DNA of 64,000 nt. Source: Micromonospora polyrhachis (lineage in GTDB: Bacteria; Actinomycetota; Actinomycetes; Mycobacteriales; Micromonosporaceae). Location: assembly GCF_014203835.1 (NCBI RefSeq), contig NZ_JACHJW010000001.1:6956501-7020500 (forward strand). The letters are read 5' to 3'. The notes beneath the pieces were generated by a model that made no database searches, was not told the DNA's origin, and saw only the letters and a list, made by a program, of their open reading frames with translations. Position numbers and translations under genes: made by a program. This document shows positions 1 to 64,000 of this stretch, piece after piece (position 1 is the stretch's first letter; each line of letters starts with the position of its first letter).

Positions 1-220
1 CGCCGAGAATGCCGGTGACCGTCCGTCCACCGTGGGCGGTGAGTAGGCCGATGCGCTCGCCGGTCCTCGTGCCGGCCTCGGTGAGTACGGCGGCGTAGCC
101 GCCAGCCTGAGCAGCCAGGTCAGCGTAGGTCAACACGCTGTCATCGCTGACAAGCACCGGGTTGTCCGGAAAGCGCTCAGCGATCTGGATGAAACGACTG
201 ATTGTTGTCGACTGTGTCAT
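1..220 (-). CDS. AMP-dependent synthetase / adenylation-domain protein (N-terminus only)
   Basis: Only the first 73 codons are inside the window; the gene continues beyond the left edge. The visible residues read MTQSTTISRFIQIAERFPDN and continue into LTYADLAAQA and a GERIGLLTAHG segment. This is the usual opening of ANL-superfamily enzymes (acyl-CoA synthetases and NRPS adenylation domains): an N-terminal helix, the 'LTYAEL' motif, then the 'GDRVA' strand. The family activates carboxylic acids as acyl-adenylates. The catalytic core is not visible, so substrate and partner domains cannot be called. The ATG at 220 is the only good start; no clear Shine-Dalgarno precedes it. The neighbouring MFS exporter may belong to the same function, but about 535 bp separate them. 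Confidence 0.75.
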   Translation of the reverse strand, partial: MTQSTTISRFIQIAERFPDNPVLVSDDSVLTYADLAAQAGGYAAVLTEAGTRTGERIGLLTAHGGRTVTGILG

Positions 221-755
221 CTCAGTACGGAAGCGTCACCCGACTGTCCACGGGCACGCGACACCCCACGCGGAAACGCGCAATCATGAATTTCCCCCAG
301 GCCTTCTAAAGTGGAACGCAGCCTAAGGCTCGGGAACTGGGCCTGGGGAAGAACCGGGGCAGATTTGACTGAAGGTATTACGTCTGCTTAGCCGTTTGAC
401 CGAAAGACCTAGGCCATTCGGCCCTGTTGACGACAAAAAATACGTCCAGACCCCAACCGAACCATACACGCCGCGAAGCCTTACGGTCACCCCGAGCGAC
501 ACCATTGCCAGCCGGCGCGAGCGTGACGAAACCGCCGTCAGACCAGAATTGAACGACAATCTCCGATAGATTATTCGAACTCGGGTCAGTGCGCCGACGG
601 ATGAAATCCTGACAAGTCTCGTTAGCCAGTTCTCGCTCACGCAGATCGGCTTCAATTCGCGGGCAATGCGACCCGCTGTCGCAAGGGTCTGCGTTCCGGC
701 ACGGTTCGTGCCGCCACCGGCACCGCCGGCCAGCGCGGGGTGGACCGAAGGTCGA
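221..755. other. 535-bp intergenic stretch, no convincing gene
   Basis: Between the adenylating-enzyme start and the MFS stop. The part around 340-660 is visibly less GC-rich than the flanks. An open frame on the minus strand (323-865) runs through it but overlaps the MFS gene, is Arg/Ser-rich without family resemblance, and is not believed. A short inverted repeat AGCCTAAGGCT lies near 321-331. The leftward promoter of the adenylating enzyme should lie here, but I cannot point to good -35/-10 boxes. Confidence 0.5.
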
Positions 756-2291
756 CTACCGGGCCGGGTCGCCGTTGGCGTTCCGGCCGTCGCCGTTGTT
801 GTCCTGCGGGTGTGGCCGAGAGGATCCTGCCGACGTGGTACCGGGTGCGTCGGGCCGGGTGGCATCAGCAGCAGGTGGGGTGAGTTCGGCCGGCGCGGCG
901 GTCATCTCCCGATAGGCGATCACCCCCACCAGGGCGGCCAGTAGGCCACCACCGAGGATCACCGGTCGAGTGCCATCGATGACTATCGAACTGTCCCAGA
1001 TCGTCACTGTCCGTGGCTTGATGAGGGTGACCAGCAGTGGTGCCAACGCTACCGAACAACCCGCCACGACCTTCAGCATGGACTGGTAGAGGGCGTTGAT
1101 CCGGCCACGCATCGCATCCTCGACCCGGGATCCGATGATCGTGGTGCCGGTCAGGAACGCCGCTCCCGCGCATGCCCCCACCGCCGCCACGGCGAGCATG
1201 GAGAAGGCCAGGTGTGGGGAGAACGCGACCGGGACCAGCCCCGCCCCCGCAGAGACGATCGCGATGCCGAACACGCGGTCGTGGGGCCACCAACGGGCGA
1301 GCTTCGGTGCCCCGAGGAGGCCGACAACCAGTCCCGCGAAGATCGACAGAAGCAGCAGTCCGAAGGCGGCCTGTCCGCCCAGCAGGCTCAGGGCGTAGGT
1401 CTGTGCGACGCCGACGATGGCCCCCCCGGCAGCGAACGCGCCCATCAGACCGACCAGCAGTCCGCGTACGAGCGGGGTGCGCCGGATGTAGGCGGCGCTG
1501 TCACGCAGCATCCGGCCGGCTCCCGGCCCGCTCGGCTGGCTGTCTCGTGCCCCGGCGGCGCTGGCCGGCTGCTGGCCCTCCCCCGCCGGGACGACGGCGG
1601 TGGGTCGCTGCGACAACTCGGGCAGCCGCACCGCAATGATCATCGCGCTGGTCAGGTAGAACAGCGCGGCGACGACGACGGCGATCCGGGTCAGCCCGAC
1701 CGCGTCCAGGAACTCCGGTGGCAGGCGCAGGGTGGTACCGGCACCGGTGATCAGGGTGAACAGGCCACCACCGACGAGTACGGCGATGCCGTATGTCATG
1801 ACCAGGCCCAACTGGGTGGCGGGCTCCATCTGGTCCGGCCGGCGCAGCAGGTTGGGTAGTGCGGCGTCCTTCGACGGAATCCACATGATCGCGGCGGCCT
1901 GGATCAGGAACGTGCCCGCGAAGATCCACCAGTAGCTACCCACGATCACGATCGAGATCAGCAGGGCAGCCCGCACCAGGTCGGCCACAACCATGATCAC
2001 GCGTCGGTTGAACCGGTCCGCGAGCAGCCCACCGATCGGCGCGAAGAGCAGTCCGGGTAACAGATTGGCGAACAGTACGCTACTGAACGCCACGTTCGCC
2101 CCCGTCGCGCTCGGGGCCAGGAGCCCGGCCAGCGCGGCCAGCGAGAGCAGCGCCAACCAGTCCGCGGCGCTACAGAAGCCGGTGACGATCCACAACCGGC
2201 GGAACGGTCCCAGCGCCAGCACCTGCCGCGCCCGTCGGATTGTGGACGCGTGTGCCTCCGGCAGCACGATTCCGGTGGCACCGGTCGCCAA
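756..2291 (-). CDS. MFS transporter (drug-efflux type)
   Basis: A 511-residue integral membrane protein with about twelve hydrophobic segments. The loop motif GGLLADRFNRR after the second helix (about residue 85-95) is the classical MFS motif A. A long Pro/Ala/Gly-rich hydrophilic stretch around residues 225-255 is the usual central cytoplasmic loop, and the C-terminal 50 residues are hydrophilic and probably disordered. The family exports small molecules using the proton gradient. The start is a TTG at 2291 preceded by a G-rich Shine-Dalgarno; an in-frame GTG at 2267 is the alternative. It probably has its own promoter, since a hairpin (2346-2369) separates it from the upstream amidohydrolase. 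Substrate unknown. Confidence 0.85.
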   Translation of the reverse strand: MATGATGIVLPEAHASTIRRARQVLALGPFRRLWIVTGFCSAADWLALLSLAALAGLLAPSATGANVAFSSVLFANLLPGLLFAPIGGLLADRFNRRVIMVVADLVRAALLISIVIVGSYWWIFAGTFLIQAAAIMWIPSKDAALPNLLRRPDQMEPATQLGLVMTYGIAVLVGGGLFTLITGAGTTLRLPPEFLDAVGLTRIAVVVAALFYLTSAMIIAVRLPELSQRPTAVVPAGEGQQPASAAGARDSQPSGPGAGRMLRDSAAYIRRTPLVRGLLVGLMGAFAAGGAIVGVAQTYALSLLGGQAAFGLLLLSIFAGLVVGLLGAPKLARWWPHDRVFGIAIVSAGAGLVPVAFSPHLAFSMLAVAAVGACAGAAFLTGTTIIGSRVEDAMRGRINALYQSMLKVVAGCSVALAPLLVTLIKPRTVTIWDSSIVIDGTRPVILGGGLLAALVGVIAYREMTAAPAELTPPAADATRPDAPGTTSAGSSRPHPQDNNGDGRNANGDPAR

Positions 2292-2345
2292 TGTCCCGCC
2301 CCCGCTAGTCCCGGCTCACTCCCACATGTGGGCCATCCGATGGCT

Positions 2346-2369
2346 CGGGACCTGCGTCAGCAGGTCCCG
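2346..2369. terminator. Hairpin after the amidohydrolase gene
   Basis: Perfect 10-bp stem (CGGGACCTGC / GCAGGTCCCG) with a 4-nt GTCA loop, about 80 bp downstream of the leftward amidohydrolase stop. No T-run, as is common for actinobacterial terminators. It would separate the catabolic cluster from the MFS gene. Confidence 0.6.
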
Positions 2370-2446
2370 ATCGTCCCGGCAGCATATCCGCCAACCGTCA
2401 CCGACCGAGCGGCACGGCCCACTCAGCCCTGGTACCGCGTGGGCCG

Positions 2447-3388
2447 TCAGCGCCCCAGAGCGGCGGCGGCGTTGGTGGTCGCCACCCGCTGGGCGAATTC
2501 GGCACCCCGGTGGGCAACCGCCGCCGGCGGGTCGTCGGTGCCCATCGGGAACGGCCAGTCGCTGCCCAACACCAGACGGTCGGCACCGAAGACCGACACG
2601 GCGAGGTCGACCACGGCCGGGTCGTGGGCCAGCGAATCGACGTAGAGCGCCCGTACCGCCTCGACCGGGGTCGGCGAGAGCACCGGTACGCCCGGCCGGG
2701 AGGTCACGTGCCCGCGCTCCCAACGTCCGACGACCATCGGCAGGCAGCCGCCGCAGTGCACCAGCACGATCCGGATTCCGGGGAAGTTGCTCAGCACCTC
2801 GCCGAAGACCAGTTGGGCGGCGGCAACCGTCGTCTCCATCGGGTTACCGAGCAGGTTGGCCAGGTAGTACGGTGCCAGCCGGTCGTCCGACGAGTGTGCC
2901 GGGTGCAGTTGCAGGGTACGGGCGTCCGCGTCGAGCCGTCGCCACAGCGGCCGTAGGTCCTCGGCGTCCAGCGCCATCGATCGGCCACCGGCGGCACCGA
3001 CCAGCCCCGCCCAGCGAGCATCCGCAGCTATCCGCTCGTATTCGGCGAGGGCCACCTCGGGGTGCTCCAACGGCAGGTACGCCAGCGGGGTGAGCCGGGG
3101 ACGACCGGCCACCGCCGCGAGCAGACCGTCGTTGACGGCGCGGGTCCAGTCCGCCGCGTCGGCGGCCGACAGCCGCTGCCGGTAGAACGGCGGCGGGACG
3201 CTCACCACTGCCTCGTCCAGACCGGCCGAGTCGAGGTACCGCTCAAGCCGCTCGGGGTGGTACAGGTCGGGCGGCCCGACCCGGCCGCCGTTGAGCAGGA
3301 CGACTCCGCTGTCGTCGACCTCGACCTCGGGCAGGTCGAAAGAGCGCAGGTCGGGGGCGAGGTGGGTGTGCATGTCTATGCCGGGCAC
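2447..3388 (-). CDS. ACMSD-type amidohydrolase (amidohydrolase_2 family)
   Basis: A 313-residue metal-dependent hydrolase or decarboxylase of the amidohydrolase superfamily, closest in pattern to 2-amino-3-carboxymuconate-6-semialdehyde decarboxylase. Visible metal-site motifs in order: the N-terminal HTH (DMHTHL, residues 5-10), LHPAHS in the middle, VLVHCGG on the next strand, and GSDWPFPMG near residue 275. The superfamily has a TIM barrel with one catalytic divalent metal. Members decarboxylate or hydrolyse ring-cleavage products of aromatic degradation, which fits the upstream genes. The start is a GTG at 3388 preceded by AAGGA at good spacing. It lies downstream of the GntR gene and may be co-transcribed with it. 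The exact reaction cannot be fixed. Confidence 0.8.
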   Translation of the reverse strand: MPGIDMHTHLAPDLRSFDLPEVEVDDSGVVLLNGGRVGPPDLYHPERLERYLDSAGLDEAVVSVPPPFYRQRLSAADAADWTRAVNDGLLAAVAGRPRLTPLAYLPLEHPEVALAEYERIAADARWAGLVGAAGGRSMALDAEDLRPLWRRLDADARTLQLHPAHSSDDRLAPYYLANLLGNPMETTVAAAQLVFGEVLSNFPGIRIVLVHCGGCLPMVVGRWERGHVTSRPGVPVLSPTPVEAVRALYVDSLAHDPAVVDLAVSVFGADRLVLGSDWPFPMGTDDPPAAVAHRGAEFAQRVATTNAAAALGR

Positions 3389-3480
3389 GAGCTTTCCTTA
3401 ACAGATGGTGGGACCGACCGCCGTCGGCATCCGATGTGTGGACGTCGACGGCGGCGCGATGGTGTCGTGTCGCGGGCGGC

Positions 3481-4251
3481 CTACCGGGCACCCCGGGGTC
3501 GGGGGGCCGCCTTGCTGGAACCGGACTTGCCGGGTGCGGCGTCGGCCGTCATCTTGGCGACGACCCGGTCCGCCGCGTGCTGGATATGGACCCGAACCGC
3601 GTGCACCGCGGACTCCACGTCATGCGCGATGCACGCTTCGAGGATGGCCCGGTGTTCGCGTACCCGGTCCTCGCTCTGGCGGGTCGGGGTGACCGTGGCG
3701 AACCGGTAGCGTTCGCTGTTCTCCCAGACCGGCTCCAAGCCGCGCAGCAGCCAACGGGATCCAGCTGCCCGGTAGATCGTGAAGTGGTATTCGGTGTGCG
3801 CCCTTCGTGCGGCGGGCACGTCGCCGCGTTCGGACGCGGCCAGGTGCTCGTCGAGGGCCGCCTGGGCGCGGCGGGCGTCGTCTGGGGTGAATCGGGCGGC
3901 GGCCCGTTCGATGAGCACCGACTCCATGGCGATTCGGGTCTCGTGGGTGTCGATGGCGTCCTCGACGGTCAGCGGCATGACCCAGGCGCCCTTGTGCTGG
4001 ACGACCTCTACCAGGCCGATGGCGGCCAGCCGACGGATCGACTCGCGCACCGGGCTCATACTCATGCCCAGTAGTTCGGCCATCTCGTTGAGGCGTAACG
4101 GCGTGCCGGCCGGCAGGCGGCCGGTGAGAATCGCCTCGTGCAGGGTCGCCGTGGCCGAGTCGACGAGGGTACGGTGCTGACCGCCGCTGGGAGGCACTCG
4201 GCTGTCATCGCTGACGTCGCTCAGGACTGCCCTACGATGCGTCACTGCCAA
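3481..4251 (-). CDS. GntR-family transcriptional regulator, FCD type
   Basis: A 256-residue regulator with an N-terminal winged helix-turn-helix (about residues 30-100, containing LRLNEMAELLGMSMSPVRES) followed by an all-helical FCD ligand domain rich in Asp, Arg and His (residues 105-235). FCD-type GntR proteins are usually repressors released by a small organic-acid metabolite of the pathway they control. It sits inside the catabolic cluster, between the fumarylacetoacetate-hydrolase-fold gene (197 bp upstream) and the amidohydrolase, so it is the natural candidate to regulate that cluster. The TTG at 4251 is preferred over the GTG at 4245 because a strong GGAGG lies 6 nt before it. Confidence 0.88.
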   Translation of the reverse strand: MAVTHRRAVLSDVSDDSRVPPSGGQHRTLVDSATATLHEAILTGRLPAGTPLRLNEMAELLGMSMSPVRESIRRLAAIGLVEVVQHKGAWVMPLTVEDAIDTHETRIAMESVLIERAAARFTPDDARRAQAALDEHLAASERGDVPAARRAHTEYHFTIYRAAGSRWLLRGLEPVWENSERYRFATVTPTRQSEDRVREHRAILEACIAHDVESAVHAVRVHIQHAADRVVAKMTADAAPGKSGSSKAAPRPRGAR

Positions 4252-4407
4252 TGTGTGCCTCCGGAAAACGCTGCTGGCGGATTCTCTCAGTGCCCTCGGT
4301 TGCGAGACATGCGCGACCTGCCCCTGGTACGGGTCCGTGCCCGTCGATTTCGCTAACGCACCGCGCCGTACGTGACGGCGTTGATTTTATCCAATACCGA
4401 ATGCCCT

Positions 4408-4436
4408 GCGGGGTGCGTGGAGCGCACACACCCCGC
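4408..4436. terminator. Hairpin after the FAH-fold gene
   Basis: Stem GCGGGGTG (4408-4415) pairing with CACCCCGC (4429-4436), extended by three inner pairs after one mismatch. In the leftward direction it follows the FAH gene stop and is followed by an AT-rich run around 4383-4395. It probably ends or attenuates the main catabolic transcript before the regulator gene. Confidence 0.5.
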
Positions 4437-4448
4437 CGGCCGATCGAC

Positions 4449-5330
4449 TCAGTGCAGTGTGGTGAGTGCGACCCGGTTGCGCAGTTCGCCCAGTCCACCC
4501 ACGCGAGTCACCACCACGTCGCCGTCGTGGAGGAACACCTGCGGGTCGCGGGCGTTTCCGATTCCACTGGGGGTACCGGTCAACACCACGTCCCCGGCCC
4601 GTAGGGTCATCCCCCAGCTCAGCTCGGCGATGATACGGGCAACCGAGAAGGCCATCTGCGCGGTGGAGGCATCCTGCAGCACCACGCCGTTGACCTCGCA
4701 CTGGATGCGCAGATCAGCCAGGTCAGGCACCTCGTCGACCGTGGTCAGCCAGGGACCGAGCGGCATGGTGGCGTCGATGCTCTTGCCCTTGAGCCACTGC
4801 CCGCCATGGGCCCGTTGCAGGTCTCGCTGGGAAACGTCGTTGGCGATACAGACCGCTGCCACGTGGGACATCGCGTCGGCCTCGCTGACCGATCGGCAGT
4901 CGGTGCCGATGACAAGCGCCAGTTCTGCCTCGTAGTCCCACTTACTGGAAATCTGCGGGTCATAGGCGATGTCGTCGTATGGGCCGATGACCGTATCGGG
5001 TCCCTTCGTGAAAAAGGTCGGGTGCTTGGGACGCTCCGGCGGATCCTGTCCCTCGCGCTTACCGGCCGACTCCTCGAAATGGTCCCAGTAGTTCCATCCC
5101 GTGCACAGGATGTCCCGGTTGAACCGACGCAACGGGGCGCCGAGGCGCACCTCGGACAACGGTACGACCGGTGCCCGCTCCCCGGCGGTGCGAACAGCGT
5201 CGAGTGCGTCCGCGCCACCGCGGATGGCGTCATCGACGGTGCCCGCCTCGACCGGCAGCACCGTGACGGTGCCGTCGCCGACGAGACCGATCCGGGGACC
5301 GGTCTCGCCCAGGACACTGGCGAGCCTCAT
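4449..5330 (-). CDS. Fumarylacetoacetate hydrolase-family protein
   Basis: A 293-residue enzyme of the FAH superfamily. Hallmarks in order: KGPDTVIGP, the metal-ligand segment WDYEAELALVIG (about residue 125-136), ANDVSQRDLQ, KGKSIDATMPLGPW, and the C-terminal VLTGTPSGIG turn. Members use a divalent metal to hydrolyse, hydrate or decarboxylate acylpyruvates and 2-oxo-diacids from aromatic meta-cleavage, homogentisate and related pathways. Its ATG overlaps the RidA stop (ATGA), so the two are translationally coupled. In context it likely acts late, on a ring-cleaved oxo-acid. Substrate not determined. Confidence 0.88.
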   Translation of the reverse strand: MRLASVLGETGPRIGLVGDGTVTVLPVEAGTVDDAIRGGADALDAVRTAGERAPVVPLSEVRLGAPLRRFNRDILCTGWNYWDHFEESAGKREGQDPPERPKHPTFFTKGPDTVIGPYDDIAYDPQISSKWDYEAELALVIGTDCRSVSEADAMSHVAAVCIANDVSQRDLQRAHGGQWLKGKSIDATMPLGPWLTTVDEVPDLADLRIQCEVNGVVLQDASTAQMAFSVARIIAELSWGMTLRAGDVVLTGTPSGIGNARDPQVFLHDGDVVVTRVGGLGELRNRVALTTLH

Positions 5331-5740
5331 CAGCTGTCCCGCTCGTCGTCGATCACGGCGATCGCGTTGATCTCGATCAGGTAGTCCTTGTTGACGAACT
5401 TCGAGACCTCCACCAGCGTCGAGGCGGGCGGTTCGGTGGTGAAGTACTGCCGGCGTACCTCGTGGATCGCCTGGAAGTCCTCCATGTTGCGCACGAAGAC
5501 GTCCACCCGGGCGATGTCGTCCAGGGTGCCGCCCGCCGCCTCCATCGCGGCCCGCAGGTTCTGGCAGACCTGGTGGGTCTGGGCGGTGATGTCGCCGACC
5601 CCGGTGACGCCTCCCTGCGCGTTGCGGGCGGTCATGCCGGAGACGAAGACCAGCCGACCCCGGGCGTTCACCGTCGTGGCCTGGGCGAAGTGGCCGTTGG
5701 GGACGGCCAGCTCGGGAGAGACAACCTGTTGCTTGGGCAT
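5330..5740 (-). CDS. RidA/YjgF-family protein (possible 2-aminomuconate deaminase)
   Basis: A 136-residue protein of the YjgF/YER057c/UK114 family, normally a trimer that hydrolyses enamines or imines to ketones and ammonia. Family features are the VFVSGMTARN strand near residue 31, RVDVFVRNM around residue 80, and a conserved Glu in KDYLIEINAIAV near the C-terminus. The extended strand before VFVSG and the position in a ring-degradation cluster resemble 2-aminomuconate deaminases, but the general RidA role cannot be excluded. It has a good AAGGAAG Shine-Dalgarno and is coupled to the downstream FAH-fold gene by a 1-bp ATGA overlap. Confidence 0.85.
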   Translation of the reverse strand: MPKQQVVSPELAVPNGHFAQATTVNARGRLVFVSGMTARNAQGGVTGVGDITAQTHQVCQNLRAAMEAAGGTLDDIARVDVFVRNMEDFQAIHEVRRQYFTTEPPASTLVEVSKFVNKDYLIEINAIAVIDDERDS

Positions 5741-5771
5741 GACACTTCCTTACTTCAAAGGGTGGTGCGAG

Positions 5772-6308
5772 TTAACGTGCGTCCTGCGGGTCCGTGTACC
5801 ACTCCGGCTGGGTGGGGTAGTGCGGCCCGTCGTAGATCTCGAGCAGGACGCTCTCCTCCTCGGCCAGGGTGGGGCCGTGCAGGCTGCCCTTCGGGTTCCA
5901 GTAGAAGGAACCCGGGGTGAGGGTCAGTCCGGTGGGCAGATAGGTATACCGGCCGCTGAGGCAGAACATGAACTGGTTCGACGCGTGCGAGTGGCGCAGT
6001 GGGATGCCCGCTCCCTTGACGAAGCGGACCAGCGAGATGGAGGCCTCGGTCTCCTCGTTGCGCCACAGTGCCTTGTGCGACAACCCGGCCAGGGTCTTGT
6101 CGGCCCAGTCGAGTTCGTCGGTCTGGAGCAGGATCTCCCGGAACCGGGCCAGCACCACCCCGCCCGGTCCCGGCACCAACTGCTCGCGGGAGCGGTCGGC
6201 CGCCTCGCCGCCGTAGTTCGACGGTTCGGAGAGGTTGTTGGCCCACTCCTGCGGGTCGACTCCGGCCGGCACCGGCGGGGCGGGAACGACCGACGGCTGC
6301 TCGGTCAC
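5772..6308 (-). CDS. Cupin protein, resembling 2,4'-dihydroxyacetophenone dioxygenase / ChrR-type cupins
   Basis: A 178-residue single-domain cupin. The metal-site region reads PLRHSHASNQFMFCLSGRYT (residues about 104-123), with His/His spacing and a downstream Gly turn like cupin motif 1. A later HGPTLAEEES segment supplies a motif 2 His. Cupins of this length and pattern include Fe-dependent C-C cleaving dioxygenases such as 2,4'-dihydroxyacetophenone dioxygenase, so it is a candidate ring or side-chain cleaving enzyme in this cluster. The start is taken as the GTG at 6308, which overlaps the upstream cupin stop as GTGA; a longer in-frame reading to 6347 would lie inside the other gene. The exact reaction is inference. 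Confidence 0.72.
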   Translation of the reverse strand: MTEQPSVVPAPPVPAGVDPQEWANNLSEPSNYGGEAADRSREQLVPGPGGVVLARFREILLQTDELDWADKTLAGLSHKALWRNEETEASISLVRFVKGAGIPLRHSHASNQFMFCLSGRYTYLPTGLTLTPGSFYWNPKGSLHGPTLAEEESVLLEIYDGPHYPTQPEWYTDPQDAR

Positions 6309-6676
6309 TGCGGTTCCTGTCCGGCGACGAGGTTCTCGCCGAGGCACTTGAGCTCGACGAGCCGGCTGCGGTAGCGGGTGGTGCCGTTGTTGGTGAGCAT
6401 GTGCACCTCCCCCGGTGCGCGGTAGACCACGCCACCGACCGACTCGTGCACCAGCCGCGGGTCACCGCCAGCGAGCGCGTCGATCCGGTTGTCGGCCGCC
6501 TCCAGTGCGATCACCAGGTACGGGTTGAGGTGGTGGTGCCACGGCTGCTGCTCGCCGGGCTCCAGGGTGATCTCCCAGACCCGCACCTCGTCGTTCTCGA
6601 AAACCACCTGCTGGCCGACGGCACCGAGCTTGACCTCGGTCCCGTCCGGTGCGGTCGCGTGACCGTAGTTGTCCAT
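6305..6676 (-). CDS. Small cupin-domain protein
   Basis: A 123-residue cupin. Motif 1 reads EPGEQQPWHHHLNPYLVIAL (residues about 39-58) and motif 2 appears as APGEVHMLTNNG (about 87-98), so both metal-binding His groups are present. It overlaps the next cupin by GTGA, and GAGAGGA precedes its ATG. Small cupins of this form occur beside catabolic oxygenases and beta-alanine degradation genes; their activity is often unknown. Two unlike cupins in tandem suggest either two subunits of one enzyme or two successive oxygen-dependent steps. Confidence 0.75.
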   Translation of the reverse strand: MDNYGHATAPDGTEVKLGAVGQQVVFENDEVRVWEITLEPGEQQPWHHHLNPYLVIALEAADNRIDALAGGDPRLVHESVGGVVYRAPGEVHMLTNNGTTRYRSRLVELKCLGENLVAGQEPQ

Positions 6677-6712
6677 CGTGGATCCTCTCGATTCTCCGTT
6701 GGCTGCTTCGGA

Positions 6713-8317
6713 TCAGGCCGCGTCGCGCGGCGGCGGGCAGCCGGTGGTCCGGGTGTATAGCTCGACCGCCTGTCCGGTGGAGATGGCGGGGTCGAAGGGG
6801 ACGATCGCGGCCACGTGCCCGTCCGGCCGGATCAGGACGAGCGTGTCGTCCTTGACGCCGAAACGACGGCGTACCCGGTCGCCGGGATCGAACAGGGCCC
6901 GGTCGCGTAGGCCCGAGTCGTGCGGGGCGTCCCACCGGCTGACCACGTAGTGGCGCAGGGCGGGCGAGTCCTGGGGCGGCAGCGCCGGCACCCGACGCGG
7001 GTCGGTGAAGTAGAGCGCGACGAAAGCGTCGGAGACCAGGTCGTGCAGGTGGACCGTCCCGGCTGGGCCGAAGACCGGCAGGTCGGGGCTGCGCGCCCCG
7101 GAGAGCACTGGCACCGGGTCGTCGCCGGCCGCCACCATGGACCAGTCGCCGGTGCCGTCGACGTCGAGGCGTACCCCGAGCATGCCCCGGGTGAACGCGT
7201 TGCCCCAGTTGCCGTCGGTCATCACGCCCGGGTCGTCCGCCCGCCGGGCCATGTAGGCCCGGGCGGCGGCGGCCATCGCGGCCGACCCCTTGGTGGCCAC
7301 CGGTTCCTGCTCGGTCTGGTAGCCGTCGAGCAACGCCGGCTCGGCCCAGCCACGCAACACCCAGGCCATCCGCCAGGGCAGGTTGGAGGCGTCCAGCACG
7401 CCGGTGTTCAGGCCCAGCGCCCACATCGGGGTGATCAGGTGGGCGGCGTCCCCGAGCAGGAACACCCGGCCGTCCTGCCACCGGTCGGCCACCCGCTGGT
7501 GCACGTTGTAGATGTTGGTGCCGACGATCTCCAGGGTCTTGGTGTCGCCGATGAACCGGCGGGCCTTGTCGACCAGTTCGTCCCGGGTCGGCTCCGCCTG
7601 CCCTGCCGGCAGCGGGTAGAGGAACCGCCAGCAGTGTGGCTGACGGACCAGGATCATCCACTCCTTCGGGTCACCGAAGTAGGCCAGGTACGGGTAGTCG
7701 CGCGGGTTCTCCACGTCCAGGTCGACCTTCAGGTCGACCAGCATGTAGCGCTCCTCGTAGGTCTGCCCCTCGACCACGGCGCCGATCTGGTCCCGGACGA
7801 CGGACCGGCCGCCGTCGCAGGCCAGCAGGTAGCGCACCGGCACGGTCCGCTCCCCCTCGAGTGTGGTCAGCCGGACGTCGACCCGGTCCGGGTGCTGGGT
7901 GAAGTCGAGCAGTCGGTGCCTCATGTGCAGCGCGCCCGGTGCGGCCTCGTCGAGCCGACGCCGCAGGATTGGCTCCAGTTCGTGCTGCGGAATGTTGATC
8001 ACGAACGGGAAGCGGGTGTCCTCGGTCAGCTCGCTGGTCCGGACGCTGAGCGTCTGGGTGTTGGTCGCCCGGTCCAGTTCGCCGATCTCGTCGATACGCA
8101 GCGATCCAGCCAGCACGTCGTCCAGGACGCCGTAGCGGTGCAGCACCTCCAGCGTACGGGTGAGGACGGTGCCAGCCTTGGTATCCAGGGAGAGCCGGTC
8201 GTCCTCCTCGAAGATCACCACAGGGATTCCGTAGTGGACGAGTCCCAACGCCGTCACCAGACCGACCGGTCCGGCCCCGACGATGCCCACCGGCAGCTGC
8301 TCGGTCGTGCCGCTCAT
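6713..8317 (-). CDS. FAD-dependent aromatic monooxygenase (PheA/TfdB/MhpA type)
   Basis: A 534-residue class A flavoprotein hydroxylase. The N-terminal dinucleotide-binding motif GIVGAGPVGLVTALGLVHYG is at residues 11-30. The second FAD motif FLLGDAAHLITPMWALGLNT lies near residue 285, and a C-terminal thioredoxin-like region follows as in phenol and 3-(3-hydroxyphenyl)propionate hydroxylases. Such enzymes use NAD(P)H and O2 to hydroxylate a phenol-type ring ortho to an existing hydroxyl. The SDR stop overlaps its ATG (ATGA), placing it in the same operon. It is the likely ring-activating step of this cluster. Confidence 0.88.
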   Translation of the reverse strand: MSGTTEQLPVGIVGAGPVGLVTALGLVHYGIPVVIFEEDDRLSLDTKAGTVLTRTLEVLHRYGVLDDVLAGSLRIDEIGELDRATNTQTLSVRTSELTEDTRFPFVINIPQHELEPILRRRLDEAAPGALHMRHRLLDFTQHPDRVDVRLTTLEGERTVPVRYLLACDGGRSVVRDQIGAVVEGQTYEERYMLVDLKVDLDVENPRDYPYLAYFGDPKEWMILVRQPHCWRFLYPLPAGQAEPTRDELVDKARRFIGDTKTLEIVGTNIYNVHQRVADRWQDGRVFLLGDAAHLITPMWALGLNTGVLDASNLPWRMAWVLRGWAEPALLDGYQTEQEPVATKGSAAMAAAARAYMARRADDPGVMTDGNWGNAFTRGMLGVRLDVDGTGDWSMVAAGDDPVPVLSGARSPDLPVFGPAGTVHLHDLVSDAFVALYFTDPRRVPALPPQDSPALRHYVVSRWDAPHDSGLRDRALFDPGDRVRRRFGVKDDTLVLIRPDGHVAAIVPFDPAISTGQAVELYTRTTGCPPPRDAA

Positions 8318-9048
8318 TTCGCCTCGCTCTTCGGGTATGCGCGATCACGGGTCAGGGTCGACCCGGTCATGGTCGCAGCGGGAGATAGCAGGAACATCAG
8401 TGGCCCGACCACATCGACCGGATCGCCGATGCCGGTGGCCCGGGCCCAGTGCTCCCGTTCCCCGCCGGAAGGATTGGCCTGCCGGAACTGCGGGGTGTCG
8501 ATCACTCCGGGAAAGACGGTGTTGACCCGGACACGGTGTTCGGCGACCTCGGCCGCGAGTGACTTGGCGAAGGCAATCAGCGCCCCCTTGCTCGCCGCGT
8601 ACGCCGACGCCTGGGCCCGGCCCGCGGTAGCCAGCCCCGAAGCGAAGACCAGGATCGTGCCGGCACGGCGGGCGATCATCCCGGGCAGTACCGCCTGTGC
8701 GCACCAGACCACGCCGTCGAGGTTGACGGCGAGGGTACGTCGCCACTGCTCCGGGTCCATGTCGACCACATCGCAGCGGGGCTGCACCGCCGCGCCGGCG
8801 ACCAGCGCGTCGACTTGGCCATGCTCAGCCTGGACCTGCGCCACCGCCGCCAGAACGGCACCACGGTCGGCGACGTCCACCTGGTAGTCGTGTACCCGTC
8901 CGCTGGGGTGCGGCGGCCCGGGCACCACGTCGAAGACCGCAGCCGTTCCACCGGCGTCGGCGTAGGCGTGGGCAAGGGCCGCACCGATGCCGTTGGCACC
9001 GCCGGTCACGACGAGGACCTCGCCGGTGGCGTCGAAACGGGCCTGCAT
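8314..9048 (-). CDS. Short-chain dehydrogenase/reductase (SDR)
   Basis: A 244-residue classical SDR. It has the cofactor motif TGGANGIG (residues 15-22), the catalytic Ser in VFASG, the active-site Tyr-x-x-x-Lys in YAASKGA, and a PGVID turn after the catalytic helix. The usual NNAG strand is altered to VAGAA. It oxidises or reduces an alcohol/ketone with NAD(P). AAGGAACA precedes the ATG, and the 3' end overlaps the monooxygenase start by 4 bp. In context it probably handles a hydroxylated intermediate of the unknown substrate. Confidence 0.88.
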   Translation of the reverse strand: MQARFDATGEVLVVTGGANGIGAALAHAYADAGGTAAVFDVVPGPPHPSGRVHDYQVDVADRGAVLAAVAQVQAEHGQVDALVAGAAVQPRCDVVDMDPEQWRRTLAVNLDGVVWCAQAVLPGMIARRAGTILVFASGLATAGRAQASAYAASKGALIAFAKSLAAEVAEHRVRVNTVFPGVIDTPQFRQANPSGGEREHWARATGIGDPVDVVGPLMFLLSPAATMTGSTLTRDRAYPKSEAK

Positions 9049-9085
9049 GCCTGTTCCTTCCTGTCGATCGTTGGATGGGTACCGG

Positions 9086-10162
9086 TCAGTTGGCGGTCAC
9101 GGGGTCGCCCAGCGGCACACCCAGGTCGGCGGCGACCTCGGCGAGGCCGGCGAAGACCGACGGTTCCAGCGCGACACCATGGCGCAGCGCCCGCGCGTAC
9201 CGGGCGGCCTCGATGTCGCCGGGCAGGTAGACCTGCTCGACCCCGGGAGCCCGGTCCGACGAGAGCACCTGGTCGGCCAGATCGGTCACCCGGCGGCCGA
9301 TCTCCTCGGCATCGTCGAACGCCTCGACGTCCAGGGCGAGGAAAAAGTGCGCGCAGTCGTTGGGCACGGTGGTGTCGGCGTACAACCCGTTGACCCGCCG
9401 ACCGTACGAGCCACCGGCGAGTACCCCGGTCAGCACGTCGATCATCAGGGCGAGGCCGTAGCCCTTGTGGCCGCCGGAGGGCAGCAGCAGCCCCTTGAGG
9501 GCGGCGGCCGGATCGGTGGTCGGTCGGCCGGCCGAGTCGGTCGCCCAGGTCGCCGGAATCTCCCGGCCCTCCCCCGCCGCCAACCGGATCTTGCCGAGCG
9601 CAGCCTCGGAGAGGGCGATGTCCAGGATCACCGGCTCGCCGTCGGAGCGCGGTACGGCGATCGCCAGCGGGTTGTTCCCCACCACCGCCGACGCACCGCC
9701 GGGTGCCGGCATCAGTGGTCGGGTGTTGGCCGCGGCGACACCGATGCACCCGTTGGCGGCGGCGAAGCCGGCATAGCGGAAGGCACCGCCGAAGTGGAAC
9801 GCCCGACGGACGCTGACCGCGCCCACCCCGTATGTCTGGGCCTTCTCCACCGCCAGGCGCATGGCCTGGTCGCCGGTGAGCTGACCGAGCGCGTGGCCCG
9901 CGTCGAGCACCGCGATGGCGCCCTTGTCCCGGACGATGTCGGCCTTCTCGGACCGGGTGACCGAGCCGGCCTTGATCCGGTCGACGTACATCGGCACGAG
10001 CAGTACGCCGTGTGAGGGGATGCCTCGCAGGTCGGCGTCCACGAGGGACTCGGCGACCACCCGGGCTGCCGGGTCGGAGAAGCCCAGCGCGCTGAAGACT
10101 GAGGTGACAGCGTCGGTGAGCCAGGAGACGGAAATCATCCGTTGATGTTGCCGAGTACTCAT
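9086..10162 (-). CDS. Malate/L-lactate (Ldh2) family dehydrogenase
   Basis: A 358-residue oxidoreductase of the Ldh_2/MDH_2 family, unrelated to Rossmann-fold lactate dehydrogenases. Diagnostic segments: DLRGIPSHGV (near residue 42), GAVSVRRAFHFGGAFRYAGF, and LLPSGGHKGYGLALMIDVLT near residue 230. The family reduces or oxidises 2-hydroxy acids, ureidoglycolate, sulfolactate and similar compounds with NAD(P)H. Its ATG at 10162 overlaps the ABC permease stop (ATGA), so it is translationally coupled to the importer. The pairing with an SsuC/TauC-type importer is seen for organo-acid substrates; the true substrate is unknown. Confidence 0.85.
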   Translation of the reverse strand: MSTRQHQRMISVSWLTDAVTSVFSALGFSDPAARVVAESLVDADLRGIPSHGVLLVPMYVDRIKAGSVTRSEKADIVRDKGAIAVLDAGHALGQLTGDQAMRLAVEKAQTYGVGAVSVRRAFHFGGAFRYAGFAAANGCIGVAAANTRPLMPAPGGASAVVGNNPLAIAVPRSDGEPVILDIALSEAALGKIRLAAGEGREIPATWATDSAGRPTTDPAAALKGLLLPSGGHKGYGLALMIDVLTGVLAGGSYGRRVNGLYADTTVPNDCAHFFLALDVEAFDDAEEIGRRVTDLADQVLSSDRAPGVEQVYLPGDIEAARYARALRHGVALEPSVFAGLAEVAADLGVPLGDPVTAN

Positions 10163-10989
10163 TTCCGCTCCGCCCAGGGTACGCAGAACCGCTCGATCGC
10201 GGCGAGAAGGTAGAAGAGGACGACGCTCATCACGCCGAGCAGGATCATCGCGGCGAACGCCAGCGCGGTGTCGGCACTCGCGCCCGAGGCGACGATGGCG
10301 TAGCCCAGGCCCTCGGTCGCGCCGACGAACTCGGCGATGACGGCACCGATCACCGCCAGGGTGATGGCGAGCTTGAGGCCGACGAAGAGTTGCGGGATGG
10401 CGGCCGGCATCCGGATCATGCGGAACATCTGCCACCAGTTGGCCTTCATGGACCGGGCCAACTCCACCAGGTCGGGCGGAGTGGCGCTGAGTCCGGCGGC
10501 GGTGGAGATGACGATCGGGAAGAAGCAGACCAGGAAGACCAGGAAGACCTTGGGAAACTGCCCGAAACCCATCCAGACCACCAGCAGCGGTGCGACCGCC
10601 ACCTTGGGTACGGCGTTGAGCATCAGGAGCAGCGGATAGACCGTACGCTCCAACACCCGGGAGGAGGTGACGATCAGGGCCAGCGGCACACCGACCACGA
10701 TCGCGAGCAGGAAGCCCTGCACCGTCTCCCAGAGGGTGACCAGGGTGTTGTCCCACAGGTAGTCGGCCTGGTCGACCATCGCCTCCGCCACCAGCAGTGG
10801 CGACGGCAGGATGAAGCTCTCGATCTTGAAGATGACCGTGAGCGCCCACCAGAGCCCGATGGTGACGACCACGCCGAGGACCGGGAGGAGTTGCTGACTC
10901 CAGCCACCCTCCGGACGGCGGGCGCGGTGGCGACGGGTGGATGCTGCGGGCTTGGGCGTGGGCGTCGGTGCGGGCGCGGTGACCGTCAC
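10159..10989 (-). CDS. ABC transporter permease, SsuC/TauC type
   Basis: A 276-residue inner-membrane permease of the binding-protein-dependent (BPD_transp_1) class with about six hydrophobic segments. A Pro/Thr-rich basic N-terminus (residues 1-25) precedes the first helix, and the EAA-like cytoplasmic loop is around residues 165-190. The nitrate/sulfonate/taurine subfamily is indicated by the partner ATPase and the NMT1/SsuA-like binding protein. The GTG start at 10989 overlaps the ATPase stop as GTGA, and its own stop overlaps the Ldh2 ATG. Confidence 0.88.
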   Translation of the reverse strand: MTVTAPAPTPTPKPAASTRRHRARRPEGGWSQQLLPVLGVVVTIGLWWALTVIFKIESFILPSPLLVAEAMVDQADYLWDNTLVTLWETVQGFLLAIVVGVPLALIVTSSRVLERTVYPLLLMLNAVPKVAVAPLLVVWMGFGQFPKVFLVFLVCFFPIVISTAAGLSATPPDLVELARSMKANWWQMFRMIRMPAAIPQLFVGLKLAITLAVIGAVIAEFVGATEGLGYAIVASGASADTALAFAAMILLGVMSVVLFYLLAAIERFCVPWAERK

Positions 10990-11753
10990 GGTGCCACCTC
11001 CTCCGGGGTCATCAGCAGGTCGTGCAGTTGGGCGCGCAACTCGCCGAGCTCGGCGGAGTGGCCGTCGTGTCCCAACGAACGCGGCCGGGCGACATCGATG
11101 TCAATAATCTTGTAGAGGCGGCCCGGACGAGGGCTCAGTACGACCACCCGATCGGCGAGCAGGACCGCCTCGTCCACCGAGTGCGTGACGAACAGGACCG
11201 TCGACGCCTGCTTCATCTGCAGACGCTGCAGCTCCACCGAGAGGTCGGCGCGGGTCAACGCGTCGAGCGCGGAGAACGGCTCGTCCATCAGCAGCACCCG
11301 GGGCTGCTGGATCAGGGCTCGGCAGAGGGAGACCCGCTGCTGCATGCCGCCGGAGAGTTCGTGCGGCAGACGCTTGTCGAAACCGGTCAGCCCGACGAGG
11401 TCGAGTAGTTCGTCCGCCCGCTTGCGGGCCGCCCTGCGATCCAGCCCGAACACCTCGGTCGGCAGCAGCACGTTGTCCAGCACCGAGCGCCACGGCAGCA
11501 GCGCCGGCCGCTGGAACATGAAGCCGACGTCCCGCCGGGGTGAGCTGATCGGCGTACCGGCGACGGTGATCTCGCCCGAGGTGGCCGTCTGCAGGCCGGC
11601 GACGAGCCGGAGCAGGGTCGACTTACCGCACCCGGAGCGGCCGACGATCGCGACGAACTCACCGTCGGCGACCTCGAGCGACACATCGCGCAGGGCTTCG
11701 ACGTCGCCGGCCCGGGTGCGGTATATCTGCGAGACGTTACGAATTCCGATCAT
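10986..11753 (-). CDS. ABC transporter ATP-binding protein, SsuB/TauB type
   Basis: A 255-residue ABC ATPase. Walker A reads GRSGCGKST (about residues 37-45), the Q-loop is in MFQRP, the signature is LSGGMQQR, Walker B is VLLMDEPFSALD, and the switch His is in FVTHSVDEA. The ATG at 11753 is chosen over an in-frame start at 11795 because a GGGAG lies 7 nt before it. It powers import with the adjacent permease and lipoprotein. Confidence 0.92.
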   Translation of the reverse strand: MIGIRNVSQIYRTRAGDVEALRDVSLEVADGEFVAIVGRSGCGKSTLLRLVAGLQTATSGEITVAGTPISSPRRDVGFMFQRPALLPWRSVLDNVLLPTEVFGLDRRAARKRADELLDLVGLTGFDKRLPHELSGGMQQRVSLCRALIQQPRVLLMDEPFSALDALTRADLSVELQRLQMKQASTVLFVTHSVDEAVLLADRVVVLSPRPGRLYKIIDIDVARPRSLGHDGHSAELGELRAQLHDLLMTPEEVAP

Positions 11754-11823
11754 GGTGTCGCTCCCTCGCGGTGCGTGCGACGTCGCCGCACGCACCGCGA
11801 TGTCGAAGAAGAGGAGTCAGGAA

Positions 11824-12816
11824 CTACTTGACGATGTCGTACACGCCGAGATCTTCGACCTTCGGCGTCGACTTGAGCGTGCCGGTGCCGGCGAGCAACG
11901 CCACCATCCGCTCCACCCGGGCCTGGTCAAGGTGGCCGACGGTGGCACCGTCGACGAGGACGTACGGCCGCATCGCGGTGAGTTCGGCGGCGGCGACCTT
12001 CTCGTCGGCGGTCCGGTCGTGCTTCTTCAGCAACTGCGCTGCCTCCTCGGGGTGCTCGACCGCATAGACGAGCCCCTTGAGCAGGGCGGCGGTGAACTTC
12101 TCCACCTGCGCCCTGTCGCTGGTCAGCTTCGAGGCGGAGACCAGCAGCCCGTTGCCGTATAGGTCGGGCAGCTTGTCGGCGTACGGCAGCATGGTGACCG
12201 TCTTGCCCCCGGCCGCCTTCTCCAGCAGCGGCTTGCCGGCGACGAACTGGCCGATCGCGTCGACCGAGCCGGAGGCGAGCAACTGCGGCAGGGACTGCGG
12301 GGAGGAAGGCACGAACTTGACCGAGTTCGCGTCGATGCCCGCCGCCTTGGCGTACGCCGGGAAAATGATCATATTGGTCGACCCGGCGGCGTCGGCGATG
12401 CTGCTGCCCGGCAGCTTCTCCGGCGAGTCGATCGCCTTGGCCAGCGACGCGATGCCGGCCATGGACTTCTGGTGCACGGCGGCCACGGCACGGACCGGGA
12501 AGCTCTCGTTGGCCTGCGTCGTGATGACCCCGGCCAAGTCGCCGGTGCCGTAGTCGGCCTGCCCCGACCCGATGAGCTTCATGACATCGGCGGTCCCGGT
12601 GCCGGGCTTGATGGCGACCTTGAGGCCGGCCTCTTCGAAGTAGCCCTTCTCCAGGGCGACGTATGCGTACGCGTCCCGACCGAACGTCCCGAAGGAGGTC
12701 AGGTAGGTGACCGAGGCGGCGTTGGGCGAATCTTCTGACTCCGAGCTGCAACCAGCGGCGGTGACGAGGAGAGCGGTCGCGGCGAGGGCTGCGACGAGAC
12801 GGTTACGACCTGACAT
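11824..12816 (-). CDS. ABC transporter substrate-binding lipoprotein, SsuA/NMT1 type
   Basis: A 330-residue extracytoplasmic binding protein. The N-terminus MSGRNRLVAALAATALLVTA followed by AGCSS is a lipoprotein signal peptide, with the lipid-anchored Cys near residue 23. The mature part has the two-lobed NMT1/THI5-like pattern (YVALEKGYFEEAGLKVAIKP near the start), as in sulfonate, taurine, nitrate and pyrimidine-precursor importers. The ATG at 12816 has AGGAGG just upstream; an in-frame start at 12846 is less likely. It is the first gene of the catabolic operon. The ligand is presumably the substrate of the downstream enzymes and cannot be named. Confidence 0.88.
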   Translation of the reverse strand: MSGRNRLVAALAATALLVTAAGCSSESEDSPNAASVTYLTSFGTFGRDAYAYVALEKGYFEEAGLKVAIKPGTGTADVMKLIGSGQADYGTGDLAGVITTQANESFPVRAVAAVHQKSMAGIASLAKAIDSPEKLPGSSIADAAGSTNMIIFPAYAKAAGIDANSVKFVPSSPQSLPQLLASGSVDAIGQFVAGKPLLEKAAGGKTVTMLPYADKLPDLYGNGLLVSASKLTSDRAQVEKFTAALLKGLVYAVEHPEEAAQLLKKHDRTADEKVAAAELTAMRPYVLVDGATVGHLDQARVERMVALLAGTGTLKSTPKVEDLGVYDIVK

Positions 12817-12841
12817 GAAACCTCCTGCGAAAGCGAGATTT

Positions 12842-12870
12842 ATCAAATGTCAAACCTGAGAGTTCGTCAA
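12842..12870 (-). promoter_or_regulatory. Candidate promoter of the catabolic operon
   Basis: Reading leftward, a TTGACG box (12865-12870) and a TTTGAT box (12842-12847) are separated by 17 bp, immediately upstream of the binding-protein gene. The -10 is weak. The stretch also holds TCAAATGTCAAA repeats that could be an operator for the GntR protein. Confidence 0.35.
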
Positions 12871-13527
12871 GACCCGTACCGGAACGGCCTCGGTTCAGGC
12901 GGCGACCCGACCGACGAGCGGGATACCACTACCACCGCCACCGTCAACGCCACCGGCCGGGGCCCGCAATAGCGTCCGATACCTGGTCAACGCCTCCCGG
13001 GAGGGAGGTGCGTCGCAGGATGGGTGAGGTCGCTGCAATTCATAGCCGATCCCCCAGTCCGTACGATTCGGACGAAGCGGGGTTCGTGAGACTGATCACG
13101 CCGACACTGGACAGCGGTCTGCCGCCGGCCACGGCGACCAGATAGGCCAGTCCTGTCAAATCTGTGCTGTCAGGCCAATCCTGTCAGGCCACTCCTATCG
13201 GGGCAGTCCTGTCAGGGCAGTCCTATCGAGCCGATGCCGCGCCGTGCGGGGTCCGCGAGGCCGTAGCCGTTGTCGCTGCTCTCGGCGGTGATCATGCCGT
13301 AACGTCGGCGTCGGTCACGCGCGAACGGGTGACGAGGAGGCCGTCGTGATGTACAACGTCCTCCAGGCGCCCCACCTTTCGGATGCCGCCGGATAGCTGT
13401 CCGCGACCGCTACCGCACGGATGCCGTCAGCTGCATGAGCCGCCCGACCGTCACCAGCCGGCCCGTGGCGGGAAGCATCCGACGCGGCATTCTGGTGCTT
13501 ACCGACGCCATGCTCGAACGTCCCTCT
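12871..13527. other. Intergenic region without a convincing gene
   Basis: Part of an 849-bp gap between the catabolic operon and the SWIM gene stop. Open frames here are short and carry no family resemblance. It contains a CCTCCCGGGAGG palindrome at 12993-13004 and the 14-bp tandem repeat at 13145-13228. The rest looks like spacer or long-decayed coding sequence. Confidence 0.45.
13145..13228. repeat. 14-bp tandem repeat, six units in register
   Basis: Six consecutive 14-bp units with no spacers, consensus GGCCAGTCCTGTCA: units begin at 13145, 13159, 13173, 13187, 13201 and 13215. Unit 2 is the most diverged (AATCTGTGCTGTCA), and units 4 and 6 end in CCTATCG. The period is not a multiple of three, so it is not a simple coding repeat. 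Confidence 0.9.
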
Positions 13528-13580
13528 CACCTGCGCCTCGGCGTCCGCCCAAGGGACGGGCGGACGCCGAGGCGCAGGTG
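13528..13580. terminator. Perfect 23-bp hairpin downstream of the SWIM gene
   Basis: A 23-bp arm at 13528-13550 is exactly complementary to 13558-13580, with a 7-nt loop (AAGGGAC). It lies 86 bp downstream of the leftward SWIM-gene stop at 13666 and is the likely terminator of the five-gene MoxR operon. There is no T-run, as is usual in actinobacteria. Confidence 0.75.
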
Positions 13581-13665
13581 ATCGCCACCGGTCCGCGTCG
13601 CGGCAGCGACCACCTGGCCCGCCAGCCATTCGGCCCGCAGTTCGATCGCCCCGCATCCCGGCAGG

Positions 13666-15591
13666 TCAGCCGACGGGTGGTGCCGTCCAGGAGGACCGGA
13701 TCAGTTCCCGCTCGGTGGCGGCGAGGTGGGCGGTCACGGCCAGCCAGGCCCAGGCGTACCGGTCCGGGTCGGGATCGGTGAGCCGGCCAAACACGTCCCG
13801 GCCGCGCCGCCCGGACTCGTCGGCGAGCGCGGCGGCCACCGTGGCGGCGGTCGTGAAGCCGGCGCGCCGCAGTGGACCAACCAGCCCGGTGCCCTCACCA
13901 CGCACCGCCTCGGCGACGGCGCGGCGACCGCCGGAGACGGCCAGTTCCACCAGCCGGCGGACCCGCCACAGTGGGGACTCCGCAACCGCGTCGGCGCCGA
14001 GGGCGAGAACCGGTTCGGTCATCGCGGCCGGGTCGCGCGGCGGTAGGTGGCCGCCCTGGATCTCGTCGTAGCCGAGGTCCGCCCGACCGTGCCAGTCCGC
14101 CGGCAGGCGAAGTGTCGTAGCCGCACCGGGCACCGGGCCCACCGCAAGCGGGTGCAGTGTGCTGGCCCGGTCCGGGTCCAGCCGGCCGACCACCCGGATC
14201 CGCAGGCCCGGGCGGGAGGCGAGCCGCCGCAGGTTGGCCACGTGGGCCAGCATCGGGTGAGAGTTGACCGGCACCAGCCGGATCACCGGCCCCTCCGGCA
14301 CCGGCGCGCGGTCCGCTCCGGCGTCTGTGCCCGGGGCCAGCTCGCGGGCCAGCACCTGGTCGCCAACGGCGCCCACGACCATCAGGTCACCGCCGACCAG
14401 CGCGGTCCCGGCCCGGACCGGGTCCTCCGGGTCGTCGGCGGCGAGTTGGGCGGTCACCACCTCGGCGAGCGGGCGGGCAAACAGTTCCGCCAGCGGTCCG
14501 CCAGACCAGTCGATCCCGGTGAGCGGGGTGGCCCGGACGCCCTTGCCGGCGCCGAGTCGACCGTCCGGGGAGACGGTGGTGCCGCTGATCCGCAGGCCGC
14601 CACGGGCCAGCACCGCGTGGTTGACCGCTACCGCGCCCATCTCGGTGACCGCCCGGGCGCAGTCCCGTGCCCGGTCCGGGCCACCCGGTTTCACGTCGCC
14701 GAAGGAGAGCCGACGCCCGTCAGCGGCGACCAGGTGGGTGACCACCCCGGCGTACCCGGTCGCACTGATCACCGGTTCCCGACAGACGCCGTAGACCTCC
14801 AGCGTGCCGTCCGGCTGGTACGCCCGCCGGAGGATGCCGATCAGCGCCGGATCGGGATCACCGGCGGCCAGCCGGCCGGCGACGTACAGCAGGTCGTGCA
14901 GCACCTCGACCAGCTCGGCCAGCCGGTGGCCGGCGTGTCGTCCCCGGTGTGCGCGCAGGCCACGCACCGTGCGCAGCGCGGCACTCTCCGCCCGCGGCAG
15001 ACCGGCCAGCCGGGCGCTGTGTGCGGCCCGCAGCAGTTCAGCCTGGGGAACCGCACCGGCGGCCGGCGCGCCGGCCGCGAGCACCGCGGCGGCTGACCGC
15101 CACAGCGCGCTGGCGGCGGCCCGTTGCGCCTTCGTCGGTGCCGTGCTCCGGCCGGTACGACCGGAGTCCGCGCCAGCCGACATCGCAGGCCCTCCGGACC
15201 GGCGGGTGGACGCGCCGAGACTGTCCTGTGCGGACGAATCTGCGGTGGATACCGGGTCGGAATGGGTGGCCGGGTCGGCGACCGGGCAGGCAACCAGGAC
15301 CGCGGTCCGGTGCAGGCAGCGGGGTGCCAGCAGGCAGCTACACCGCGCCTGGTGTGGATCGGTGACCGCGCCGGTCGGTCCGGGCGTCAGGGTGACCAGG
15401 GCCTCGGTGCCACAGTCGACCGACACGCCACCATCGACCCGACCGACGGGAACACCGGCCAGCCGTTCGACGGTGGCGTCCAGCCGCTTGTGTAGCCGGG
15501 ATGGCAGGGCCGCCACCGCCGCGCTGGCGACCGCCGGCAGCACCGGTGGCAACCGGTCGGTCTGCACGGCGGTGGGTGTGCTGTCCGTCAA
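13666..15591 (-). CDS. SWIM zinc-finger protein of the MoxR-VWA locus (YehQ-like)
   Basis: A 641-residue protein with an early SWIM zinc finger: C84-x-C86 and C92-x-H94 in the segment ARCSCLLAPRCLH. SWIM domains bind zinc and are associated with DNA or protein binding. The remainder is Ala/Leu/Arg-rich, with an acidic Ser/Thr linker around residues 105-150 and long helical stretches after. Its ATG overlaps the DUF5682-VWA stop (ATGA), making it the last gene of the operon. By order and content it corresponds to E. coli YehQ, whose function is unknown. No catalytic motif was recognised. Confidence 0.75.
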   Translation of the reverse strand: MTDSTPTAVQTDRLPPVLPAVASAAVAALPSRLHKRLDATVERLAGVPVGRVDGGVSVDCGTEALVTLTPGPTGAVTDPHQARCSCLLAPRCLHRTAVLVACPVADPATHSDPVSTADSSAQDSLGASTRRSGGPAMSAGADSGRTGRSTAPTKAQRAAASALWRSAAAVLAAGAPAAGAVPQAELLRAAHSARLAGLPRAESAALRTVRGLRAHRGRHAGHRLAELVEVLHDLLYVAGRLAAGDPDPALIGILRRAYQPDGTLEVYGVCREPVISATGYAGVVTHLVAADGRRLSFGDVKPGGPDRARDCARAVTEMGAVAVNHAVLARGGLRISGTTVSPDGRLGAGKGVRATPLTGIDWSGGPLAELFARPLAEVVTAQLAADDPEDPVRAGTALVGGDLMVVGAVGDQVLARELAPGTDAGADRAPVPEGPVIRLVPVNSHPMLAHVANLRRLASRPGLRIRVVGRLDPDRASTLHPLAVGPVPGAATTLRLPADWHGRADLGYDEIQGGHLPPRDPAAMTEPVLALGADAVAESPLWRVRRLVELAVSGGRRAVAEAVRGEGTGLVGPLRRAGFTTAATVAAALADESGRRGRDVFGRLTDPDPDRYAWAWLAVTAHLAATERELIRSSWTAPPVG

Positions 15592-18500
15592 CGTGATCCT
15601 CCGCGGATGCGGTCGCCCACCCAGCGGGCGAGTTCGAGCGGGCTGAGAGCGGCGACCGGCATCCCGGCCGCGACGAGCTGCTCGGCGACCGGCACCGAAT
15701 AGCAGGGCACTCCCCTGTCGTTCAGCGCGGCGCAGCCGAGCAGGTGCACACCGGAACTGGCCAGGGTGCGAACCTCACCGAGCAGCCCGGCCAGCGGGTA
15801 GCCCTCCTCGAAGTCGCTGACCACCGCGACGATGGTGCGGCTCGGCACGGTCACCAGCGAGCGGGCGTGGGCCAGCCCGGCGGCGATGTGCGTACCGCCG
15901 CCGACCCGCACCTCCAGCAGCAGGGACAACGGGTCGTCGACCCGGTCGGTCAGGTCGACCACCTCGGTGGAGAAGGCCAGGAAGTGGGTGGACAGGGTGG
16001 GCACCCCGCCCAGCACCGCGGCCGTCAACGCCGACCACACCACCGACGCCTCCATCGAGCCGGACACGTCGACCACCAGCACCAGCCGCCAGTCGGCCTC
16101 CCTGCGGGTCCGGGTGTTGAAGACCGGGCGTTCCGGCACCACGACCGTCCGGCCGTCGTCGAGCTGCTGGGTGTGCCGCAGGTTCGCCTGAAGCGTACGG
16201 GCGAGGTTGAGCCGGCCGCCGGGACGGCGGGACGGACGCGGGTTGGTCAGCCCGGTCAACGCCGGACGCACCTGGGTGGCCAACTGCTTTGTCAGCTCCT
16301 CGACCAGCCGCCGGACCAGCGGCCGGAGCTTGGACAGGTGCCCCTCCGGCAGGCCACCGGCCAGGGACAGCACCGAGGTCAGCAACTCCATCGAGGGGCG
16401 TACCGCGGCCGGGTCGAGCTCGGTGAGCACGTCGGTACGGCCACTCTCGGCCGCCCGGGCGATGACTTCCTCGCGTACCGCGTTGCCGAAGAGCGCCTCG
16501 AGTTCGTCGGCCCACTCGCGCGCGGTCGGGAAGGAGGCCTCCTGGCCGCCGCCGGCCGCCTGGCCGAGGTCGGTGGCGCCCTCGCCCTGGCCCGCCCCGT
16601 ACAGCTCGTCCAGGGCGCGGGCATAGCGGCGGGCATCGGCCGGCAACCGGTCGGGTTGGCGGCCGAGCAGCAGCCGCCACCGGTCGGTGGCGGTGAGCTG
16701 GGCGGTCGGCGTGTCCGCCCCGGGCTCGACGTCGGCGGAGCCGGTCGGCGTGTCCGACCCGGGCTCGACCTCCGCGGAGCCGGTCGGCGTGCCCGGGATC
16801 GGTATGTCGCGGGCGATCAGGGCGGCCCGACCGGTCAGGTCGGCGGCGGTCCAGCGGGCCAGCAACTCGGGCGGGGCGGACAGGGCCAGGTCGAGCCGGT
16901 CGCCGAGCCGGTCGGCGACGGTGTGCAGCAGCCGGTCCCGGGCCGCCGGGGTGAGCACGTCGAACCCGCCGCGCAACGCCGGCAGCCGGTCCAGGAACTC
17001 GGTGTCGGTGAGCCGCTCGATCCGCTCCAGCAGCGGGTCCAGCGCGGCCGGGGCGGACTGCAGCAGCGGGTGCGCCGCAGTGAGCAGACCACCGAGCAGC
17101 CGGTGCAGGTGCCGCCGGGTGTCCGGTCCGGTCGCGGCGTCGATCCAGCCGGCCACCCGGCTGCCCAGGACCTCCAGATCGGTCAGGTCGAGCAGCACCC
17201 GGGCGGCCAGGGCGGCACCCTGGATCAGTGGTGAACCGGCCCGGGCCAGGTAGCCGAGGGCCTCGTCCAGGCGCAGGCCGATCCGATCCTCACCGGCCCG
17301 GACCGCGAGGTCGACCAACGCGGCGGCGTCGGCTGTGGCGTCGCTGCCGGCCAGGCCGGGCAGCCCGCGGACCGCCGCGTCGAGCAGCACGACGGCCAGC
17401 TCGGCCGCCCGGACCCGACCTTCGGCGGTGGTGCCGGGCAGGTGTTCCCTGCGCAGCGCCTCGAGCAGGTCCAGTGCGGCCAGCAGTTCGGGGAGCGTCC
17501 CGGTGCCCGGCAGCACCACGGTGGCCAGTTCGAGCCGGTCGGTGACCAGCTCGGGCAGGTCACAGCGGGCGGCGTCGCGTAGCCCGGTGAGCAGCTGCCC
17601 GGCGGTGGGGCCGCCGTCGGCGGCCTCCCGGCGGAACCGCTCGCGCAGGGTGCCGGCCGCAGCCAGCGCCGCGGTCACCCCGCGTACGCCGACCAGGTCC
17701 AGCCGGGCCGCCACGGACGGCGTCCAGGCCAGTTGCCAGCGGGTGGTCAGGGCGGCACCGTCGCCGGTGCCGGAGACCGCGATCGGCTCGCCGTAGCCGA
17801 TGCCGCAGATCTGCAGACGTTGCAGCAGGATCTCCCGCCGCCCGTCCAGCTCGGTACGCAGCGGGTCCAGTCGGACCTCGCGAGACTTCGGGCTGTCCGG
17901 GTTGGGCAGCCGCAGCGCGGTGAGTTCCGCCTCGACGGCGGGACCGAGGCCGGACCTCGGCGTACCGGGGGCGATCCGGCCACGCTCGGCACCGACCAGC
18001 ACCGTCTCCAGCGCCTTGGCCAGTGCTCGGCCGCGGCCGAGCAGTTCACCCTGGCCGAGCACGGTGGTCACCGCCTCCAGCACCTCGCCCCGGCCGGGGG
18101 CGGGCAGGTCCCGCAGCCGGGCTAGGTCGCCGGCCAGCCGTACCGTCTCGGCGGCCTCGCCGGTACCTGCGGTGTGACCGGCCGAGCGGAGTTCCCGGCA
18201 CAGGTCGGTGACCGCCCGGGCGGCGGCAGCCCAAATCCGTTCCGGGTCGCCGGCAGCGGTGAAGACGGACTGCTGCCAGCGCGGGTCGCGGATCCCGGCC
18301 GGGTAGCCGGAGCGGGAGTCGAGCAGGTCGAACGCGTACGGCACCAGCGAGGTGATCGCGGTGCCGCCGCCCTTGGTGGCTGGCCCGGGCTGGGTCGTCA
18401 CGGATCGGACCGGACTGGCCGGGGTGGTGCCGCCGGTCGTGCCGGTCGTCGGGGCGGGGTCGGCGTCGGTCGACGCGGTGGCGAGCAGGGCCGGGGCATG

Positions 18501-19301
18501 GAAGGCGCCGATGACGGCGGCGACCCGCCGGCCGTCCGCGCCGGCCTCGGCCAGCACCCGGCGCATGTGCTGCTCGCGCGCCAGATCCCGGACCGGTATG
18601 CCGTCGCCGCTGGCACTGTCGGTACGCATCGCCCAGCCGACGCCGAGGGCGGCCCGACGGACCGCCTCGGGCGGGCAGCCCGGGGCACGCACCTCGACCA
18701 CCCGGTCCCACAGGTCGTCGCCGTCCCGACCGGTGCCGCTGGCGCTGAGGGCGGCGGCGTAGCCGGACCAGCGCAGGCCGGGAACCGGGGCACCACCGGC
18801 GGTCGGGTCGGAGTCGGTGGTCGGGTCGGACCCAGCGGTCGGGTCGATGGCGTCGGCACTCCAACCGGGGTCGGTCAGCGGCAGATCACAGCAGACCACC
18901 TCGACGCCGCGCTGCCGGGCCCAGCGGATCGCGGCCAGTTCCGGGGAGAAGTCGGCGAACGGGTAGAAGCCCGTCGGTCCGTCCTCGCCATGGCTGCCGA
19001 CCAGGGCCAGCGGCGCCCGGGCAGCCGGGTCGGACAGGTACGGCAGCCAGGGCTGGAAGTCGGCCGGCAGCTCGATGCAGACCACCTCGGCCTCGGCGGT
19101 GTCGAGCAGCGCCGGGACCACCGCCGCCAGGGCCGGGCTGTGATGCCGCACCCCGATCAGGTACGGCCGGACCGTACCGGCGAGCGCGTCGACCACGGCT
19201 CGCGGGTCGGCCGGCGTCGAATCGACCGTCGACGGGTCGACGGGTGGCGGGTCGACGGGCGGCGGGGCCACACCGGTCGACGTGCTGGCGAAGGTCGTCA
19301 C
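15588..19301 (-). CDS. DUF5682-VWA fusion protein (YehM-YehP-like)
   Basis: A 1237-residue fusion. Residues about 45-750 match the DUF5682 pattern, beginning YLIGVRHHSPALAAVVPALL with an IELPADFQPWL strand. About residues 850-880 are a repeated acidic linker. The C-terminal 170 residues are a von Willebrand A domain with an intact metal site: DVSGSM (near residue 1077), a GGGTHI threonine, and VVSDFEEG. MoxR ATPases usually act with VWA proteins as chaperone pairs for metal insertion or complex remodelling. In E. coli these are two proteins, YehM and YehP; here they are one chain. The GTG at 19301 overlaps the MoxR stop as GTGA and is chosen over a longer frame. Function unknown. Confidence 0.82.
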   Translation of the reverse strand: MTTFASTSTGVAPPPVDPPPVDPSTVDSTPADPRAVVDALAGTVRPYLIGVRHHSPALAAVVPALLDTAEAEVVCIELPADFQPWLPYLSDPAARAPLALVGSHGEDGPTGFYPFADFSPELAAIRWARQRGVEVVCCDLPLTDPGWSADAIDPTAGSDPTTDSDPTAGGAPVPGLRWSGYAAALSASGTGRDGDDLWDRVVEVRAPGCPPEAVRRAALGVGWAMRTDSASGDGIPVRDLAREQHMRRVLAEAGADGRRVAAVIGAFHAPALLATASTDADPAPTTGTTGGTTPASPVRSVTTQPGPATKGGGTAITSLVPYAFDLLDSRSGYPAGIRDPRWQQSVFTAAGDPERIWAAAARAVTDLCRELRSAGHTAGTGEAAETVRLAGDLARLRDLPAPGRGEVLEAVTTVLGQGELLGRGRALAKALETVLVGAERGRIAPGTPRSGLGPAVEAELTALRLPNPDSPKSREVRLDPLRTELDGRREILLQRLQICGIGYGEPIAVSGTGDGAALTTRWQLAWTPSVAARLDLVGVRGVTAALAAAGTLRERFRREAADGGPTAGQLLTGLRDAARCDLPELVTDRLELATVVLPGTGTLPELLAALDLLEALRREHLPGTTAEGRVRAAELAVVLLDAAVRGLPGLAGSDATADAAALVDLAVRAGEDRIGLRLDEALGYLARAGSPLIQGAALAARVLLDLTDLEVLGSRVAGWIDAATGPDTRRHLHRLLGGLLTAAHPLLQSAPAALDPLLERIERLTDTEFLDRLPALRGGFDVLTPAARDRLLHTVADRLGDRLDLALSAPPELLARWTAADLTGRAALIARDIPIPGTPTGSAEVEPGSDTPTGSADVEPGADTPTAQLTATDRWRLLLGRQPDRLPADARRYARALDELYGAGQGEGATDLGQAAGGGQEASFPTAREWADELEALFGNAVREEVIARAAESGRTDVLTELDPAAVRPSMELLTSVLSLAGGLPEGHLSKLRPLVRRLVEELTKQLATQVRPALTGLTNPRPSRRPGGRLNLARTLQANLRHTQQLDDGRTVVVPERPVFNTRTRREADWRLVLVVDVSGSMEASVVWSALTAAVLGGVPTLSTHFLAFSTEVVDLTDRVDDPLSLLLEVRVGGGTHIAAGLAHARSLVTVPSRTIVAVVSDFEEGYPLAGLLGEVRTLASSGVHLLGCAALNDRGVPCYSVPVAEQLVAAGMPVAALSPLELARWVGDRIRGGSR
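16705..16782. repeat. Two 39-bp tandem repeats coding an acidic linker
   Basis: Two near-identical 39-bp units (16705-16743, 16744-16782) and a partial third lie in the DUF5682-VWA gene. They encode 13-residue repeats of the form TPTGSA(E/D)VEPG(S/A)D between the two domains. The period preserves frame, so copy number may vary between strains without breaking the gene. Confidence 0.8.
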
Positions 19302-20488
19302 CGCAGGTTCTCCCGCAGGTCCCAGAGCCGGCGCCACATCGCCGAGCCGTCCTCGGCGCGGCGGCGGACCGGGCCGTCCCAGTAGCCGAGCAGCCGGGCG
19401 TGGTCGTTCTGGTCATCCTTGCGGACCACGCCGAGCAGGTGCCCGGGCACCAGGTCGAGCGCGTCTCCGCCGGGCAGGTACGCGGCGGCCAGCCCGAGCG
19501 ACGCCGCCACCTGCACCGCCTCGGCCGTGGACATCACCGTGCCAGGCCGTTCCACGTCCCAGCCCTCGCCCGACCGGCCGGAACGCAGGTCGCGGAACAC
19601 GGTGACCAGGGCGTCCAGCACCGCATCGTCCACGGTGTAGGCCGCGCCAGCGCGCTGCACGGCGGCGGTGGCCTGCCGGCGGACCAGGTCGGTCTCGGTG
19701 TCCACGTCCGAGATCGGGTGGATGGTCTCGAAGTTGAATCGGCGCTTGAGGGCCGAGGACATCTCCGACACGCCCCGGTCCCGCAGGTTGGCGGTGGCGA
19801 TCACGGTGAACCCGGGTGCCGCGCGGATCAGGCCGTTCTCGGTACCGCTCAGCTCCGGCACGTTCATCCGCCGGTCGGACAGGAGGGACACCAGCGCGTC
19901 CTGCACCTCGGGCAGGCAGCGGGTGACCTCTTCGATCCGGACCACCCGGCCGGTACGCATGGCGGTCAGCACCGGCGAGTCGACCAGCGCCTGCGGGGTC
20001 GGCCCCTGGGCGAGCAGCAGGGCGTAGTTCCAGCCGTACCGGAAGGCGTCCTCGGTGGTGCCGGCGGTGCCCTGCACGGTCAGCGCGCTGGTGCCACAGA
20101 CCGCGGCGGCCAGCAGCTCGGACAGCATGGACTTGGCGGTACCGGGTTCGCCGACCAGCAGTAGGCCCCGCTCGCCGGCCAGGGTGACCACGCACCGCTC
20201 GACCAGGCTCCGCTCACCGACGAACTTTGCCGCGATGGTCATGCTGGCCGGCAGTCCGGTGTCGGCCGGGCCGGTGCGCCGGTCGGCGGGCAGCTTCAAC
20301 GCCTCACCGTCGCTGCCCTGGATGAAGGTAACCACGGCACGCGGGGTCAGCGCCCAGCCCGGCGGCCGGGCCCCGTCGTCGTACGCGGCCAGGAAGGCCA
20401 GCTCATCGGCGTACCGCTGTTCGGCGGAGAGAACCTGGGCGGCGGTCTCCGGCGCCCCGGTGGAGCGGACGTGTTCCGTCACGGTCAC
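19298..20488 (-). CDS. MoxR-family AAA+ ATPase (YehL-like)
   Basis: A 396-residue AAA+ ATPase of the MoxR group. Walker A is GEPGTAKS (residues 113-120), Walker B is VVRIEEVTR, sensor 1 is the Asn in VIATANLRD, and an arginine-finger-like ALKRRF follows. MoxR proteins form hexamers that remodel client complexes together with VWA-domain partners. The gene's stop overlaps the DUF5682-VWA start (GTGA), and it lies 34 bp after the 1692-residue gene. Order and partners match E. coli yehL. Client unknown. Confidence 0.9.
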   Translation of the reverse strand: MTVTEHVRSTGAPETAAQVLSAEQRYADELAFLAAYDDGARPPGWALTPRAVVTFIQGSDGEALKLPADRRTGPADTGLPASMTIAAKFVGERSLVERCVVTLAGERGLLLVGEPGTAKSMLSELLAAAVCGTSALTVQGTAGTTEDAFRYGWNYALLLAQGPTPQALVDSPVLTAMRTGRVVRIEEVTRCLPEVQDALVSLLSDRRMNVPELSGTENGLIRAAPGFTVIATANLRDRGVSEMSSALKRRFNFETIHPISDVDTETDLVRRQATAAVQRAGAAYTVDDAVLDALVTVFRDLRSGRSGEGWDVERPGTVMSTAEAVQVAASLGLAAAYLPGGDALDLVPGHLLGVVRKDDQNDHARLLGYWDGPVRRRAEDGSAMWRRLWDLRENLR

Positions 20489-20522
20489 TGGTATTCCTCG
20501 ATCTCTCTGGTTTGGACGGGGG

Positions 20523-23500
20523 TCAGCGGCGGGTGCCGCGGGTGGGCAGGTTGTCGAACCGGGGTCGGTCGCCGTCGCGGAGACGTTGCCAGGCCCGCCG
20601 GTAGAGGTCGGCGGCCGGTTCGAACGGCACGGTCACGTCGAGCCCGGCCGTGCCGTCCGGTGCGAGGTCGAACAGGGCGGTCTTCCAGCCCTCGATCGGC
20701 GCCTGCCCGCTGCCGCGCTCCAGCCACGGGCCGGGCAGAAACAGCGACCGGCCGGCCCGGGGCCGGCTGGCCTCGACGACCAGGTCGGTGCCGGCCAGTT
20801 CGGCGCGGGCTGCCTTCAGTCGGGTCGGCTTCCAGCCGGTCCACTTCGCCGTGTTGCGGTCGGTCGGGTCCGGCATGGCCAGCAGCATCAGGTACACCGC
20901 CGCCGCGTCGACGCCCAGGCCGTGTTCCCCGGACACCGTGGTGACCAGTTCGGGCACCGAGCGGGTCGGATCCTGCGGCCACCAGGTGCCGTCCGTCGCC
21001 CGCGCACCGCCGCCCGGCTCCCCCGGATCGCCGAGCAGCGCCGCGAACTGTGGGTCGCGGGCCAGGCGCAGGGCCACCTCCGTCGGGTACGGCTTGGCCG
21101 CGTCCGACCGCAGCGCCGGCAGGTACGGATCCGTCCCGTCTGCGTCGAGCAGGTCCGGCCGCAGCGCGGGTGAGGGCTGGTTGTCGTGGGTGGCCAGGAC
21201 GATGGCGCCGTACCGTTCCCAACCCGGTCCGGTCTCCGACGGGGTGCCCGCCACCTGGCGGAACGCGGGCAGGGAGGCGTACTGGTTGAGGTCGAGCAGC
21301 AGGCGGGGGTTGGTCAGCCGGGCCCGGATCGCAGCCAGCGCGGCCGGCAGCGCGGCCCGGCACGGATCGCCGGCCGGTGTGTGGTGGGCGACCCAGGCCG
21401 TGAGGGCGACCGTGGAGCGCAGCACCTCACCGGTGAAGCCTTCTGCCTGGCCGTCGACCGACCGGGCCCGGTCGCCCTTGATCTCGAAGGCCAGGTCGGT
21501 GGTCAGCTCGGCCGAACGGGCCGGGTCGAGCAGCGCCGGCAACGCCTTCGCCGGCCCCCAGCCGGTGCGGACCGTGCGCACCGCCTCGGCGAGCAACTGT
21601 TCGGGCACCGCCACCCGACGTCCCAGAGCCGCGTTCCAGACCGCCGCGGCGGCGGTCACGTCCGGACCGTCGGTCCACAGCCGGGCCGGGTCGTCCGGCA
21701 GCAACGCCGAGACCACCGCCCGCCGGAGCTTCGGCCTGGCCTCGTTCAGCATCCCGAAGGCCAACTTGACCTCGCCGATCTGCTTGATCCCGAGCGCCTT
21801 GCGCAGCTCGGGCGGAACGGTGTTCGCCGAGTCGGCGTACGGAAGGCCAGCCAGCACCAGCTTCGCGGCGGTGGGGGTGACGCCGGTCAGCTCGGCGAAC
21901 TGCTCGGCCGCTTCCGGCCGCCAGGGCAGTACGCCGCGAGCGGCCCACTCGGTGCGGAAACCGGCCAGCCAGCCGGCCTGCCGTTCGTCACCGACCGGCA
22001 CCGAGGAGCGCACCGTGTACGGCTCGGGAACGGCGAACACGCCGGCCGGATCGTGGTGCAGCGCGTCGAAGGAGTAGCCGGTTCTCGTACCGCTGCTGCT
22101 GAGGATGCCGATGAATGCCCCGTCAGGCAACGGCAGGATGCCCGGCCCGGGGTACCGGCGCGTGCCGTCGGGGTTGTTGAGGTCCTCGTCCAGCAGGTGC
22201 AGCGTGCACCGGTGCCACCGGGCCGGTTCGGCCGTCGCGCCCAGGCCGAGCTGGTCCAGCTCGGTGAGCAGGGCGCGCAGCGTCTCCCGGTGTTCGTCGG
22301 GGGTGACCGCCGCGACGGCCCGGTAGGCGACGGCTGCGACACCGCCGAGCAGGGACCACCAGTCGAGAGCGTCCGGCAGCGACGGTCCGTCGAGGTGCAG
22401 CCGTACGGCGGGTTCGCTTCCGGTGGTGGCGGACCGCTGGGCGGCGAACGCCTGGAACTGGGTGAATGCCTTGGTCGAGTCACTCGCCCCGTAGGCCGAG
22501 CCGCGCAGGCCGTCCAGCGCCAGGTTGAGCTGCGTGTCGGTGGGTCCGCTCGCGGTGACCACCGGTGCCACCGGTTTCGGGGCGGACAGCGACCTGGTGA
22601 GCCGCTCGGCCACCTCCTCCAGGTCGGTACGCACCCGGGCGGCCAGCCGCAGCACCCCGGCTACCCCGGCCAGCACCGCGTCATGGCTGATCGCCGGCAT
22701 CGTCGAGCGGACCAGCTCGACCAACGCGTCCTTGTCGTCTTCGTCGGCGGTGGCACCGGTGCCGGGTGCGCCGGTGCCGGAGGGACCGCCCGGTGCGCCG
22801 CCAGTGGACGCCGGGACGGCGACAGAAAAGCCGGTGATGGCCTGCGTGGCCGTGGTCAGCCCGGATCGGTTCGCCGCCTTGGCCGCGGCCCGCGCGGCCT
22901 CTTCGGCCAGGGTGGCGCGACGTTCGTCGAGGGCGGCCTTGAACAGCGTGGCGGCGGTGTGCCGGTCCACCCGGCGCAGGGCGGTGGAGCCGGCCACATC
23001 CCGGGGCAGCAGGTTGCCGAGGAACTCCCGCAACGGCAGCGGGACCACCCTGGAGGTGTAGTCCCGGCCGGACGACGCTCCGGCGGTGGCCGACACCACA
23101 CCGTCCGGGTCGACCAGGACGAGACCCTTGAGTACGGCCCGCGGCCGGTCGTCGCCGGGCAGCACCAGCGCCGCGATCGGTGCCTGTCCCGGGGCCACGG
23201 TGACGGTACGACCGGCCAGGTCCTCGCCGCGTACCGAGCCGTCCGGAAGGGTGACCACCCGCCAGCCGAGTAGACCGTCCACCGGAGCGGCGGCCGGGGT
23301 GGCCCGGTCGGACAGGGCCGGCCGCAGCCAGCTGGCCGACTCCTGGAGGCGGCTTCCGTCCACCGGCAGCTCGGCCAGGAACCGGGGTAGGCTTCGCCGG
23401 CCGTGGGTGTTGCTGGCCGGGTCGTACTCGCGCCAGCCGCGGTCGCCGCTCTCCGCGCCGGAGCGGTGGACCCAGTGGGAGATGCCGTCGGTGATGACCG

Positions 23501-25601
23501 GCAGCTCCACCGGGACAGCGGTGTCACCGACGTGCAGCACACCGTCGCCGGTGGTGCGCCCGCCGCCGGTCAGCGGCAGGGTGATCTCGTTGCGGCGCTC
23601 CCGGCCGCCGTGCAGATAGCCGCTGATGGCCTGCGGCTCGCCGGGCGACGAGTGCCAGTAGCCGCACGCGTCGTAGTTGAACGCCCGGGAACGCCAGAAG
23701 ACCAGCAACTGGCCGTCGACGTAGTGGTAACCGGGCTGGCCCCACATGTCGCCGGCCGGGATGCGCAGGTCGTGACGGAGCACGATGCCCTCGGCGCCGA
23801 CCACGCGTACCGTGGTCGGCCCGCCCAGGATCACGTACGGCCAGGCTTCGTGCCGGGTCACCTCGACCCGATGGTCCCCGCCGGTCACCTCCTGCCAGGC
23901 CAGCTCCCAGTCCGGCCAGCCCAGCTCGTCGATGATCCCGCCGCGCAGGCTGCGGGCGACGTGCTCGGTGAGATCGACATCGAGAGCCTCCCGGAGTTCG
24001 CTGCCCGGACCGAGTTCACCCGATCCGCCGGGCTCGTCGGACACCAGGCGCAGCGCCTCGACCGGGATCCTGCCCAGCCAGTTCACCGCCTCCGGCAGAT
24101 ATGGCAGCCCGGTGGTGAACCGGTCGCGGATCCGGGCCCGCAGCCAGTCGGTCAGCAACGGCCGGACGCCCGCCGTCCCGGCCAGCCGGCGCTGGGCCTG
24201 CTGCTGATTGTCGACCTGGTCGAGGCCGCGGCGCAGGGCCCCGGCGAACCGGTCGTCACCGGTCAGGGCGAGCAGATCCCGCTGTCCCTCAACGTTCACC
24301 CAGTGCGCCAGGTTCAGGGTGTCGCGTTCCCTCGGCGGTGCCACCGGCACGTCGAGGGCGAGCAGCAGGTCGAGCAGGTCCAGGTCGCCGTCAACGGCAA
24401 GGGTCGCGCCGCTGTCGGCCAGCTCGGCGCGCAGCCGGGCGGCCATCCGCTCGACGAGTGGGTACAGCTCCCGCAATGGACGGTAGCGGACTGGGTCGGC
24501 CCGCTTCACGATGCGACGCAGCCAGCCGACGGAGCCGTCCTGCGGGCGGGCCGGGTCAGGCACGTCCGGGTCGGACAGTCCGGCGAGCGCACCGGTGTCG
24601 GCCAACAGGGTCAGCCACATGACCAGGTCGTCCCGGTCGGCGGGCATCAGATCGAGCAGGCTGCCACGGACCGCCGGGTCGCGGCCGGCCAGCGCCATCA
24701 CCGCCGGCAGGTGCGCCTTCCACCAGCCGGCCGGTGCCTCGGCGGCCACCGGTAGCCGGAGCAGCTCGGCCAGGTAGGCCGCCTCACGGTCGGTGACGAC
24801 GGTGGCACCGGCCTTACCAGCGGCCTTGGTGGCGGCACGGACCAGCCGGTTCACCGCGTTGGCCGACTGCGTGGAGGGAACCACGCCGCCCGCGGCGGCC
24901 CGTAGCGCCAGCCGGCAGAACCGGTCCAGCGCCTCGTCGGCCGGCAACTGGGCGGACAGCGCCTTCGCGTGGCCAGCCAGCGCGGTCGCGGAAACCACCT
25001 TGGCCGCCGCGAATTCCACGTAGACCTCGTCCAACCGGTTCAGGTCGACCGGCAGGCCGTGCTGCGCCTCCGCCTTGCGCGCCTTGTTGAACAGCTGCGT
25101 CGCGTAGGCGTCCTGCCCGGCGGCCAGGAACACCCGCGCCGCCTGCTCGAAGAACGTCGGCAGGAAGTGCGGCAGCGTACGGGCGAACCGGTCGGCGATG
25201 CCCTGGTGTCCGTCCAGGGCGGCCTTCGGCCGCGACCGGACCTGCTTGGTCAGCTTCTGCAACTCCGGCACCACCGCCAACGCGTGCCGGCCGTCTGCGG
25301 GGTGGTGCACCAGCACCCACTCCGGGAAGGCCAGCGGGCGGCGCGGGCCCAGCCCGACGACGGCCGGTTCGGCTCCCGGCGTCAGGCCGAGGAACCCGAC
25401 GGCGATGTCCTCGCCCTCGCCGAGGGCGGCGTCGACCAGGCGGACCACCGGCCGGTCGTCGAGAGCCGGGTGCCGGTAGGTGCGGACAGTGAGGGGAACC
25501 GCCCGGTCGCCAGCGCCAGCGGTGTCGACCGGCAGCACCGCGCCAGCGGCCAGCAGGCTCTCGGCCGAATCCCCGTCCGACATGGTCGTCATCCCGGTCA
25601 C
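20523..25601 (-). CDS. 1692-residue uncharacterised protein of the MoxR-VWA locus
   Basis: A very large cytoplasmic protein without signal peptide or membrane segments. It is mostly Leu/Ala/Arg-rich and probably helical. A Gly/Pro/Thr-rich low-complexity linker (DNA about 22749-22813, residues about 929-951) divides it into two halves. The N-terminal part, with FARTLPHFLPTFFEQAARVF near residue 130, and a C-terminal segment rich in short Trp/Pro/Asp loops show no enzyme motif I can name. The GTG at 25601 overlaps the DUF4132 stop as GTGA and has GGAG upstream, so the two are translationally coupled. In E. coli the corresponding DUF4132 protein YehI is one long chain; this protein may replace its N-terminal region. 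Confidence 0.8.
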   Translation of the reverse strand: MTGMTTMSDGDSAESLLAAGAVLPVDTAGAGDRAVPLTVRTYRHPALDDRPVVRLVDAALGEGEDIAVGFLGLTPGAEPAVVGLGPRRPLAFPEWVLVHHPADGRHALAVVPELQKLTKQVRSRPKAALDGHQGIADRFARTLPHFLPTFFEQAARVFLAAGQDAYATQLFNKARKAEAQHGLPVDLNRLDEVYVEFAAAKVVSATALAGHAKALSAQLPADEALDRFCRLALRAAAGGVVPSTQSANAVNRLVRAATKAAGKAGATVVTDREAAYLAELLRLPVAAEAPAGWWKAHLPAVMALAGRDPAVRGSLLDLMPADRDDLVMWLTLLADTGALAGLSDPDVPDPARPQDGSVGWLRRIVKRADPVRYRPLRELYPLVERMAARLRAELADSGATLAVDGDLDLLDLLLALDVPVAPPRERDTLNLAHWVNVEGQRDLLALTGDDRFAGALRRGLDQVDNQQQAQRRLAGTAGVRPLLTDWLRARIRDRFTTGLPYLPEAVNWLGRIPVEALRLVSDEPGGSGELGPGSELREALDVDLTEHVARSLRGGIIDELGWPDWELAWQEVTGGDHRVEVTRHEAWPYVILGGPTTVRVVGAEGIVLRHDLRIPAGDMWGQPGYHYVDGQLLVFWRSRAFNYDACGYWHSSPGEPQAISGYLHGGRERRNEITLPLTGGGRTTGDGVLHVGDTAVPVELPVITDGISHWVHRSGAESGDRGWREYDPASNTHGRRSLPRFLAELPVDGSRLQESASWLRPALSDRATPAAAPVDGLLGWRVVTLPDGSVRGEDLAGRTVTVAPGQAPIAALVLPGDDRPRAVLKGLVLVDPDGVVSATAGASSGRDYTSRVVPLPLREFLGNLLPRDVAGSTALRRVDRHTAATLFKAALDERRATLAEEAARAAAKAANRSGLTTATQAITGFSVAVPASTGGAPGGPSGTGAPGTGATADEDDKDALVELVRSTMPAISHDAVLAGVAGVLRLAARVRTDLEEVAERLTRSLSAPKPVAPVVTASGPTDTQLNLALDGLRGSAYGASDSTKAFTQFQAFAAQRSATTGSEPAVRLHLDGPSLPDALDWWSLLGGVAAVAYRAVAAVTPDEHRETLRALLTELDQLGLGATAEPARWHRCTLHLLDEDLNNPDGTRRYPGPGILPLPDGAFIGILSSSGTRTGYSFDALHHDPAGVFAVPEPYTVRSSVPVGDERQAGWLAGFRTEWAARGVLPWRPEAAEQFAELTGVTPTAAKLVLAGLPYADSANTVPPELRKALGIKQIGEVKLAFGMLNEARPKLRRAVVSALLPDDPARLWTDGPDVTAAAAVWNAALGRRVAVPEQLLAEAVRTVRTGWGPAKALPALLDPARSAELTTDLAFEIKGDRARSVDGQAEGFTGEVLRSTVALTAWVAHHTPAGDPCRAALPAALAAIRARLTNPRLLLDLNQYASLPAFRQVAGTPSETGPGWERYGAIVLATHDNQPSPALRPDLLDADGTDPYLPALRSDAAKPYPTEVALRLARDPQFAALLGDPGEPGGGARATDGTWWPQDPTRSVPELVTTVSGEHGLGVDAAAVYLMLLAMPDPTDRNTAKWTGWKPTRLKAARAELAGTDLVVEASRPRAGRSLFLPGPWLERGSGQAPIEGWKTALFDLAPDGTAGLDVTVPFEPAADLYRRAWQRLRDGDRPRFDNLPTRGTRR

Positions 25602-26455
25602 GCCTTCTCCCCCGTTCCGGTCTGGGCGCCGGAGAGTGCCGTCGCCATCCGTATTCCTTCCGACCAGGCCACCGGCCCGACCTCGGTCAACCGCAGCGTC
25701 GGCCCGTCCACGACCGACCAGGAGAGGCTGCCCAGGGTCGCCTCGGAGTCCCAGTAGTCCTCGTCGAACCACATAGCGGCCTCGACCGTGCGACCGGCCT
25801 CCCAGACCCGGCATCTGACCTGCGAGCCGGAGACCCGGAAGCCGAGCGCGGCGGCCCGGGCGGCCAGCCGGTTGGGGACCGTGGTGCCGTGGTAGTCGGT
25901 GATCGTGGTGTCCCGTTCCTTCACGTTGGCGGGTCGACCCCAGGTGCCCCGGTGCAGTTGCTCGACCCGCTGGGTGATGTCCAGTTCGTCGGCGAACTCA
26001 CGCAGGTCCGTCAGGTCGGGTAGGCGCACCGGATGGGGCAGCGTGGCGCTGGCCGGCGAGAGCCGGACGGTGTCCCCGTCGAGGTTGACCACGCGCAGGT
26101 CGCCGGTGTCGGTGACGTCCCGCAGGAAACCCGGCTCGGCCGGGTCGTCTCCGAGCACCACGAGGTCGCGCAGCGCGTCCTGCCAGGCGGGGTCTGGCCA
26201 GACCCGGGCCAGCAGCCCGGTCGGCACCGGCAGCGAGGAGACCACCCAGGCGTCGACCCGGGCCAGACATTCAGCGCTGTGCCGGTCCAGCCACTGGGCG
26301 AGCTGGCGCAACCGGTCGACCTCGGGGTCGTCCCGTAGCACCTTCGGCAGGGTCTTCAGTGGACGCCCGGTGGCCCGCAAGCCGACAGAGCGGGCCGTGA
26401 CCTTCCCGTCCACAAGGGAGATCTCGTACGAGTCTCCCACCGGTAGCCAGCCCAT
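25598..26455 (-). CDS. DUF4132-domain protein (YehI/MolR C-terminal-like)
   Basis: A 285-residue protein with the DUF4132 pattern: GRPLKTLPKVLRDDPEVDRL around residue 31-50, a 'W.DPAWQDAL' segment, a HPVRLPDLTDLREFADEL stretch, and RVEQLHRGTWG, resembling the HP...QPF.QL.R motif of the family. In enterobacteria the domain sits at the C-terminus of large WGR proteins such as YehI. Here it stands alone as the first gene of the operon. The ATG at 26455 has GGAGGG at suitable spacing and is preferred over a longer frame to 26584. Role unknown; possibly a structural partner of the next giant protein. Confidence 0.7.
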   Translation of the reverse strand: MGWLPVGDSYEISLVDGKVTARSVGLRATGRPLKTLPKVLRDDPEVDRLRQLAQWLDRHSAECLARVDAWVVSSLPVPTGLLARVWPDPAWQDALRDLVVLGDDPAEPGFLRDVTDTGDLRVVNLDGDTVRLSPASATLPHPVRLPDLTDLREFADELDITQRVEQLHRGTWGRPANVKERDTTITDYHGTTVPNRLAARAAALGFRVSGSQVRCRVWEAGRTVEAAMWFDEDYWDSEATLGSLSWSVVDGPTLRLTEVGPVAWSEGIRMATALSGAQTGTGEKA

Positions 26456-26965
26456 CAGGAACACCCTCCGCAGTGGCGAATTAGCCAGATTTCGTGAGGA
26501 ATCGCCTGCGATCGACGACGCACGGAACGCTAACAGTAGTGACCGACACGACAGGCACCCATCGGCGGGCGGCGGTGGGCGCATCGGCCCTGGGGGCCGG
26601 CGGGACGAGTGGGACGGGACCCGCGAGAGTCGCAGGTCCGGCCGGTCCGGGAAGCATCAGCACAGCCGAGACGAAACATCGACCAGTGACTCAGGTCACA
26701 TCAAAAGGGCCCACGGAGAGGCCGGCGACTCCCACAAGCCCGTTGCGACCGGCGATACCCAGCAGTGTGGTCGGTTGAGTGGAAGCTTCAGGGTGAACGC
26801 ACAGCTCCACCCTGGGCATCGCGGCGATGAGGGCCAGCACCTCGGGGTTCGTCGGCGCGGTGGTCACTGACACGGGTGCACGGGGTCCGGCGCCGTTCAC
26901 CCCACGGTACTATTTCTTATTAAAGAGCACTGCGAACAACTGCGGCGACGCACCTGGGAGTAGGA
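26456..26965. other. Divergent intergenic region, contains an adenosine-deaminase remnant
   Basis: 510 bp between the leftward DUF4132 gene and the rightward HxlR gene. Promoters for both must lie here. The AT-rich stretch near 26907-26930 (GTACTATTTCTTATTAAAG) supplies TANNNT boxes for HxlR, and short arms TCTT/AAGA could be an HxlR-type operator. The middle carries the remnant listed separately. Confidence 0.5.
26691..26900 (-). pseudogene. Remnant of an adenosine-deaminase-family N-terminus
   Basis: A 69-codon frame starting at a GTG (26900) reads through LALIAAMPRVELCVHPEAST and then QPTTLLGIAGRNGL before stopping. This lines up with the conserved opening of adenosine deaminases and relatives (PK(A/V)ELHVHLEGS..P.TLLELA.RNG). 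The metal ligand His-x-His is broken to Cys-x-His, and about 270 downstream codons expected for the family are absent. I read it as a decayed, truncated gene that once stood divergent to the HxlR regulator. A short functional ORF is possible but unlikely. Confidence 0.55.
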
Positions 26966-27679
26966 GTGAAAGAGCACCGAAACCGAAGGACGTACGACCA
27001 GCAGTGCGGGCTGGCCTTCGCGCTGGACATCGTGGGTGAGCGGTGGACTCTCCTGATCATCCGCGAGCTGCTGGTGCGGCCACGTCGCTATCGAGACCTG
27101 TTGGACGCGTTGCCTGGGATCGGGACGAACCTGCTCGCCGATCGACTCACCTTCCTGACCGAAGCCGGCATCATCTGCTCCCTCGACGCAGAGCGTCGTA
27201 CCGCGGGTTATGCCTTGACGATGCTGGGCGAGAGGCTGCGCGAGCCGGTACTGGCCATGGCGCGGTTCGGTCTGTCCGTGCTCGCCGAGCACCGGGGACA
27301 GCTACGGGGCTCGGTGAGGCGAGCCTCGTGGGCGGCGCTTGCCATCGAGGCGATGGTCGATCCCAACCGGTCCACGGTGGACGAGACCTACGAGTTCGAC
27401 GTGGCCGGCGAAGTGTTCCACATCCAGGTCGAGAACGGTCGGACACAGACCCGACCCGGGCCGGCTGCCGCCACCACACTGCGGATCGCGACCGACGAAC
27501 AGACGTTCTTCGACCTCGGCAGTGGCGCTCTCGATCCGGTCGAGGCACTGGTCAGCGGCGCGGTCACGGTGACCGGCCATCCGGCCGCCGTGCCTCGTTG
27601 TCTGTATCTGCTCGGTCTCGGCACCGGCCCGGCGGATCGTCCGGTGCCCACTGCGGTCGGTGTTGGACGAGTTCACTGA
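26966..27679 (+). CDS. HxlR-family winged-helix regulator with C-terminal SCP2-like domain
   Basis: A 237-residue regulator. Residues about 10-100 are an HxlR-type winged helix (CGLAFALDIVGERWTLLIIR, then PGIGTNLLADRLTFLTEAG). The C-terminal half (about 125-225) has the beta-rich pattern of an SCP2/sterol-carrier-like domain, a known fusion that may sense a hydrophobic ligand. The GTG at 26966 follows GGGAG at 5-nt spacing. It lies upstream of and in the same direction as fmdB-fmdA and is their likely regulator, though an adenosine-deaminase-like gene once stood on its other side. Confidence 0.87.
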   Translation: MKEHRNRRTYDQQCGLAFALDIVGERWTLLIIRELLVRPRRYRDLLDALPGIGTNLLADRLTFLTEAGIICSLDAERRTAGYALTMLGERLREPVLAMARFGLSVLAEHRGQLRGSVRRASWAALAIEAMVDPNRSTVDETYEFDVAGEVFHIQVENGRTQTRPGPAAATTLRIATDEQTFFDLGSGALDPVEALVSGAVTVTGHPAAVPRCLYLLGLGTGPADRPVPTAVGVGRVH

Positions 27680-27870
27680 TCAACACCCACTCCCAACTGC
27701 CTCCCTGGTCACAGTAATCACTACTTGCCGCGTTCCTCTGCGACGCAACTTGTCCACCTTCCATGCTTTCCTTGTCCGCCTGCCGGGGTTCGGTCAAGAG
27801 CCGGGCTACGACATCGGACCGTGCGCGAGCGACAGGCGCCACGACTTCCTATCTGGGGACGGGGGCGGAG

Positions 27871-28155
27871 ATGGCCAGATACGAATACCGATGCCCACAG
27901 GACGGCTGCTTCGAGGTCACCCTGCCGATCGGCTCGGCAGGTCCACAGCTCCGGTGCGTGGTCTGTGGGAACGCCGCGACCCGGATCTTCTCCACACCGA
28001 TGCTCGCCCGCACCCCCCAGTCCCTGGTCGGGGCGATCGACCACGCGCGGCGGAGCGCGGAGACACCCGAGGTGGTGACCCGGATTCCGTCCCGATCTCG
28101 GCCGGCGCGATGGCGGCCGGCACGTCCCGGCCACGCCCGACTACCTCGGCCCTGA
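27871..28155 (+). CDS. fmdB: FmdB-type zinc-ribbon protein
   Basis: A 94-residue protein with an N-terminal zinc ribbon. MARYEYRCPQDGCFEVTLPI opens with CPxxxC, and RCVVCGNAATRIFSTP completes the CxxC pair. The tail (residues 60-94) is Arg/Pro-rich. FmdB-like zinc ribbons accompany formamidase genes, as in Methylophilus, where FmdB is described as a regulator. The ATG at 27871 is immediately preceded by a G-rich Shine-Dalgarno. It ends 49 bp before the formamidase gene. Confidence 0.8.
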   Translation: MARYEYRCPQDGCFEVTLPIGSAGPQLRCVVCGNAATRIFSTPMLARTPQSLVGAIDHARRSAETPEVVTRIPSRSRPARWRPARPGHARLPRP

Positions 28156-28204
28156 CCAGCGCCGATGGCCAGGCCCTGGCGCGATCCAACTGGAGGAATC
28201 GCCG

Positions 28205-29455
28205 ATGCCCAAGCTTGTCTTCCCCTTGGATTCATCGAAGAAGTTCACCGACCAGGAAAAGGTCGGCCACAACAGATGGCATCCAGACATCCCGCCGGTG
28301 GCCAGTGTCAAGCCGGGTGACTCCTTCCGGGTGGACTGTCGGGAATGGTTCGACGGATTCATGCGCAACGACGACTCGGCCGAGGACATCCGGGACGCTC
28401 CGTTGTCGGTCGTACACGCGCTGAGCGGACCGTTCCGCATCGAGGGGGCTGAGCCGGGCGACCTGCTCATCGTCGACATCCTCGACATCGGCCCGATCCC
28501 CCAGGAGGACTCCGGCCCGTTGGCCGGCCAGGGATGGGGGTACACCGGCATCTTCGCCAAGAAGAACGGCGGCGGCTTCCTCACCGACCAGTTCCCGGAC
28601 GCCTACAAGGCGATCTGGGACTTCAGCGGCCAGACGGCGACCTCGCGTCACATTCCAGGGGTGAAGTTCACCGGGATGATGCACCCGGGTCTGGCCGGCA
28701 CCGCACCTTCGGCCGAGCTCCTGGCCCGGTGGCACGACCGGGAGGGCCGGCTGATCGCCACCGATCCGGACCGGGTGCCGCCGTTGGCGTTGCCGCCCGA
28801 ACCGAAGGACGCCATCCTGGGTTCCCTCACCGGGGCCGACTTCGACCGGGTGGCGGCCGAGGGGGCACGGACCGCGCCGCCCCGGGAGAACGGCGGCAAC
28901 CAGGACATCAAGAACTTCACCAAGGGGACCCGGGTCTTCTATCCCGTCTATGTTCCCGGCGCGAACTTCTCCATCGGCGACCTACACTTCTCCCAGGGCG
29001 ATGGGGAGATCACCTTCTGCGGCGCGATCGAGATGAGCGGCTTCGTCGACCTGCACGTGGACCTGATAAAGGGCGGCATGCAGACCTACGGCGTAGGCGA
29101 GAACACGATCTTCATGCCGGGTAACACGGCGCCGCAGTACTGTGAGTGGCTGGCGTTCTCCGGGCTCTCCGTCACACTCGACGGCGAGCAGCGCTATCTG
29201 GACTCGCAACTGGCCTACCAGCGGGCCATCCTGCACGCCATCGACTACCTGACCAAGTTCGGCTACAGCCCGGAGCAGGCCTATCTGCTGCTCGGTTCCG
29301 CCCCGATCGAGGGGCGGTTCTCCGGGGTGGTGGACATCCCCAACTCCTGCGCGACGGTCTACCTGCCGACCGCGATCTTCGATTTCGACGTACGGCCGTC
29401 GGCCGGCGGCCCGGTCCGGATCGATCCGGGCATCGGTGCCCCTCGGGCCGCCTAG
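28205..29455 (+). CDS. fmdA: Formamidase (acetamidase/formamidase family)
   Basis: A 416-residue cytoplasmic amidase of the FmdA_AmdA family, the usual length. Family landmarks: FTDQEKVGHNRWHPDIPPVA (residues 14-33), DGFMRNDDSAEDI, HALSGPF, the KFTGMMHPGLAG segment, QGDGEITFCGAIEMSG and GVGENTIFMPGN. The enzyme hydrolyses formamide (or short amides) to formate and ammonia, supplying nitrogen. A GGAGG at 8-nt spacing precedes the ATG. With FmdB and the HxlR regulator it makes a compact amide-utilisation unit. A hairpin at 29477-29517 ends it. Confidence 0.93.
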   Translation: MPKLVFPLDSSKKFTDQEKVGHNRWHPDIPPVASVKPGDSFRVDCREWFDGFMRNDDSAEDIRDAPLSVVHALSGPFRIEGAEPGDLLIVDILDIGPIPQEDSGPLAGQGWGYTGIFAKKNGGGFLTDQFPDAYKAIWDFSGQTATSRHIPGVKFTGMMHPGLAGTAPSAELLARWHDREGRLIATDPDRVPPLALPPEPKDAILGSLTGADFDRVAAEGARTAPPRENGGNQDIKNFTKGTRVFYPVYVPGANFSIGDLHFSQGDGEITFCGAIEMSGFVDLHVDLIKGGMQTYGVGENTIFMPGNTAPQYCEWLAFSGLSVTLDGEQRYLDSQLAYQRAILHAIDYLTKFGYSPEQAYLLLGSAPIEGRFSGVVDIPNSCATVYLPTAIFDFDVRPSAGGPVRIDPGIGAPRAA

Positions 29456-29476
29456 CCGGGGCGGGCTGCTCGGGGG

Positions 29477-29517
29477 GCGTCCCCTGGTAGCCCGCACCCG
29501 ATACCACCAGGGGACGC
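29477..29517. terminator. Bidirectional hairpin between fmdA and the M23 gene
   Basis: Perfect 12-bp arms GCGTCCCCTGGT (29477-29488) and ACCAGGGGACGC (29506-29517) around a 17-nt loop, lying between two convergent stops. Confidence 0.7.
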
Positions 29518-29575
29518 GACGCGACGGCGCCTGCCGAACACCGCCGCGTGCCGGTTCGCTGCCCGCGAGTTCTGA

Positions 29576-30511
29576 CTAGTAGGAGCAGCCGCTGGTCGGC
29601 AGGCTCGTCGCCGCCGGCGGAGTGACGTTGTCGTAGAGCGCCAGCAGGAAGTTCTGCGGGCAGCGACGTACGGTGCCGGTCCGGATGCCGAAGTGCAGGT
29701 GCGGGCCGGTGGAGTTTCCGGTGTTGCCGGTCGAGCCGATCCGCTGGCCTGCGGTGACGGTGGCACCGCTGGCGACCGACCAGGCGGAGAAGTGGCAGTA
29801 CGTGTAGATCGCGCCGTCCGTACCGGTGAGGTTGATCCCCTGACCGCAGGAGCTGTCGTTGATCCGGGTGACGGTGCCGGCTCGGACGGCGTACGCGGCG
29901 GTCCCGGTCGGCACCGGCAGGTCGATCGCCGGGTAGTCGTGGTGCGGGTCGTCGTACTCGCTGCGCGGCAGAGCCGTGCGCGGCAGGGGCATGGAGAACT
30001 CGGTCCCACCCGAGGACGAGGTGATCCGGACGGCGTCGGCGACGACGTATCCGGTGCCGGTGGTCCAGCGGCTGACCCCGACGACGTTGTAGTCTCCGGC
30101 GGCGAGCGGGAACACCCCGAGGCTCACCCAGCGACCACCGTTGGCCCGCTGGTTGACCCGTACGGTCTGGCTGCCACTGCTGGCGACGACGACGAACGGC
30201 GTCGAGTCGTTGTAGCCGGCGTCGGCCGGGTACCAGACCTCGACCTGGTAGTTGCCAGCGGCGGGAATGTCAGCCTTGTACCAGGCCGCATCGCTGGCCG
30301 AGGTGTCCGGGCTGGCGAACATGTAGTTGGCTCCGTAACGCTGGCTGGACCAGGCGGAGCTACCCCAGTTGCCGCTGGCAGTGAAGCGGCCGGCGGTGTC
30401 GTTGTCGACGATGGTCGTCGCCGCGCTGGCGGCCGTCGCTGGCGTCAGGATCGCGGCTGCCATCGCCACCGCTGTGGCCAGCACACACCCGCGCAGGTAT
30501 CTCTTCCTCAT
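29576..30511 (-). CDS. Secreted M23 peptidase with golvesin/Xly-type N-terminal domain
   Basis: A 311-residue secreted protein. Residues 1-30 are a signal peptide (MRKRYLRGCVLATAVAMAAA then ILTPATAASA). Residues about 32-165 are a beta-sandwich of the golvesin/Xly CBD-like type (VDNDTAGRFTASGNWGSS, YKADIPAAGNYQVEVWYP). The C-terminal part is an M23 metallopeptidase fold with an H-x-x-x-D (HDYPAID) and the HxH motif in GPHLHFG. M23 enzymes cleave peptidoglycan peptide bridges or other Gly-rich peptides. The ATG at 30511 is chosen over an upstream start at 30532 because it begins a clean signal peptide after GAAGAAGG. A palindrome at 30567-30584 may regulate it. Confidence 0.87.
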   Translation of the reverse strand: MRKRYLRGCVLATAVAMAAAILTPATAASAATTIVDNDTAGRFTASGNWGSSAWSSQRYGANYMFASPDTSASDAAWYKADIPAAGNYQVEVWYPADAGYNDSTPFVVVASSGSQTVRVNQRANGGRWVSLGVFPLAAGDYNVVGVSRWTTGTGYVVADAVRITSSSGGTEFSMPLPRTALPRSEYDDPHHDYPAIDLPVPTGTAAYAVRAGTVTRINDSSCGQGINLTGTDGAIYTYCHFSAWSVASGATVTAGQRIGSTGNTGNSTGPHLHFGIRTGTVRRCPQNFLLALYDNVTPPAATSLPTSGCSY

Positions 30512-30566
30512 GAGGCCTTCTTCCCACTCCACATGACCGGGCTGAAACTATCCAACCAAGGTCATC

Positions 30567-30584
30567 GAAGTTTGGAAAGACTTC
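30567..30584. promoter_or_regulatory. Imperfect 18-bp palindrome upstream of the M23 gene
   Basis: GAAGTTTGGAAAGACTTC has 7-bp arms with one mismatch around GGAA, 56 bp upstream of the M23 start and next to a GGATAGTTT -10-like stretch. It looks like a repressor operator; regulator unknown. Confidence 0.4.
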
Positions 30585-30651
30585 TACATTGACGTAGACG
30601 AGATTATCTCGATCGGACCAGCAACCCACGCTCCCGGATCACCGGCCCGGA

Positions 30652-32256
30652 TCATCCACGCGGCCGACCTCGTCGCCATCGAAACACACCGATGACAAGC
30701 AAGGCCAGGTAACCGGTGGCCCGAGCGAGGCGACCCGCGACACGAGTGGCCACGCCCGGACCGGTCGCCTCGGGCGGCGGCGACACCACGACGACCTGGT
30801 GTCCCGGGTAGGCCGTGCCAGCAGCGGTCACCGCCTCCTGCTGGGACAGGAAGCCCCGGTTGCCGGTCAGCCACCGTCGCGACGACGGCTCGCGGTAGCC
30901 CCATCGCCACACCCGGTCGGGGTCGGCCCACACCTCGATCCGTCCCTCGACCGGCCGTGGCGGTTGTGCTCGGCGTAGCGCGGACGCGGCGAGGTAGGCC
31001 ACCACCCCGGCCACCGGCGGGGCGACGAGCACCAGGATCCGCAGCACCGACACCACGTCCAGCAGCGACACCCGCAACAGCCGGGCCGCGACGTCGTCCG
31101 CCGCCGCGAAGACCAGCAGGGCATAGAAGACGAGTACGGCGACGCCGACCGCAAGTCGGACCGGGTGGTCCCGGGGCCGGTCCAGCAACTGGTGTACGGC
31201 GCGGTTCCGACCCCGCCGGCGGTCGAGGAACGGCCAGGCGTACAGGCCCGCGAAGGTGAGGCCGCCGAGCACGACGCCGGGCAGGAAGGGTGCCGGCACC
31301 AGGTAGCCGGCGATCCGGAACTCCACCGGTGGGAAGAGCCGCAGGGCACCGTCGCCCCAGGCGACGTACCAGTCGGGTTGGGCCGGTGCCGTCACCTGCG
31401 CCGGATCGAACGGACCGTAGATCCAGACCGGATTGATCTGCACCAGTCCACCGAGAGCGAAGAGCACCGCCAACACCCACGCCAGCAGGGCCAGGGTACG
31501 CAGCGTATAGCTCGGCCAGAACCGGGAACCGACGACGTTGTACTCGGTACGACCCGATCCGGCGAACTGACTGTGCTTCTGCCGGACCAGGATCGCCAGG
31601 TGTACGGAGATCAACGCGACCAGGACGGCCGGCACCACGAGCACATGGGTGATGAACATCCTCGGAATCATCTGCCCGGTCGGAAACTCGCCCCCGAAGG
31701 CGAGGAACGCCACCCAGGTGCCGACCACAGGGATCGACTCGACCACCGAGTAGATGATCCGCAGGCCGGTGCCGGAGAGCAGATCATCCGGTATCGAATA
31801 GCCGGTGAAACCGTTGAGCAGCGCCAACGCCAGCATCGTCACGCCGATCAGCCAGTTGATCTCCCTTGGCCGGCGGAACGCACCGGTGAAGAAGACCCGC
31901 AGCAGGTGCAGCACGATCGCGCCGACGAAGACCAGCGCCGCCCAGTGGTGGGTCTGCCGGATCAGCAGACCACTACGTACGTCGAAGCTCAACTCCACGG
32001 TGGAGGCGTACGCGGACGAGACCCGCGACCCCGACAACGGCTCGTACGCGCCGGAGTAGACCCGCTCCGCGGTGCTCGGCTCGAAGAAGAAGGTGAGATA
32101 GACGCCGGTCAGCACGAGTGCGACAAACGAGTAGAGCGCGACCTCGCCCAGCATGAACGACCAGTGGTCGGGGAACACCTTGACCAGTGCGCGCCGGGCC
32201 ACCGGGGCGACCCGCAGCCGGTCGTCCAATGCCCGTACCAACCGGCCGACGATCAT
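30652..32256 (-). CDS. qcrB: Cytochrome bc1 (menaquinol:cytochrome c reductase) cytochrome b subunit
   Basis: A 534-residue membrane protein of the actinobacterial QcrB type. Haem-ligand helices are visible in HHWAALVFVGAIVLHLLRVF (about residue 105) and HVLVVPAVLVALISVHLAIL, and the quinone-site helices follow. About eight transmembrane segments are followed by further helices and a C-terminal soluble tail. It oxidises menaquinol with the Rieske subunit and QcrC. The ATG overlaps the qcrA stop (ATGA), so qcrC-A-B form one translationally coupled set. It ends a leftward respiratory operon and is probably a second, specialised copy beside the housekeeping qcrCAB. Confidence 0.93.
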   Translation of the reverse strand: MIVGRLVRALDDRLRVAPVARRALVKVFPDHWSFMLGEVALYSFVALVLTGVYLTFFFEPSTAERVYSGAYEPLSGSRVSSAYASTVELSFDVRSGLLIRQTHHWAALVFVGAIVLHLLRVFFTGAFRRPREINWLIGVTMLALALLNGFTGYSIPDDLLSGTGLRIIYSVVESIPVVGTWVAFLAFGGEFPTGQMIPRMFITHVLVVPAVLVALISVHLAILVRQKHSQFAGSGRTEYNVVGSRFWPSYTLRTLALLAWVLAVLFALGGLVQINPVWIYGPFDPAQVTAPAQPDWYVAWGDGALRLFPPVEFRIAGYLVPAPFLPGVVLGGLTFAGLYAWPFLDRRRGRNRAVHQLLDRPRDHPVRLAVGVAVLVFYALLVFAAADDVAARLLRVSLLDVVSVLRILVLVAPPVAGVVAYLAASALRRAQPPRPVEGRIEVWADPDRVWRWGYREPSSRRWLTGNRGFLSQQEAVTAAGTAYPGHQVVVVSPPPEATGPGVATRVAGRLARATGYLALLVIGVFRWRRGRPRG

Positions 32257-33122
32257 TGCCGGCTCCAGAATCCGGCACCGGGCGGTGCGGTGAAGTCACC
32301 GGTCGCCCGCAGGAATCCGTCCGGCCCGACCTCGACCGGCAGGCCGGGCAGGGCCCGGGCCGCCGGGCCGGCGACCGGCCGAGCACCGGCGAGCAGGTCG
32401 AAGGCGGACTGGTGGCACGGACAGAGCATCCGCCCGGTGCCCTTGAGGTAGAGGGCCACCGGGCAACCGGCGTGGGTGCAGAGCAGTGAGTGGACCACCA
32501 GCCCGGCCAGGTCCCCGGCCGGCGGTCGCACGGCGTAGCGGGCCGGGTCGAGGCGTACGGCGAACGCCGGGCCGTCGCCGGATCGGGGATGTCCCTCGGG
32601 AAAGACCGGCAGGACAGAGTCGTCGGTCACGTCGTCGGGACGGACCGGCCTTCCCTCGGCGGTCACCAGTCGCACTCCGGCCGCCCACGGGCTGTCCCGC
32701 AGGGCCCGGTCCGGTCGCCGACTTCCCACCGGCAGCAACGAGCGCAGTGGGAAGAGCGCCGCCACGCCGAGCGCCCCCAACGCCAGCGCCAGTGCGCCGA
32801 GCAGGCCGCGTCGTCGGATCGGGCTGCCAGATCCGGTCAGGTCTGCCGCCGCGAGCCGCCGTTGCGCCGGTGGCGAGGCGAACGGCTCGTGCTCCTCGAC
32901 GTACCCGCCGGTGGGCAGTAGTTTCCGGGCCCAGATCGCCAACCCGACCGCGAGGCCGGCGAAGGCAACCGCGAGGGTTGCGCCGGCCAGTTGTGTCTGG
33001 CCACCGGTGACGTACCCGACCGCGAAACCGACCGCACCAAGTGCGCTGATGGCGAAGGCACCAGCGATCAGCCGCGACGTGGCCCGGTCGCGCCGATCGG
33101 CTTGCTGCTCGGGCCGGGTCAT
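32253..33122 (-). CDS. qcrA: Rieske iron-sulfur subunit of cytochrome bc1
   Basis: A 289-residue Rieske protein. Three N-terminal transmembrane segments (about residues 18-40, 45-65 and 105-130) are typical of actinobacterial QcrA. The [2Fe-2S] site is intact: CTHAGC and CPCHQSAFD, giving two Cys and two His ligands with a disulfide pair. It transfers electrons from menaquinol to the QcrC haems. ATGA overlaps couple it to qcrC upstream and qcrB downstream. Confidence 0.93.
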   Translation of the reverse strand: MTRPEQQADRRDRATSRLIAGAFAISALGAVGFAVGYVTGGQTQLAGATLAVAFAGLAVGLAIWARKLLPTGGYVEEHEPFASPPAQRRLAAADLTGSGSPIRRRGLLGALALALGALGVAALFPLRSLLPVGSRRPDRALRDSPWAAGVRLVTAEGRPVRPDDVTDDSVLPVFPEGHPRSGDGPAFAVRLDPARYAVRPPAGDLAGLVVHSLLCTHAGCPVALYLKGTGRMLCPCHQSAFDLLAGARPVAGPAARALPGLPVEVGPDGFLRATGDFTAPPGAGFWSRQ

Positions 33123-33994
33123 CGGTCCGCCCGAGTGCCGAGCCAGCGAACGGCCAGCACGATCAGCAGCAGTCCGACCACCCAGGCGACCAGCCCCTCA
33201 GTGGTCGGTCCAAGCCGGCCGAGCGCCGCACCGCCGCGATCCAACTGGTCCGACTGCAACACCCCCACGTACGCGGCCAGGGCGTCGACCTGCTGGTCGG
33301 TGAGTACCGTGCCGGGGAAGGCGGGCATGAGGCCCGGACCGACCCGCACCGCCTCAGCAACCTCGATCGCGGTCGACCGGTCCAGTGCCGGGGCGACCTG
33401 GTCGTTGGTGAGCGCGGTGCCGGCCCCGGTCGCCGAGTGGCAGGCCGCGCAGTTGGCCAGGAAGAGTTCCCGGCCGGTGCGGACGTCACCAGGCCCGACG
33501 CGCGGGATCGGCGGGCCGCCGCCACCGAAGCTGTCCACGTGCCGGACCAGCGCCTCGATGTCCGGTGCGGTGAAGACCGGGTCACGGTGTGGGGGTTGCG
33601 CTCGCACCCGGGTCAGCGGCATCCGGCCGGTACGCAGTTGGAAGTCGACCGACGCCGGTCCGACGCCGATCAGGGTCGGGCCGCGCTGGCTACCCTCACC
33701 ACCGGGTCCGTGACAGCTCGCACAGCTCTCCAGGTAGAGCTGGGTCCCCCGGTCCCGGGTTGGCCCGGCCGACGATTCGGACGGACCGCTGGTGCCCGTC
33801 TGAGTTGGCGTCGGCACACCGCCACCCGTCGGAGTTGGCGCGGCGGTGACCGGCGGCGGGCTGGGCTCCGGGGCGGGGGCGAGCAGCGCCGGCCCGATGA
33901 CCAGGGCCAGTACGGCGGTGGCCGCTCGTGCCCGGTACCGCTGGCGGCGGCCGGACGGCCGGCCGGTTTCTCCGGCTACGGTCACTGGTTCCAC
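33119..33994 (-). CDS. qcrC: Dihaem cytochrome c subunit of cytochrome bc1
   Basis: A 291-residue membrane-anchored dihaem cytochrome c. A basic N-terminus plus hydrophobic helix (about residues 20-45) and a Pro/Thr-rich spacer precede two c-type haem domains with CASCH (about residue 98) and CAACH. A C-terminal transmembrane helix, LVAWVVGLLLIVLAVRWL, anchors it. In actinobacteria it replaces a soluble cytochrome c by passing electrons directly to the oxidase. The GTG at 33994 sits almost on the GAGGGG; the in-frame GTG at 33985 is an equally good start. It is separated from the upstream cytochrome gene by 106 bp containing a 19-bp direct repeat. Confidence 0.9.
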   Translation of the reverse strand: MEPVTVAGETGRPSGRRQRYRARAATAVLALVIGPALLAPAPEPSPPPVTAAPTPTGGGVPTPTQTGTSGPSESSAGPTRDRGTQLYLESCASCHGPGGEGSQRGPTLIGVGPASVDFQLRTGRMPLTRVRAQPPHRDPVFTAPDIEALVRHVDSFGGGGPPIPRVGPGDVRTGRELFLANCAACHSATGAGTALTNDQVAPALDRSTAIEVAEAVRVGPGLMPAFPGTVLTDQQVDALAAYVGVLQSDQLDRGGAALGRLGPTTEGLVAWVVGLLLIVLAVRWLGTRADR

Positions 33995-34037
33995 TCCCCT
34001 CGTTGGTGTCCCGGGTCGCCCCGATCGGTTTTCCCTG

Positions 34038-34083
34038 TCGGTCAGTCACGCATCCGTCGGTCAGTCACGCATTTGTCGGTCGG
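34038..34083. repeat. 19-bp direct repeat inside the respiratory operon
   Basis: Two 19-bp copies (34038-34056 and 34057-34075), TCGGTCAGTCACGCAT followed by CCG or TTG, and a partial third TCGGTCGG. They occupy the only sizeable gap in the leftward cta-qcr gene string and could be a regulatory or promoter element for qcrCAB. Confidence 0.75.
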
Positions 34084-34100
34084 TTGAACGTCTGGTGTGG

Positions 34101-34481
34101 TCAGTCGAGTGTCAGCAGGTAGGCGGCGATGTCCTGGGCGTCGATCGGTCCGACGCCCAGATCCGGCATGGCGGTGCCCGGCTCCACCGACTGCGGATCC
34201 TCGATCCAGTGCCGCAGGTTCTCGGCGTTGTTCGGCAGCTCCCCCGCCACGTAGGAACGGGCACCGAACCGGGTCAGTGGAGGCCCGACCAGTCCGTCGG
34301 CCCGGTCGACCCCCGGTACGGTGTGGCAGCTGCCGCAGCCGTACTGCTCGATCAGCTGTGCGCCCCGGGCCGGGTAACCGCTACCCGCCTCGGGTGGTGG
34401 GGGCGGCGACACCCGGGTGCAGGCAGTGGCGACACACACCAACGCCAGAGCGGCCGGCCACAGGGAACGGTTCCGCCTCAT
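34101..34481 (-). CDS. Lipoprotein monohaem cytochrome c
   Basis: A 126-residue class I cytochrome c. The N-terminus MRRNRSLWPAALALVCVATA then C is a lipoprotein signal with the anchored Cys at residue 21. The haem motif is CGSCH (about residues 49-53) and the axial Met lies in GTAMPDLGV near residue 100. It would shuttle electrons between QcrC and the oxidase on the outer face of the membrane. Its ATG overlaps the ctaG-like stop (ATGA). Confidence 0.88.
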   Translation of the reverse strand: MRRNRSLWPAALALVCVATACTRVSPPPPPEAGSGYPARGAQLIEQYGCGSCHTVPGVDRADGLVGPPLTRFGARSYVAGELPNNAENLRHWIEDPQSVEPGTAMPDLGVGPIDAQDIAAYLLTLD

Positions 34482-35434
34482 CTCGTCACCTTCCGCGTCA
34501 CCCGGTCACGCTCGTCGGGTGGCGTCGGATCGCTGCTCTCCGGTGGCATCAGGTCCCGCCCGGCGGGTGTCCTCCGATCGAGGCGACCGAACCAGCGCAG
34601 CACCAGTATCACCGCCGCTACCAGCACGGCCACGTCCATCGGAATCCACATCACCAGGCCGCCCCACTGCTGGTCGGCGAGGGCGTCCGGGGTGGTCGTC
34701 GCCAGTCTGTCGGCTGTCGTCTGTGTTCCGGTCGGATACAACGGCTCGGGTGCGAAGGTGAGCGCGGCGGCCAGCGCCGAGGCGGGCAGCATGGTCAGGA
34801 AGAGCAGCAGGATCCCGACCGGGCCGGGCAGGCGGTGCCGTTGCGCTCCCCACACCGTCGACCACAACAGCCAGGCGGCGGCCACGAACGTCGTGTGCTG
34901 CACCGCGTGCAGGGCATCGTCGCGCAGCACCGCCCGGTACGGTGCCGGCAGGTGCCAGAGCCACAGGACGAGGCTCTGGGTCGTACCGGCCACCGTGGCG
35001 AGGACCAGCGGCCGGCGTAGCCACCGCCCTATCGCGCCCACTCGCCAACGGGCCCAGCGGCGACGCAGCCACCGTGGGCCGGCCAGTGCGAACGGTAGTC
35101 CGGCCGCGCCCGCCGCCAGCAACGGGCCGACCATCAGCAGCAAGACCATGTGTTGGGCCATGTGACCGGCAAACGAGCGTTCCGCCATGGTGTGCAGCGG
35201 CCCGGTCTGGGTGGCGCCCAGCGCGACAATTCCCGTCACGAAGGAAACCACCCGCCAGGCTGGTACGACCGCCCCGATGCCCCGGCGCAGCCACAGCTCG
35301 TGCACCCCTCGGCCGTAGGTGGCCAACAGACCAGCGGTCGACACGACGAGCACCACCCCGGAGAGCCCGGTGCCGTCCGTACCGCCGTGGGCCAGCGGCA
35401 CGAACTCTCCGGTGAGGAGGGTCAGCGCTGGCAT
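34478..35434 (-). CDS. ctaG: CtaG/caa3-type cytochrome c oxidase assembly factor
   Basis: A 318-residue polytopic membrane protein with about seven hydrophobic segments, matching the caa3_CtaG family. The His-rich segment FAGHMAQHMVLLLMVGPLLA near residue 95 and LWHLPAPYRAVLRDDALHAVQH carry conserved His residues. The family is needed for assembly of caa3-type oxidases, probably in copper-centre maturation. The ATG at 35434 overlaps the upstream small membrane protein by 13 bp; a much longer open frame extends upstream but only in the shadow of the neighbours. Confidence 0.83.
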   Translation of the reverse strand: MPALTLLTGEFVPLAHGGTDGTGLSGVVLVVSTAGLLATYGRGVHELWLRRGIGAVVPAWRVVSFVTGIVALGATQTGPLHTMAERSFAGHMAQHMVLLLMVGPLLAAGAAGLPFALAGPRWLRRRWARWRVGAIGRWLRRPLVLATVAGTTQSLVLWLWHLPAPYRAVLRDDALHAVQHTTFVAAAWLLWSTVWGAQRHRLPGPVGILLLFLTMLPASALAAALTFAPEPLYPTGTQTTADRLATTTPDALADQQWGGLVMWIPMDVAVLVAAVILVLRWFGRLDRRTPAGRDLMPPESSDPTPPDERDRVTRKVTR

Positions 35435-35868
35435 GGCGGGAACACCAGGGTCGCGACACCACCGAGGACGATGATAGTCAGGAACAGCAGGTTCGAGGCC
35501 AGGCCGACCAGGGCCAGCATCCGGGCCCGGCCCAACGCGTGGCCGACGGTCCCGGCGCGCGGCGACCCGGCATCCTGCGAAGTACGCCACCTCCCGGCCC
35601 GGCCGGGCTCGGTACGCCGCCAGGCCAGGCAGGTGACCGCCAACGCGGCGACCGCGGCTGCGGCCGGAATCAGCACGGTCATCCCGATCACGTATCGCAG
35701 GGGCATGCCCGCGACCTCGGAACTTCCCGCCGCGCAGGCGAGTTCGTCGATGCTCCAGGCGGCCAGCGCGTGCACCGTCCAGGCGAGCGCACCGCCGAGC
35801 ACGCCGAACCACAACAGCAGTCCGCCGATGAGACCCGTCCGCCGGTCGGGCAGTCGATCGGTGGTCAC
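35422..35868 (-). CDS. Small membrane protein of the oxidase operon
   Basis: A 148-residue protein with three clear transmembrane helices (about residues 12-35, 53-77 and 118-142) and a basic central loop. It sits between ctaE and ctaG, overlapping both (GTGA with ctaE, 13 bp with ctaG), so it is part of the oxidase operon. It may be a minor oxidase subunit or assembly factor; I do not recognise a named family. Confidence 0.7.
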   Translation of the reverse strand: MTTDRLPDRRTGLIGGLLLWFGVLGGALAWTVHALAAWSIDELACAAGSSEVAGMPLRYVIGMTVLIPAAAAVAALAVTCLAWRRTEPGRAGRWRTSQDAGSPRAGTVGHALGRARMLALVGLASNLLFLTIIVLGGVATLVFPPCQR

Positions 35869-36470
35869 AGCCGTGGGGACAGGTAGACGGTGAACAGGAT
35901 GGCTGCCCAGACCAGGTCGACGAAGTGCCAGTAGAGCGCGGCGATCCGGACCCGCTCGTGCCGACGTACGCCGAACTTGCCGCGGAGGGCGGCGGCCAGC
36001 AACCAGGTCAGCATCAGTAGCCCGATGGTGACGTGCGCGCCGTGGAAGCCGGTGATGACGTAGTACAGCGAGCCGTACACGTCGGTGGTGAAGGTGAACT
36101 CCTCGAGGCTGGACGCGTACTCCATCGCCTGCAGGCTCAGGAACGACGCACCGAGTGCGATGGTGGCGGCCAACCCGGCCCGTAGTCGCCACTGCTGGCC
36201 CCGGCGGATCCCCCGTTCGGCCCAGAGCAGTGGCAGGCTGCTGGGTAGCAGCAGCGCGGTCATGATGAGCGGTAGAAACAGTTCTGGGGGACGGATCCCG
36301 GCCGGCGGCCACTGCGGTCCGGCCTGGAACCGCAGGTAGAAGTAGCTGCCCAACAGGGCGGCGAAGAGCGTTGACTCGGTGGCGATGAACAGCGCCATCC
36401 CCCACCAGCCGGTGGACCGGCCGGCGGGCAGTTCCGTGGCGAGCGCCGCTGGCTCGGTCACCGCCGCCAC
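35865..36470 (-). CDS. ctaE: Cytochrome c oxidase subunit III
   Basis: A 201-residue subunit III of the short actinobacterial form with five hydrophobic helices. Family segments: GWWGMALFIATESTLFAALL (near residue 25), EYASSLEEFTFTTDVYGS, GFHGAHVTIGLLML and ALYWHFVDLVWAAIL. The GTG at 36470 follows GAGGGG at short spacing; GTG 36461 is an alternative. It starts 8 bp after the ctaD stop. Confidence 0.9.
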   Translation of the reverse strand: MAAVTEPAALATELPAGRSTGWWGMALFIATESTLFAALLGSYFYLRFQAGPQWPPAGIRPPELFLPLIMTALLLPSSLPLLWAERGIRRGQQWRLRAGLAATIALGASFLSLQAMEYASSLEEFTFTTDVYGSLYYVITGFHGAHVTIGLLMLTWLLAAALRGKFGVRRHERVRIAALYWHFVDLVWAAILFTVYLSPRL

Positions 36471-36478
36471 GCCGCCCC

Positions 36479-38386
36479 TCACGTCGGCTCCGCTGGCGGC
36501 CACAGCCAGCCGACCATGGTCAGGGCGAGCAGGAGGCCGCCGCCGGCCGCCACCCAGTACCAGTCGAAGAGGAGGCCGCCGAAGACGACCAGGAGTCCGG
36601 TCGCGGCGACGAGTGGGCGCAACGACGACTCCGGCATCTCGATCGGCTGCTCGTAGCGGGCATCCAGTTCGCTGGTGCGGATGGTCTGGCGGCCCTCGGC
36701 CAGGGTCCGGGCCTCGGGTGCCCCGGCAGCCACGGATTCGGCGGTCCGGGGATCCCAGACCGGATGCAGGCTGTGCACCTCGGGCAGCACCGGGAAGTTG
36801 TAGGGGGCGGGCGGGGAGGTGGTGGCCCACTCCAGGGTGTCGCCGCCCCACGGGTCGTCGGCGGCCGGTTTGCCACGGCGCAGCGCGTGGACCACCCCGA
36901 CGACCACCAGGAGCAGGCCGACCGCCAGGATGTACGACCCGAGGGTGGCCAGCAGGTTCCACGGGTCCCAGCCGAGTCCCTCCGGATAGGTGTAGACCCG
37001 GCGGGGCATGCCGAAGAGCCCGGAGAGGTGCATCGGAAAAAAGGTGACGTTCATGCCGATGAAGATCAGCCAGAACGCCCATCGGGCCAGCCGTTCACTG
37101 AACATCCGGCCGGTGATCTTCGGCAGCCAGAAGTAGACCGCCGCCAGGATCGGGAAGACCGCGCCACCGAAGAGTACGTAGTGGAAGTGCGCGACGACGA
37201 AGTACGAGTCGGTGACCTGCTGGTCGAACGCGGTCAGCGCGAACATCGCCCCGGTGAACCCGCCGATCACGAAGGTGACGATGAACCCGATGACGAAGAG
37301 CAGTGGCGCCCGCATCACCAGCCGGCCCAGCAGCATGGTCGTCAGCCAGGCGAAGAGCTGTAGGCCGGAGGGGATGGTGATGATGGAGCTGGCCGCGCTG
37401 AAGAAGCTCAGGGAGAGCTGGGGCAACCCGGTGGCGAACATGTGGTGCGCCCACACCCCGAACGAGATGATCGAAATCGACACGACACCCAGCACGACCA
37501 GTGGGTAGGCGACCAGGCCGCGTCGACAGAAGGCCGGGAGGACCGCCGAGACGATTCCCAGTGCTGGCATCACGATGATGTAGACGTCCGGATGGCCGAA
37601 GATCCAGAACAGGTGTTGCCAGAGCAGCACGTTGCCGCCGGCCTCGGGATCGAAGAAGTGCGTGCCGAACCGGCGGTCCAGGAAGAGCAGTCCGTTGTCG
37701 AGGTTCAGCGCCGGCAGGGCGAAGAGCACCATGAACGAGGTGGCGACGATCGCCCACACGAAGATCGGCACCCGGTTCAGGGACATACCGGGGGCGCGTA
37801 GTTTCAGGGCGGTGACGATGAAGTTGATCGCGCCGGCGGTGGTCGAGATGCCGAGGAAGAGCAGGCCCAACGTGTAGACGTCCAGGTGCAGACCGGGGCT
37901 GTTCACCTCGTCGGTCAACGGTACGTAGGCGAACCAACCGCCGTTGGGCGCGGCTCCGGCGGGCAGGCTGGCCCACATGAACACCCCGGCGAAGAGGAAC
38001 ACCCAGTAGCCGAAGGCGTTGAGCCGGGGGAACGCCATGTCCCGGGCACCGATCATCAACGGCACGAGGAAGTTGCCGAACCCGAACAGCATCGGGGTGG
38101 CGAAGAGGAAGATCATCGCCGTGCCGTGCATGCTGAAGAGCTGGTTGTACTCCTGCGGCGACAGCAGCCCGGCCTCTGGTCCGGCCAGTTGGGTACGTAG
38201 CAGGATCGCGCTGACCCCGGCCAGTCCGAAGAACACCGACGCGGTCACCAGATAACGCCGGCCGATGCGCTTGTGGTCCACCGTGGTGAACCAGGCCCGT
38301 ACCGTCCGGGGCTCCTCCCAACGGGCGGCCAGCTGCTCGGCCGGCGCGGGGCCAGCTCCCGCGGGTAGCTCGGCGACCGTGGACAC
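36479..38386 (-). CDS. ctaD: Haem-copper oxidase subunit I (caa3-type)
   Basis: A 635-residue subunit I with about twelve core transmembrane helices. Catalytic-site motifs: the low-spin haem His in FSMHGTAMIF, the CuB His-Tyr motif in GHPDVYIIVMP (about residues 265-275), HHMFATG, and HFHYVLFGG with the two haem-a/a3 His. D267 sits where A1-type oxidases normally have the D-channel Glu (GHPEVY). The C-terminal 70 residues add two further hydrophobic helices as in caa3 enzymes. It reduces O2 to water with proton pumping. The GTG start at 38386 is preceded by a GGAGAGGGGGGA Shine-Dalgarno. Confidence 0.93.
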   Translation of the reverse strand: MSTVAELPAGAGPAPAEQLAARWEEPRTVRAWFTTVDHKRIGRRYLVTASVFFGLAGVSAILLRTQLAGPEAGLLSPQEYNQLFSMHGTAMIFLFATPMLFGFGNFLVPLMIGARDMAFPRLNAFGYWVFLFAGVFMWASLPAGAAPNGGWFAYVPLTDEVNSPGLHLDVYTLGLLFLGISTTAGAINFIVTALKLRAPGMSLNRVPIFVWAIVATSFMVLFALPALNLDNGLLFLDRRFGTHFFDPEAGGNVLLWQHLFWIFGHPDVYIIVMPALGIVSAVLPAFCRRGLVAYPLVVLGVVSISIISFGVWAHHMFATGLPQLSLSFFSAASSIITIPSGLQLFAWLTTMLLGRLVMRAPLLFVIGFIVTFVIGGFTGAMFALTAFDQQVTDSYFVVAHFHYVLFGGAVFPILAAVYFWLPKITGRMFSERLARWAFWLIFIGMNVTFFPMHLSGLFGMPRRVYTYPEGLGWDPWNLLATLGSYILAVGLLLVVVGVVHALRRGKPAADDPWGGDTLEWATTSPPAPYNFPVLPEVHSLHPVWDPRTAESVAAGAPEARTLAEGRQTIRTSELDARYEQPIEMPESSLRPLVAATGLLVVFGGLLFDWYWVAAGGGLLLALTMVGWLWPPAEPT

Positions 38387-38409
38387 GTTCCCCCCTCTCC
38401 GGGTACGGC

Positions 38410-39429
38410 CTACCGCAACGATTCGAGGTAGGTGATCAGGTTCGGCAGTTGCGCGGCGGGCACCGGCTGGGGTGGCATCGCGTTGCCGGGCTTGCTGACC
38501 TGGGCGTTGGCGATCCAGCCGCCCAGGTGCCCGGGATCATTGGGCAGCGTGCCGGCACCCAGGCTCCACCGGGCTCCGACATCGGACAGGTCCGGTCCGA
38601 CCGTCCCGTTCGCCGTGGTGCCCCGTACCGTGTGGCAGGCGGCGCAGGTGCCCTGGGTGAAGGCGACCTGTCCCAACCGCTGCGCCTCGGTACGGGGCTC
38701 GGGCGCCGGTGCGTCCAACTTCGCCAGCCAGGCGTCGAACTCGGCCCGGGGCTGGGCCACCACCCGCAGGCCCATGTGCGCGTGTTGCAGACCGCAGTAC
38801 TCCGCGCACTGGCCCCGGTAGCTGCCCGACCGCTCCGCGTGCAGCCAGGTCTCGGTGGTCTCCCCCGCGATCAGGTCGGTCTTCGGCATCAACTCCGGAA
38901 CCCAGAAGCTGTGCAGGACGTCGGCGGTACGCAGACGCACCCGTACCCGCTCACCGACCGGAATGTGGATCTCGTTGGCGGTGGCCCCGAAACGTCCGGC
39001 GTAGCGCACCTCCCACCACCACTTGTGGCCGGTCACGTCGACCGTCGTCGCCGAATCATCCGGACCGTCGCCCAGGGCCGCCAGCTCGCGCAGGCCCAGG
39101 CCGTAGACGGTGACCAGGATGATCAGGGGAATACCGGCCCCGGCGACCGCGACGAACCGTACCGGGTCGCCCCGGCGCACCTTGGTCCTCTCGCCGCGCC
39201 GAAACAGTAACGCCCAGCCAAGCAGCAGTAGGACCTCGGCAAAGACCGCGACGGAGATCCAGAACAGCAGCCACCACAGCCCCTCGACGCGGCGAGCCCC
39301 GTACCCGGCCGGGTCCAGGGCGGATGGCGCGTCGCCGGCACATCCGGTGAGGACCAGGGTGGCGATCAGCACGACGATCGCCGGGGCATGACCCGGTGAT
39401 CGTCCCGTTCGCCCGCTCGTCGGCTCCAT
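38410..39429 (-). CDS. ctaC: Cytochrome c oxidase subunit II fused to cytochrome c
   Basis: A 339-residue protein from the ATG at 39429. It begins with a lipoprotein-like signal (IVVLIATLVLTGC), then two membrane helices and a CuA domain with ligands in DVLHSFWVP and CAEYCGLQHAHM. A C-terminal class I cytochrome c follows with CAACH and axial Met in GNAMPP. The fusion defines a caa3-type oxidase, unlike the plain aa3 subunit II of most actinobacteria. In-frame starts at 39456 and 39513 exist, but the palindromic operator at 39466-39481 favours 39429 or 39456. It is the first gene of the leftward operon. Confidence 0.92.
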   Translation of the reverse strand: MEPTSGRTGRSPGHAPAIVVLIATLVLTGCAGDAPSALDPAGYGARRVEGLWWLLFWISVAVFAEVLLLLGWALLFRRGERTKVRRGDPVRFVAVAGAGIPLIILVTVYGLGLRELAALGDGPDDSATTVDVTGHKWWWEVRYAGRFGATANEIHIPVGERVRVRLRTADVLHSFWVPELMPKTDLIAGETTETWLHAERSGSYRGQCAEYCGLQHAHMGLRVVAQPRAEFDAWLAKLDAPAPEPRTEAQRLGQVAFTQGTCAACHTVRGTTANGTVGPDLSDVGARWSLGAGTLPNDPGHLGGWIANAQVSKPGNAMPPQPVPAAQLPNLITYLESLR

Positions 39430-39465
39430 GGTCGCCCGACGCTCTGCCTTCTCCATCGGAAGCAG

Positions 39466-39481
39466 CTTATTGCGCAATAAG
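39466..39481. promoter_or_regulatory. Perfect 16-bp palindrome between ctaC and ccmC
   Basis: CTTATTGCGCAATAAG is fully self-complementary and lies in the short divergent region between the oxidase operon and the ccm operon. It is AT-rich in a GC-rich setting, as expected for a dimeric repressor or activator site controlling both operons. The regulator is not encoded beside it. Confidence 0.6.
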
Positions 39482-39587
39482 TCTTCTACTGCACAGATGA
39501 CTGGATTCTCCATGAAACGACGCGAACAGCGCTAACTTGGGACAGTGGAGGGGTAAAGCGTAATAACGGCTAGGAACGGGGAAAACC

Positions 39588-40349
39588 ATGCCAGGAGTGT
39601 TCCGAATCCCGCTCACCTCCGGCCCTCGGGCTGCGGCGGATCGGCGCACTCTCGGTTGGGCGACGGCGGGGCTCACCGGGGCCGCCCTCGTCACCAGCCT
39701 GCTGATCGCGCCACCGGACCACATCCAGGGGGACGCCCAACGCCTGATGTACCTGCACGTACCGGCGGCCTGGACCGCGTATCTCGCGTTCGCGGCCGTC
39801 CTGGTCACCAGCCTCGCGTACCTGATCCGCCGCGACCTACGGTGGGACCGGTGCGCGCGGGCCGCAGCCGAGATCGGGGTGGGCCTGACCGCCCTCACCA
39901 TCGCTCTGGGTGCCGTCTGGGGACAACTGGTCTGGGGCACCTGGTGGGCCTGGGATCCCCGCCTGGTGAGCACCGTCCTCCTACTGCTCGTCTACGCCGC
40001 CTGCCTCACCATCCGACACCACCCCGGGGGTGGTGGTGAGCCCGCCGCACACCGGGCCGCGCATCGCGCCGCCCGGCTGGGCATAGCCGGCTTCGCCCTG
40101 GTGCCGCTGGTGCACTGGTCTGTCGTCTGGTGGCGCTCCCTGCACCAATCGGCCACCGTGCTCACACCCGGCAAGCCGCCGATCGACCTGCTGATGGGAA
40201 TCGCGTTGTTGCTGAGCATGCTCGCCTGCACCGTCGGTGCAGGTGGGGTCTTCCTACGCCGCGTCGCCACCCTGGAGGACCGGGTCCGGGACAGGACCGA
40301 CCGGCTCGCGACCCGCACACCGGCATCGGCCGGCCGGAAACACCGATGA
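39588..40349 (+). CDS. ccmC: CcmC-type haem handling protein
   Basis: A 253-residue membrane protein with six hydrophobic helices. The tryptophan-rich haem-handling motif reads WGQLVWGTWWAWDPRL near residue 115, and conserved His residues lie in MYLHVPAAW and PLVHWSVVWW. In System I cytochrome c maturation, CcmC presents haem to CcmE on the outer membrane face. The ATG follows a GGGGA Shine-Dalgarno, and ccmE starts by ATGA overlap. It opens the rightward ccm operon. Confidence 0.9.
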   Translation: MPGVFRIPLTSGPRAAADRRTLGWATAGLTGAALVTSLLIAPPDHIQGDAQRLMYLHVPAAWTAYLAFAAVLVTSLAYLIRRDLRWDRCARAAAEIGVGLTALTIALGAVWGQLVWGTWWAWDPRLVSTVLLLLVYAACLTIRHHPGGGGEPAAHRAAHRAARLGIAGFALVPLVHWSVVWWRSLHQSATVLTPGKPPIDLLMGIALLLSMLACTVGAGGVFLRRVATLEDRVRDRTDRLATRTPASAGRKHR

Positions 40350-40747
40350 GATCGGACCGCCGCGGCCGATACGCCACCCTCGCCATCCTGACCGCCGCCG
40401 TCGGTCTGCTGGTGACGAGCGGCCTCAACGGCACCCTGCGCTACTACCGCACCCCCGGAGAGGTCACCGCCGACCCCGCCACCAGTCGCGAGCGGGTACG
40501 ACTCAGCGGTGTGGTCGCGCCCGGGTCGGTCCACCACGAGGCTGGCCGCACCGTGTTCCGGCTCACCGAGGACGGCCAGGAGGTGACCGTCATGCAGCAC
40601 GGAGTGCCCCCGGCCACATTCCGGGAAGGAGAAGGCGCCGTCGTCGAGGGGGTACTCGGTCCCGACGGGATCTTCCACTCCGATCAGGTGATCGTGCGCC
40701 ACGGTAACGAGTACCAGGCGCCGTCCGCACCGCCGGCGGCGGGATGA
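40346..40747 (+). CDS. ccmE: CcmE haem chaperone
   Basis: A 133-residue protein with an N-terminal membrane anchor (about residues 9-27) and an OB-fold periplasmic domain. The haem-attachment motif H-x-x-x-Y is present in VIVRHGNEYQAP near the C-terminus, so it is the canonical His type rather than the Cys variant. CcmE carries haem covalently from CcmC to CcmF/H. Both ends overlap neighbours (ATGA with ccmC and ccmF). Confidence 0.87.
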   Translation: MRSDRRGRYATLAILTAAVGLLVTSGLNGTLRYYRTPGEVTADPATSRERVRLSGVVAPGSVHHEAGRTVFRLTEDGQEVTVMQHGVPPATFREGEGAVVEGVLGPDGIFHSDQVIVRHGNEYQAPSAPPAAG

Positions 40748-42789
40748 TCGGCACCATCGGCACGGCGACCCTCGCCGGTGGTCTCGTCGTGGCAAGCGCC
40801 GCCACCCTGCTCTGGCTCCGGGTCGCGCTGACCGGATCGGCCGTGCGCCGGCCCGCCCGGATCGCCACCGGTACGGCACTGCTGGCCGCCGTACTCACCT
40901 GTGGGGCCCTGGAGTGGGCACTGTTGAGCCACGACTTCACCGTACGGTTCGTGGCCGAGAACGGCGGCCGACACGTCTCGACGTACTTCACGATCACCAG
41001 CCTGTGGGCTGCCCTGGACGGCTCGCTGCTGCTCTGGCTGCTGATCCTCGGCGGATACGCCACGCTGTTGTCCCGACCCGGACCGCGCGCCCGCGCCGCA
41101 CTCCAGTCCTGGGCGATGACGGTGGTCAGTGCCGTCAGCGTGTTCTTCTTCGCGCTGACCTACTTCGCCGCCAACCCGTTCCGCACCGTCACCGCCCCGC
41201 CCGACGGTGGTCCCGGCCCCAATCCGCTGCTCCAGGAACATCCGGCGATGGGACTGCACCCACCCCTGCTGTACGCCGGCTACATCGGACTGGTGATCCC
41301 GTTCGGGTACGCGGTCGCCGCACTCCTGGTCGGCCGTCCCGGCACGACATGGCTGCGGGCGGCACGCGGCTGGGCCCTACTGTCGTGGTCCCTGCTGACC
41401 GCCGGCATCGCGCTCGGCGCCTGGTGGTCGTACGCCGTCCTGGGCTGGGGCGGCTACTGGGCGTGGGACCCGGTGGAGAACGCCTCCCTGCTCCCCTGGT
41501 TGACCACCACCGCCTTCCTGCACGCCACGCTGATGTCCCGACGTCGACCGCCGCTGGCCGGTTGGGACGTCACCCTGGCCTGCGCCAGCTTCCTCCTGGT
41601 CCTGGTCGGCACCTTCCTGACCCGGTCCGGGTCGGTGGAGAGCGTGCACGCCTTCACCGAGTCCGCGCTCGGACCGATGCTGCTGGTGTTCGTGCTGGTG
41701 ACGGCGGTTGTCGTGGTCACGCTGATCGGATGGCGGGCGCGATCCGTTCCCGCTGCCACACCCCCGTCCCCGGCGACCGGCCCGGCACTGTCCCGCCAGA
41801 CCACGTTGCTCGGCAACGGTGTCCTCCTCACCACCCTCGCCGCCGTGGTGCTGATCGGCACCGTCCTTCCGCTCGTCGCACAGGCGCTGACCGGCGTCCG
41901 GACCGCCGTCGGGCCGCCCTACTTCAACCGGACGGCGGTCCCGCTGGCCGTCGCGGCCGTCGTCCTGATGGGGATCGCACCCCTGTTGCACTGGCGTACG
42001 GGTCCGAGCCGGGAGATTCTGCGTCGGCTGGCCGTACCGGGCTACGTCGGCCTGGCAGTGGTCGCGGCCGTCGGCCTGGCCAGCCGGCCCGGCATGCTCA
42101 CCCTCGCCGCCTTCGGCGGTGCCGCGTTCGTCCTGACCGGAACCGGCACGCTGCTGGTCACCCGGGTACGTCGAGACACCACCACGACCTGGAACGCCGT
42201 CGCCCCGACGCGGAAACCCACCATCGGCAGTCGGATCCGGGGACTACTCACCCGACGGCGGGCCATCGGCGGGCTGCTGGCGCACATCGGTGTCGCCCTG
42301 GTGACGGTAGGGGTCGCCGCCTCATCCGCCTATTCCCGTACGACGGAGCGGGAGATCGCCGTCGGCCAGACGATGGCGATCGGCGGGACGGCCGTGCGGC
42401 TGGCCACGGTCGAGCGCGAGGGCGGTGCCGCGGAGATGCGGGTGACCGCCCAGCTCGTGCTGACCACGGACGGGAAGGCCGCCGGTAGTCTCCGGCCCGA
42501 GTTGCGCTACTTTCCCGCTCGGGACATGACGGTCAGTGTCCCCGGCATCCGATCCGGGCTGCTGCGGGACCGCTACGCGACGCTACTGGCCGTGTCGCCG
42601 GATGGCGGTCGGGCCACGATACGGCTGGCCGTCAACCCGCTGGTCAGCCTGCTCTGGGCCGGCAGCGGCCTGACCGTGCTCGGTGGTCTGCTGGCCATCG
42701 GCCGTCGGCCCCGCCCCGCATCGGCGCAACCGGCCACGACCGACCAGTCGGAGTCCCCCGTCGCCGTCGGAGAGGTCGGCCGGCGATGA
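40744..42789 (+). CDS. ccmF: CcmF cytochrome c haem lyase subunit
   Basis: A 681-residue polytopic membrane protein. The WWD domain is clear at GWGGYWAWDPVENASLLPWL (about residues 238-257), flanked by conserved His in MGLHPPLLY and later segments. About fourteen helices are followed by a periplasmic domain near residues 530-630 and a last helix. CcmF, with CcmH, attaches haem to CxxCH apocytochromes, here presumably QcrC, the lipoprotein cytochrome and CtaC. Confidence 0.92.
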   Translation: MIGTIGTATLAGGLVVASAATLLWLRVALTGSAVRRPARIATGTALLAAVLTCGALEWALLSHDFTVRFVAENGGRHVSTYFTITSLWAALDGSLLLWLLILGGYATLLSRPGPRARAALQSWAMTVVSAVSVFFFALTYFAANPFRTVTAPPDGGPGPNPLLQEHPAMGLHPPLLYAGYIGLVIPFGYAVAALLVGRPGTTWLRAARGWALLSWSLLTAGIALGAWWSYAVLGWGGYWAWDPVENASLLPWLTTTAFLHATLMSRRRPPLAGWDVTLACASFLLVLVGTFLTRSGSVESVHAFTESALGPMLLVFVLVTAVVVVTLIGWRARSVPAATPPSPATGPALSRQTTLLGNGVLLTTLAAVVLIGTVLPLVAQALTGVRTAVGPPYFNRTAVPLAVAAVVLMGIAPLLHWRTGPSREILRRLAVPGYVGLAVVAAVGLASRPGMLTLAAFGGAAFVLTGTGTLLVTRVRRDTTTTWNAVAPTRKPTIGSRIRGLLTRRRAIGGLLAHIGVALVTVGVAASSAYSRTTEREIAVGQTMAIGGTAVRLATVEREGGAAEMRVTAQLVLTTDGKAAGSLRPELRYFPARDMTVSVPGIRSGLLRDRYATLLAVSPDGGRATIRLAVNPLVSLLWAGSGLTVLGGLLAIGRRPRPASAQPATTDQSESPVAVGEVGRR

Positions 42790-43367
42790 CACAGCCTGCC
42801 CACCACCCTCGGTCGCCGCGGCGAGGCTGGCTGACCATGCTCGGCGCACTGCTCTGCGTCGGCACGCTCGGTGTCACCCTGGCCGTCGGCCTGTACCGCT
42901 CCCCGGCGGACCAGGCCGGTGCCGACCGGGTTCCGGTCACCCGTACGCCCGGCACCGCCGCGCCGGCACTTGCCGGTCGGACGCTCGACGGCGATGTCTT
43001 CGACCTCGCGAAGCTACGCGGCCGGGTGGTGTTGGTGAACGTTTTCGCGTCGTGGTGCGCCCCGTGCCGGGCCGAGTTGCCGCTCCTGGTCGAGGCGCAA
43101 CGGCGCTGGTCGGAGCAGGGTCTCCAACTGGTCGGCCTGGCCGTACGGGACAGCGACGACGCCACCCGGAGCCTGCTGCGGGAGGCGGGTGCCGAGGACC
43201 TGCTCGTACTGGCCGACCCGACCGGTGGCATGGCGGTCGACTGGGGAACACGGGGAGTACCGGAGACCTTCGTCGTCGACCAGGCGGGGCGGGTGGCGCA
43301 CTGGGCACAGGGGCAGGTCACCCGAGGGTGGCTGGAACAGCGGGTGGCGCCGCTGTTGGCGACGTGA
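42786..43367 (+). CDS. ccmG: CcmG/DsbE thiol-disulfide oxidoreductase
   Basis: A 193-residue membrane-anchored thioredoxin-fold protein. An N-terminal helix (about residues 18-40) precedes a thioredoxin domain with the active site WCAPC in FASWCAPCRAELPLL (near residue 92) and the cis-Pro loop GVPETFVVD. It reduces the cysteines of apocytochrome CxxCH sites. Overlaps ccmF and ccmH by ATGA/GTGA. Confidence 0.9.
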   Translation: MTQPAHHPRSPRRGWLTMLGALLCVGTLGVTLAVGLYRSPADQAGADRVPVTRTPGTAAPALAGRTLDGDVFDLAKLRGRVVLVNVFASWCAPCRAELPLLVEAQRRWSEQGLQLVGLAVRDSDDATRSLLREAGAEDLLVLADPTGGMAVDWGTRGVPETFVVDQAGRVAHWAQGQVTRGWLEQRVAPLLAT

Positions 43368-44266
43368 CGCTCCGCCGGGTCTGCGCCGTCGCCCTGCTGG
43401 TCGTGCTGCTCGCCGGTGCGGGCCTCGCGACCTGGCGCTCGACCGGCGGCGCCACCGCATCCGACCCGGTGCGGGACCTGGCCGCCGGGTTACGCTGCCC
43501 GGCCTGCCAGGGCGAGTCGGTAGCCGATTCACGATCTCCGATCGCCGCCGCGATGCGCGAGGTGGTCGCCGCCCAACTCGCCGAGGGCCGCAGCCCGGAC
43601 GAGGTGCGGGCATACTTCGCCGAGCGGTACGGGCCCGAGGTGCTGGCGACGCCACCGGCCCGGGGCCTCGGTCTGTTGCTGTGGGTGGTGCCGGCGCTCG
43701 TACTGCTGACGGTCGCGGTGGCGGCGATGCGGACCCATCGACGGTCGGAGCGGCATCGCTCTCCCGCGCCCCGGTCCGACCAGCCGGCCGGTCGCCTCCG
43801 CGTACGTGCCCGGACGACCTGGAACGTCGGTGCCCTGAGCCTGGTCGGGTTCGTCGGCGTGATCGCCGTGATCGCGCCCCCCGGGTCCGAACCCGCGCCA
43901 CCAGCCTCGGCGGTCACCGACCCGGTGGCGGCGCAGCTCACCCTCGCCCGCTCCCTCGAACAGCGGGGCGAGTACGCCACCGCGGCGGACGTATACCGGA
44001 CCGCGCTGGCCCAGCGGCCCGTCGACGACATTCGACTGCGGCTGGCGTTCACGCTGGTCCGGGCCGGGCAGCCCACGCCGGCCGAGGAGGCGGCCCGACA
44101 GGTGCTCGCCGGCCGGCCGGACGAACCGGATGCGCTGCTGATACTCGGGCTCGCCCAGCGGGCGAGTGGTAGACCAGCGGCCGGCTCGACTCTCCGGCGT
44201 TTCCTCACCCTGGCCCCCGACCATCCGGCCGCCCCGGAGGTGCGTCGCCTGCTCGACGCCAGGTGA
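43364..44266 (+). CDS. ccmH: CcmH with fused CcmI-like TPR domain
   Basis: A 300-residue fusion. After an N-terminal helix, the CcmH signature LRCPACQGESVADSRSPIA is at about residues 43-61, followed by FAERYGPEVLATPP and a membrane helix. After a basic loop and another helix, residues about 185-300 are two to three TPR-like repeats, like the periplasmic part of CcmI (LEQRGEYATAADVYRTALAQ). CcmH reduces and CcmI holds the apocytochrome for CcmF. It is the last gene of the ccm operon; ccmA, ccmB and ccmD are not present in this window. Confidence 0.87.
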   Translation: MTLRRVCAVALLVVLLAGAGLATWRSTGGATASDPVRDLAAGLRCPACQGESVADSRSPIAAAMREVVAAQLAEGRSPDEVRAYFAERYGPEVLATPPARGLGLLLWVVPALVLLTVAVAAMRTHRRSERHRSPAPRSDQPAGRLRVRARTTWNVGALSLVGFVGVIAVIAPPGSEPAPPASAVTDPVAAQLTLARSLEQRGEYATAADVYRTALAQRPVDDIRLRLAFTLVRAGQPTPAEEAARQVLAGRPDEPDALLILGLAQRASGRPAAGSTLRRFLTLAPDHPAAPEVRRLLDAR

Positions 44267-44291
44267 CGACTGCCGGTCGTGGCCGGCGACG

Positions 44292-44735
44292 TCAGCCGGG
44301 AAGGTCGGGGGTGAGCAGGGCGAGCCCGATCTCCGGGTCGAACCGTTTGGCCAACGACGGAGCCACCTCGGTCAGGACGACCTCCAGGGTCGGCCACACC
44401 TCGCCTCGCAGCAGATGCCCGCCGATCGTCGAGCCGTCCCGCCGGCCACACACCGCGTGCACGTGCAACTCGGGCCGACCATCGTGTTCCGCAACGTCGC
44501 CGAGCAGGGAGAGCACCTCCACCTGCCCGTCGATCGCGATCGGCAGGTAGTCGTGGACATTGGGATCGAAGTAGCCGAGTTCGCCGGATCGGAACCCGCC
44601 GACCGCCGTGACCTGGGCGGCACGGATGTCGTACTCGCGAATGGCGTCCCGGAGGGTGGCCACCGCCTCCTCGTCCCGGTCGCAGACCACCACCAGGACC
44701 CGGCGCTGATCTTCCTTGATCTCCCGCACCCGCAT
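44292..44735 (-). CDS. PPC-domain (DUF296) protein
   Basis: A 147-residue single-domain protein with the plant-and-prokaryote-conserved PPC/DUF296 fold. LRDAIREYDIRAAQVTAVGG near residue 27 is followed by a VEVLSLLGDVAEHDGRPELH core, an HAVCGRRDGSTIGGHLL segment and a final VVLTEV strand. Bacterial PPC proteins form trimers; several bind metal or small ligands, and their role is mostly unknown. The start is taken at 44735; an in-frame ATG at 44789 would add 18 residues. It is convergent with ccmH. Confidence 0.75.
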   Translation of the reverse strand: MRVREIKEDQRRVLVVVCDRDEEAVATLRDAIREYDIRAAQVTAVGGFRSGELGYFDPNVHDYLPIAIDGQVEVLSLLGDVAEHDGRPELHVHAVCGRRDGSTIGGHLLRGEVWPTLEVVLTEVAPSLAKRFDPEIGLALLTPDLPG

Positions 44736-44984
44736 TCGCGTTGGATACCCCGGCTTCTGCCGATGATTCCAGACGGGTTGGCTGGTCATCGGCCTGGTGG
44801 GGATAGCCAGCCGGCGGCGTACTCTTCTTTGCCACATCGGGCCTGCTCGGCGGCGGAAAGGGCGATGCCGGCGAGTAGGCGACTCAGCCGCCGAACGCTT
44901 CGACAAGGCTGGCCCGGGGTATCCAACCAGCGGACAGGAGCCGCGACGCGTCTCGTTGCCGACAAGCACCGGAAGGGGTATGTC

Positions 44985-45143
44985 GTGACATCGGTTACCC
45001 AACGAATCAAGGGATTCCTGAGCAGCCCGCAGGGTCGCAAACTTACGGACCGCGGGCGACGCGAGATGTCGAAACCAGGCACGCAGCAGAAGTTGCGACA
45101 GTTCGCGCAGCGGCTGACCGGCCGATCGGCCCCCCGCCGCTGA
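44985..45143 (+). CDS. 52-residue conserved-looking basic protein
   Basis: A short gene with a strong GGAAGGGG Shine-Dalgarno 6 nt before a GTG. The product reads VTSVTQRIKGFLSSPQGRKL and ends in a basic QKLRQFAQRLTGRS tail; it is highly charged and probably helical. A 52-bp palindrome follows directly as a terminator, supporting expression. No function can be given; small proteins of this form are common in actinobacteria. Confidence 0.65.
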   Translation: MTSVTQRIKGFLSSPQGRKLTDRGRREMSKPGTQQKLRQFAQRLTGRSAPRR

Positions 45144-45149
45144 CCTGGC

Positions 45150-45201
45150 CAGCTCGTGCTCTTGTCGTGGTCTACGTAGACCACGACAAGAGCACGAGCT
45201 G
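45150..45201. terminator. Perfect 52-bp palindrome between convergent genes
   Basis: Positions 45150-45201 are exactly self-complementary with no spacer: 26-bp arms meeting at TACGTA, outer arm beginning CAGCTCGTGCTC. It lies between the 52-residue gene stop (45143) and the convergent enolase-superfamily stop (45235), so it can act as a bidirectional terminator or form a cruciform. Confidence 0.75.
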
Positions 45202-45234
45202 CCCGAGCGAAAGGGTTCCGTCAGGCACGTCGGG

Positions 45235-46365
45235 CTAGGCGACACGGTAACGCTGGGCGTCGGCCTCCCGGAACTCCAGCCCGTTGCCGGGCACGGTCAG
45301 GTCCGGTGCGAGCAGCCCGCCGTCCGGCACGAGGGCACCGTCGAAGAACAGCGACTCGATGCGTACGTGATCGTGGAACCACTCCAGGTGACGCAGGTTC
45401 ACCGTGGCCGCCGCCACGTCGACGTGCAGGTGCGGGGCACAGTGACCGGAGACCTGCAGCCCGTGCGCGGCGGCCACGGCACAGACCCGCAGCCACTCCG
45501 TGATCCCGCCGCAGCGACTGACGTCGACCTGGAGACAGTCCACTGCTCCGGCGGCACACATCCGCTGGAAGTAGGGCAGGTCATAGCCGTACTCCCCGGC
45601 GGTCACATCTGGGCTGACCGCGTCCCGTACCGCCCGCAGGCCGATGAGGTCGTCGGAGGAGACCGGCTCCTCGAACCAGCGCACGTCGAGATCCGCCATG
45701 GCGTCGGCAACCCGGATCGCCTGTTTCTCCGTGTAGCCGCCGTTGGCGTCCACGTAGAGTTCGGCGTCCGCGCCGATGGCGTCCCGGGCCTGCCGCATCC
45801 GGGTCAGATCCCGTTCGACCGCCTTCCCCCAGGACTCACCGATCTTGATCTTCACCCGGGGAACGCCCAACTCGTGCACCCAGTGGCTCATCTGCTCGCG
45901 CAACCGCATCTCGTCATAGGTGGTGAAGCCGCCGCTGCCATAGATCGGAACCTGCTCGTGCACGGCCCCGAGCAGCCGGGTCAGGCGTACCCCGATCAAC
46001 CGGGCCTTGAGATCCCACAACGCGGTGTCGATCGCGGAGATGGCCATCGCCGCCACCCCGGGCCGCCCGACGTTACGCACCGCCCGACACATCGCCTCGT
46101 ACACACCGGTGACGTCGAGGGCACACCGCCCCTTGACCACGTCGGCGAGCAGTTCTCCGATCAGCGCGCCGCCGGCCGCCGCCCCGTACGTCCAACCGGT
46201 ACCGACCGCGCCGCCGGCCATGACCCGGACCAGCACCATGGTGGTGGCGTCCCACCGGAAGGTCCCGTCCGCCTCCGGTTGGTCGGTGGGTATCCGGTAG
46301 ACCGCCCAGCGCAGATCCTCGATGGGCACCTCGATGTCGGAGTTGGGCAGGTCGATGTGGAACAT
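45235..46365 (-). CDS. Mandelate racemase/muconate lactonizing enzyme-family protein (enolase superfamily)
   Basis: A 376-residue enzyme with an N-terminal capping domain and C-terminal TIM barrel. Active-site segments: RVKIKIGESW (K-x-K, about residue 173), the metal ligands in YVDANGGYTEKQ, WFEEPVSSDD and AGEYGYD, the QVDVSRCGGI strand, and HCAPHLH supplying the barrel-end His. The family abstracts an alpha-proton from carboxylates, typically dehydrating sugar acids or racemising. It lies 6 bp after the FAD/Fe-S oxidoreductase gene and shares its operon, suggesting metabolism of a hydroxy or sugar acid. Substrate unknown. Confidence 0.87.
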   Translation of the reverse strand: MFHIDLPNSDIEVPIEDLRWAVYRIPTDQPEADGTFRWDATTMVLVRVMAGGAVGTGWTYGAAAGGALIGELLADVVKGRCALDVTGVYEAMCRAVRNVGRPGVAAMAISAIDTALWDLKARLIGVRLTRLLGAVHEQVPIYGSGGFTTYDEMRLREQMSHWVHELGVPRVKIKIGESWGKAVERDLTRMRQARDAIGADAELYVDANGGYTEKQAIRVADAMADLDVRWFEEPVSSDDLIGLRAVRDAVSPDVTAGEYGYDLPYFQRMCAAGAVDCLQVDVSRCGGITEWLRVCAVAAAHGLQVSGHCAPHLHVDVAAATVNLRHLEWFHDHVRIESLFFDGALVPDGGLLAPDLTVPGNGLEFREADAQRYRVA

Positions 46366-46371
46366 GCCAGA

Positions 46372-49300
46372 TCACCCGAGGACATGGGCGCGGCCGGGAC
46401 GCCGGGCGAGCACCTGTTCCGGGTAGTCCCCTGGGGCCAGCCCCCGGACGGCACCGTTGAGGATCTCGGCAAGGTGTACGGCCCGGCGGCCGATCGCCGC
46501 GTCCTCGATCTGCGTACGGCAGGAGAAGCCGTCGGCGACGAGCAGGGTGCTCGGGTCAGCGGCGCGTACGGCCGGCAGCAGGACCCGTTCGGCGCAGGCC
46601 AGGGAGACGTCCCGGTGTTCGGTGGTCATACCGAAGTTGCCGGCCAGCCCGCAGCAGCCCGAGTCGAGGACCTCGACGTCGAGACCAGCCCGCGCCATCA
46701 GCGTGGTGTCCGGGTCGAAGCCCAGAACAGCGTGCTGGTGGCAGTGGGTCTGCACGACCGCCTTCGGCCGCCGCCCGTCGACGCCGGTCAGCTGCGGGGT
46801 GAAGTCGGGGACCCGCTCGGTGAGCAGTTCCGCCAGCGTCTTGGTCTGCGCGACCAGCCGTTCGACGTCCAGGTCGTGGCCGAGCAGTTCGTGTGCATCG
46901 GATCGGAAGACCCCGGTGCAGCTCGGCTCCAGGCCGACCACCGGCAGGCCGTCGCGCAGATAGGGGGCGAGGACGTCGAGGCTGCGCCGCAACACCCGCC
47001 GGGCGGTGCCGAGCTGACCAGTGGAGATCCAGGTCAGGCCGCAGCAGACCTGCTGGGTGGGCATGACCACCCGGAACCCGGCCGCTTCCAGCACCCCCAC
47101 CGCTGCTGCCGCCACATGCGGCGACAGGTAGGTGGTGAAGGTGTCCGGCCAGAGCAGGACCTGCCCCCGCTCGCCGGAGCCGCCCGGGGTGCGGCGGTGG
47201 AACCAACGCTTGAAGCTGGCCGCTGCGAAGGTCGGTAGCTGCCGTCGTGGATCCACCCCGGCGAGCAGCTTGGCCAGGGTGCCGACCCCGGGGGTACGCG
47301 CCGCGCGGTTGACCGTGCCGGGGGCGAGCGTCGCCAGCCGGGCCCAGACCGGCAACCAGCCGAGGCTGTAGTGGTCGCGAGGACGGATCCGGCCGGCGTA
47401 GTGGTGGGCGAGGAACTCGGCCTTGTAGGTGGCCATGTCGACGTTGACCGGGCAGTCCCGCTTACAGCCCTTGCAGGCCAGACAGAGGTCGAGAGCATCG
47501 GCTACCGCCGGATCCCGCCAGCCGCCGGTGATGGTCTCACCCCGCACCATCTCGAACAACAGCCGGGCTCGGCCCCGGGTGGAGTGCTGCTCGTCGCCCG
47601 TGACCATGTAGCTGGGACACATCACCCCGTTCCCGCCATGCCGCCGGCACTTACCGACGCCGACACAGCGGTTGGCGGCGCGGGCGAAGCTGTCCTGGTC
47701 GGACGGGTATTCGAAGAAGGTGGCGGGTTCGGCCGGGGCGTAGTCGGGGCCGAGGCGCAGTTGGGAGTCGAGCGGGTTGGCGTGTACAACCTTGCCCGGG
47801 TTCATCCGGTTGTCCGGGTCGAAGATCGCCTTGAACTCCTCGAACACCCGCACCATGTCGGGGCCGTACATCTTGACCAGCAGTTCACCTCGGGCCTGTC
47901 CGTCACCATGCTCGCCGGAGAGCGACCCGCCGTGCCCCACGCACAGGTCGGCGGCCCGCTCGACGAAGGCCCGGAACTGCCGCACCCCCTGCACGGTGAT
48001 CAGGTCGAACGGGATGCTGGTGTGCAGGCAGCCGTTGCCGAAGTGCCCGTAGAGGCTCGCGGCACCATAGCCGAACTCGTCGAGCAACTTACTGAACCCG
48101 CTCAGGTAGTCCCCGAGCCGCTCCGGCGGCACGGCCGAGTCCTCCCAGCCCGGCCAGGTGTCCGGCATGCCCGGCACGCGAGCGGTGGCCGCCAACGCGG
48201 ACTCACGTACCTGCCAGATCTGGTCCTCGTGCTGCGGATCATCAAACACCTGCACCGTCGGCGGGTGCTCGCCCTGACTCAGCGTCTCGACGAGCACGTC
48301 GACCTTGCCGCGCGCCTCCGCGACGGTGTCGCCACCGAACTGCGCCAGCAACCAGGCACCGCCCTCCGGCAGCAGGTGCAGCGCCGCAGGATGCATGTGT
48401 TTGCGCATCTCGTAGCCGATGAGCTTGTCATCCAGCGCCTCCAGCACGAACGGCTGGTGCGGATTCACGTCCCGTACGGCGTGCGCGGCGGCGACGATGT
48501 CGTGGTAGCCGAGCAGCACCATCGCCTTGGCGGGTGGTTCGGGCAGCAGGGCCAGCTCGGCGCGCAGCACGGTGACACAGGTCGACTCGCTGCCCACCAA
48601 CGCCTGCGCGACGTTGAAGCCATGCTCGGGCAGCAGCGCGGCCAGGTTGTAGCCGGAGATACGCCGGGGCAGCTGGGGCAGGTTGCGCAACGCGTCGGCG
48701 TGCCGGTCGACCAACTCGCGGAGGCGACGGTGGATGTCGGCCGGTCGGCCACCGGCGGCGAGGATCCGCTCGTACTCGGCGTCGGAGGTGGGGCCGACCC
48801 ACATCCGGACGCCGTCGTAGGTGAGCACCTCCAGTCGCCGGACGTTGGCGGCGGTGGTGCCGCTCCACTGGGCGGTCGAGCCGCAGGAGTTGTTGCCGAT
48901 CATCCCGCCGATGGTGCAGTGCGAGTGGGTGGCCGGTTTCGGACCGAAGATCAGGTTGTCCCGCCGCCGGGTGTACGCGTTGAGTTCGTCCAGCACGATG
49001 CCCGGCTGCACGATCGCGCTACGCAGCGCCGGGTCGAAGGACTCGACGCGGTTGACGTACTTGGTGAAGTCGATGACGACCGCGACATTGCAGCACTCAC
49101 CGGCCAGGCTCGTCCCCCCGCCCCGGGCGAGCACCGGTGCACCGTACTCCCGACACAGTTCGACGGTGGCGACCACGTCGGCCAGGTCCCGGGGTACGAC
49201 CACGCCGATCGGCACCTGCCGGTAGTTGGAGCCGTCGGTGGCGTAGAGCGCCCGACTGCCGTCGTCGAAGCGCACCTCGCCGACGACGCGGCGGGACAGC

Positions 49301-49383
49301 GCCTCGGCCAGGGCGGTGACGTCCACCTCGACGGGGCGCCCACCAGGGCGCATCGTGGGGGTGGGAAGGACAGTCGCCATCAC
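46372..49383 (-). CDS. FAD-binding and Fe-S protein, D-lactate dehydrogenase (cytochrome)-like
   Basis: A 1003-residue fusion. Residues about 45-230 are an FAD_binding_4 (PCMH) domain with ARGGGTSLAGECC and the following IGNNSCGS loop. About 240-525 is the FAD-linked oxidase C domain ending in HGGSLSGEHGDGQARGELL. Then come Fe-S motifs (CVGVGKCRRHGG, CLACKGCKRDCP) and two CCG segments (VCCGLTWISTG, CCGLAGNFGM). The family oxidises D-2-hydroxy acids such as D-lactate or glycolate and passes electrons to the quinone pool. The GTG (49383) or ATG (49380) start overlaps the TPP-enzyme stop. Operon with the TPP enzyme and the enolase-superfamily gene. Confidence 0.88.
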   Translation of the reverse strand: MMATVLPTPTMRPGGRPVEVDVTALAEALSRRVVGEVRFDDGSRALYATDGSNYRQVPIGVVVPRDLADVVATVELCREYGAPVLARGGGTSLAGECCNVAVVIDFTKYVNRVESFDPALRSAIVQPGIVLDELNAYTRRRDNLIFGPKPATHSHCTIGGMIGNNSCGSTAQWSGTTAANVRRLEVLTYDGVRMWVGPTSDAEYERILAAGGRPADIHRRLRELVDRHADALRNLPQLPRRISGYNLAALLPEHGFNVAQALVGSESTCVTVLRAELALLPEPPAKAMVLLGYHDIVAAAHAVRDVNPHQPFVLEALDDKLIGYEMRKHMHPAALHLLPEGGAWLLAQFGGDTVAEARGKVDVLVETLSQGEHPPTVQVFDDPQHEDQIWQVRESALAATARVPGMPDTWPGWEDSAVPPERLGDYLSGFSKLLDEFGYGAASLYGHFGNGCLHTSIPFDLITVQGVRQFRAFVERAADLCVGHGGSLSGEHGDGQARGELLVKMYGPDMVRVFEEFKAIFDPDNRMNPGKVVHANPLDSQLRLGPDYAPAEPATFFEYPSDQDSFARAANRCVGVGKCRRHGGNGVMCPSYMVTGDEQHSTRGRARLLFEMVRGETITGGWRDPAVADALDLCLACKGCKRDCPVNVDMATYKAEFLAHHYAGRIRPRDHYSLGWLPVWARLATLAPGTVNRAARTPGVGTLAKLLAGVDPRRQLPTFAAASFKRWFHRRTPGGSGERGQVLLWPDTFTTYLSPHVAAAAVGVLEAAGFRVVMPTQQVCCGLTWISTGQLGTARRVLRRSLDVLAPYLRDGLPVVGLEPSCTGVFRSDAHELLGHDLDVERLVAQTKTLAELLTERVPDFTPQLTGVDGRRPKAVVQTHCHQHAVLGFDPDTTLMARAGLDVEVLDSGCCGLAGNFGMTTEHRDVSLACAERVLLPAVRAADPSTLLVADGFSCRTQIEDAAIGRRAVHLAEILNGAVRGLAPGDYPEQVLARRPGRAHVLG

Positions 49384-51149
49384 CGCTCCCGCAACTGCTG
49401 GATCTTGTCCTTGAACAGGGTGGTGGCGATCGACGCCCGATGCGGCTGCCCGCGCAGGAACGCCTCGGCGAAGTGCTTCGCCTGCTCGTACTTGATTTTC
49501 CCGGGCATCGGCGGCTCGTTGGCGTCGACCACCACGTCGACCAGTGCCGGACCGTCGTACGCCAACGCCTCCCGCAACGTCCCGCGCAGGTTACCGGGCC
49601 GGTCGACGTACGCCCCGAACCCACCGCAGCCACGCGCCCAGCCGGCGTAGTCCGGTTTCGAGCCCTCGAACCGCACACCGTACTCGGGATAGCCGAGCAC
49701 CATCTGTTCCCACAGGATCTGCCCGAGGGAACTGTTGTTGTTGATCACGACCTTGATGGGCAGCCGGTACCGGCAGGCCGTATGGAACTCGGCCATCAGC
49801 ATGGCAAACGCCCCGTCACCGGGATAGGCGATCACCTGCCGATCCGGATAGGCGTGCTGGATCGCGATCGCGTACGGCAGTGCGGGTGCCATGGTGGCCA
49901 GGTTGCCGGAGAGGTAGAACTCCCGGTCGCCCCGGATCGTCCAGTGCCGGGCCGCCCAGGTCGCCACGGTGCCCGAGTCACAGGTGAGTACGGCGTCGTC
50001 GGTGGCGAGGTCGTCGATCAGTGCGGCGAGGTACTGCGGGGCGATCGGGTCGCGGTCGGCGGACTCCAACGCCGCCATGTTGGTGCGCCAGCCCGCCATC
50101 TTCGCCTGATAGCTCGGTAGCAGCCGCCGCTCCGGACGGCGACGCAGCATCGGTAGCAGCGCCTCCAGGGTCGCGGCAACGTCTCCGATCAGCGGCACGT
50201 CGGTCGGCATCCGTACCCCGGCCCGAGTTGGCTCGATCTCGACCTGCACCGTCTTCACCTTGCCCGGGGTGGGCAGGTGCTTGGTGTAGGGGAAGTTGGT
50301 GCCGAGCATGACCAGGGTGTCGATCTCCTCGATCAGCTCCTCGCTCGGCTTCGTGCCGAGCAGGCCGATGCCCCCGGTGGTGTACGGCGAGTCGTCGGCC
50401 AGCACCATCTTGCCGGAGAGTGTCTTGATCACCGGCGCATCGAGGGTGTCGGCCAACTGTTCGACCAATCGTCCCGCTCCCCTGGCCCCGATGCCGACCA
50501 GGATGCCCACCTTCTGCCCCTCGTTGAGCAGCCGGGCCGCGGCGCGTAGTTCCGCCTCCCGGGGCCGGACCGCAGGGGCCAGGTAGATGGGGGCGGTCAC
50601 CGGCGGGTTCGCCGGGGCAACCAACTCGTACGGCTGCTGCCCGGCCTCGGCGACCTGTATGTCGTTGGGCACCGTCAGGTGCGCCACGCCCCGCCGGCCG
50701 TACGCGGTGCGGATCGCGATGTCCACCAGGCTGGGTAGCTGCGCCGGGTTGACGATCATCTCGTTGTAGACGGCGACGTCGGCGAAGAACCGGTCGAGTT
50801 GCACCTCCTGCTGGTAACCGGTGCCCAGCACGCTGGTCTCCTGCATCCCGGTGATCGCCAGGACCGGTTGGTGGTCCATCTTCGCGTCGTAGAGCCCGTT
50901 GGCCAGGTGGATCCCGCCCGGTCCGCTGGTCGCCAGGCACACCCCGATCTCCCCGGTCGCCTTGGCGTGTGCGGTAGCCATGAAGGCCGCCGCCTCTTCG
51001 TGGTGCACGAGCACAAACCGGATCCGGTCGGCGTTACGCCGCAGGCCCTCCATGATCCCGTTGATGCCGTCACCCGGCAGACCGAAGACGGTCCGGACAC
51101 CCCAGTCGGCCAGGCGGCTGACGAGCACTTCGGCGGCAATCGCACCCAT
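49380..51149 (-). CDS. TPP-dependent enzyme, pyruvate oxidase/pyruvate:quinone oxidoreductase-like
   Basis: A 589-residue thiamine-diphosphate enzyme of the acetolactate synthase/pyruvate oxidase family with three domains. The N-terminal PYR domain carries FGLPGDGINGIMEGL and the catalytic Glu in VHHEEAAAFMA. The central domain is an FAD/DHS-like fold. The C-terminal PP domain has the TPP motif GDGAFAM followed about 25 residues later by INNNSSLG. The G-D-x-I/L-N-G loop is PoxB-like, favouring pyruvate oxidation to acetate over acetolactate synthesis, though this is inference. ATG 51149 is used; ATG 51161 is possible. First gene of a three-gene leftward operon. Confidence 0.82.
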   Translation of the reverse strand: MGAIAAEVLVSRLADWGVRTVFGLPGDGINGIMEGLRRNADRIRFVLVHHEEAAAFMATAHAKATGEIGVCLATSGPGGIHLANGLYDAKMDHQPVLAITGMQETSVLGTGYQQEVQLDRFFADVAVYNEMIVNPAQLPSLVDIAIRTAYGRRGVAHLTVPNDIQVAEAGQQPYELVAPANPPVTAPIYLAPAVRPREAELRAAARLLNEGQKVGILVGIGARGAGRLVEQLADTLDAPVIKTLSGKMVLADDSPYTTGGIGLLGTKPSEELIEEIDTLVMLGTNFPYTKHLPTPGKVKTVQVEIEPTRAGVRMPTDVPLIGDVAATLEALLPMLRRRPERRLLPSYQAKMAGWRTNMAALESADRDPIAPQYLAALIDDLATDDAVLTCDSGTVATWAARHWTIRGDREFYLSGNLATMAPALPYAIAIQHAYPDRQVIAYPGDGAFAMLMAEFHTACRYRLPIKVVINNNSSLGQILWEQMVLGYPEYGVRFEGSKPDYAGWARGCGGFGAYVDRPGNLRGTLREALAYDGPALVDVVVDANEPPMPGKIKYEQAKHFAEAFLRGQPHRASIATTLFKDKIQQLRER

Positions 51150-51307
51150 GCCGGACCGCATACCCGCTGCGCATGACCTAAACGTTCGGGTCGACCGATG
51201 CTGGCGTCGTTCCGGCTCGCCAGGGCGGGATCCTGGCCGCATGGCCAGCGGTCACCTGGGCATTCAGCCGGACGGGGACACGTATCCGAGCAGATGGGGT
51301 GGCTGCC

Positions 51308-51766
51308 ATGAACGCGAGGAAGCAACCGTCGACCAGCGGCGGGTCTGGCCGTGCCGGAGATCGATCCGGCCAGCCGCCGACCGACGGATCCGGCCCGGAC
51401 ACCGGTGGCCCTGAGTCGGCGGGGGTGTGGGGTTGGGGCGGTGGTTTCGATCGGGACACCCCGGTCGGCGTCGGTGCGGACTCGCCGTTGGACGAGGGCA
51501 GCGAGCCGACGGCTGTGCCACCGGGCCGGCGGGGTGAACGTCGGGCCGGGGAACCGAGCGAACCCACCGGGCCGGCCGGGCGGCACGGGTTCGGCCCGGT
51601 CGAACCGAGCCGGATACCGGCCGCCGGGCCGGGTGCGCCACCCGACCCCGCGCCGCGCCGCCGGACCTTCCCCGACGAGACGATGACCGGTGACCTGCCG
51701 GACAACGCGGTCGAGGAACAGACCGGCATGCGTCCGGAGGGCGTCTCGAAACGAAGCGCCCGGTAA
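51308..51766 (+). CDS. Hypothetical disordered Gly/Pro-rich protein
   Basis: A 152-residue hydrophilic protein rich in Gly, Pro, Ser, Asp and Arg, predicted by eye to be disordered, opening MNARKQPSTSGGSGRAGDRS. Third codon positions are strongly GC-biased in this frame, and GGGG lies 8 nt before the ATG. It ends 9 bp before the convergent GNAT gene. No domain recognised. An overlapping minus-strand frame (51178-51813) is less protein-like. Confidence 0.5.
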   Translation: MNARKQPSTSGGSGRAGDRSGQPPTDGSGPDTGGPESAGVWGWGGGFDRDTPVGVGADSPLDEGSEPTAVPPGRRGERRAGEPSEPTGPAGRHGFGPVEPSRIPAAGPGAPPDPAPRRRTFPDETMTGDLPDNAVEEQTGMRPEGVSKRSAR

Positions 51767-51775
51767 CCGCAGTCG

Positions 51776-52360
51776 TCAGCCGGCCGGGTCCGGATCACTG
51801 TCGAGTCGGGCATGCACGTGCATGTCGTGCCAGCCGTCGGTGTGCCGGGCCTCGCCGCGTTTCGTGCCCTCGGCAGTGAAGCCGGCGCGTTGCGCCACCC
51901 GGCAGGACGCCGGGTTCGATGTCGAGTGGTACAGCTCGACCCGGTGCAGACCGAGGGTGGCGAAGGCCCAGGTGGCCAACGTCGTCAGCGCCCGCGGGGC
52001 GACCCGCCGACCCCGGGCGGCGGGCAGCACCCAGTACGCCGCCTCGGCCTGTCCCTCGGACAGATCGAGGCGACGCAGACTGATCTGGCCGACGACCTCC
52101 GACGAGTCGACCACGGCCCAACCCGCGCCGGTCTCGGCCTGCCACCGGTCGGGCCAGTGGGCGATCCAGTCCCGCGCCTCGGCATCGGTCATGGTCCGGC
52201 AGTGCCAACGTTGGATGGCCGGATCGGCGTACCCGGCGAGCACCGCCGGACGATCCGACGGCTCCCAGGGACGGAGGACAAGACCGTCGGCCCGGAGCAG
52301 GGGCTGCTTCAGCATCGCCATGTTCCCGGCTGACAGGACGGGTTCGACCAGGGACGGCAC
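51776..52360 (-). CDS. GNAT-family N-acetyltransferase (RimJ/RimL-like)
   Basis: A 194-residue acetyltransferase. It opens with GLVLRPWEPSDRPAV (about residues 24-38), typical of RimJ/RimL-type GNATs, and has YADPAIQRWHC, VVGQISLRRLDL, an acetyl-CoA-loop-like AARGRRVAPRAL and a final HRVELYHSTSNPASCRVAQ. It transfers acetyl from acetyl-CoA to an amine of a protein or small molecule. The GTG at 52360 is chosen because a TATAGT -10 box ends 6 nt before it, the arrangement of leaderless transcripts; ATG 52321 is the alternative. Confidence 0.85.
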   Translation of the reverse strand: MPSLVEPVLSAGNMAMLKQPLLRADGLVLRPWEPSDRPAVLAGYADPAIQRWHCRTMTDAEARDWIAHWPDRWQAETGAGWAVVDSSEVVGQISLRRLDLSEGQAEAAYWVLPAARGRRVAPRALTTLATWAFATLGLHRVELYHSTSNPASCRVAQRAGFTAEGTKRGEARHTDGWHDMHVHARLDSDPDPAG

Positions 52361-52892
52361 GCGCCCACTATAGCGACGTCCCGAATGCCCCTTCCTGCCC
52401 AGGAACGTCCCCGAGCACCGCGAGATCAGCCGGGAAGAGGCCATCCCGGACGCTGATTCACGCACAGAACGCCGAGTCCCAGTCCGGTCGACGCCCCTCC
52501 CGATCGAACTGCGGCACCACGGACCATGGCCGGACGCGAACAAAACAACTTGGAATCCGCCCACCAAGACGCACTTCGCCATCATGAACGCGAAGTCCGG
52601 CACATGTCCGAGCGCGTTCTGGGGGCTGACGGCACGGCCATCGACCAGCCGAACTGACTCGATCAGCCGCCCGACCAGCGAAATACATTCGCGCACAATT
52701 TTCTCCACCCCAGATTGGACTTCATCTGAGACATTGAATGTTCCCCGACATAAGCGGACACGCTCCTCAATCGCGAATTTCGCTTATTACATCGACGCCT
52801 ATAGGTGTCTTACAGTGAGCCGGCCGGCGCCACGAGAGATGGCACCTCGGGGTGACCGGCGTTCCCATAACCTCCCTCGAAGGGATCCGTCC
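52361..52892. other. Divergent 532-bp intergenic region
   Basis: Lies between the leftward GNAT gene and the rightward secreted-protein gene. It is less GC-rich from about 52680 to 52810, where AT-rich boxes (TTACATCG, CCTATAGG, CTTACAGTG) probably hold the promoter of the secreted protein. No gene, repeat or hairpin of note. Confidence 0.5.
52367..52372 (-). promoter_or_regulatory. -10 box of a probable leaderless GNAT transcript
   Basis: TATAGT on the minus strand is followed by six bases (GGGCGC) and the GTG start. This spacing puts the transcription start on the start codon. No Shine-Dalgarno or recognisable -35 is present. Confidence 0.55.
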
Positions 52893-53939
52893 ATGGGTAT
52901 CGCAAGCCGGTCGGTCGGCCGGTCCGCTCCTCGACTCCTCGTCGGAGCGGTGCTGGCCGCGCTACTGACCATGTCGACCGCTGGTGCCGCGTTGGGTGAC
53001 ACCAGCACCACCGTTCCGTCGAGCGCCGACTCGACGATCGCCGCTCCGACCGATGTCTACATCCGGGACGTCGCCGCCGACGTCGGCCTCCAACCGCACA
53101 GCTACAACCCGCTCTGGGCCAGCCCAGACATCAAGGTCTGCCACACCGCGGTCGAGTGCGCGGTGAGTCAGAATCCGATCGTCGGCATCACGAACTACAT
53201 CTTCGTGAAGCTCCGGAACCCCGGCCCGTACGGTTCCGGGCTCGGCAACGGCACGTTGCGCGTCTACCGCACCACCCCGGGTGGCGGCGCGACCTGGCCC
53301 GGCGCATGGACGCAGATCGGCGCGGTGAGCGTCCCGGTGCCCGCCGGCACGACCACGGTGACCATTCCGTGGAACGGCGTACCCGGTCCCGGGCACTTCT
53401 GCCTGCTCGCCCGGTGGGTCTCCCCCACCGACCCGATGGTCTTCGAAGGCCCGGACATCAGCCTCAACACCCGTTACAACAACAACATCGCCTGGCGCAA
53501 TGTCAACTCGGTGAACCTGTTCGTCGGCCAACCGCAGGTCCGGCCGTTCGCCATCGGTAACTCGCTCACCGTGGCGACCCGCAACGACCTGGTCTTCACC
53601 CCGGTCGGGGCCCCGTTCCAGGCTGCCGGCGGCCGGATCATCGCCGACCTCGGCCCGACCCTGTTCGAGCGTTGGGTGGCGGCCGGGCGGCCCGGTGAAG
53701 GCATCCGGGAGGTCGGCAGGAACCAGGTAGAGATCGTCAGCCAGGGCTCAGCCCGGATCAACGACCTGCTGCTGAACCCGGGTGAGCGGCCGGAGTTCTC
53801 GCTCATCTTCACGGCGACAGCCGCGACGACGCGCCCGTTCACGCTGCACGTCAACCAGGCCGGCCCGGACAAGGAGGGCGCGGCCAAGACCGACCTGGGT
53901 GGTGTGGAGTACCAGATCACGGTCGGCCAACAGGGCTGA
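52893..53939 (+). CDS. Secreted beta-rich protein of unknown function
   Basis: A 348-residue exported protein. Residues 1-35 form a signal peptide (SAPRLLVGAVLAALLTMSTA followed by GAALG). The mature part opens with TDVYIRDVAADVGLQPHSYN and has PDIKVCHTAVECAVSQNP, a Gly/Pro-rich FVKLRNPGPYGSGLGNG strand and a CLLARWVSPTDPM segment, then a second beta domain. Three Cys are visible. It resembles adhesion-type Ig-like domains found in secreted proteins of actinobacteria and myxobacteria; no catalytic site is seen. AAGGG precedes the ATG, and a hairpin at 53940-53966 terminates it. Confidence 0.75.
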   Translation: MGIASRSVGRSAPRLLVGAVLAALLTMSTAGAALGDTSTTVPSSADSTIAAPTDVYIRDVAADVGLQPHSYNPLWASPDIKVCHTAVECAVSQNPIVGITNYIFVKLRNPGPYGSGLGNGTLRVYRTTPGGGATWPGAWTQIGAVSVPVPAGTTTVTIPWNGVPGPGHFCLLARWVSPTDPMVFEGPDISLNTRYNNNIAWRNVNSVNLFVGQPQVRPFAIGNSLTVATRNDLVFTPVGAPFQAAGGRIIADLGPTLFERWVAAGRPGEGIREVGRNQVEIVSQGSARINDLLLNPGERPEFSLIFTATAATTRPFTLHVNQAGPDKEGAAKTDLGGVEYQITVGQQG

Positions 53940-53966
53940 CCCCACCCCTGCCGGGGCGGGGTGGGG
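53940..53966. terminator. Hairpin directly after the secreted-protein stop
   Basis: Perfect 9-bp arms CCCCACCCC and GGGGTGGGG around a 9-nt loop, starting one base after the stop codon. Confidence 0.7.
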
Positions 53967-54074
53967 TCACCGGACACCGTCCGCCCCACCCGCCCCGGCA
54001 CCGGCCGCACGTAGCACGCCGACTCGGCTCGTGTCGGGTCCCACCACCGGCACGGCCCACTGAGGAGTGATCCC

Positions 54075-55315
54075 ATGTCTCACCACCGCTGCGCGCAGCC
54101 CGGCCACCCATCGTCCCGACCGATCCACCGCCGGCCCCTCGTACGATGGTGGCGGTGTCCCGCCGCCGTCCTGACCAGCCTGGTCCTCGCCACTGTCGCA
54201 GCCAGCCCGGCCGCAGCGGTCCCCGCCACCGGCGTCGTGCTCGGTGCCGGCAGCGCCGGTGCCGTACCCGGCAGTTATCTCGTCGTGCTCAAGGGTGACC
54301 ACCGGCTGGACGCGGCGACCAGCACCGAGTTGGCCGCCCGCCACGGCGGCACGGTGACCCGGGTCTTCGACCGGGTTCTGCACGGTTTCGCCGCTCAACT
54401 CACCGAAACCCAGGCCCGGCGACTCGCTGCCGATCCAGCGGTGGCCTACGTCGAGCAGGACCAACGAGTACAGGCCATGGGCAGCCAACCCAACCCGCCA
54501 TCGTGGGGGCTGGACCGGATCGACCAGCGCTACCTGCCGTTGGACGGTACCTACCTCTTTGGCCCGAGCGTCGGTGTTCGGCTCTACGTCATCGACACCG
54601 GTATCCGGATCACCCACGCCGACTTGGGCGGTCGAGCGCTGTACGGGTACGACTCCGTCGACAACGACTACGTCGCCCAGGACGGTAACGGGCACGGCAC
54701 GTTCGTCGCCGGGCTCATCGCCGGCAACGTCCACGGCGTGGCGAAGACCGCCACCGTCATCGCGGTACGGGTGCTGAACAACTCCGGTGCCGGCACAGTC
54801 GCCGGGGTCATCGCCGAATCAACTGGGTCACCGGTAACGCGGTCGCCCCCTCCGTCGCGAACATGAGTCTCGGCGGTCCGGCGAGCAACGCCCTCGACAC
54901 CGCGGTACGCAACTCGATCAGCAGCGGGATCACCTACACCGTGCCGGCGGGCGCGGCTAACGGCAACGCGAACACCAGCTCGCCGGCTCGGGTCACCCAG
55001 GCGCTGACCGTCGGGGTGACCGACCGCAACGACGTGGTCCCGGCGTGGTCGAACTGGGGCGATGTCATCGACATCTGCGCCCCCGGTGTGCAGGTCGTCT
55101 CCCTGTGGAACGCCAGCGACAGCGCCACCTACACCGCCAGCGGAACGTCCTTCGGCGCGGCGCACGTGGCCGGTGCCGTCGCGCTCTACCTCTACGACAA
55201 TCCGGCGGCCAGCCCGGCGACCGTACATTCGGCCATCGTGTCGCATGGCACCACCGGTATCGTCCCGGATGGCCGGTGCGGCGCCCCCGGCCGGTTGCTC
55301 TACACCGGCGTGTGA
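54075..55315 (+). pseudogene. S8 subtilisin-like protease, frameshifted
   Basis: A secreted subtilase in two frames. The first frame (54075-54866) has a GAGGAG Shine-Dalgarno, a signal peptide, an inhibitor I9 propeptide (SYLVVLKGDHRLDAATSTEL), catalytic Asp174 in VIDTGIRITHADL and His207 in GNGHGTFVAG. At about 54816 one base appears missing: GCCGAATCAAC where GCC-GGA-ATC-AAC (AGIN) is expected. The second frame (to 55315) continues MSLGGPASNALDTAVRNSIS to the Ser region GTSFGAAHVAG. The oxyanion-hole Asn of AAGNxN is replaced (PAGAANGN). Either a decaying gene or a sequencing error at one base; the altered Asn and Ser surroundings favour decay. Confidence 0.8.
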
Positions 55316-55355
55316 GGCATGACAGCTCCGGCCGGTCGCTCCGCTCCTTCACCCG

Positions 55356-55391
55356 CCTCCGGCGGTGGTACGTGGCTACCACCGCCGGAGG
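55356..55391. terminator. Bidirectional hairpin between convergent genes
   Basis: Perfect 15-bp arms (55356-55370 CCTCCGGCGGTGGTA, 55377-55391) with a 6-nt loop CGTGGC, between the S8 pseudogene stop and the DUF6493-like stop. Confidence 0.75.
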
Positions 55392-55421
55392 GTCCCGATC
55401 GCGACCAGCGGTACGTCCGGC

Positions 55422-58178
55422 TCAGCCGGCGAGTACCCGCTGGAGTCGGCGCGCCTCGGTCGCCAGTCGACTCGTACCACCGCGCGCGGCGACAGCGGTG
55501 AGTTCCGGGCAGGGCACCGGGTCACCCGCACCACGGTGCGTCGCCACCTGGGCCCCAAGGGCCAGCAGGTCGGGCAGCCCTCGGGGCGCGGCGGGCAACA
55601 GGCCGGGTAGCGCGGCGACGATCACCTGCCACACGGTCGCCCCCGCGCCGGCCCGGGCCGCGTCGGCCAGCGCCGGCACCACCCGGCTCAACTTGATCGT
55701 CCCGTCCGCACCGAGATCACCCAGTTCGCGCCCGACCCCGGCGGCGAACTCCGTACCCGTGCCGGACAACAGCAGGAACGCGTCGACCCCGGCCACCCGG
55801 TCGGCCTCGTGGCGGGCGGCGAGCGTGTAGGCCAACGCGAGGACCATCGCCGATCCGACCGGGCCGTCGCATTCCGCCAGCAGCGGCAGCAACGCACCGT
55901 CGCCCCGGCCGTCGCTGTCGGCCAACGCCGCGATGCCCGGTAGCGCCCACGCGGCCACCACCTCGCGATGGTGCGGCAGCGTCGCGGGCCACAGGTCACT
56001 GGCCGTGACCGAAGCGATCGTCGGCGTCGTCCTGCGATGCAGGGTGAACAGTTGCTCGTCGAGACGACCGAGCGGTTCGCCCGCTGGCTGGAGATTGACC
56101 ACGACCCGGCGGACCAGGGTGGCAGCGGGTTGCCAGTAGTTCCGCGACCGGTTCGGCTCGGGGCGCTGCTCCACCCGGACTGCCACCGGATCCGACGCCC
56201 CGCCGGCTGCCAACCAGCCGGCGAGACGTTTCCCGGACGGGGAACTCAGTGCCCGGACCCGGGTGCCCAGCGTCGGATCCGTCTCACGAGGCAACCGCAG
56301 CAGCGCCTGTTCCAGGTCTCTCGACCAGGGTTGCCAGCCGGCCGCCTCCGCTGCCTCGATCCGGCCGAGCAGCACCTCGACGGCGAGTGATCCGGTGACC
56401 GACGTGGGGGTCGAGACCAGCAGCGGCACCGGCCGACGGTCTAGTTGCACCGCGACCTCCGCGATCCGCAACCCGAGCACCTGGTCGAAAGACCGTGGAA
56501 TCCCCGAGTCCGGCAGTCCGAACGAGTCGTCGTCCCGGGCACCTCGGATGACGGTGACCCGGCGCACCCCACCAGCAGCAGACGATGTCCTGCGCGACGA
56601 CACCATCCGGTTCCAGACACCGCTGTGCCGGCCGGGCGTGATTGCGCTGCGGATCGCCTCTCCGAGCCAGACCAAGCGATGCTGGTGCACCCAGGTCTGG
56701 TTGTCGAAGACATCTTCGTGGCGGTCGAGCACCGCCATCAGCGCGTCGGCCAGACCGGCCCGGTCGACGGCATGCAGTGCCACGAGGCCGGCGAGGATCC
56801 GCTCCCAGGCCACCGCCGTTTCGCCGCCGTGCACGAGGGCCGCGATCTCCTCCGCCAACTCGGCGGCGCTGCCGATCGGTGTGGGCATCTCCGCCGGGGT
56901 GGGTACCGGTAACCCGAACAGCCCAGCCGAGGTGCTGTCGGCCGGCGTCTCGCCCGAGGATGCGCCTGCGGTGCCGAACAGTTCGGCAGCCCGGGTCGGT
57001 AGGTCCCCGCCGAGCAGGTCCGCCGAGACCGCCAGCCCGGCCACCGCCGCGGCATCCACCCGGGTCAGGTGCCTGGCCACGACGGTAAGAGCCCGGTCCT
57101 GGACATCGAGCGCCTCGTGTCCGAACGCGACCGACACCACGTCGAGCACCTCGCCGGCCCGGTCGGGGTGTCGGCGGGCCACCCGGTCGAGCCAGCCGAG
57201 CTGGGCCTTCACCAGTCCTTTCTCCCGTCGGAGCAGGGTCTGCCGGCTCACGTCCAGCAGGGTCGCCAACTCCAGCCGTCCGGCATCGTCGATGACGCGC
57301 AGGGCACGCTGGGCCAAGCCGGCGACGGTGCTCGACGCGTCCGGCAACAGCCGGGCGTAGTCGAGGACCCGGTCGGCGAGTTCGTCGACGGTCGGGGTCA
57401 GCGTCTCGTGCAACAGCAGGAACGGGCGCAGCGCACCGGGCCGGTCGCCACGCAGGAACCGACCCAGGCAACCGTCCAGCAGGACCTTGCGGTCCAACCG
57501 CCCCTCCCCGGCCAGCAGCGCGAGCGTGGTGGGGAAGATCGGGGTGTCGTCCCACACCCCCCGCTGGTTGTCCCACCTGCCCTGGACGAGGTGGTTGCCG
57601 ATTCCGTCGACCTCGAAGATGGACGGGAGGACCAGGTCCAGGAAGGGATCGTCGCGCAGCCGGTCGGCGAGGGGCACCGCACGCCGATGCGGGTCAACGG
57701 TGAGCACCCCGTTCAGCCAGCCTCGCAGGAAGCCCTCATTGGCCGGTGGCGTGGCTCCGGTCTCGATCAGCAGTGCCGCCACGAAGTTCCAGTGGAAGGC
57801 GTCCCGGTCGAGTCGGTCGGCGAGTCGTACGGCGAGATCCCCGAGCCACGGCACCTGCCGGGCTCGGGCCAGGTCGAGGAAGAGCCGGGTGGGGATGCGG
57901 CCCCACACGTCCCGCACGCTGCGCCGGCACAGCAGTGCGGCGGCCCGCGCCGCCGAGGGTAGGCAACCGATCGCGGCCAGTCCCACCCCGGCGGCCGGAT
58001 TGCCCTTGTCGCCCCACCACCGGTCGGCGGGCACCTGCCGGACGTACGCCTCCAGGTCACGGGCCAACGCGAGACGCTGCTCCTCGGTGGCTGCGATGAG
58101 CAGCCGAAACACGCTGCTCCGGTCAACGCGTTCGATCCGGTCCCGGAGCATCGGCCAGGTCAGCGTCGACTCGGTCAC
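55422..58178 (-). CDS. Large DUF6493-like helical-repeat protein paired with a SWIM protein
   Basis: A 918-residue cytoplasmic protein, Leu/Ala/Arg-rich and probably composed of HEAT-like helical repeats. It starts [20 protein letters not shown] and has a conserved-looking WWGDKGNPAAGVGLAAIGCL near residue 50 and a low-complexity break around residues 395-430. No enzyme motif is seen. The pattern and the SWIM neighbour fit the actinobacterial DUF6493 family. The GTG at 58178 overlaps the SWIM gene stop as GTGA, so they are translationally coupled. Function unknown. Confidence 0.7.
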   Translation of the reverse strand: MTESTLTWPMLRDRIERVDRSSVFRLLIAATEEQRLALARDLEAYVRQVPADRWWGDKGNPAAGVGLAAIGCLPSAARAAALLCRRSVRDVWGRIPTRLFLDLARARQVPWLGDLAVRLADRLDRDAFHWNFVAALLIETGATPPANEGFLRGWLNGVLTVDPHRRAVPLADRLRDDPFLDLVLPSIFEVDGIGNHLVQGRWDNQRGVWDDTPIFPTTLALLAGEGRLDRKVLLDGCLGRFLRGDRPGALRPFLLLHETLTPTVDELADRVLDYARLLPDASSTVAGLAQRALRVIDDAGRLELATLLDVSRQTLLRREKGLVKAQLGWLDRVARRHPDRAGEVLDVVSVAFGHEALDVQDRALTVVARHLTRVDAAAVAGLAVSADLLGGDLPTRAAELFGTAGASSGETPADSTSAGLFGLPVPTPAEMPTPIGSAAELAEEIAALVHGGETAVAWERILAGLVALHAVDRAGLADALMAVLDRHEDVFDNQTWVHQHRLVWLGEAIRSAITPGRHSGVWNRMVSSRRTSSAAGGVRRVTVIRGARDDDSFGLPDSGIPRSFDQVLGLRIAEVAVQLDRRPVPLLVSTPTSVTGSLAVEVLLGRIEAAEAAGWQPWSRDLEQALLRLPRETDPTLGTRVRALSSPSGKRLAGWLAAGGASDPVAVRVEQRPEPNRSRNYWQPAATLVRRVVVNLQPAGEPLGRLDEQLFTLHRRTTPTIASVTASDLWPATLPHHREVVAAWALPGIAALADSDGRGDGALLPLLAECDGPVGSAMVLALAYTLAARHEADRVAGVDAFLLLSGTGTEFAAGVGRELGDLGADGTIKLSRVVPALADAARAGAGATVWQVIVAALPGLLPAAPRGLPDLLALGAQVATHRGAGDPVPCPELTAVAARGGTSRLATEARRLQRVLAG

Positions 58179-59611
58179 CTCGTCACCTCGGTCCCGGTCA
58201 CCGTGCCCGACTGGGTCACCGGAGCGGCTGCCGCCTCGGGAACATCCCGGTCCACACCGTCCCGCACCATCCGTACCGCCAACGCGTGCTTGCACGGCCC
58301 GCGTCCGCCCCGGTGTTTGGCCCACCAGGGACAGGTGCAGGTCAGCCCGACGTCGGACAGCCGTACCTGATAGTTGCCGTTGTCGCCGCGTACGGTGGCC
58401 AGGTCGCCAGCCAACGTGACGGCATGTGCCGCGACCAGTGCCCGTGCCGCGCGGAGCCGGGGGTTCATCCGCTCGATCGTGCCCGCGTCGTAGGGAAGTG
58501 TCCGGTGGAAGTAGCCGGCCTCGGCCACGTCGTAGCCGACCCGACCGGCGGCGCCGAGCTGGGTCAGCGCGGCCCGCACCCGTACGGCGTCGAGCCCGGA
58601 CGCGTCGGCCAGCACGGCCGGGTCGATCGTCGGATCCCAGGACAGCAGGGCGCTGATCAGGTCGGCGTCGTCGGCGACCTCGTCGGAGGCGAGCGCGGAC
58701 AACACCGCTCCCTCGCCGGAAAAGCCTCGGTGCGGTTCGGGCGAGAGCGTCACCGACAGCCGCATCGCGGGGGTGGTCAGCTCCCAGGTGCTCGACACCG
58801 GGCCACTGCTCGCCCCCACTGGCGGGCCGTAGATCCGCAGATGGGTGGCGAAGCGCAGGAACGGGCGCAGGGCAGCGAGCCGGCCGGCTCCGGGCAGGCA
58901 GACCGCCCCCGGCAGCGGTCGGGAGGTCAGCCGCAGCGTCCGGCCCGCTGGCACCGCCCAGAGCACGGACCAGTCGTTACCGGCGGGCAGTCGACGCAGA
59001 AACGCCATGGCGTCGGTCGCGCCGACCTGGGCCCGGAGGTCGAAGCTGGACGTGATCACCTGGGCTTCGGCGAAGCCGCGCAGCCAGCGTGACGGCAGCG
59101 GCACCTTGCGCTCGACGATCGGCCCGTCGAAGGTGGTGACGGTAAGGTCGTCCGGGCCGACCGCGAGGTGCAGCGGGTCCGCGCCAGCCACCCGGGCCAG
59201 GGCCTGCCGCAGCGGCGGGTTGACGTCGACGTTGGTAGTGCCGTGCGCGACGATGTCACCATCCAGGCCAGCCGACAGCACGTCGAGGCGGGCGTAGACG
59301 CCGCAACAGCCGGAGAACGACTCGAACCGCAGCCGGTCCCGGCCGCCGGTGACCACCGGGTCCAGGCTCGCCGGGTTGATCGGCTGGTGGTAGCGGGTGC
59401 GCGCCACCTCGGCGACCGCGAGCAGGCCGACGGCCGCCGCCTCGGCGGCGGTGACGAAGCCGGTGAAGAACCTCGGGTGGGTGGTCGGGCCGCCGGAGGT
59501 CTGTAGGGTCAGGTGCCCGCCGTCGGGCGCGAGGCTCGACGAGCCCAGATAGGAGTACGACGCAACCGCTGCCATGGCCCGGGAAACTACCTCCGGGGTA
59601 CGACGCGCCAT
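58175..59611 (-). CDS. SWIM zinc-finger protein with C-terminal finger
   Basis: A 478-residue protein with the SWIM motif near its C-terminus: C425-x-C427 and C440-x-H442 in [20 protein letters not shown]. Residues 1-200 are beta/Gly-rich with [20 protein letters not shown], and the centre contains a winged-helix-like stretch ([20 protein letters not shown]) next to the finger. The whole chain resembles the SWIM proteins that partner DUF6493. It is first in a two-gene leftward operon, divergent from rnhA. It is distinct from the SWIM protein at 13666-15591, whose finger is near the N-terminus. Confidence 0.82.
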
Positions 59612-59668
59612 CGACCCGGCACTCCCCACCCGGTCGGGAGGTGCACGATATGCGGCGCTCCGGACCGG

Positions 59669-59674
59669 TATCGT
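59669..59674 (+). promoter_or_regulatory. -10 box of a probable leaderless rnhA transcript
   Basis: TATCGT is followed by exactly six bases and the GTG start of rnhA. No Shine-Dalgarno precedes the GTG, so transcription probably starts on the start codon. Confidence 0.55.
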
Positions 59675-59680
59675 GCCGTC

Positions 59681-60247
59681 GTGACCGACCACGAGAACCA
59701 GCGAGCCGTGGACATCTACACCGACGGCGCGTGCAGCGGCAATCCGGGACCGGGCGGGTGGGGCGCGGTACTGCGTTACGGCAACACGGAGAAGGAGATC
59801 CACGGCGGTGAGGCAGGCGACACCACCAACAACCGGATGGAGCTGATGGCAGCTATCCGGGCGTTGGAGAGCCTGACCCGGCGGGTGATGGTACGGGTGC
59901 ACACCGACAGCACCTACGTGCGCGACGGCATCACGCGGTGGCTCCCCCGGTGGAAGGCCAACGGCTGGCAGACCGCCGCCCGGCAGCCGGTCAAGAACGC
60001 CGACCTGTGGCAGCGGCTGGACACGGCGACCAGCGGCCACGAGGTGCGCTGGCACTGGGTGAAGGGGCACGCGGGACATCCGGAGAACGAGCGCGCCGAC
60101 CGACTGGCGGCCAAGGGGCTGCGGGAGGCGTGCGCGTCGGCTGGTCTTCCCGTACCCAGCGACGGTCCGAAGGCGCGTCGGGTCGGGCGGTCCACCGCAG
60201 CGGCCGGCACGGCGAGCCGCAGCACGGTGCCTGCCGCACGAGGTTAG
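59681..60247 (+). CDS. rnhA: Ribonuclease HI
   Basis: A 188-residue RNase H1 that degrades the RNA strand of RNA-DNA hybrids. All four catalytic acidic residues are present: Asp in [18 protein letters not shown] (near residue 15), Glu in [10 protein letters not shown], Asp in VHTDSTYV and Asp in [10 protein letters not shown]. The flexible-loop His lies in KGHAGHPE. The C-terminal 35 residues are a basic, Ala/Ser/Arg-rich extension beyond the usual fold. The GTG start has a -10 box at leaderless spacing. Confidence 0.93.
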
Positions 60248-60433
60248 TCCAGCGGGCCGGTACAAACGTCGGCCCCACGGAGCATGTCACGCCCAACCGC
60301 ACGGCAAACCCTTGCCCTGTCCGTCGCCCTTGGGCGTGGCCGCCTTCACGCATGACATCGCTCTCGAACCGCCTGTCCGCCGGGCGGAGCTGCGTGTCCG
60401 GGCGGCCTGGCGGGGTGCGACAACGACGCCAGG

Positions 60434-60928
60434 CTAGGCGGGGGTGAGCATCTCGCGGCTCAGTTGGTGACTGATCCGTTCCAGGGCCTCCACGCCCTGT
60501 TCCTTCTGGGCGAGGTTGGTTTGTAGGTACTTCACGCATTCGGTCTCGCCCATGACCGAGGTCCAGTCGACCAGGCTCTGGTAACTGGTGATCGCGAAGT
60601 ACATGAACCGGATGGCGGTGCCGAGCGCGAACAGGTCCAGTACGTCGCGGGCGGGCTGTAGAGCGATGAACTGTTCCAGCCGTTTGCGGATGCCCTCGAT
60701 GGTGGTGGAGGGGGTTTCCAGCGGTGCGGCGCCCAGGGCACGCATACACATCAGGATGTTCTCGGACTGCCGTCCGCTCGCCTTCTCCTCTTCGCACAGG
60801 GTTCGCTTCAGCTCACTGTGCTGAACGTACCCGGCTATCCAAGCAAGCATCTGCCCGCCGGCCTTCTCCGCATCGCGCAGTACGCCCATCTCGTAGTAGA
60901 ACAGGCCCTCTGCGGTATCCAGTCCCAT
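60434..60928 (-). CDS. DUF892 / YciF-type ferritin-like protein
   Basis: A 164-residue all-helical protein with the DUF892 pattern: GLFYYEMGVLRDAEKAGGQM on helix 1, HSELKRTLCEEEKASGRQSE on helix 2, and EKxG-like acidic spacing in the last helices. YciE/YciF-type proteins are ferritin-like stress proteins, some with a di-metal site. The ATG at 60928 has GGGGGA at good spacing; a longer frame to 61114 lacks support. It is convergent with rnhA and divergent from the M14 gene. Confidence 0.72.
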   Translation of the reverse strand: MGLDTAEGLFYYEMGVLRDAEKAGGQMLAWIAGYVQHSELKRTLCEEEKASGRQSENILMCMRALGAAPLETPSTTIEGIRKRLEQFIALQPARDVLDLFALGTAIRFMYFAITSYQSLVDWTSVMGETECVKYLQTNLAQKEQGVEALERISHQLSREMLTPA

Positions 60929-61145
60929 CCGTCGTCCCCCGCCCGCTTCTCGGTGCCGGTCGAAGTCGTCGGCTACCCAGGAAGCCGGGATTGAATCCAG
61001 CCGGTCGGCGTCGATCTGCATCGCGCTACCCGGCTCGGCGGGGACGAGCGCGACGAGGAAACCTCCGCAGTCGGGCGGTTGGGCGGCAGCACCGTCGGAC
61101 CAGGCGAAGAGCACGCCGGACGGGTTGCGGTGCTGGTGAGCGACT

Positions 61146-61162
61146 TACACCGCAACGGTGTA
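61146..61162. promoter_or_regulatory. Palindromic operator-like site upstream of the M14 gene
   Basis: TACACCGCAACGGTGTA has perfect 7-bp arms around CAA, 23 bp upstream of the TTGACA box of the M14 gene and about 220 bp from the DUF892 start. This is the form of a TetR- or AraC-type dimer site. Regulator not in window. Confidence 0.5.
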
Positions 61163-61185
61163 GCCAACGATCCGAGCCGCAGACC

Positions 61186-61214
61186 TTGACACAAATCGAT
61201 CGATGCGTCAGGTT
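61186..61214 (+). promoter_or_regulatory. Candidate promoter of the M14 carboxypeptidase
   Basis: TTGACA (61186-61191) and CAGGTT (61209-61214) at 17-bp spacing, about 80 bp before the ATG. Confidence 0.45.
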
Positions 61215-61293
61215 GTGCCCACCTGATCACGAGATTGACCAATGGATCAGTGACGACCAGACGCGGGGGGACCCGAGGACGATCGGAGAACTG

Positions 61294-63948
61294 ATGCGAG
61301 TAACGACAACACGGAAACGGGCGCTCGCGCTGCTCGCCGCCGCAGGCCTCCTCCTGGTACCGATGAAGACGACGGCCGAGTCGCCGGCGACGACGCCGAC
61401 CGCGCAGGAGTGGACCCCGGCAGCACAGACCCAGGCCCGCAACATCCCCACCCCGGAACGCTACTTCGGCTTCAGGATGGGCACCACCGGCCGGCTCGCC
61501 GGGTTCCCGAAGATCAAGGACTATCTCCGCCTCGTCGACCGTAACTCCGACCGGGTCACCTACCAGGTGGCCGGCACCACCACGGACGGCAACGAGTACC
61601 CGGTCCTGTTCGTCAGCTCGCCGGGCAACCTGCGCAGGCTCGATCGGATCGTCGAGATGAACCGTCGACTCGCTGACCCCCGGGGCCTCACCCCCGAGCG
61701 GGCCCGCGCACTGGCCGCGCAGAGCGTTCCGGTCTACATGCTGGAAGCCACCCTGCACTCCACCGAGGTCTCCAACACCCAGGCCATCGTCGACCTCGTG
61801 CACCGGTTCGCCACCGAGGACTCCGACTACACCCGCAACGTGCTGGACAACGTCGTCATCATGCTGATCCCGTCCGGAAATCCCGACGGGCAACACCGGG
61901 TGGTCGACTACTTCAACAAGACCGCCGGCACCAACCTCAACCGGGTCTACCCGGACCTCTACCAGAAGTACGTCGGGCACGACAACAACCGGGACTGGTT
62001 CATGTTCACCCAGCCCGAGACCCGGATCCGTACCAACCTGGAGAAGAAGTACCGGCCGGTGGTGTTCCACGCCGGCCATCAGGCCGGCACCGGCAGTCCC
62101 CGGATCTGGCTACCGACCTACGACGAGCCGCTCAGCCGGGACATCGACCCGATCACCATCGAGTCGGCGAACTCACTCGGCGCGCAGGTCGGCCGGGCCC
62201 TGATCGCCGAAGGCAAGACGGGCGTCCAGCACGACGACGCGTACGGCATCTTCTGGAACGCCGACGTCGCCGGGTACTCCTCCTACCGGGGCACGTCACT
62301 GTTCCTGCACGAGATCGCCAGCGCACGGGACCTGGCGTACCCGGTCAAGAGCACTGACGGTAGACCGCTGGGGTCGCAGGATCGGACGATGCGCAACGTC
62401 GCGCCGTACGACAGCGACACGTGGACGCTGGAGCAGATGGTCGACTATGCCAAGACCAGCTACTACACGGGTCTGAAGACGGTCGCCGACAGCGCCCAGG
62501 GTTGGCTCTACAACAACCTCTACCAGGTGGCCCGCAACAGCCTCACCTGGACCGGCGGCCCCCACGCCTACGTCATCCCCGCCGCGCAACGAGACCCGTA
62601 CGCCACCTTCGAACTGCTGGACATCCTGGAGCTCGGCGAGGTCGAAATCGACCGTGCGACGAGGGCGTTCACGGCCGGCAACCAGCGTTACGAGGCCGGC
62701 TCATACGTCATCCGGACCCAGCAGCCGCTGGGCCGGTGGGTCGACCAACTGTTGAAGATCGAGGCGTACCCGCAGAACGCCCGCAAGTGCGCCAACTGCC
62801 CGCTGATCATGCCGTACAGCGAGACCACCGACAATCTCGCGTTGCTGCTCGGCGTTGACGTGGACGCCGTTCAGGACTCGTTCACCGCCCGGCTGGAGCG
62901 GGTCGGCCACATCGGCCCCACCCCGGTACGGATGCCAACCGCGCCGAGGGCCAGCGGTGCGTACCTCGTCTCGCCCCACTCGTACGCGATCGGCAAGATG
63001 CTCGCCGCCCTCCAGGCCGCCAACGTCCCGGTGTTCCGGTCGGCGGGCACATTCGCCGCTGCCGGCCGCGACTTCGCGGCTGGCACCGTGATCGTCCCGC
63101 CGAGCGGCCAGGCCCGTACGGTACTGGCCCGGGTCTCGGCCGAAACCGGCGTACCGGTCTTCGCCACCGACAGCACCCCTCGGGTGAAGGGCTTCCAGCT
63201 CAAGCCGAACACCCGGGTCGGGCTGATCCGGGGCGCGAACAACATGCCCGGCGGTTGGCTGATGTGGATGTTCGACCAGTACGGCGTCAACTACCGGGTC
63301 GTCAGCGCGGACGACTACACCGGCGGTGGGCTCGCGTCCCGGTACGACACGATCGTCATCGCCGACGGCGTCACCAAGCAACGGATCGTCACCGGGCTCG
63401 ACCCGGCCCGTCATCCGCAGGAGTTCGCCTGGGCACGCGGGGTCGGTGAGGCGGGCTGGGCCCAACTGCGGGCGTATGTCCAGGGCGGTGGCAACCTGGT
63501 CGCCATCGGCGACGGGGCGGACACCGCGCGGGAGTTGCTCGACCTGCCGATCCGCAACGTCGTACCGACCAACCGCGATCAGTTCAACGTGCCGGGCGCG
63601 CTGGTGCAGAACACCTTCGACCCGGCCACTCCGGCGGCTTGGGGCATGCCGGCACAGTGGCCGGTGTGGTTCTACAACAACGCCGCCTACCAGGTCACCG
63701 GCACCGGGGCCCGGGTGGCGGCCAGCTATCCGACCCGGGGTGAGCTGTTGGCCAGCGGGTACGCCCATGGCCAGCAGGCCCTCGCCGGCCTGGCCAACGT
63801 CGTGTCGTTCGACGTGGGGCAGGGCCAGGTGACCATCGCGGGCGGCGAGATCACCTTCCGGAGCTGGCCACGTGCCGCCTTCCCGGTGCTCTACAACTCC
63901 ATCTACCACGGTCCGGCACAGCCGGCGGACGCACCACGGTTCGACTGA
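61294..63948 (+). CDS. Secreted M14-family zinc carboxypeptidase
   Basis: An 884-residue exported metallopeptidase. MRVTTTRKRALALLAAAGLL then LVPMKTTA is a signal peptide. The M14 catalytic domain follows (about residues 50-400). Zinc ligands H155 and E158 lie in ATLHSTEVSN, a substrate-site Asn-Arg in TNLNRVYPDLY, and a third His in VVFHAGHQAG; FLHEIASARD may supply the catalytic Glu. The C-terminal 450 residues are an additional beta/alpha region resembling a glutamine-amidotransferase-like Rossmann fold, as in long bacterial M14 proteins. GGAG lies 5-6 nt before the ATG. It probably processes peptides outside the cell. Confidence 0.9.
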   Translation: MRVTTTRKRALALLAAAGLLLVPMKTTAESPATTPTAQEWTPAAQTQARNIPTPERYFGFRMGTTGRLAGFPKIKDYLRLVDRNSDRVTYQVAGTTTDGNEYPVLFVSSPGNLRRLDRIVEMNRRLADPRGLTPERARALAAQSVPVYMLEATLHSTEVSNTQAIVDLVHRFATEDSDYTRNVLDNVVIMLIPSGNPDGQHRVVDYFNKTAGTNLNRVYPDLYQKYVGHDNNRDWFMFTQPETRIRTNLEKKYRPVVFHAGHQAGTGSPRIWLPTYDEPLSRDIDPITIESANSLGAQVGRALIAEGKTGVQHDDAYGIFWNADVAGYSSYRGTSLFLHEIASARDLAYPVKSTDGRPLGSQDRTMRNVAPYDSDTWTLEQMVDYAKTSYYTGLKTVADSAQGWLYNNLYQVARNSLTWTGGPHAYVIPAAQRDPYATFELLDILELGEVEIDRATRAFTAGNQRYEAGSYVIRTQQPLGRWVDQLLKIEAYPQNARKCANCPLIMPYSETTDNLALLLGVDVDAVQDSFTARLERVGHIGPTPVRMPTAPRASGAYLVSPHSYAIGKMLAALQAANVPVFRSAGTFAAAGRDFAAGTVIVPPSGQARTVLARVSAETGVPVFATDSTPRVKGFQLKPNTRVGLIRGANNMPGGWLMWMFDQYGVNYRVVSADDYTGGGLASRYDTIVIADGVTKQRIVTGLDPARHPQEFAWARGVGEAGWAQLRAYVQGGGNLVAIGDGADTARELLDLPIRNVVPTNRDQFNVPGALVQNTFDPATPAAWGMPAQWPVWFYNNAAYQVTGTGARVAASYPTRGELLASGYAHGQQALAGLANVVSFDVGQGQVTIAGGEITFRSWPRAAFPVLYNSIYHGPAQPADAPRFD

Positions 63949-63959
63949 CCGTCTCGCGT

Positions 63960-63984
63960 GGCGGTGGCCGGGCCGGCCACCGCC
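63960..63984. terminator. Hairpin after the M14 gene
   Basis: Perfect 12-bp arms GGCGGTGGCCGG and CCGGCCACCGCC with a single-base centre, 12 bp after the stop codon. Confidence 0.7.
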
Positions 63985-64000
63985 TCCCGGGAGCGATCGG

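Follow-up and report, generated by a model that had tools for sequence, protein, structure and literature searches.

The YehL branch of the MoxR ATPases was named about two decades ago; we know of no function for it, and a literature search returned no paper using the term DUF5682, the family to which YehM belongs. In E. coli K-12, yehI-yehK-yehL-yehM-yehP-yehQ encode DUF4132, MoxR, DUF5682, VWA and SWIM families in one order, with a single large DUF4132 protein, separate YehM and YehP proteins and an extra YehK. The same family order is found in the window, the 64,000-nucleotide stretch of Micromonospora polyrhachis DNA analyzed here, where positions 13666-26455 of the reverse strand carry five coupled genes for a DUF4132 protein, a very large protein termed GIANT, a MoxR ATPase, a DUF5682-VWA fusion and a SWIM protein. 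Unlike the E. coli set, this cluster includes GIANT, has the YehM- and YehP-like parts fused and has no YehK. The features referred to below are the following.

26527..26548, reverse strand: TGTCGG-N10-TA-N3-T, a promoter motif of the PafBC type (DNA damage, RecA-independent), lying 71 bp upstream of the DUF4132 start
25598..26455, reverse strand: short DUF4132 protein, 285 aa, with a conserved MGWL start (Pfam PF13569, 86 bits)
20523..25601, reverse strand: GIANT, 1692 aa, no domain recognised, 4-bp overlap with the DUF4132 gene
19298..20488, reverse strand: YehL-type MoxR AAA+ ATPase, 396 aa, Walker A GEPGTAKS
15588..19301, reverse strand: DUF5682-VWA fusion, 1237 aa, corresponding to YehM plus YehP
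18447..19190, reverse strand: predicted TIKI-superfamily-like domain of DUF5682, protein residues 38-285, with GVRHH, E, D, E, R and GAFH
16812..17672, reverse strand: helical-repeat region of DUF5682 in the AlphaFold2 model, protein residues 544-830
15618..16283, reverse strand: VWA_CoxE domain with an intact MIDAS (DVSGSM)
13666..15591, reverse strand: SWIM-motif protein, 641 aa, a putative remote YehQ relative
15310..15342, reverse strand: SWIM motif CSCLLAPRCLH (CxCx5CxH), residues 84-94

Three of the four gene junctions are 4-bp overlaps, and 34 bp separate GIANT from MoxR. The sequence-only reading had described five coupled leftward genes, and the coordinates, overlaps and Pfam scores agree with it, as do the motifs GEPGTAKS, DVSGSM, GGGTH and SDFEEG, all of which were found in the proteins. 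Pfam scores were past the cut-off for DUF5682 (687 bits), VWA_CoxE (211) and AAA_5 (128) as well as for DUF4132, so that both DUF families proposed from the letters were assigned by profile. GIANT matched nothing in Pfam or NCBIfam at E 0.1, the SWIM protein matched nothing in Pfam, and neither matched a PDB sequence at E 1; the DUF5682 search against PDB sequences gave two chance-like matches (E 0.19 and 0.44). Taking this together with the evidence presented below, we find it somewhat probable that the five genes encode an ATP-driven remodelling machine of the YehL type whose production is induced by DNA damage.

The relation to the E. coli genes, proposed by the sequence-only reading as an actinobacterial counterpart of yehI-L-M-P-Q, is supported by BLAST matches of MoxR to YehL (46% identity over 373 aa, E 1e-98), of fusion residues 873-1234 to YehP (37%, E 2e-62) and of the DUF5682 part to YehM (26%, E 4e-21). 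Both parts of the fusion are full-length, as had been claimed. Among the E. coli MoxR proteins, this comparison covered YehL. The SWIM protein may be a remote relative of YehQ (hhalign E 0.0019; the two controls gave 0.17 and 0.24). This comparison was an independent test, whereas an earlier pooled-seed comparison had drawn seeds from both sides and was circular; an HMM built from class-B SWIM proteins only did not find YehQ at E 10. CxCx5CxH was invariant in the alignment of 22 SWIM-family members, including YehQ. The 285-aa DUF4132 protein aligned with YehI-type DUF4132 proteins (hhalign E 2.9e-5), and no counterpart of GIANT was detectable in YehI by BLAST or hhalign. The reading of GIANT as a split YehI was also considered and found no support (hhalign E 0.27).

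MoxR, DUF5682, a CoxE-type VWA and a SWIM-motif protein are encoded together, as in the YehL-type module. A large YehI-like DUF4132 protein is missing, its place being taken by the short protein beside an apparently unrelated 1692-aa one, and for this reason the cluster is a variant of that module. The claimed match to the yeh genes holds for the order of DUF4132, MoxR, DUF5682, VWA and SWIM, with GIANT as an addition to the yeh set. A second, E. coli-like layout (L009, whose DUF4132 gene lies on the other strand) and a third one (L010) are present in this genome as well; the window locus is consequently a derived paralogue and not the direct E. coli equivalent.

All five genes were present, in the same order and on one strand, at 70 of the 80 named actinomycete loci. 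S. canus and S. lavendulae are among the Streptomyces with the locus. The expectation that the genes would be clustered rather than scattered was thus borne out strictly in the neighbourhood check, the remaining loci being broken by contig ends (five) or having no MoxR (five). In a six-frame search, no MoxR was found at the latter (L144, L145, L150, L151 and L154); at L055 and L056, MoxR was present and had been overlooked by the gene caller. GEPGTAKS was conserved in 73/73 called MoxR proteins, and the MIDAS read DVSGSM in 73/80 fusions and DVSASM or DMSGSM in the other seven. A loss of the MIDAS accompanying the loss of MoxR, suggested at five loci by a regular expression, was dropped once the alignment showed DVSASM, with DxSxS intact. 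In one genome, that of Kitasatospora aureofaciens NRRL B-2183, a second copy of the cluster has decayed save for its promoter and MoxR, and the other cluster there has no MoxR; this selective retention of promoter and MoxR hints at a MoxR working in trans.

Additional sister layouts share a MoxR-DUF5682-VWA core, and their accessory proteins vary among layouts A-D. This variability, the lower identity of GIANT (51-54% identical where MoxR is 83%, L084 and L106) and the patchy occurrence of DUF5682 in 6/100 genomes of the phylum are features that could point to an anti-phage or other conflict system, turned on by DNA damage during infection; a conflict system was a possibility named by the sequence-only reading. 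MoxR-vWA ternary conflict systems do occur in actinobacteria, according to passages of PMC7159879, and the VMAP-type systems resemble the window locus in having MoxR, vWA and a constant third protein; here, the third protein is DUF5682, and the bpMoxR profile scored 22.9 bits on the window MoxR, under its cut-off of 27. The results spoke against the suggestion in other ways, and we regard such a role as very unlikely. PADLOC gave no match to the five proteins except REase_II at E 0.031, and eight of the nine neighbours had no match; the ninth (10986-11753) was matched by six ATPase-type models (best mad3, E 1.6e-32), and we read it as ABC-transporter-ATPase-like. Inheritance keeps close to bacterial family lines: the 79 labelled rows contain five family changes, where the minimum is 3 and shuffles gave at least 18. 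Separately, a search for DUF5682 in viruses gave 29 pattern matches in IMG/VR and 0 relatives by tblastn.

The preferred reading of a damage-induced machine draws on the promoter, since the operon appears, from the sequence upstream of it, to be induced by DNA damage via PafBC. The motif lies in promoter orientation and was identified as the RecA-NDp/P1 motif of the PafBC regulon from passages of PMC5656591 and PMC8151990; two WYL genes separated by about 1 kb are present in the genome at C1:6565738-6566960. In the form TGTCRGTC-N8-TANNNT it is the only site in the 7.15-Mb genome; it departs from the mycobacterial consensus at two positions, and the M. tuberculosis variant is the only one to which it is an exact fit. 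Among the relatives, TTGTCRGTG-N8-TANNNT with up to two mismatches was found in 73/77 upstream regions (46 exact), compared with 4/369 other upstreams of the same loci and 0.6/77 expected (Fisher 1.6e-73). TGTCRG-N10-TANNNT was exact in 73/76 (named loci with reset starts, plus the window), with 0/369 exact and 4/369 at one mismatch in the controls of the same loci. The count for class-B relatives, made before start resetting, was 5/8; L052 had a mis-set start and an exact site once this was reset, and L056 and L058 had no site within one mismatch (for L055 and L058 the results before resetting are used). An earlier guess that the locus is stress-linked is made more specific by this DNA-damage-type motif, from which we infer the induction itself.

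Genome-wide, exact strict sites numbered 39, 29, 19 and 14 in four genomes, with none for the reversed pattern in each; the window genome had 24 sites within one mismatch against 9 reversed. Three Streptomyces genomes (S. venezuelae not among them) had 19-39 exact sites, and 6/6 of their DUF5682 modules had an exact site at the start or divergent promoter. These counts bear on the Streptomyces damage response, which passages of PMC9380542 leave open after an initial search in S. venezuelae missed the mycobacterial PafBC motif. Of the 30 genes scanned downstream of the motif in S. canus, 10 belonged to DNA repair or replication families; only two query-site pairs linked the S. canus gene set to the window-genome sites. 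TGTCGG-N10-TA-N3-T is also found upstream of recA in the window genome. Layouts C and D were weaker, with 3/6 and 4/10 within one mismatch, and in Nonomuraea 0/4 DUF5682 matches were near an exact strict site. Upstream of the class-B operon, the LexA-type boxes GAAC-N4-GTTC and CTGT-N8-ACAG showed no excess over shuffles. The yeh region of E. coli yielded no convincing SOS box (8 sites at up to three mismatches vs 4.3 expected).

The motif could be real and yet be read by ClgR or another WYL factor, in which case the operon would answer to general protein-quality stress, not DNA damage. ClgR is reported on the same P1 motif in passages of PMC5656591, and 19 WYL matches were found in the window genome. 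We consider this distinctly unlikely, because in S. canus this motif also stands ahead of recA, uvrA, uvrB and further repair genes, and because passages of PMC11804915 describe, for mycobacteria, a -26 element specific to PafBC and activation by ssDNA.

For the damage-induced machine, the chemistry would reside in DUF5682, whose first ~250 residues have a predicted fold resembling that of the TIKI superfamily (TraB/ChaN/erythromycin esterase). The domain model (pTM 0.75) matched a Tetrahymena complex-IV chain (Z 10.4), which we take to be a 'TraB-family protein' named in the literature, followed by ChaN (8.6), HopBA1 (7.8) and EreC (6.7), with rmsd 4.0-5.1 over 140-199 residues. With the 833-residue model, the Foldseek and VIA-align lists were filled by helical repeats except for the Tetrahymena chain; the wider TIKI set came from the domain alone. 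An absence from those lists excludes nothing. Foldseek gave the TIKI match E 0.003 or worse. In profile comparisons, hhalign to TraB/GumN covered 34 columns with a probability of 17%, a class-B-only DUF5682 profile aligned elsewhere (E 0.017), Pfam TraB matched one of four proteins (E 0.42), and PF01963 (TraB) was found in 0/41 genomes of the window's group. The Glu and the second GX2H His were invariant in 16/16 rows from layouts A-D and E. coli, and the first His was kept in 14/14 rows reaching its position, two rows being truncated; the first GX2H reads VCHH in three layout-D rows. In the window protein, the first His lies in GVRHH, the Glu in IELP and the second His in GAFH. The two His and one Glu of the RRSP-type 2His/2Glu set were thus found, and the first Glu was not seen, as in the TraB/GumN alignment.

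A TIKI fold can also be non-catalytic, as in ChaN, which binds haem. The cluster could accordingly be a metal- or cofactor-insertion chaperone like NorQ-NorD, in which MoxR and VWA would insert a cofactor into a client (e.g., a repair enzyme that needs a metal) and the TIKI-like domain would bind a ligand without cutting. The rank of ChaN as second-best fold match and the missing first Glu are compatible with this reading, and MoxR-VWA pairs are known for cofactor insertion (PMC13036017 and PMC9976466). We nevertheless judge it unlikely, as the Glu and the two His are conserved and no family outside the five genes is constant enough to be the client, the commonest occurring at 15/80 loci (678 flanking genes).

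In the role that we regard as most likely, a nucleoprotein target is remodelled, perhaps proteolysed, by an ATP-driven machine induced by DNA damage. DNA damage would generate ssDNA that activates PafBC, which would bring RNA polymerase to the motif at 26527-26548, so that the five proteins would be produced together. The MoxR hexamer would then act, through the MIDAS of the fusion's VWA, on a bound client, which the TIKI-like domain could hydrolyse or cut, unless it binds a ligand like ChaN. For the SWIM protein, the short DUF4132 protein and GIANT we propose a part in recognising or scaffolding the damaged-DNA-associated target. A more ambitious and rather unlikely extension is that the cluster represents a kind of ATP-dependent proteolysis new to DNA repair, which would have no relation to Clp, Lon, FtsH or the proteasome. 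A MoxR ring would pass DNA-damage-associated proteins, held by VWA and recruited by SWIM, DUF4132 and GIANT, to a TIKI-fold peptidase located on the same polypeptide as the VWA; the system would be under a PafBC switch and would exist, from actinomycetes to E. coli, in a number of layouts that can replace one another. The DNA-damage promoter and the predicted TIKI fold make the YehL branch a testable hypothesis in laboratory actinomycetes and in E. coli K-12.

Amongst the sister layouts, layout A (SWIM-DUF5691-MoxR-DUF5682-VWA) has the window's core and an adjoining exact PafBC motif in 3/3 Streptomyces; it differs in that DUF5691 replaces DUF4132 and GIANT and SWIM comes first, in those Streptomyces divergent from MoxR. 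The exact site there faces SWIM, away from MoxR-DUF5682-VWA, on whose side no site was seen. Layout C (L009 and relatives) shares MoxR-DUF5682-VWA-SWIM with the window, in this case with an adjoining large DUF4132 protein, and differs in having no fusion, no GIANT and a weaker PafBC-type motif. A WGR domain was also observed at L061, the one layout-C locus scanned with Pfam.

DUF5682 has in common with the TIKI enzymes (TraB/GumN, ChaN, erythromycin esterases and RRSP) the predicted fold and the GX2H, Glu and GX2H positions, and with TraB/GumN (GSIH) the absence of the first Glu; unlike in these enzymes, the domain is joined to a helical-repeat region and a VWA. We know of no TIKI-like domain in the VWA partner of RavA-ViaA or NorQ-NorD. 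These two systems combine, as in the window, a MoxR ATPase with a VWA bearing a MIDAS, and their ATPases belong to other MoxR subfamilies than the window MoxR, according to passages of PMC3893208.

The five coupled genes that the sequence-only reading had placed in the window, for DUF4132, MoxR, DUF5682-VWA and SWIM proteins and a 1692-aa protein (GIANT), were all located at 13666-26455 on the minus strand. Profile searches assigned DUF4132, DUF5682, VWA and MoxR, each far above the Pfam cut-off.

Genes of the window operon and its promoter motif (window positions)
25598-26455, minus strand: DUF4132 protein, 285 aa
20523-25601, minus strand: GIANT, 1692 aa; no Pfam or NCBIfam match in the profile scan of the window proteins
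19298-20488, minus strand: MoxR ATPase (Pfam AAA_5)
15588-19301, minus strand: DUF5682-VWA fusion (Pfam DUF5682 and VWA_CoxE)
13666-15591, minus strand: SWIM-motif protein, CxCx5CxH
26527-26548: promoter motif, the sole TGTCRGTC-N8-TANNNT site in the genome

The proposed match to the E. coli yehI-L-M-P-Q genes held in part. The window MoxR shared 46% identity with YehL of E. coli K-12, a member of a subfamily already named in print (PMC3893208), and YehP aligned over its full length to fusion residues 873-1234. The short DUF4132 protein was related to YehI-type proteins by hhalign (E 2.9e-5), and the SWIM protein was remotely related to YehQ (E 0.0019; two controls, 0.17 and 0.24), with CxCx5CxH common to both. 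No link was found between GIANT and YehI-type proteins. The nearest named relatives were from Micromonospora, with M. arborensis reaching 93% over the fusion.

Searching the fusion against one genome per species gave 503 relatives, and the best 80 of these (the closest, not a random sample) were analyzed. All five genes occurred in order and on the same strand in 70 of these best 80; the genes are clustered, not scattered, and the layout is strictly conserved. Extra genes lay inside the cluster in at least 2 of the 70 complete loci, with one additional gene ahead of MoxR in L106 and two opposite-strand genes between fusion and SWIM in L085 (Nonomuraea jabiensis, 13715-15501), a pair that resembles an insertion-sequence recombinase and its partner. 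Among the incomplete loci, five (L081, L083, L091, L123, L152) were cut at a contig end and five had no MoxR between GIANT and the fusion; in one of the latter, L144, the SWIM gene was uncalled yet found by a six-frame check. The MoxR-less loci formed a single clade in a FastTree phylogeny of the fusion (84 rows), on which family labels changed 5 times over the 79 rows that carry one (the minimum being 3, and 18 or more in 200 shuffles) and genus labels 15 times over 78 rows (minimum 10; shuffles, at least 24). Three junctions had a median gap of -4 bp, while for the one between GIANT and MoxR it was 111.5 bp. The latter was the only junction usually free of overlap (loci L075-L154), it exceeded 450 bp in some loci, and it perhaps holds an internal promoter.

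A motif upstream of DUF4132 was first seen as an outlier in k-mer counts. Judged by its sequence, it is the published LexA/RecA-independent P1 motif of mycobacteria, given as tTGTCRgtg-8nt-TannnT in PMC5656591 and, for PafBC of M. tuberculosis, as TGTCGG-, TGTCAG- or TGTCAC-10N-TA-3N-T in PMC8151990. Among the upstream regions of the window operon and 76 named loci (77 in total), the strict form TTGTCRGTG-N8-TANNNT was matched with no mismatch in 46, one in 16, two in 11, three in 2 and five in 2, compared with 0 exact, 1 one-mismatch and 3 two-mismatch sites in 369 control upstreams of the same loci and a Markov expectation of 0.6/77 at up to two mismatches. With gene starts reset to the conserved MGWL, the looser form TGTCRG-N10-TANNNT was exact in the window and in 73/76 named loci (one mismatch in 1, three in 2), at a median of 84.5 bp before the start; the same controls gave 0/369 exact and 4/369 with one mismatch.

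DUF5682 was found in 6/100 genomes across the phylum and in 24/41 of the relatives set, including the window genome, whose single 7.15-Mb contig carries three such genes. Reading of neighbourhoods, with Pfam run on ten example proteins, defined four layouts that share a MoxR, DUF5682 and VWA core.

Layouts of DUF5682 loci
A: SWIM-DUF5691-MoxR-DUF5682-VWA
B: window type
C: E. coli type; a large DUF4132 protein alongside
D: VWA-MoxR-DUF5682 after two unnamed genes

The large DUF4132 protein of L061, the only one of its kind scanned, also bears WGR, and in L009 (layout C, window genome) the DUF4132 gene lies on the opposite strand. The leading pair of layout D (L010, 14360-16320; relatives L066-L074) encodes proteins of about 126-203 and 454-474 aa, without a Pfam match in the L010 pair scanned. 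The window genome also holds a stand-alone GIANT relative of 1175 aa (L011, 8170-11697; G000:C1:2169163-2172531), with no MoxR or DUF5682 gene within the 19 kb read and, according to one match row, an internal TGA.

Exact strict sites numbered 39 in S. canus, 29 in S. stelliscabiei, 19 in S. lavendulae and 14 in Nonomuraea roseoviolacea, and the reversed pattern had none in any of them. A called gene started within 300 bp of 33 of the 39 S. canus sites, further off for 4 and nowhere for 2. The Pfam scan covered 30 of these 33 genes (L214, the operon itself, L250 and L251 being left out), and 10 of the 30 belonged to DNA repair or replication families, i.e., RecA, UvrA, UvrB, RecD2-type, MgsA/RarA, HhH-GPD, O6-methylguanine methyltransferase, DNA polymerase III gamma/tau, a Helicase_C_2 helicase and a protein tentatively named RadA-like. 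The motif marks a putative PafBC (DNA-repair) regulon, which has 14-39 exact sites per genome across the four genomes. The layout-A SWIM gene likewise lay behind an exact S. canus site. Other genes behind such sites encoded DUF4253, SUKH-4 and DUF3263 proteins, and one encoded a WGR protein that gave beta-propeller-like matches.

In these three Streptomyces, an exact site adjoined 6/6 DUF5682 modules. For the three class-B (window-type) operons it stood at the operon start, about 7 kb upstream of DUF5682. In the three layout-A loci it lay 1.3-1.6 kb from DUF5682, in the divergent promoter, and pointed to SWIM; no site was seen on the MoxR side. Nonomuraea had no exact strict site within 10 kb of any DUF5682 match, its class-B site (L099) carrying one mismatch. 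Allowing up to one mismatch, the looser motif was found in 6/9 first-gene upstreams of layout A, 5/8 of B in relatives, 3/6 of C and 4/10 of D, in total 18/33 versus 5/176 controls at the relatives' loci, none of them exact (Fisher 5.5e-13). This count left out L041, L051 and L063 (contig end; L063 has a strict site with three mismatches) and L049 and L065 (first gene incomplete), entered L009 twice, for both strands, and used a single start each for L060 and L064, which have several consecutive DUF4132 genes. The strict motif, with up to one mismatch, was only mildly enriched in the window genome (24 sites versus 9 reversed), few sites matching the S. canus gene set, and TGTCGG-N10-TA-N3-T occurs near its recA start. 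For S. venezuelae, PMC9380542 describes an initial search that failed to detect the PafBC motif. The window-genome RecA (G000:C1:1361705-1363798; L263, L264) is split by an in-frame insert of about 1 kb within an open frame of 732 aa. Its two parts match the query separately, over residues 4-212 and 203-337, and the insert looks intein-like.

Each of the five genomes that have a cluster without MoxR also encoded a MoxR of this type elsewhere (73-75% identity to the window MoxR), as part of a complete second cluster in four and alone in Kitasatospora aureofaciens NRRL B-2183. This orphan (L157, 2614-4110) has the MerR and LacI flanks of the complete second cluster of Streptomyces tendae (L159). 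The remnant retains the exact promoter motif, the first 40 DUF4132 codons, short GIANT fragments, about 35 fusion codons in two frames and an intact MoxR (97% identity over 389 residues). Decay of four genes with promoter and MoxR retained fits, in this one case, a MoxR acting in trans for the other cluster; alternatively, it represents decay that is still incomplete.

For a structure model of the N-terminal 310 residues of the DUF5682 region (pLDDT 77, pTM 0.75), the best matches were chains of Tetrahymena complex IV (Foldseek probability 0.98, E 0.003; Z 10.4). A figure legend in PMC10060162 lists a TraB-family protein in this complex, which we infer to be the matched chain. Further matches were ChaN 2g5g (Z 8.6), HopBA1 5t09 (7.8), PMT 2ebf (6.8), EreC 6xcq (6.7) and 3b55 (6.3), and PMC6254334 counts ChaN, HopBA1, PMT and 3b55 in the TIKI superfamily. 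Conserved residues follow the same order in TraB/GumN (YbaP G38xxH41, E67, D141, E159, R228, G249xxH252) and DUF5682 (YehM GxxH, E35, D101, E143, R175, G199xxH202), the correspondence of the middle ones being a reading by order. The last R...GxxH block aligned to TraB/GumN by hhalign at E 0.0015 (profile A12) and 0.0074 (A3), the alignment of the class-B-only profile A10 fell elsewhere (E 0.017), and six unrelated profiles gave 0.24 or worse. The Pfam TraB model matched 1/4 DUF5682 proteins at E 0.42 (scan at E 10), and the first Glu of an RRSP-type 2His/2Glu site was not seen in DUF5682. Altogether, a TIKI-like domain is predicted for DUF5682.

PafBC of mycobacteria is activated by damage-derived ssDNA (PMC11804915). 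By extension from mycobacteria, ssDNA from damage would switch on the operon through PafBC; the MoxR ring would work on a client via the VWA MIDAS, and the TIKI-like domain, on one chain with the VWA domain, would cut or bind that client, with SWIM, DUF4132 and GIANT possibly choosing the target. The main rivals are cofactor insertion and a conflict role, the latter raised as possible in the sequence-only reading; the first seems unlikely and the second more so. A literature search that covered few subscription journals returned no mention of the term DUF5682 and, among the matches consulted, no link of the module to PafBC or of DUF5682 to the TIKI fold, which is not proof of novelty. The mycobacterial proteins MoxR1 and MoxR2 belong to another MoxR branch than YehL. 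Independent hints for the damage-induced mechanism are provided by two known systems, namely the Deinococcus radiodurans drA0165-drA0166 operon, which includes a DUF4132 gene (the authors suggest that this domain is linked to molybdopterin biosynthesis) and is strongly upregulated on DdrO depletion (PMC8533742), and M. smegmatis, where MoxR1 and MoxR2 are 1.6-1.7-fold lower without PafBC (PMC5656591).
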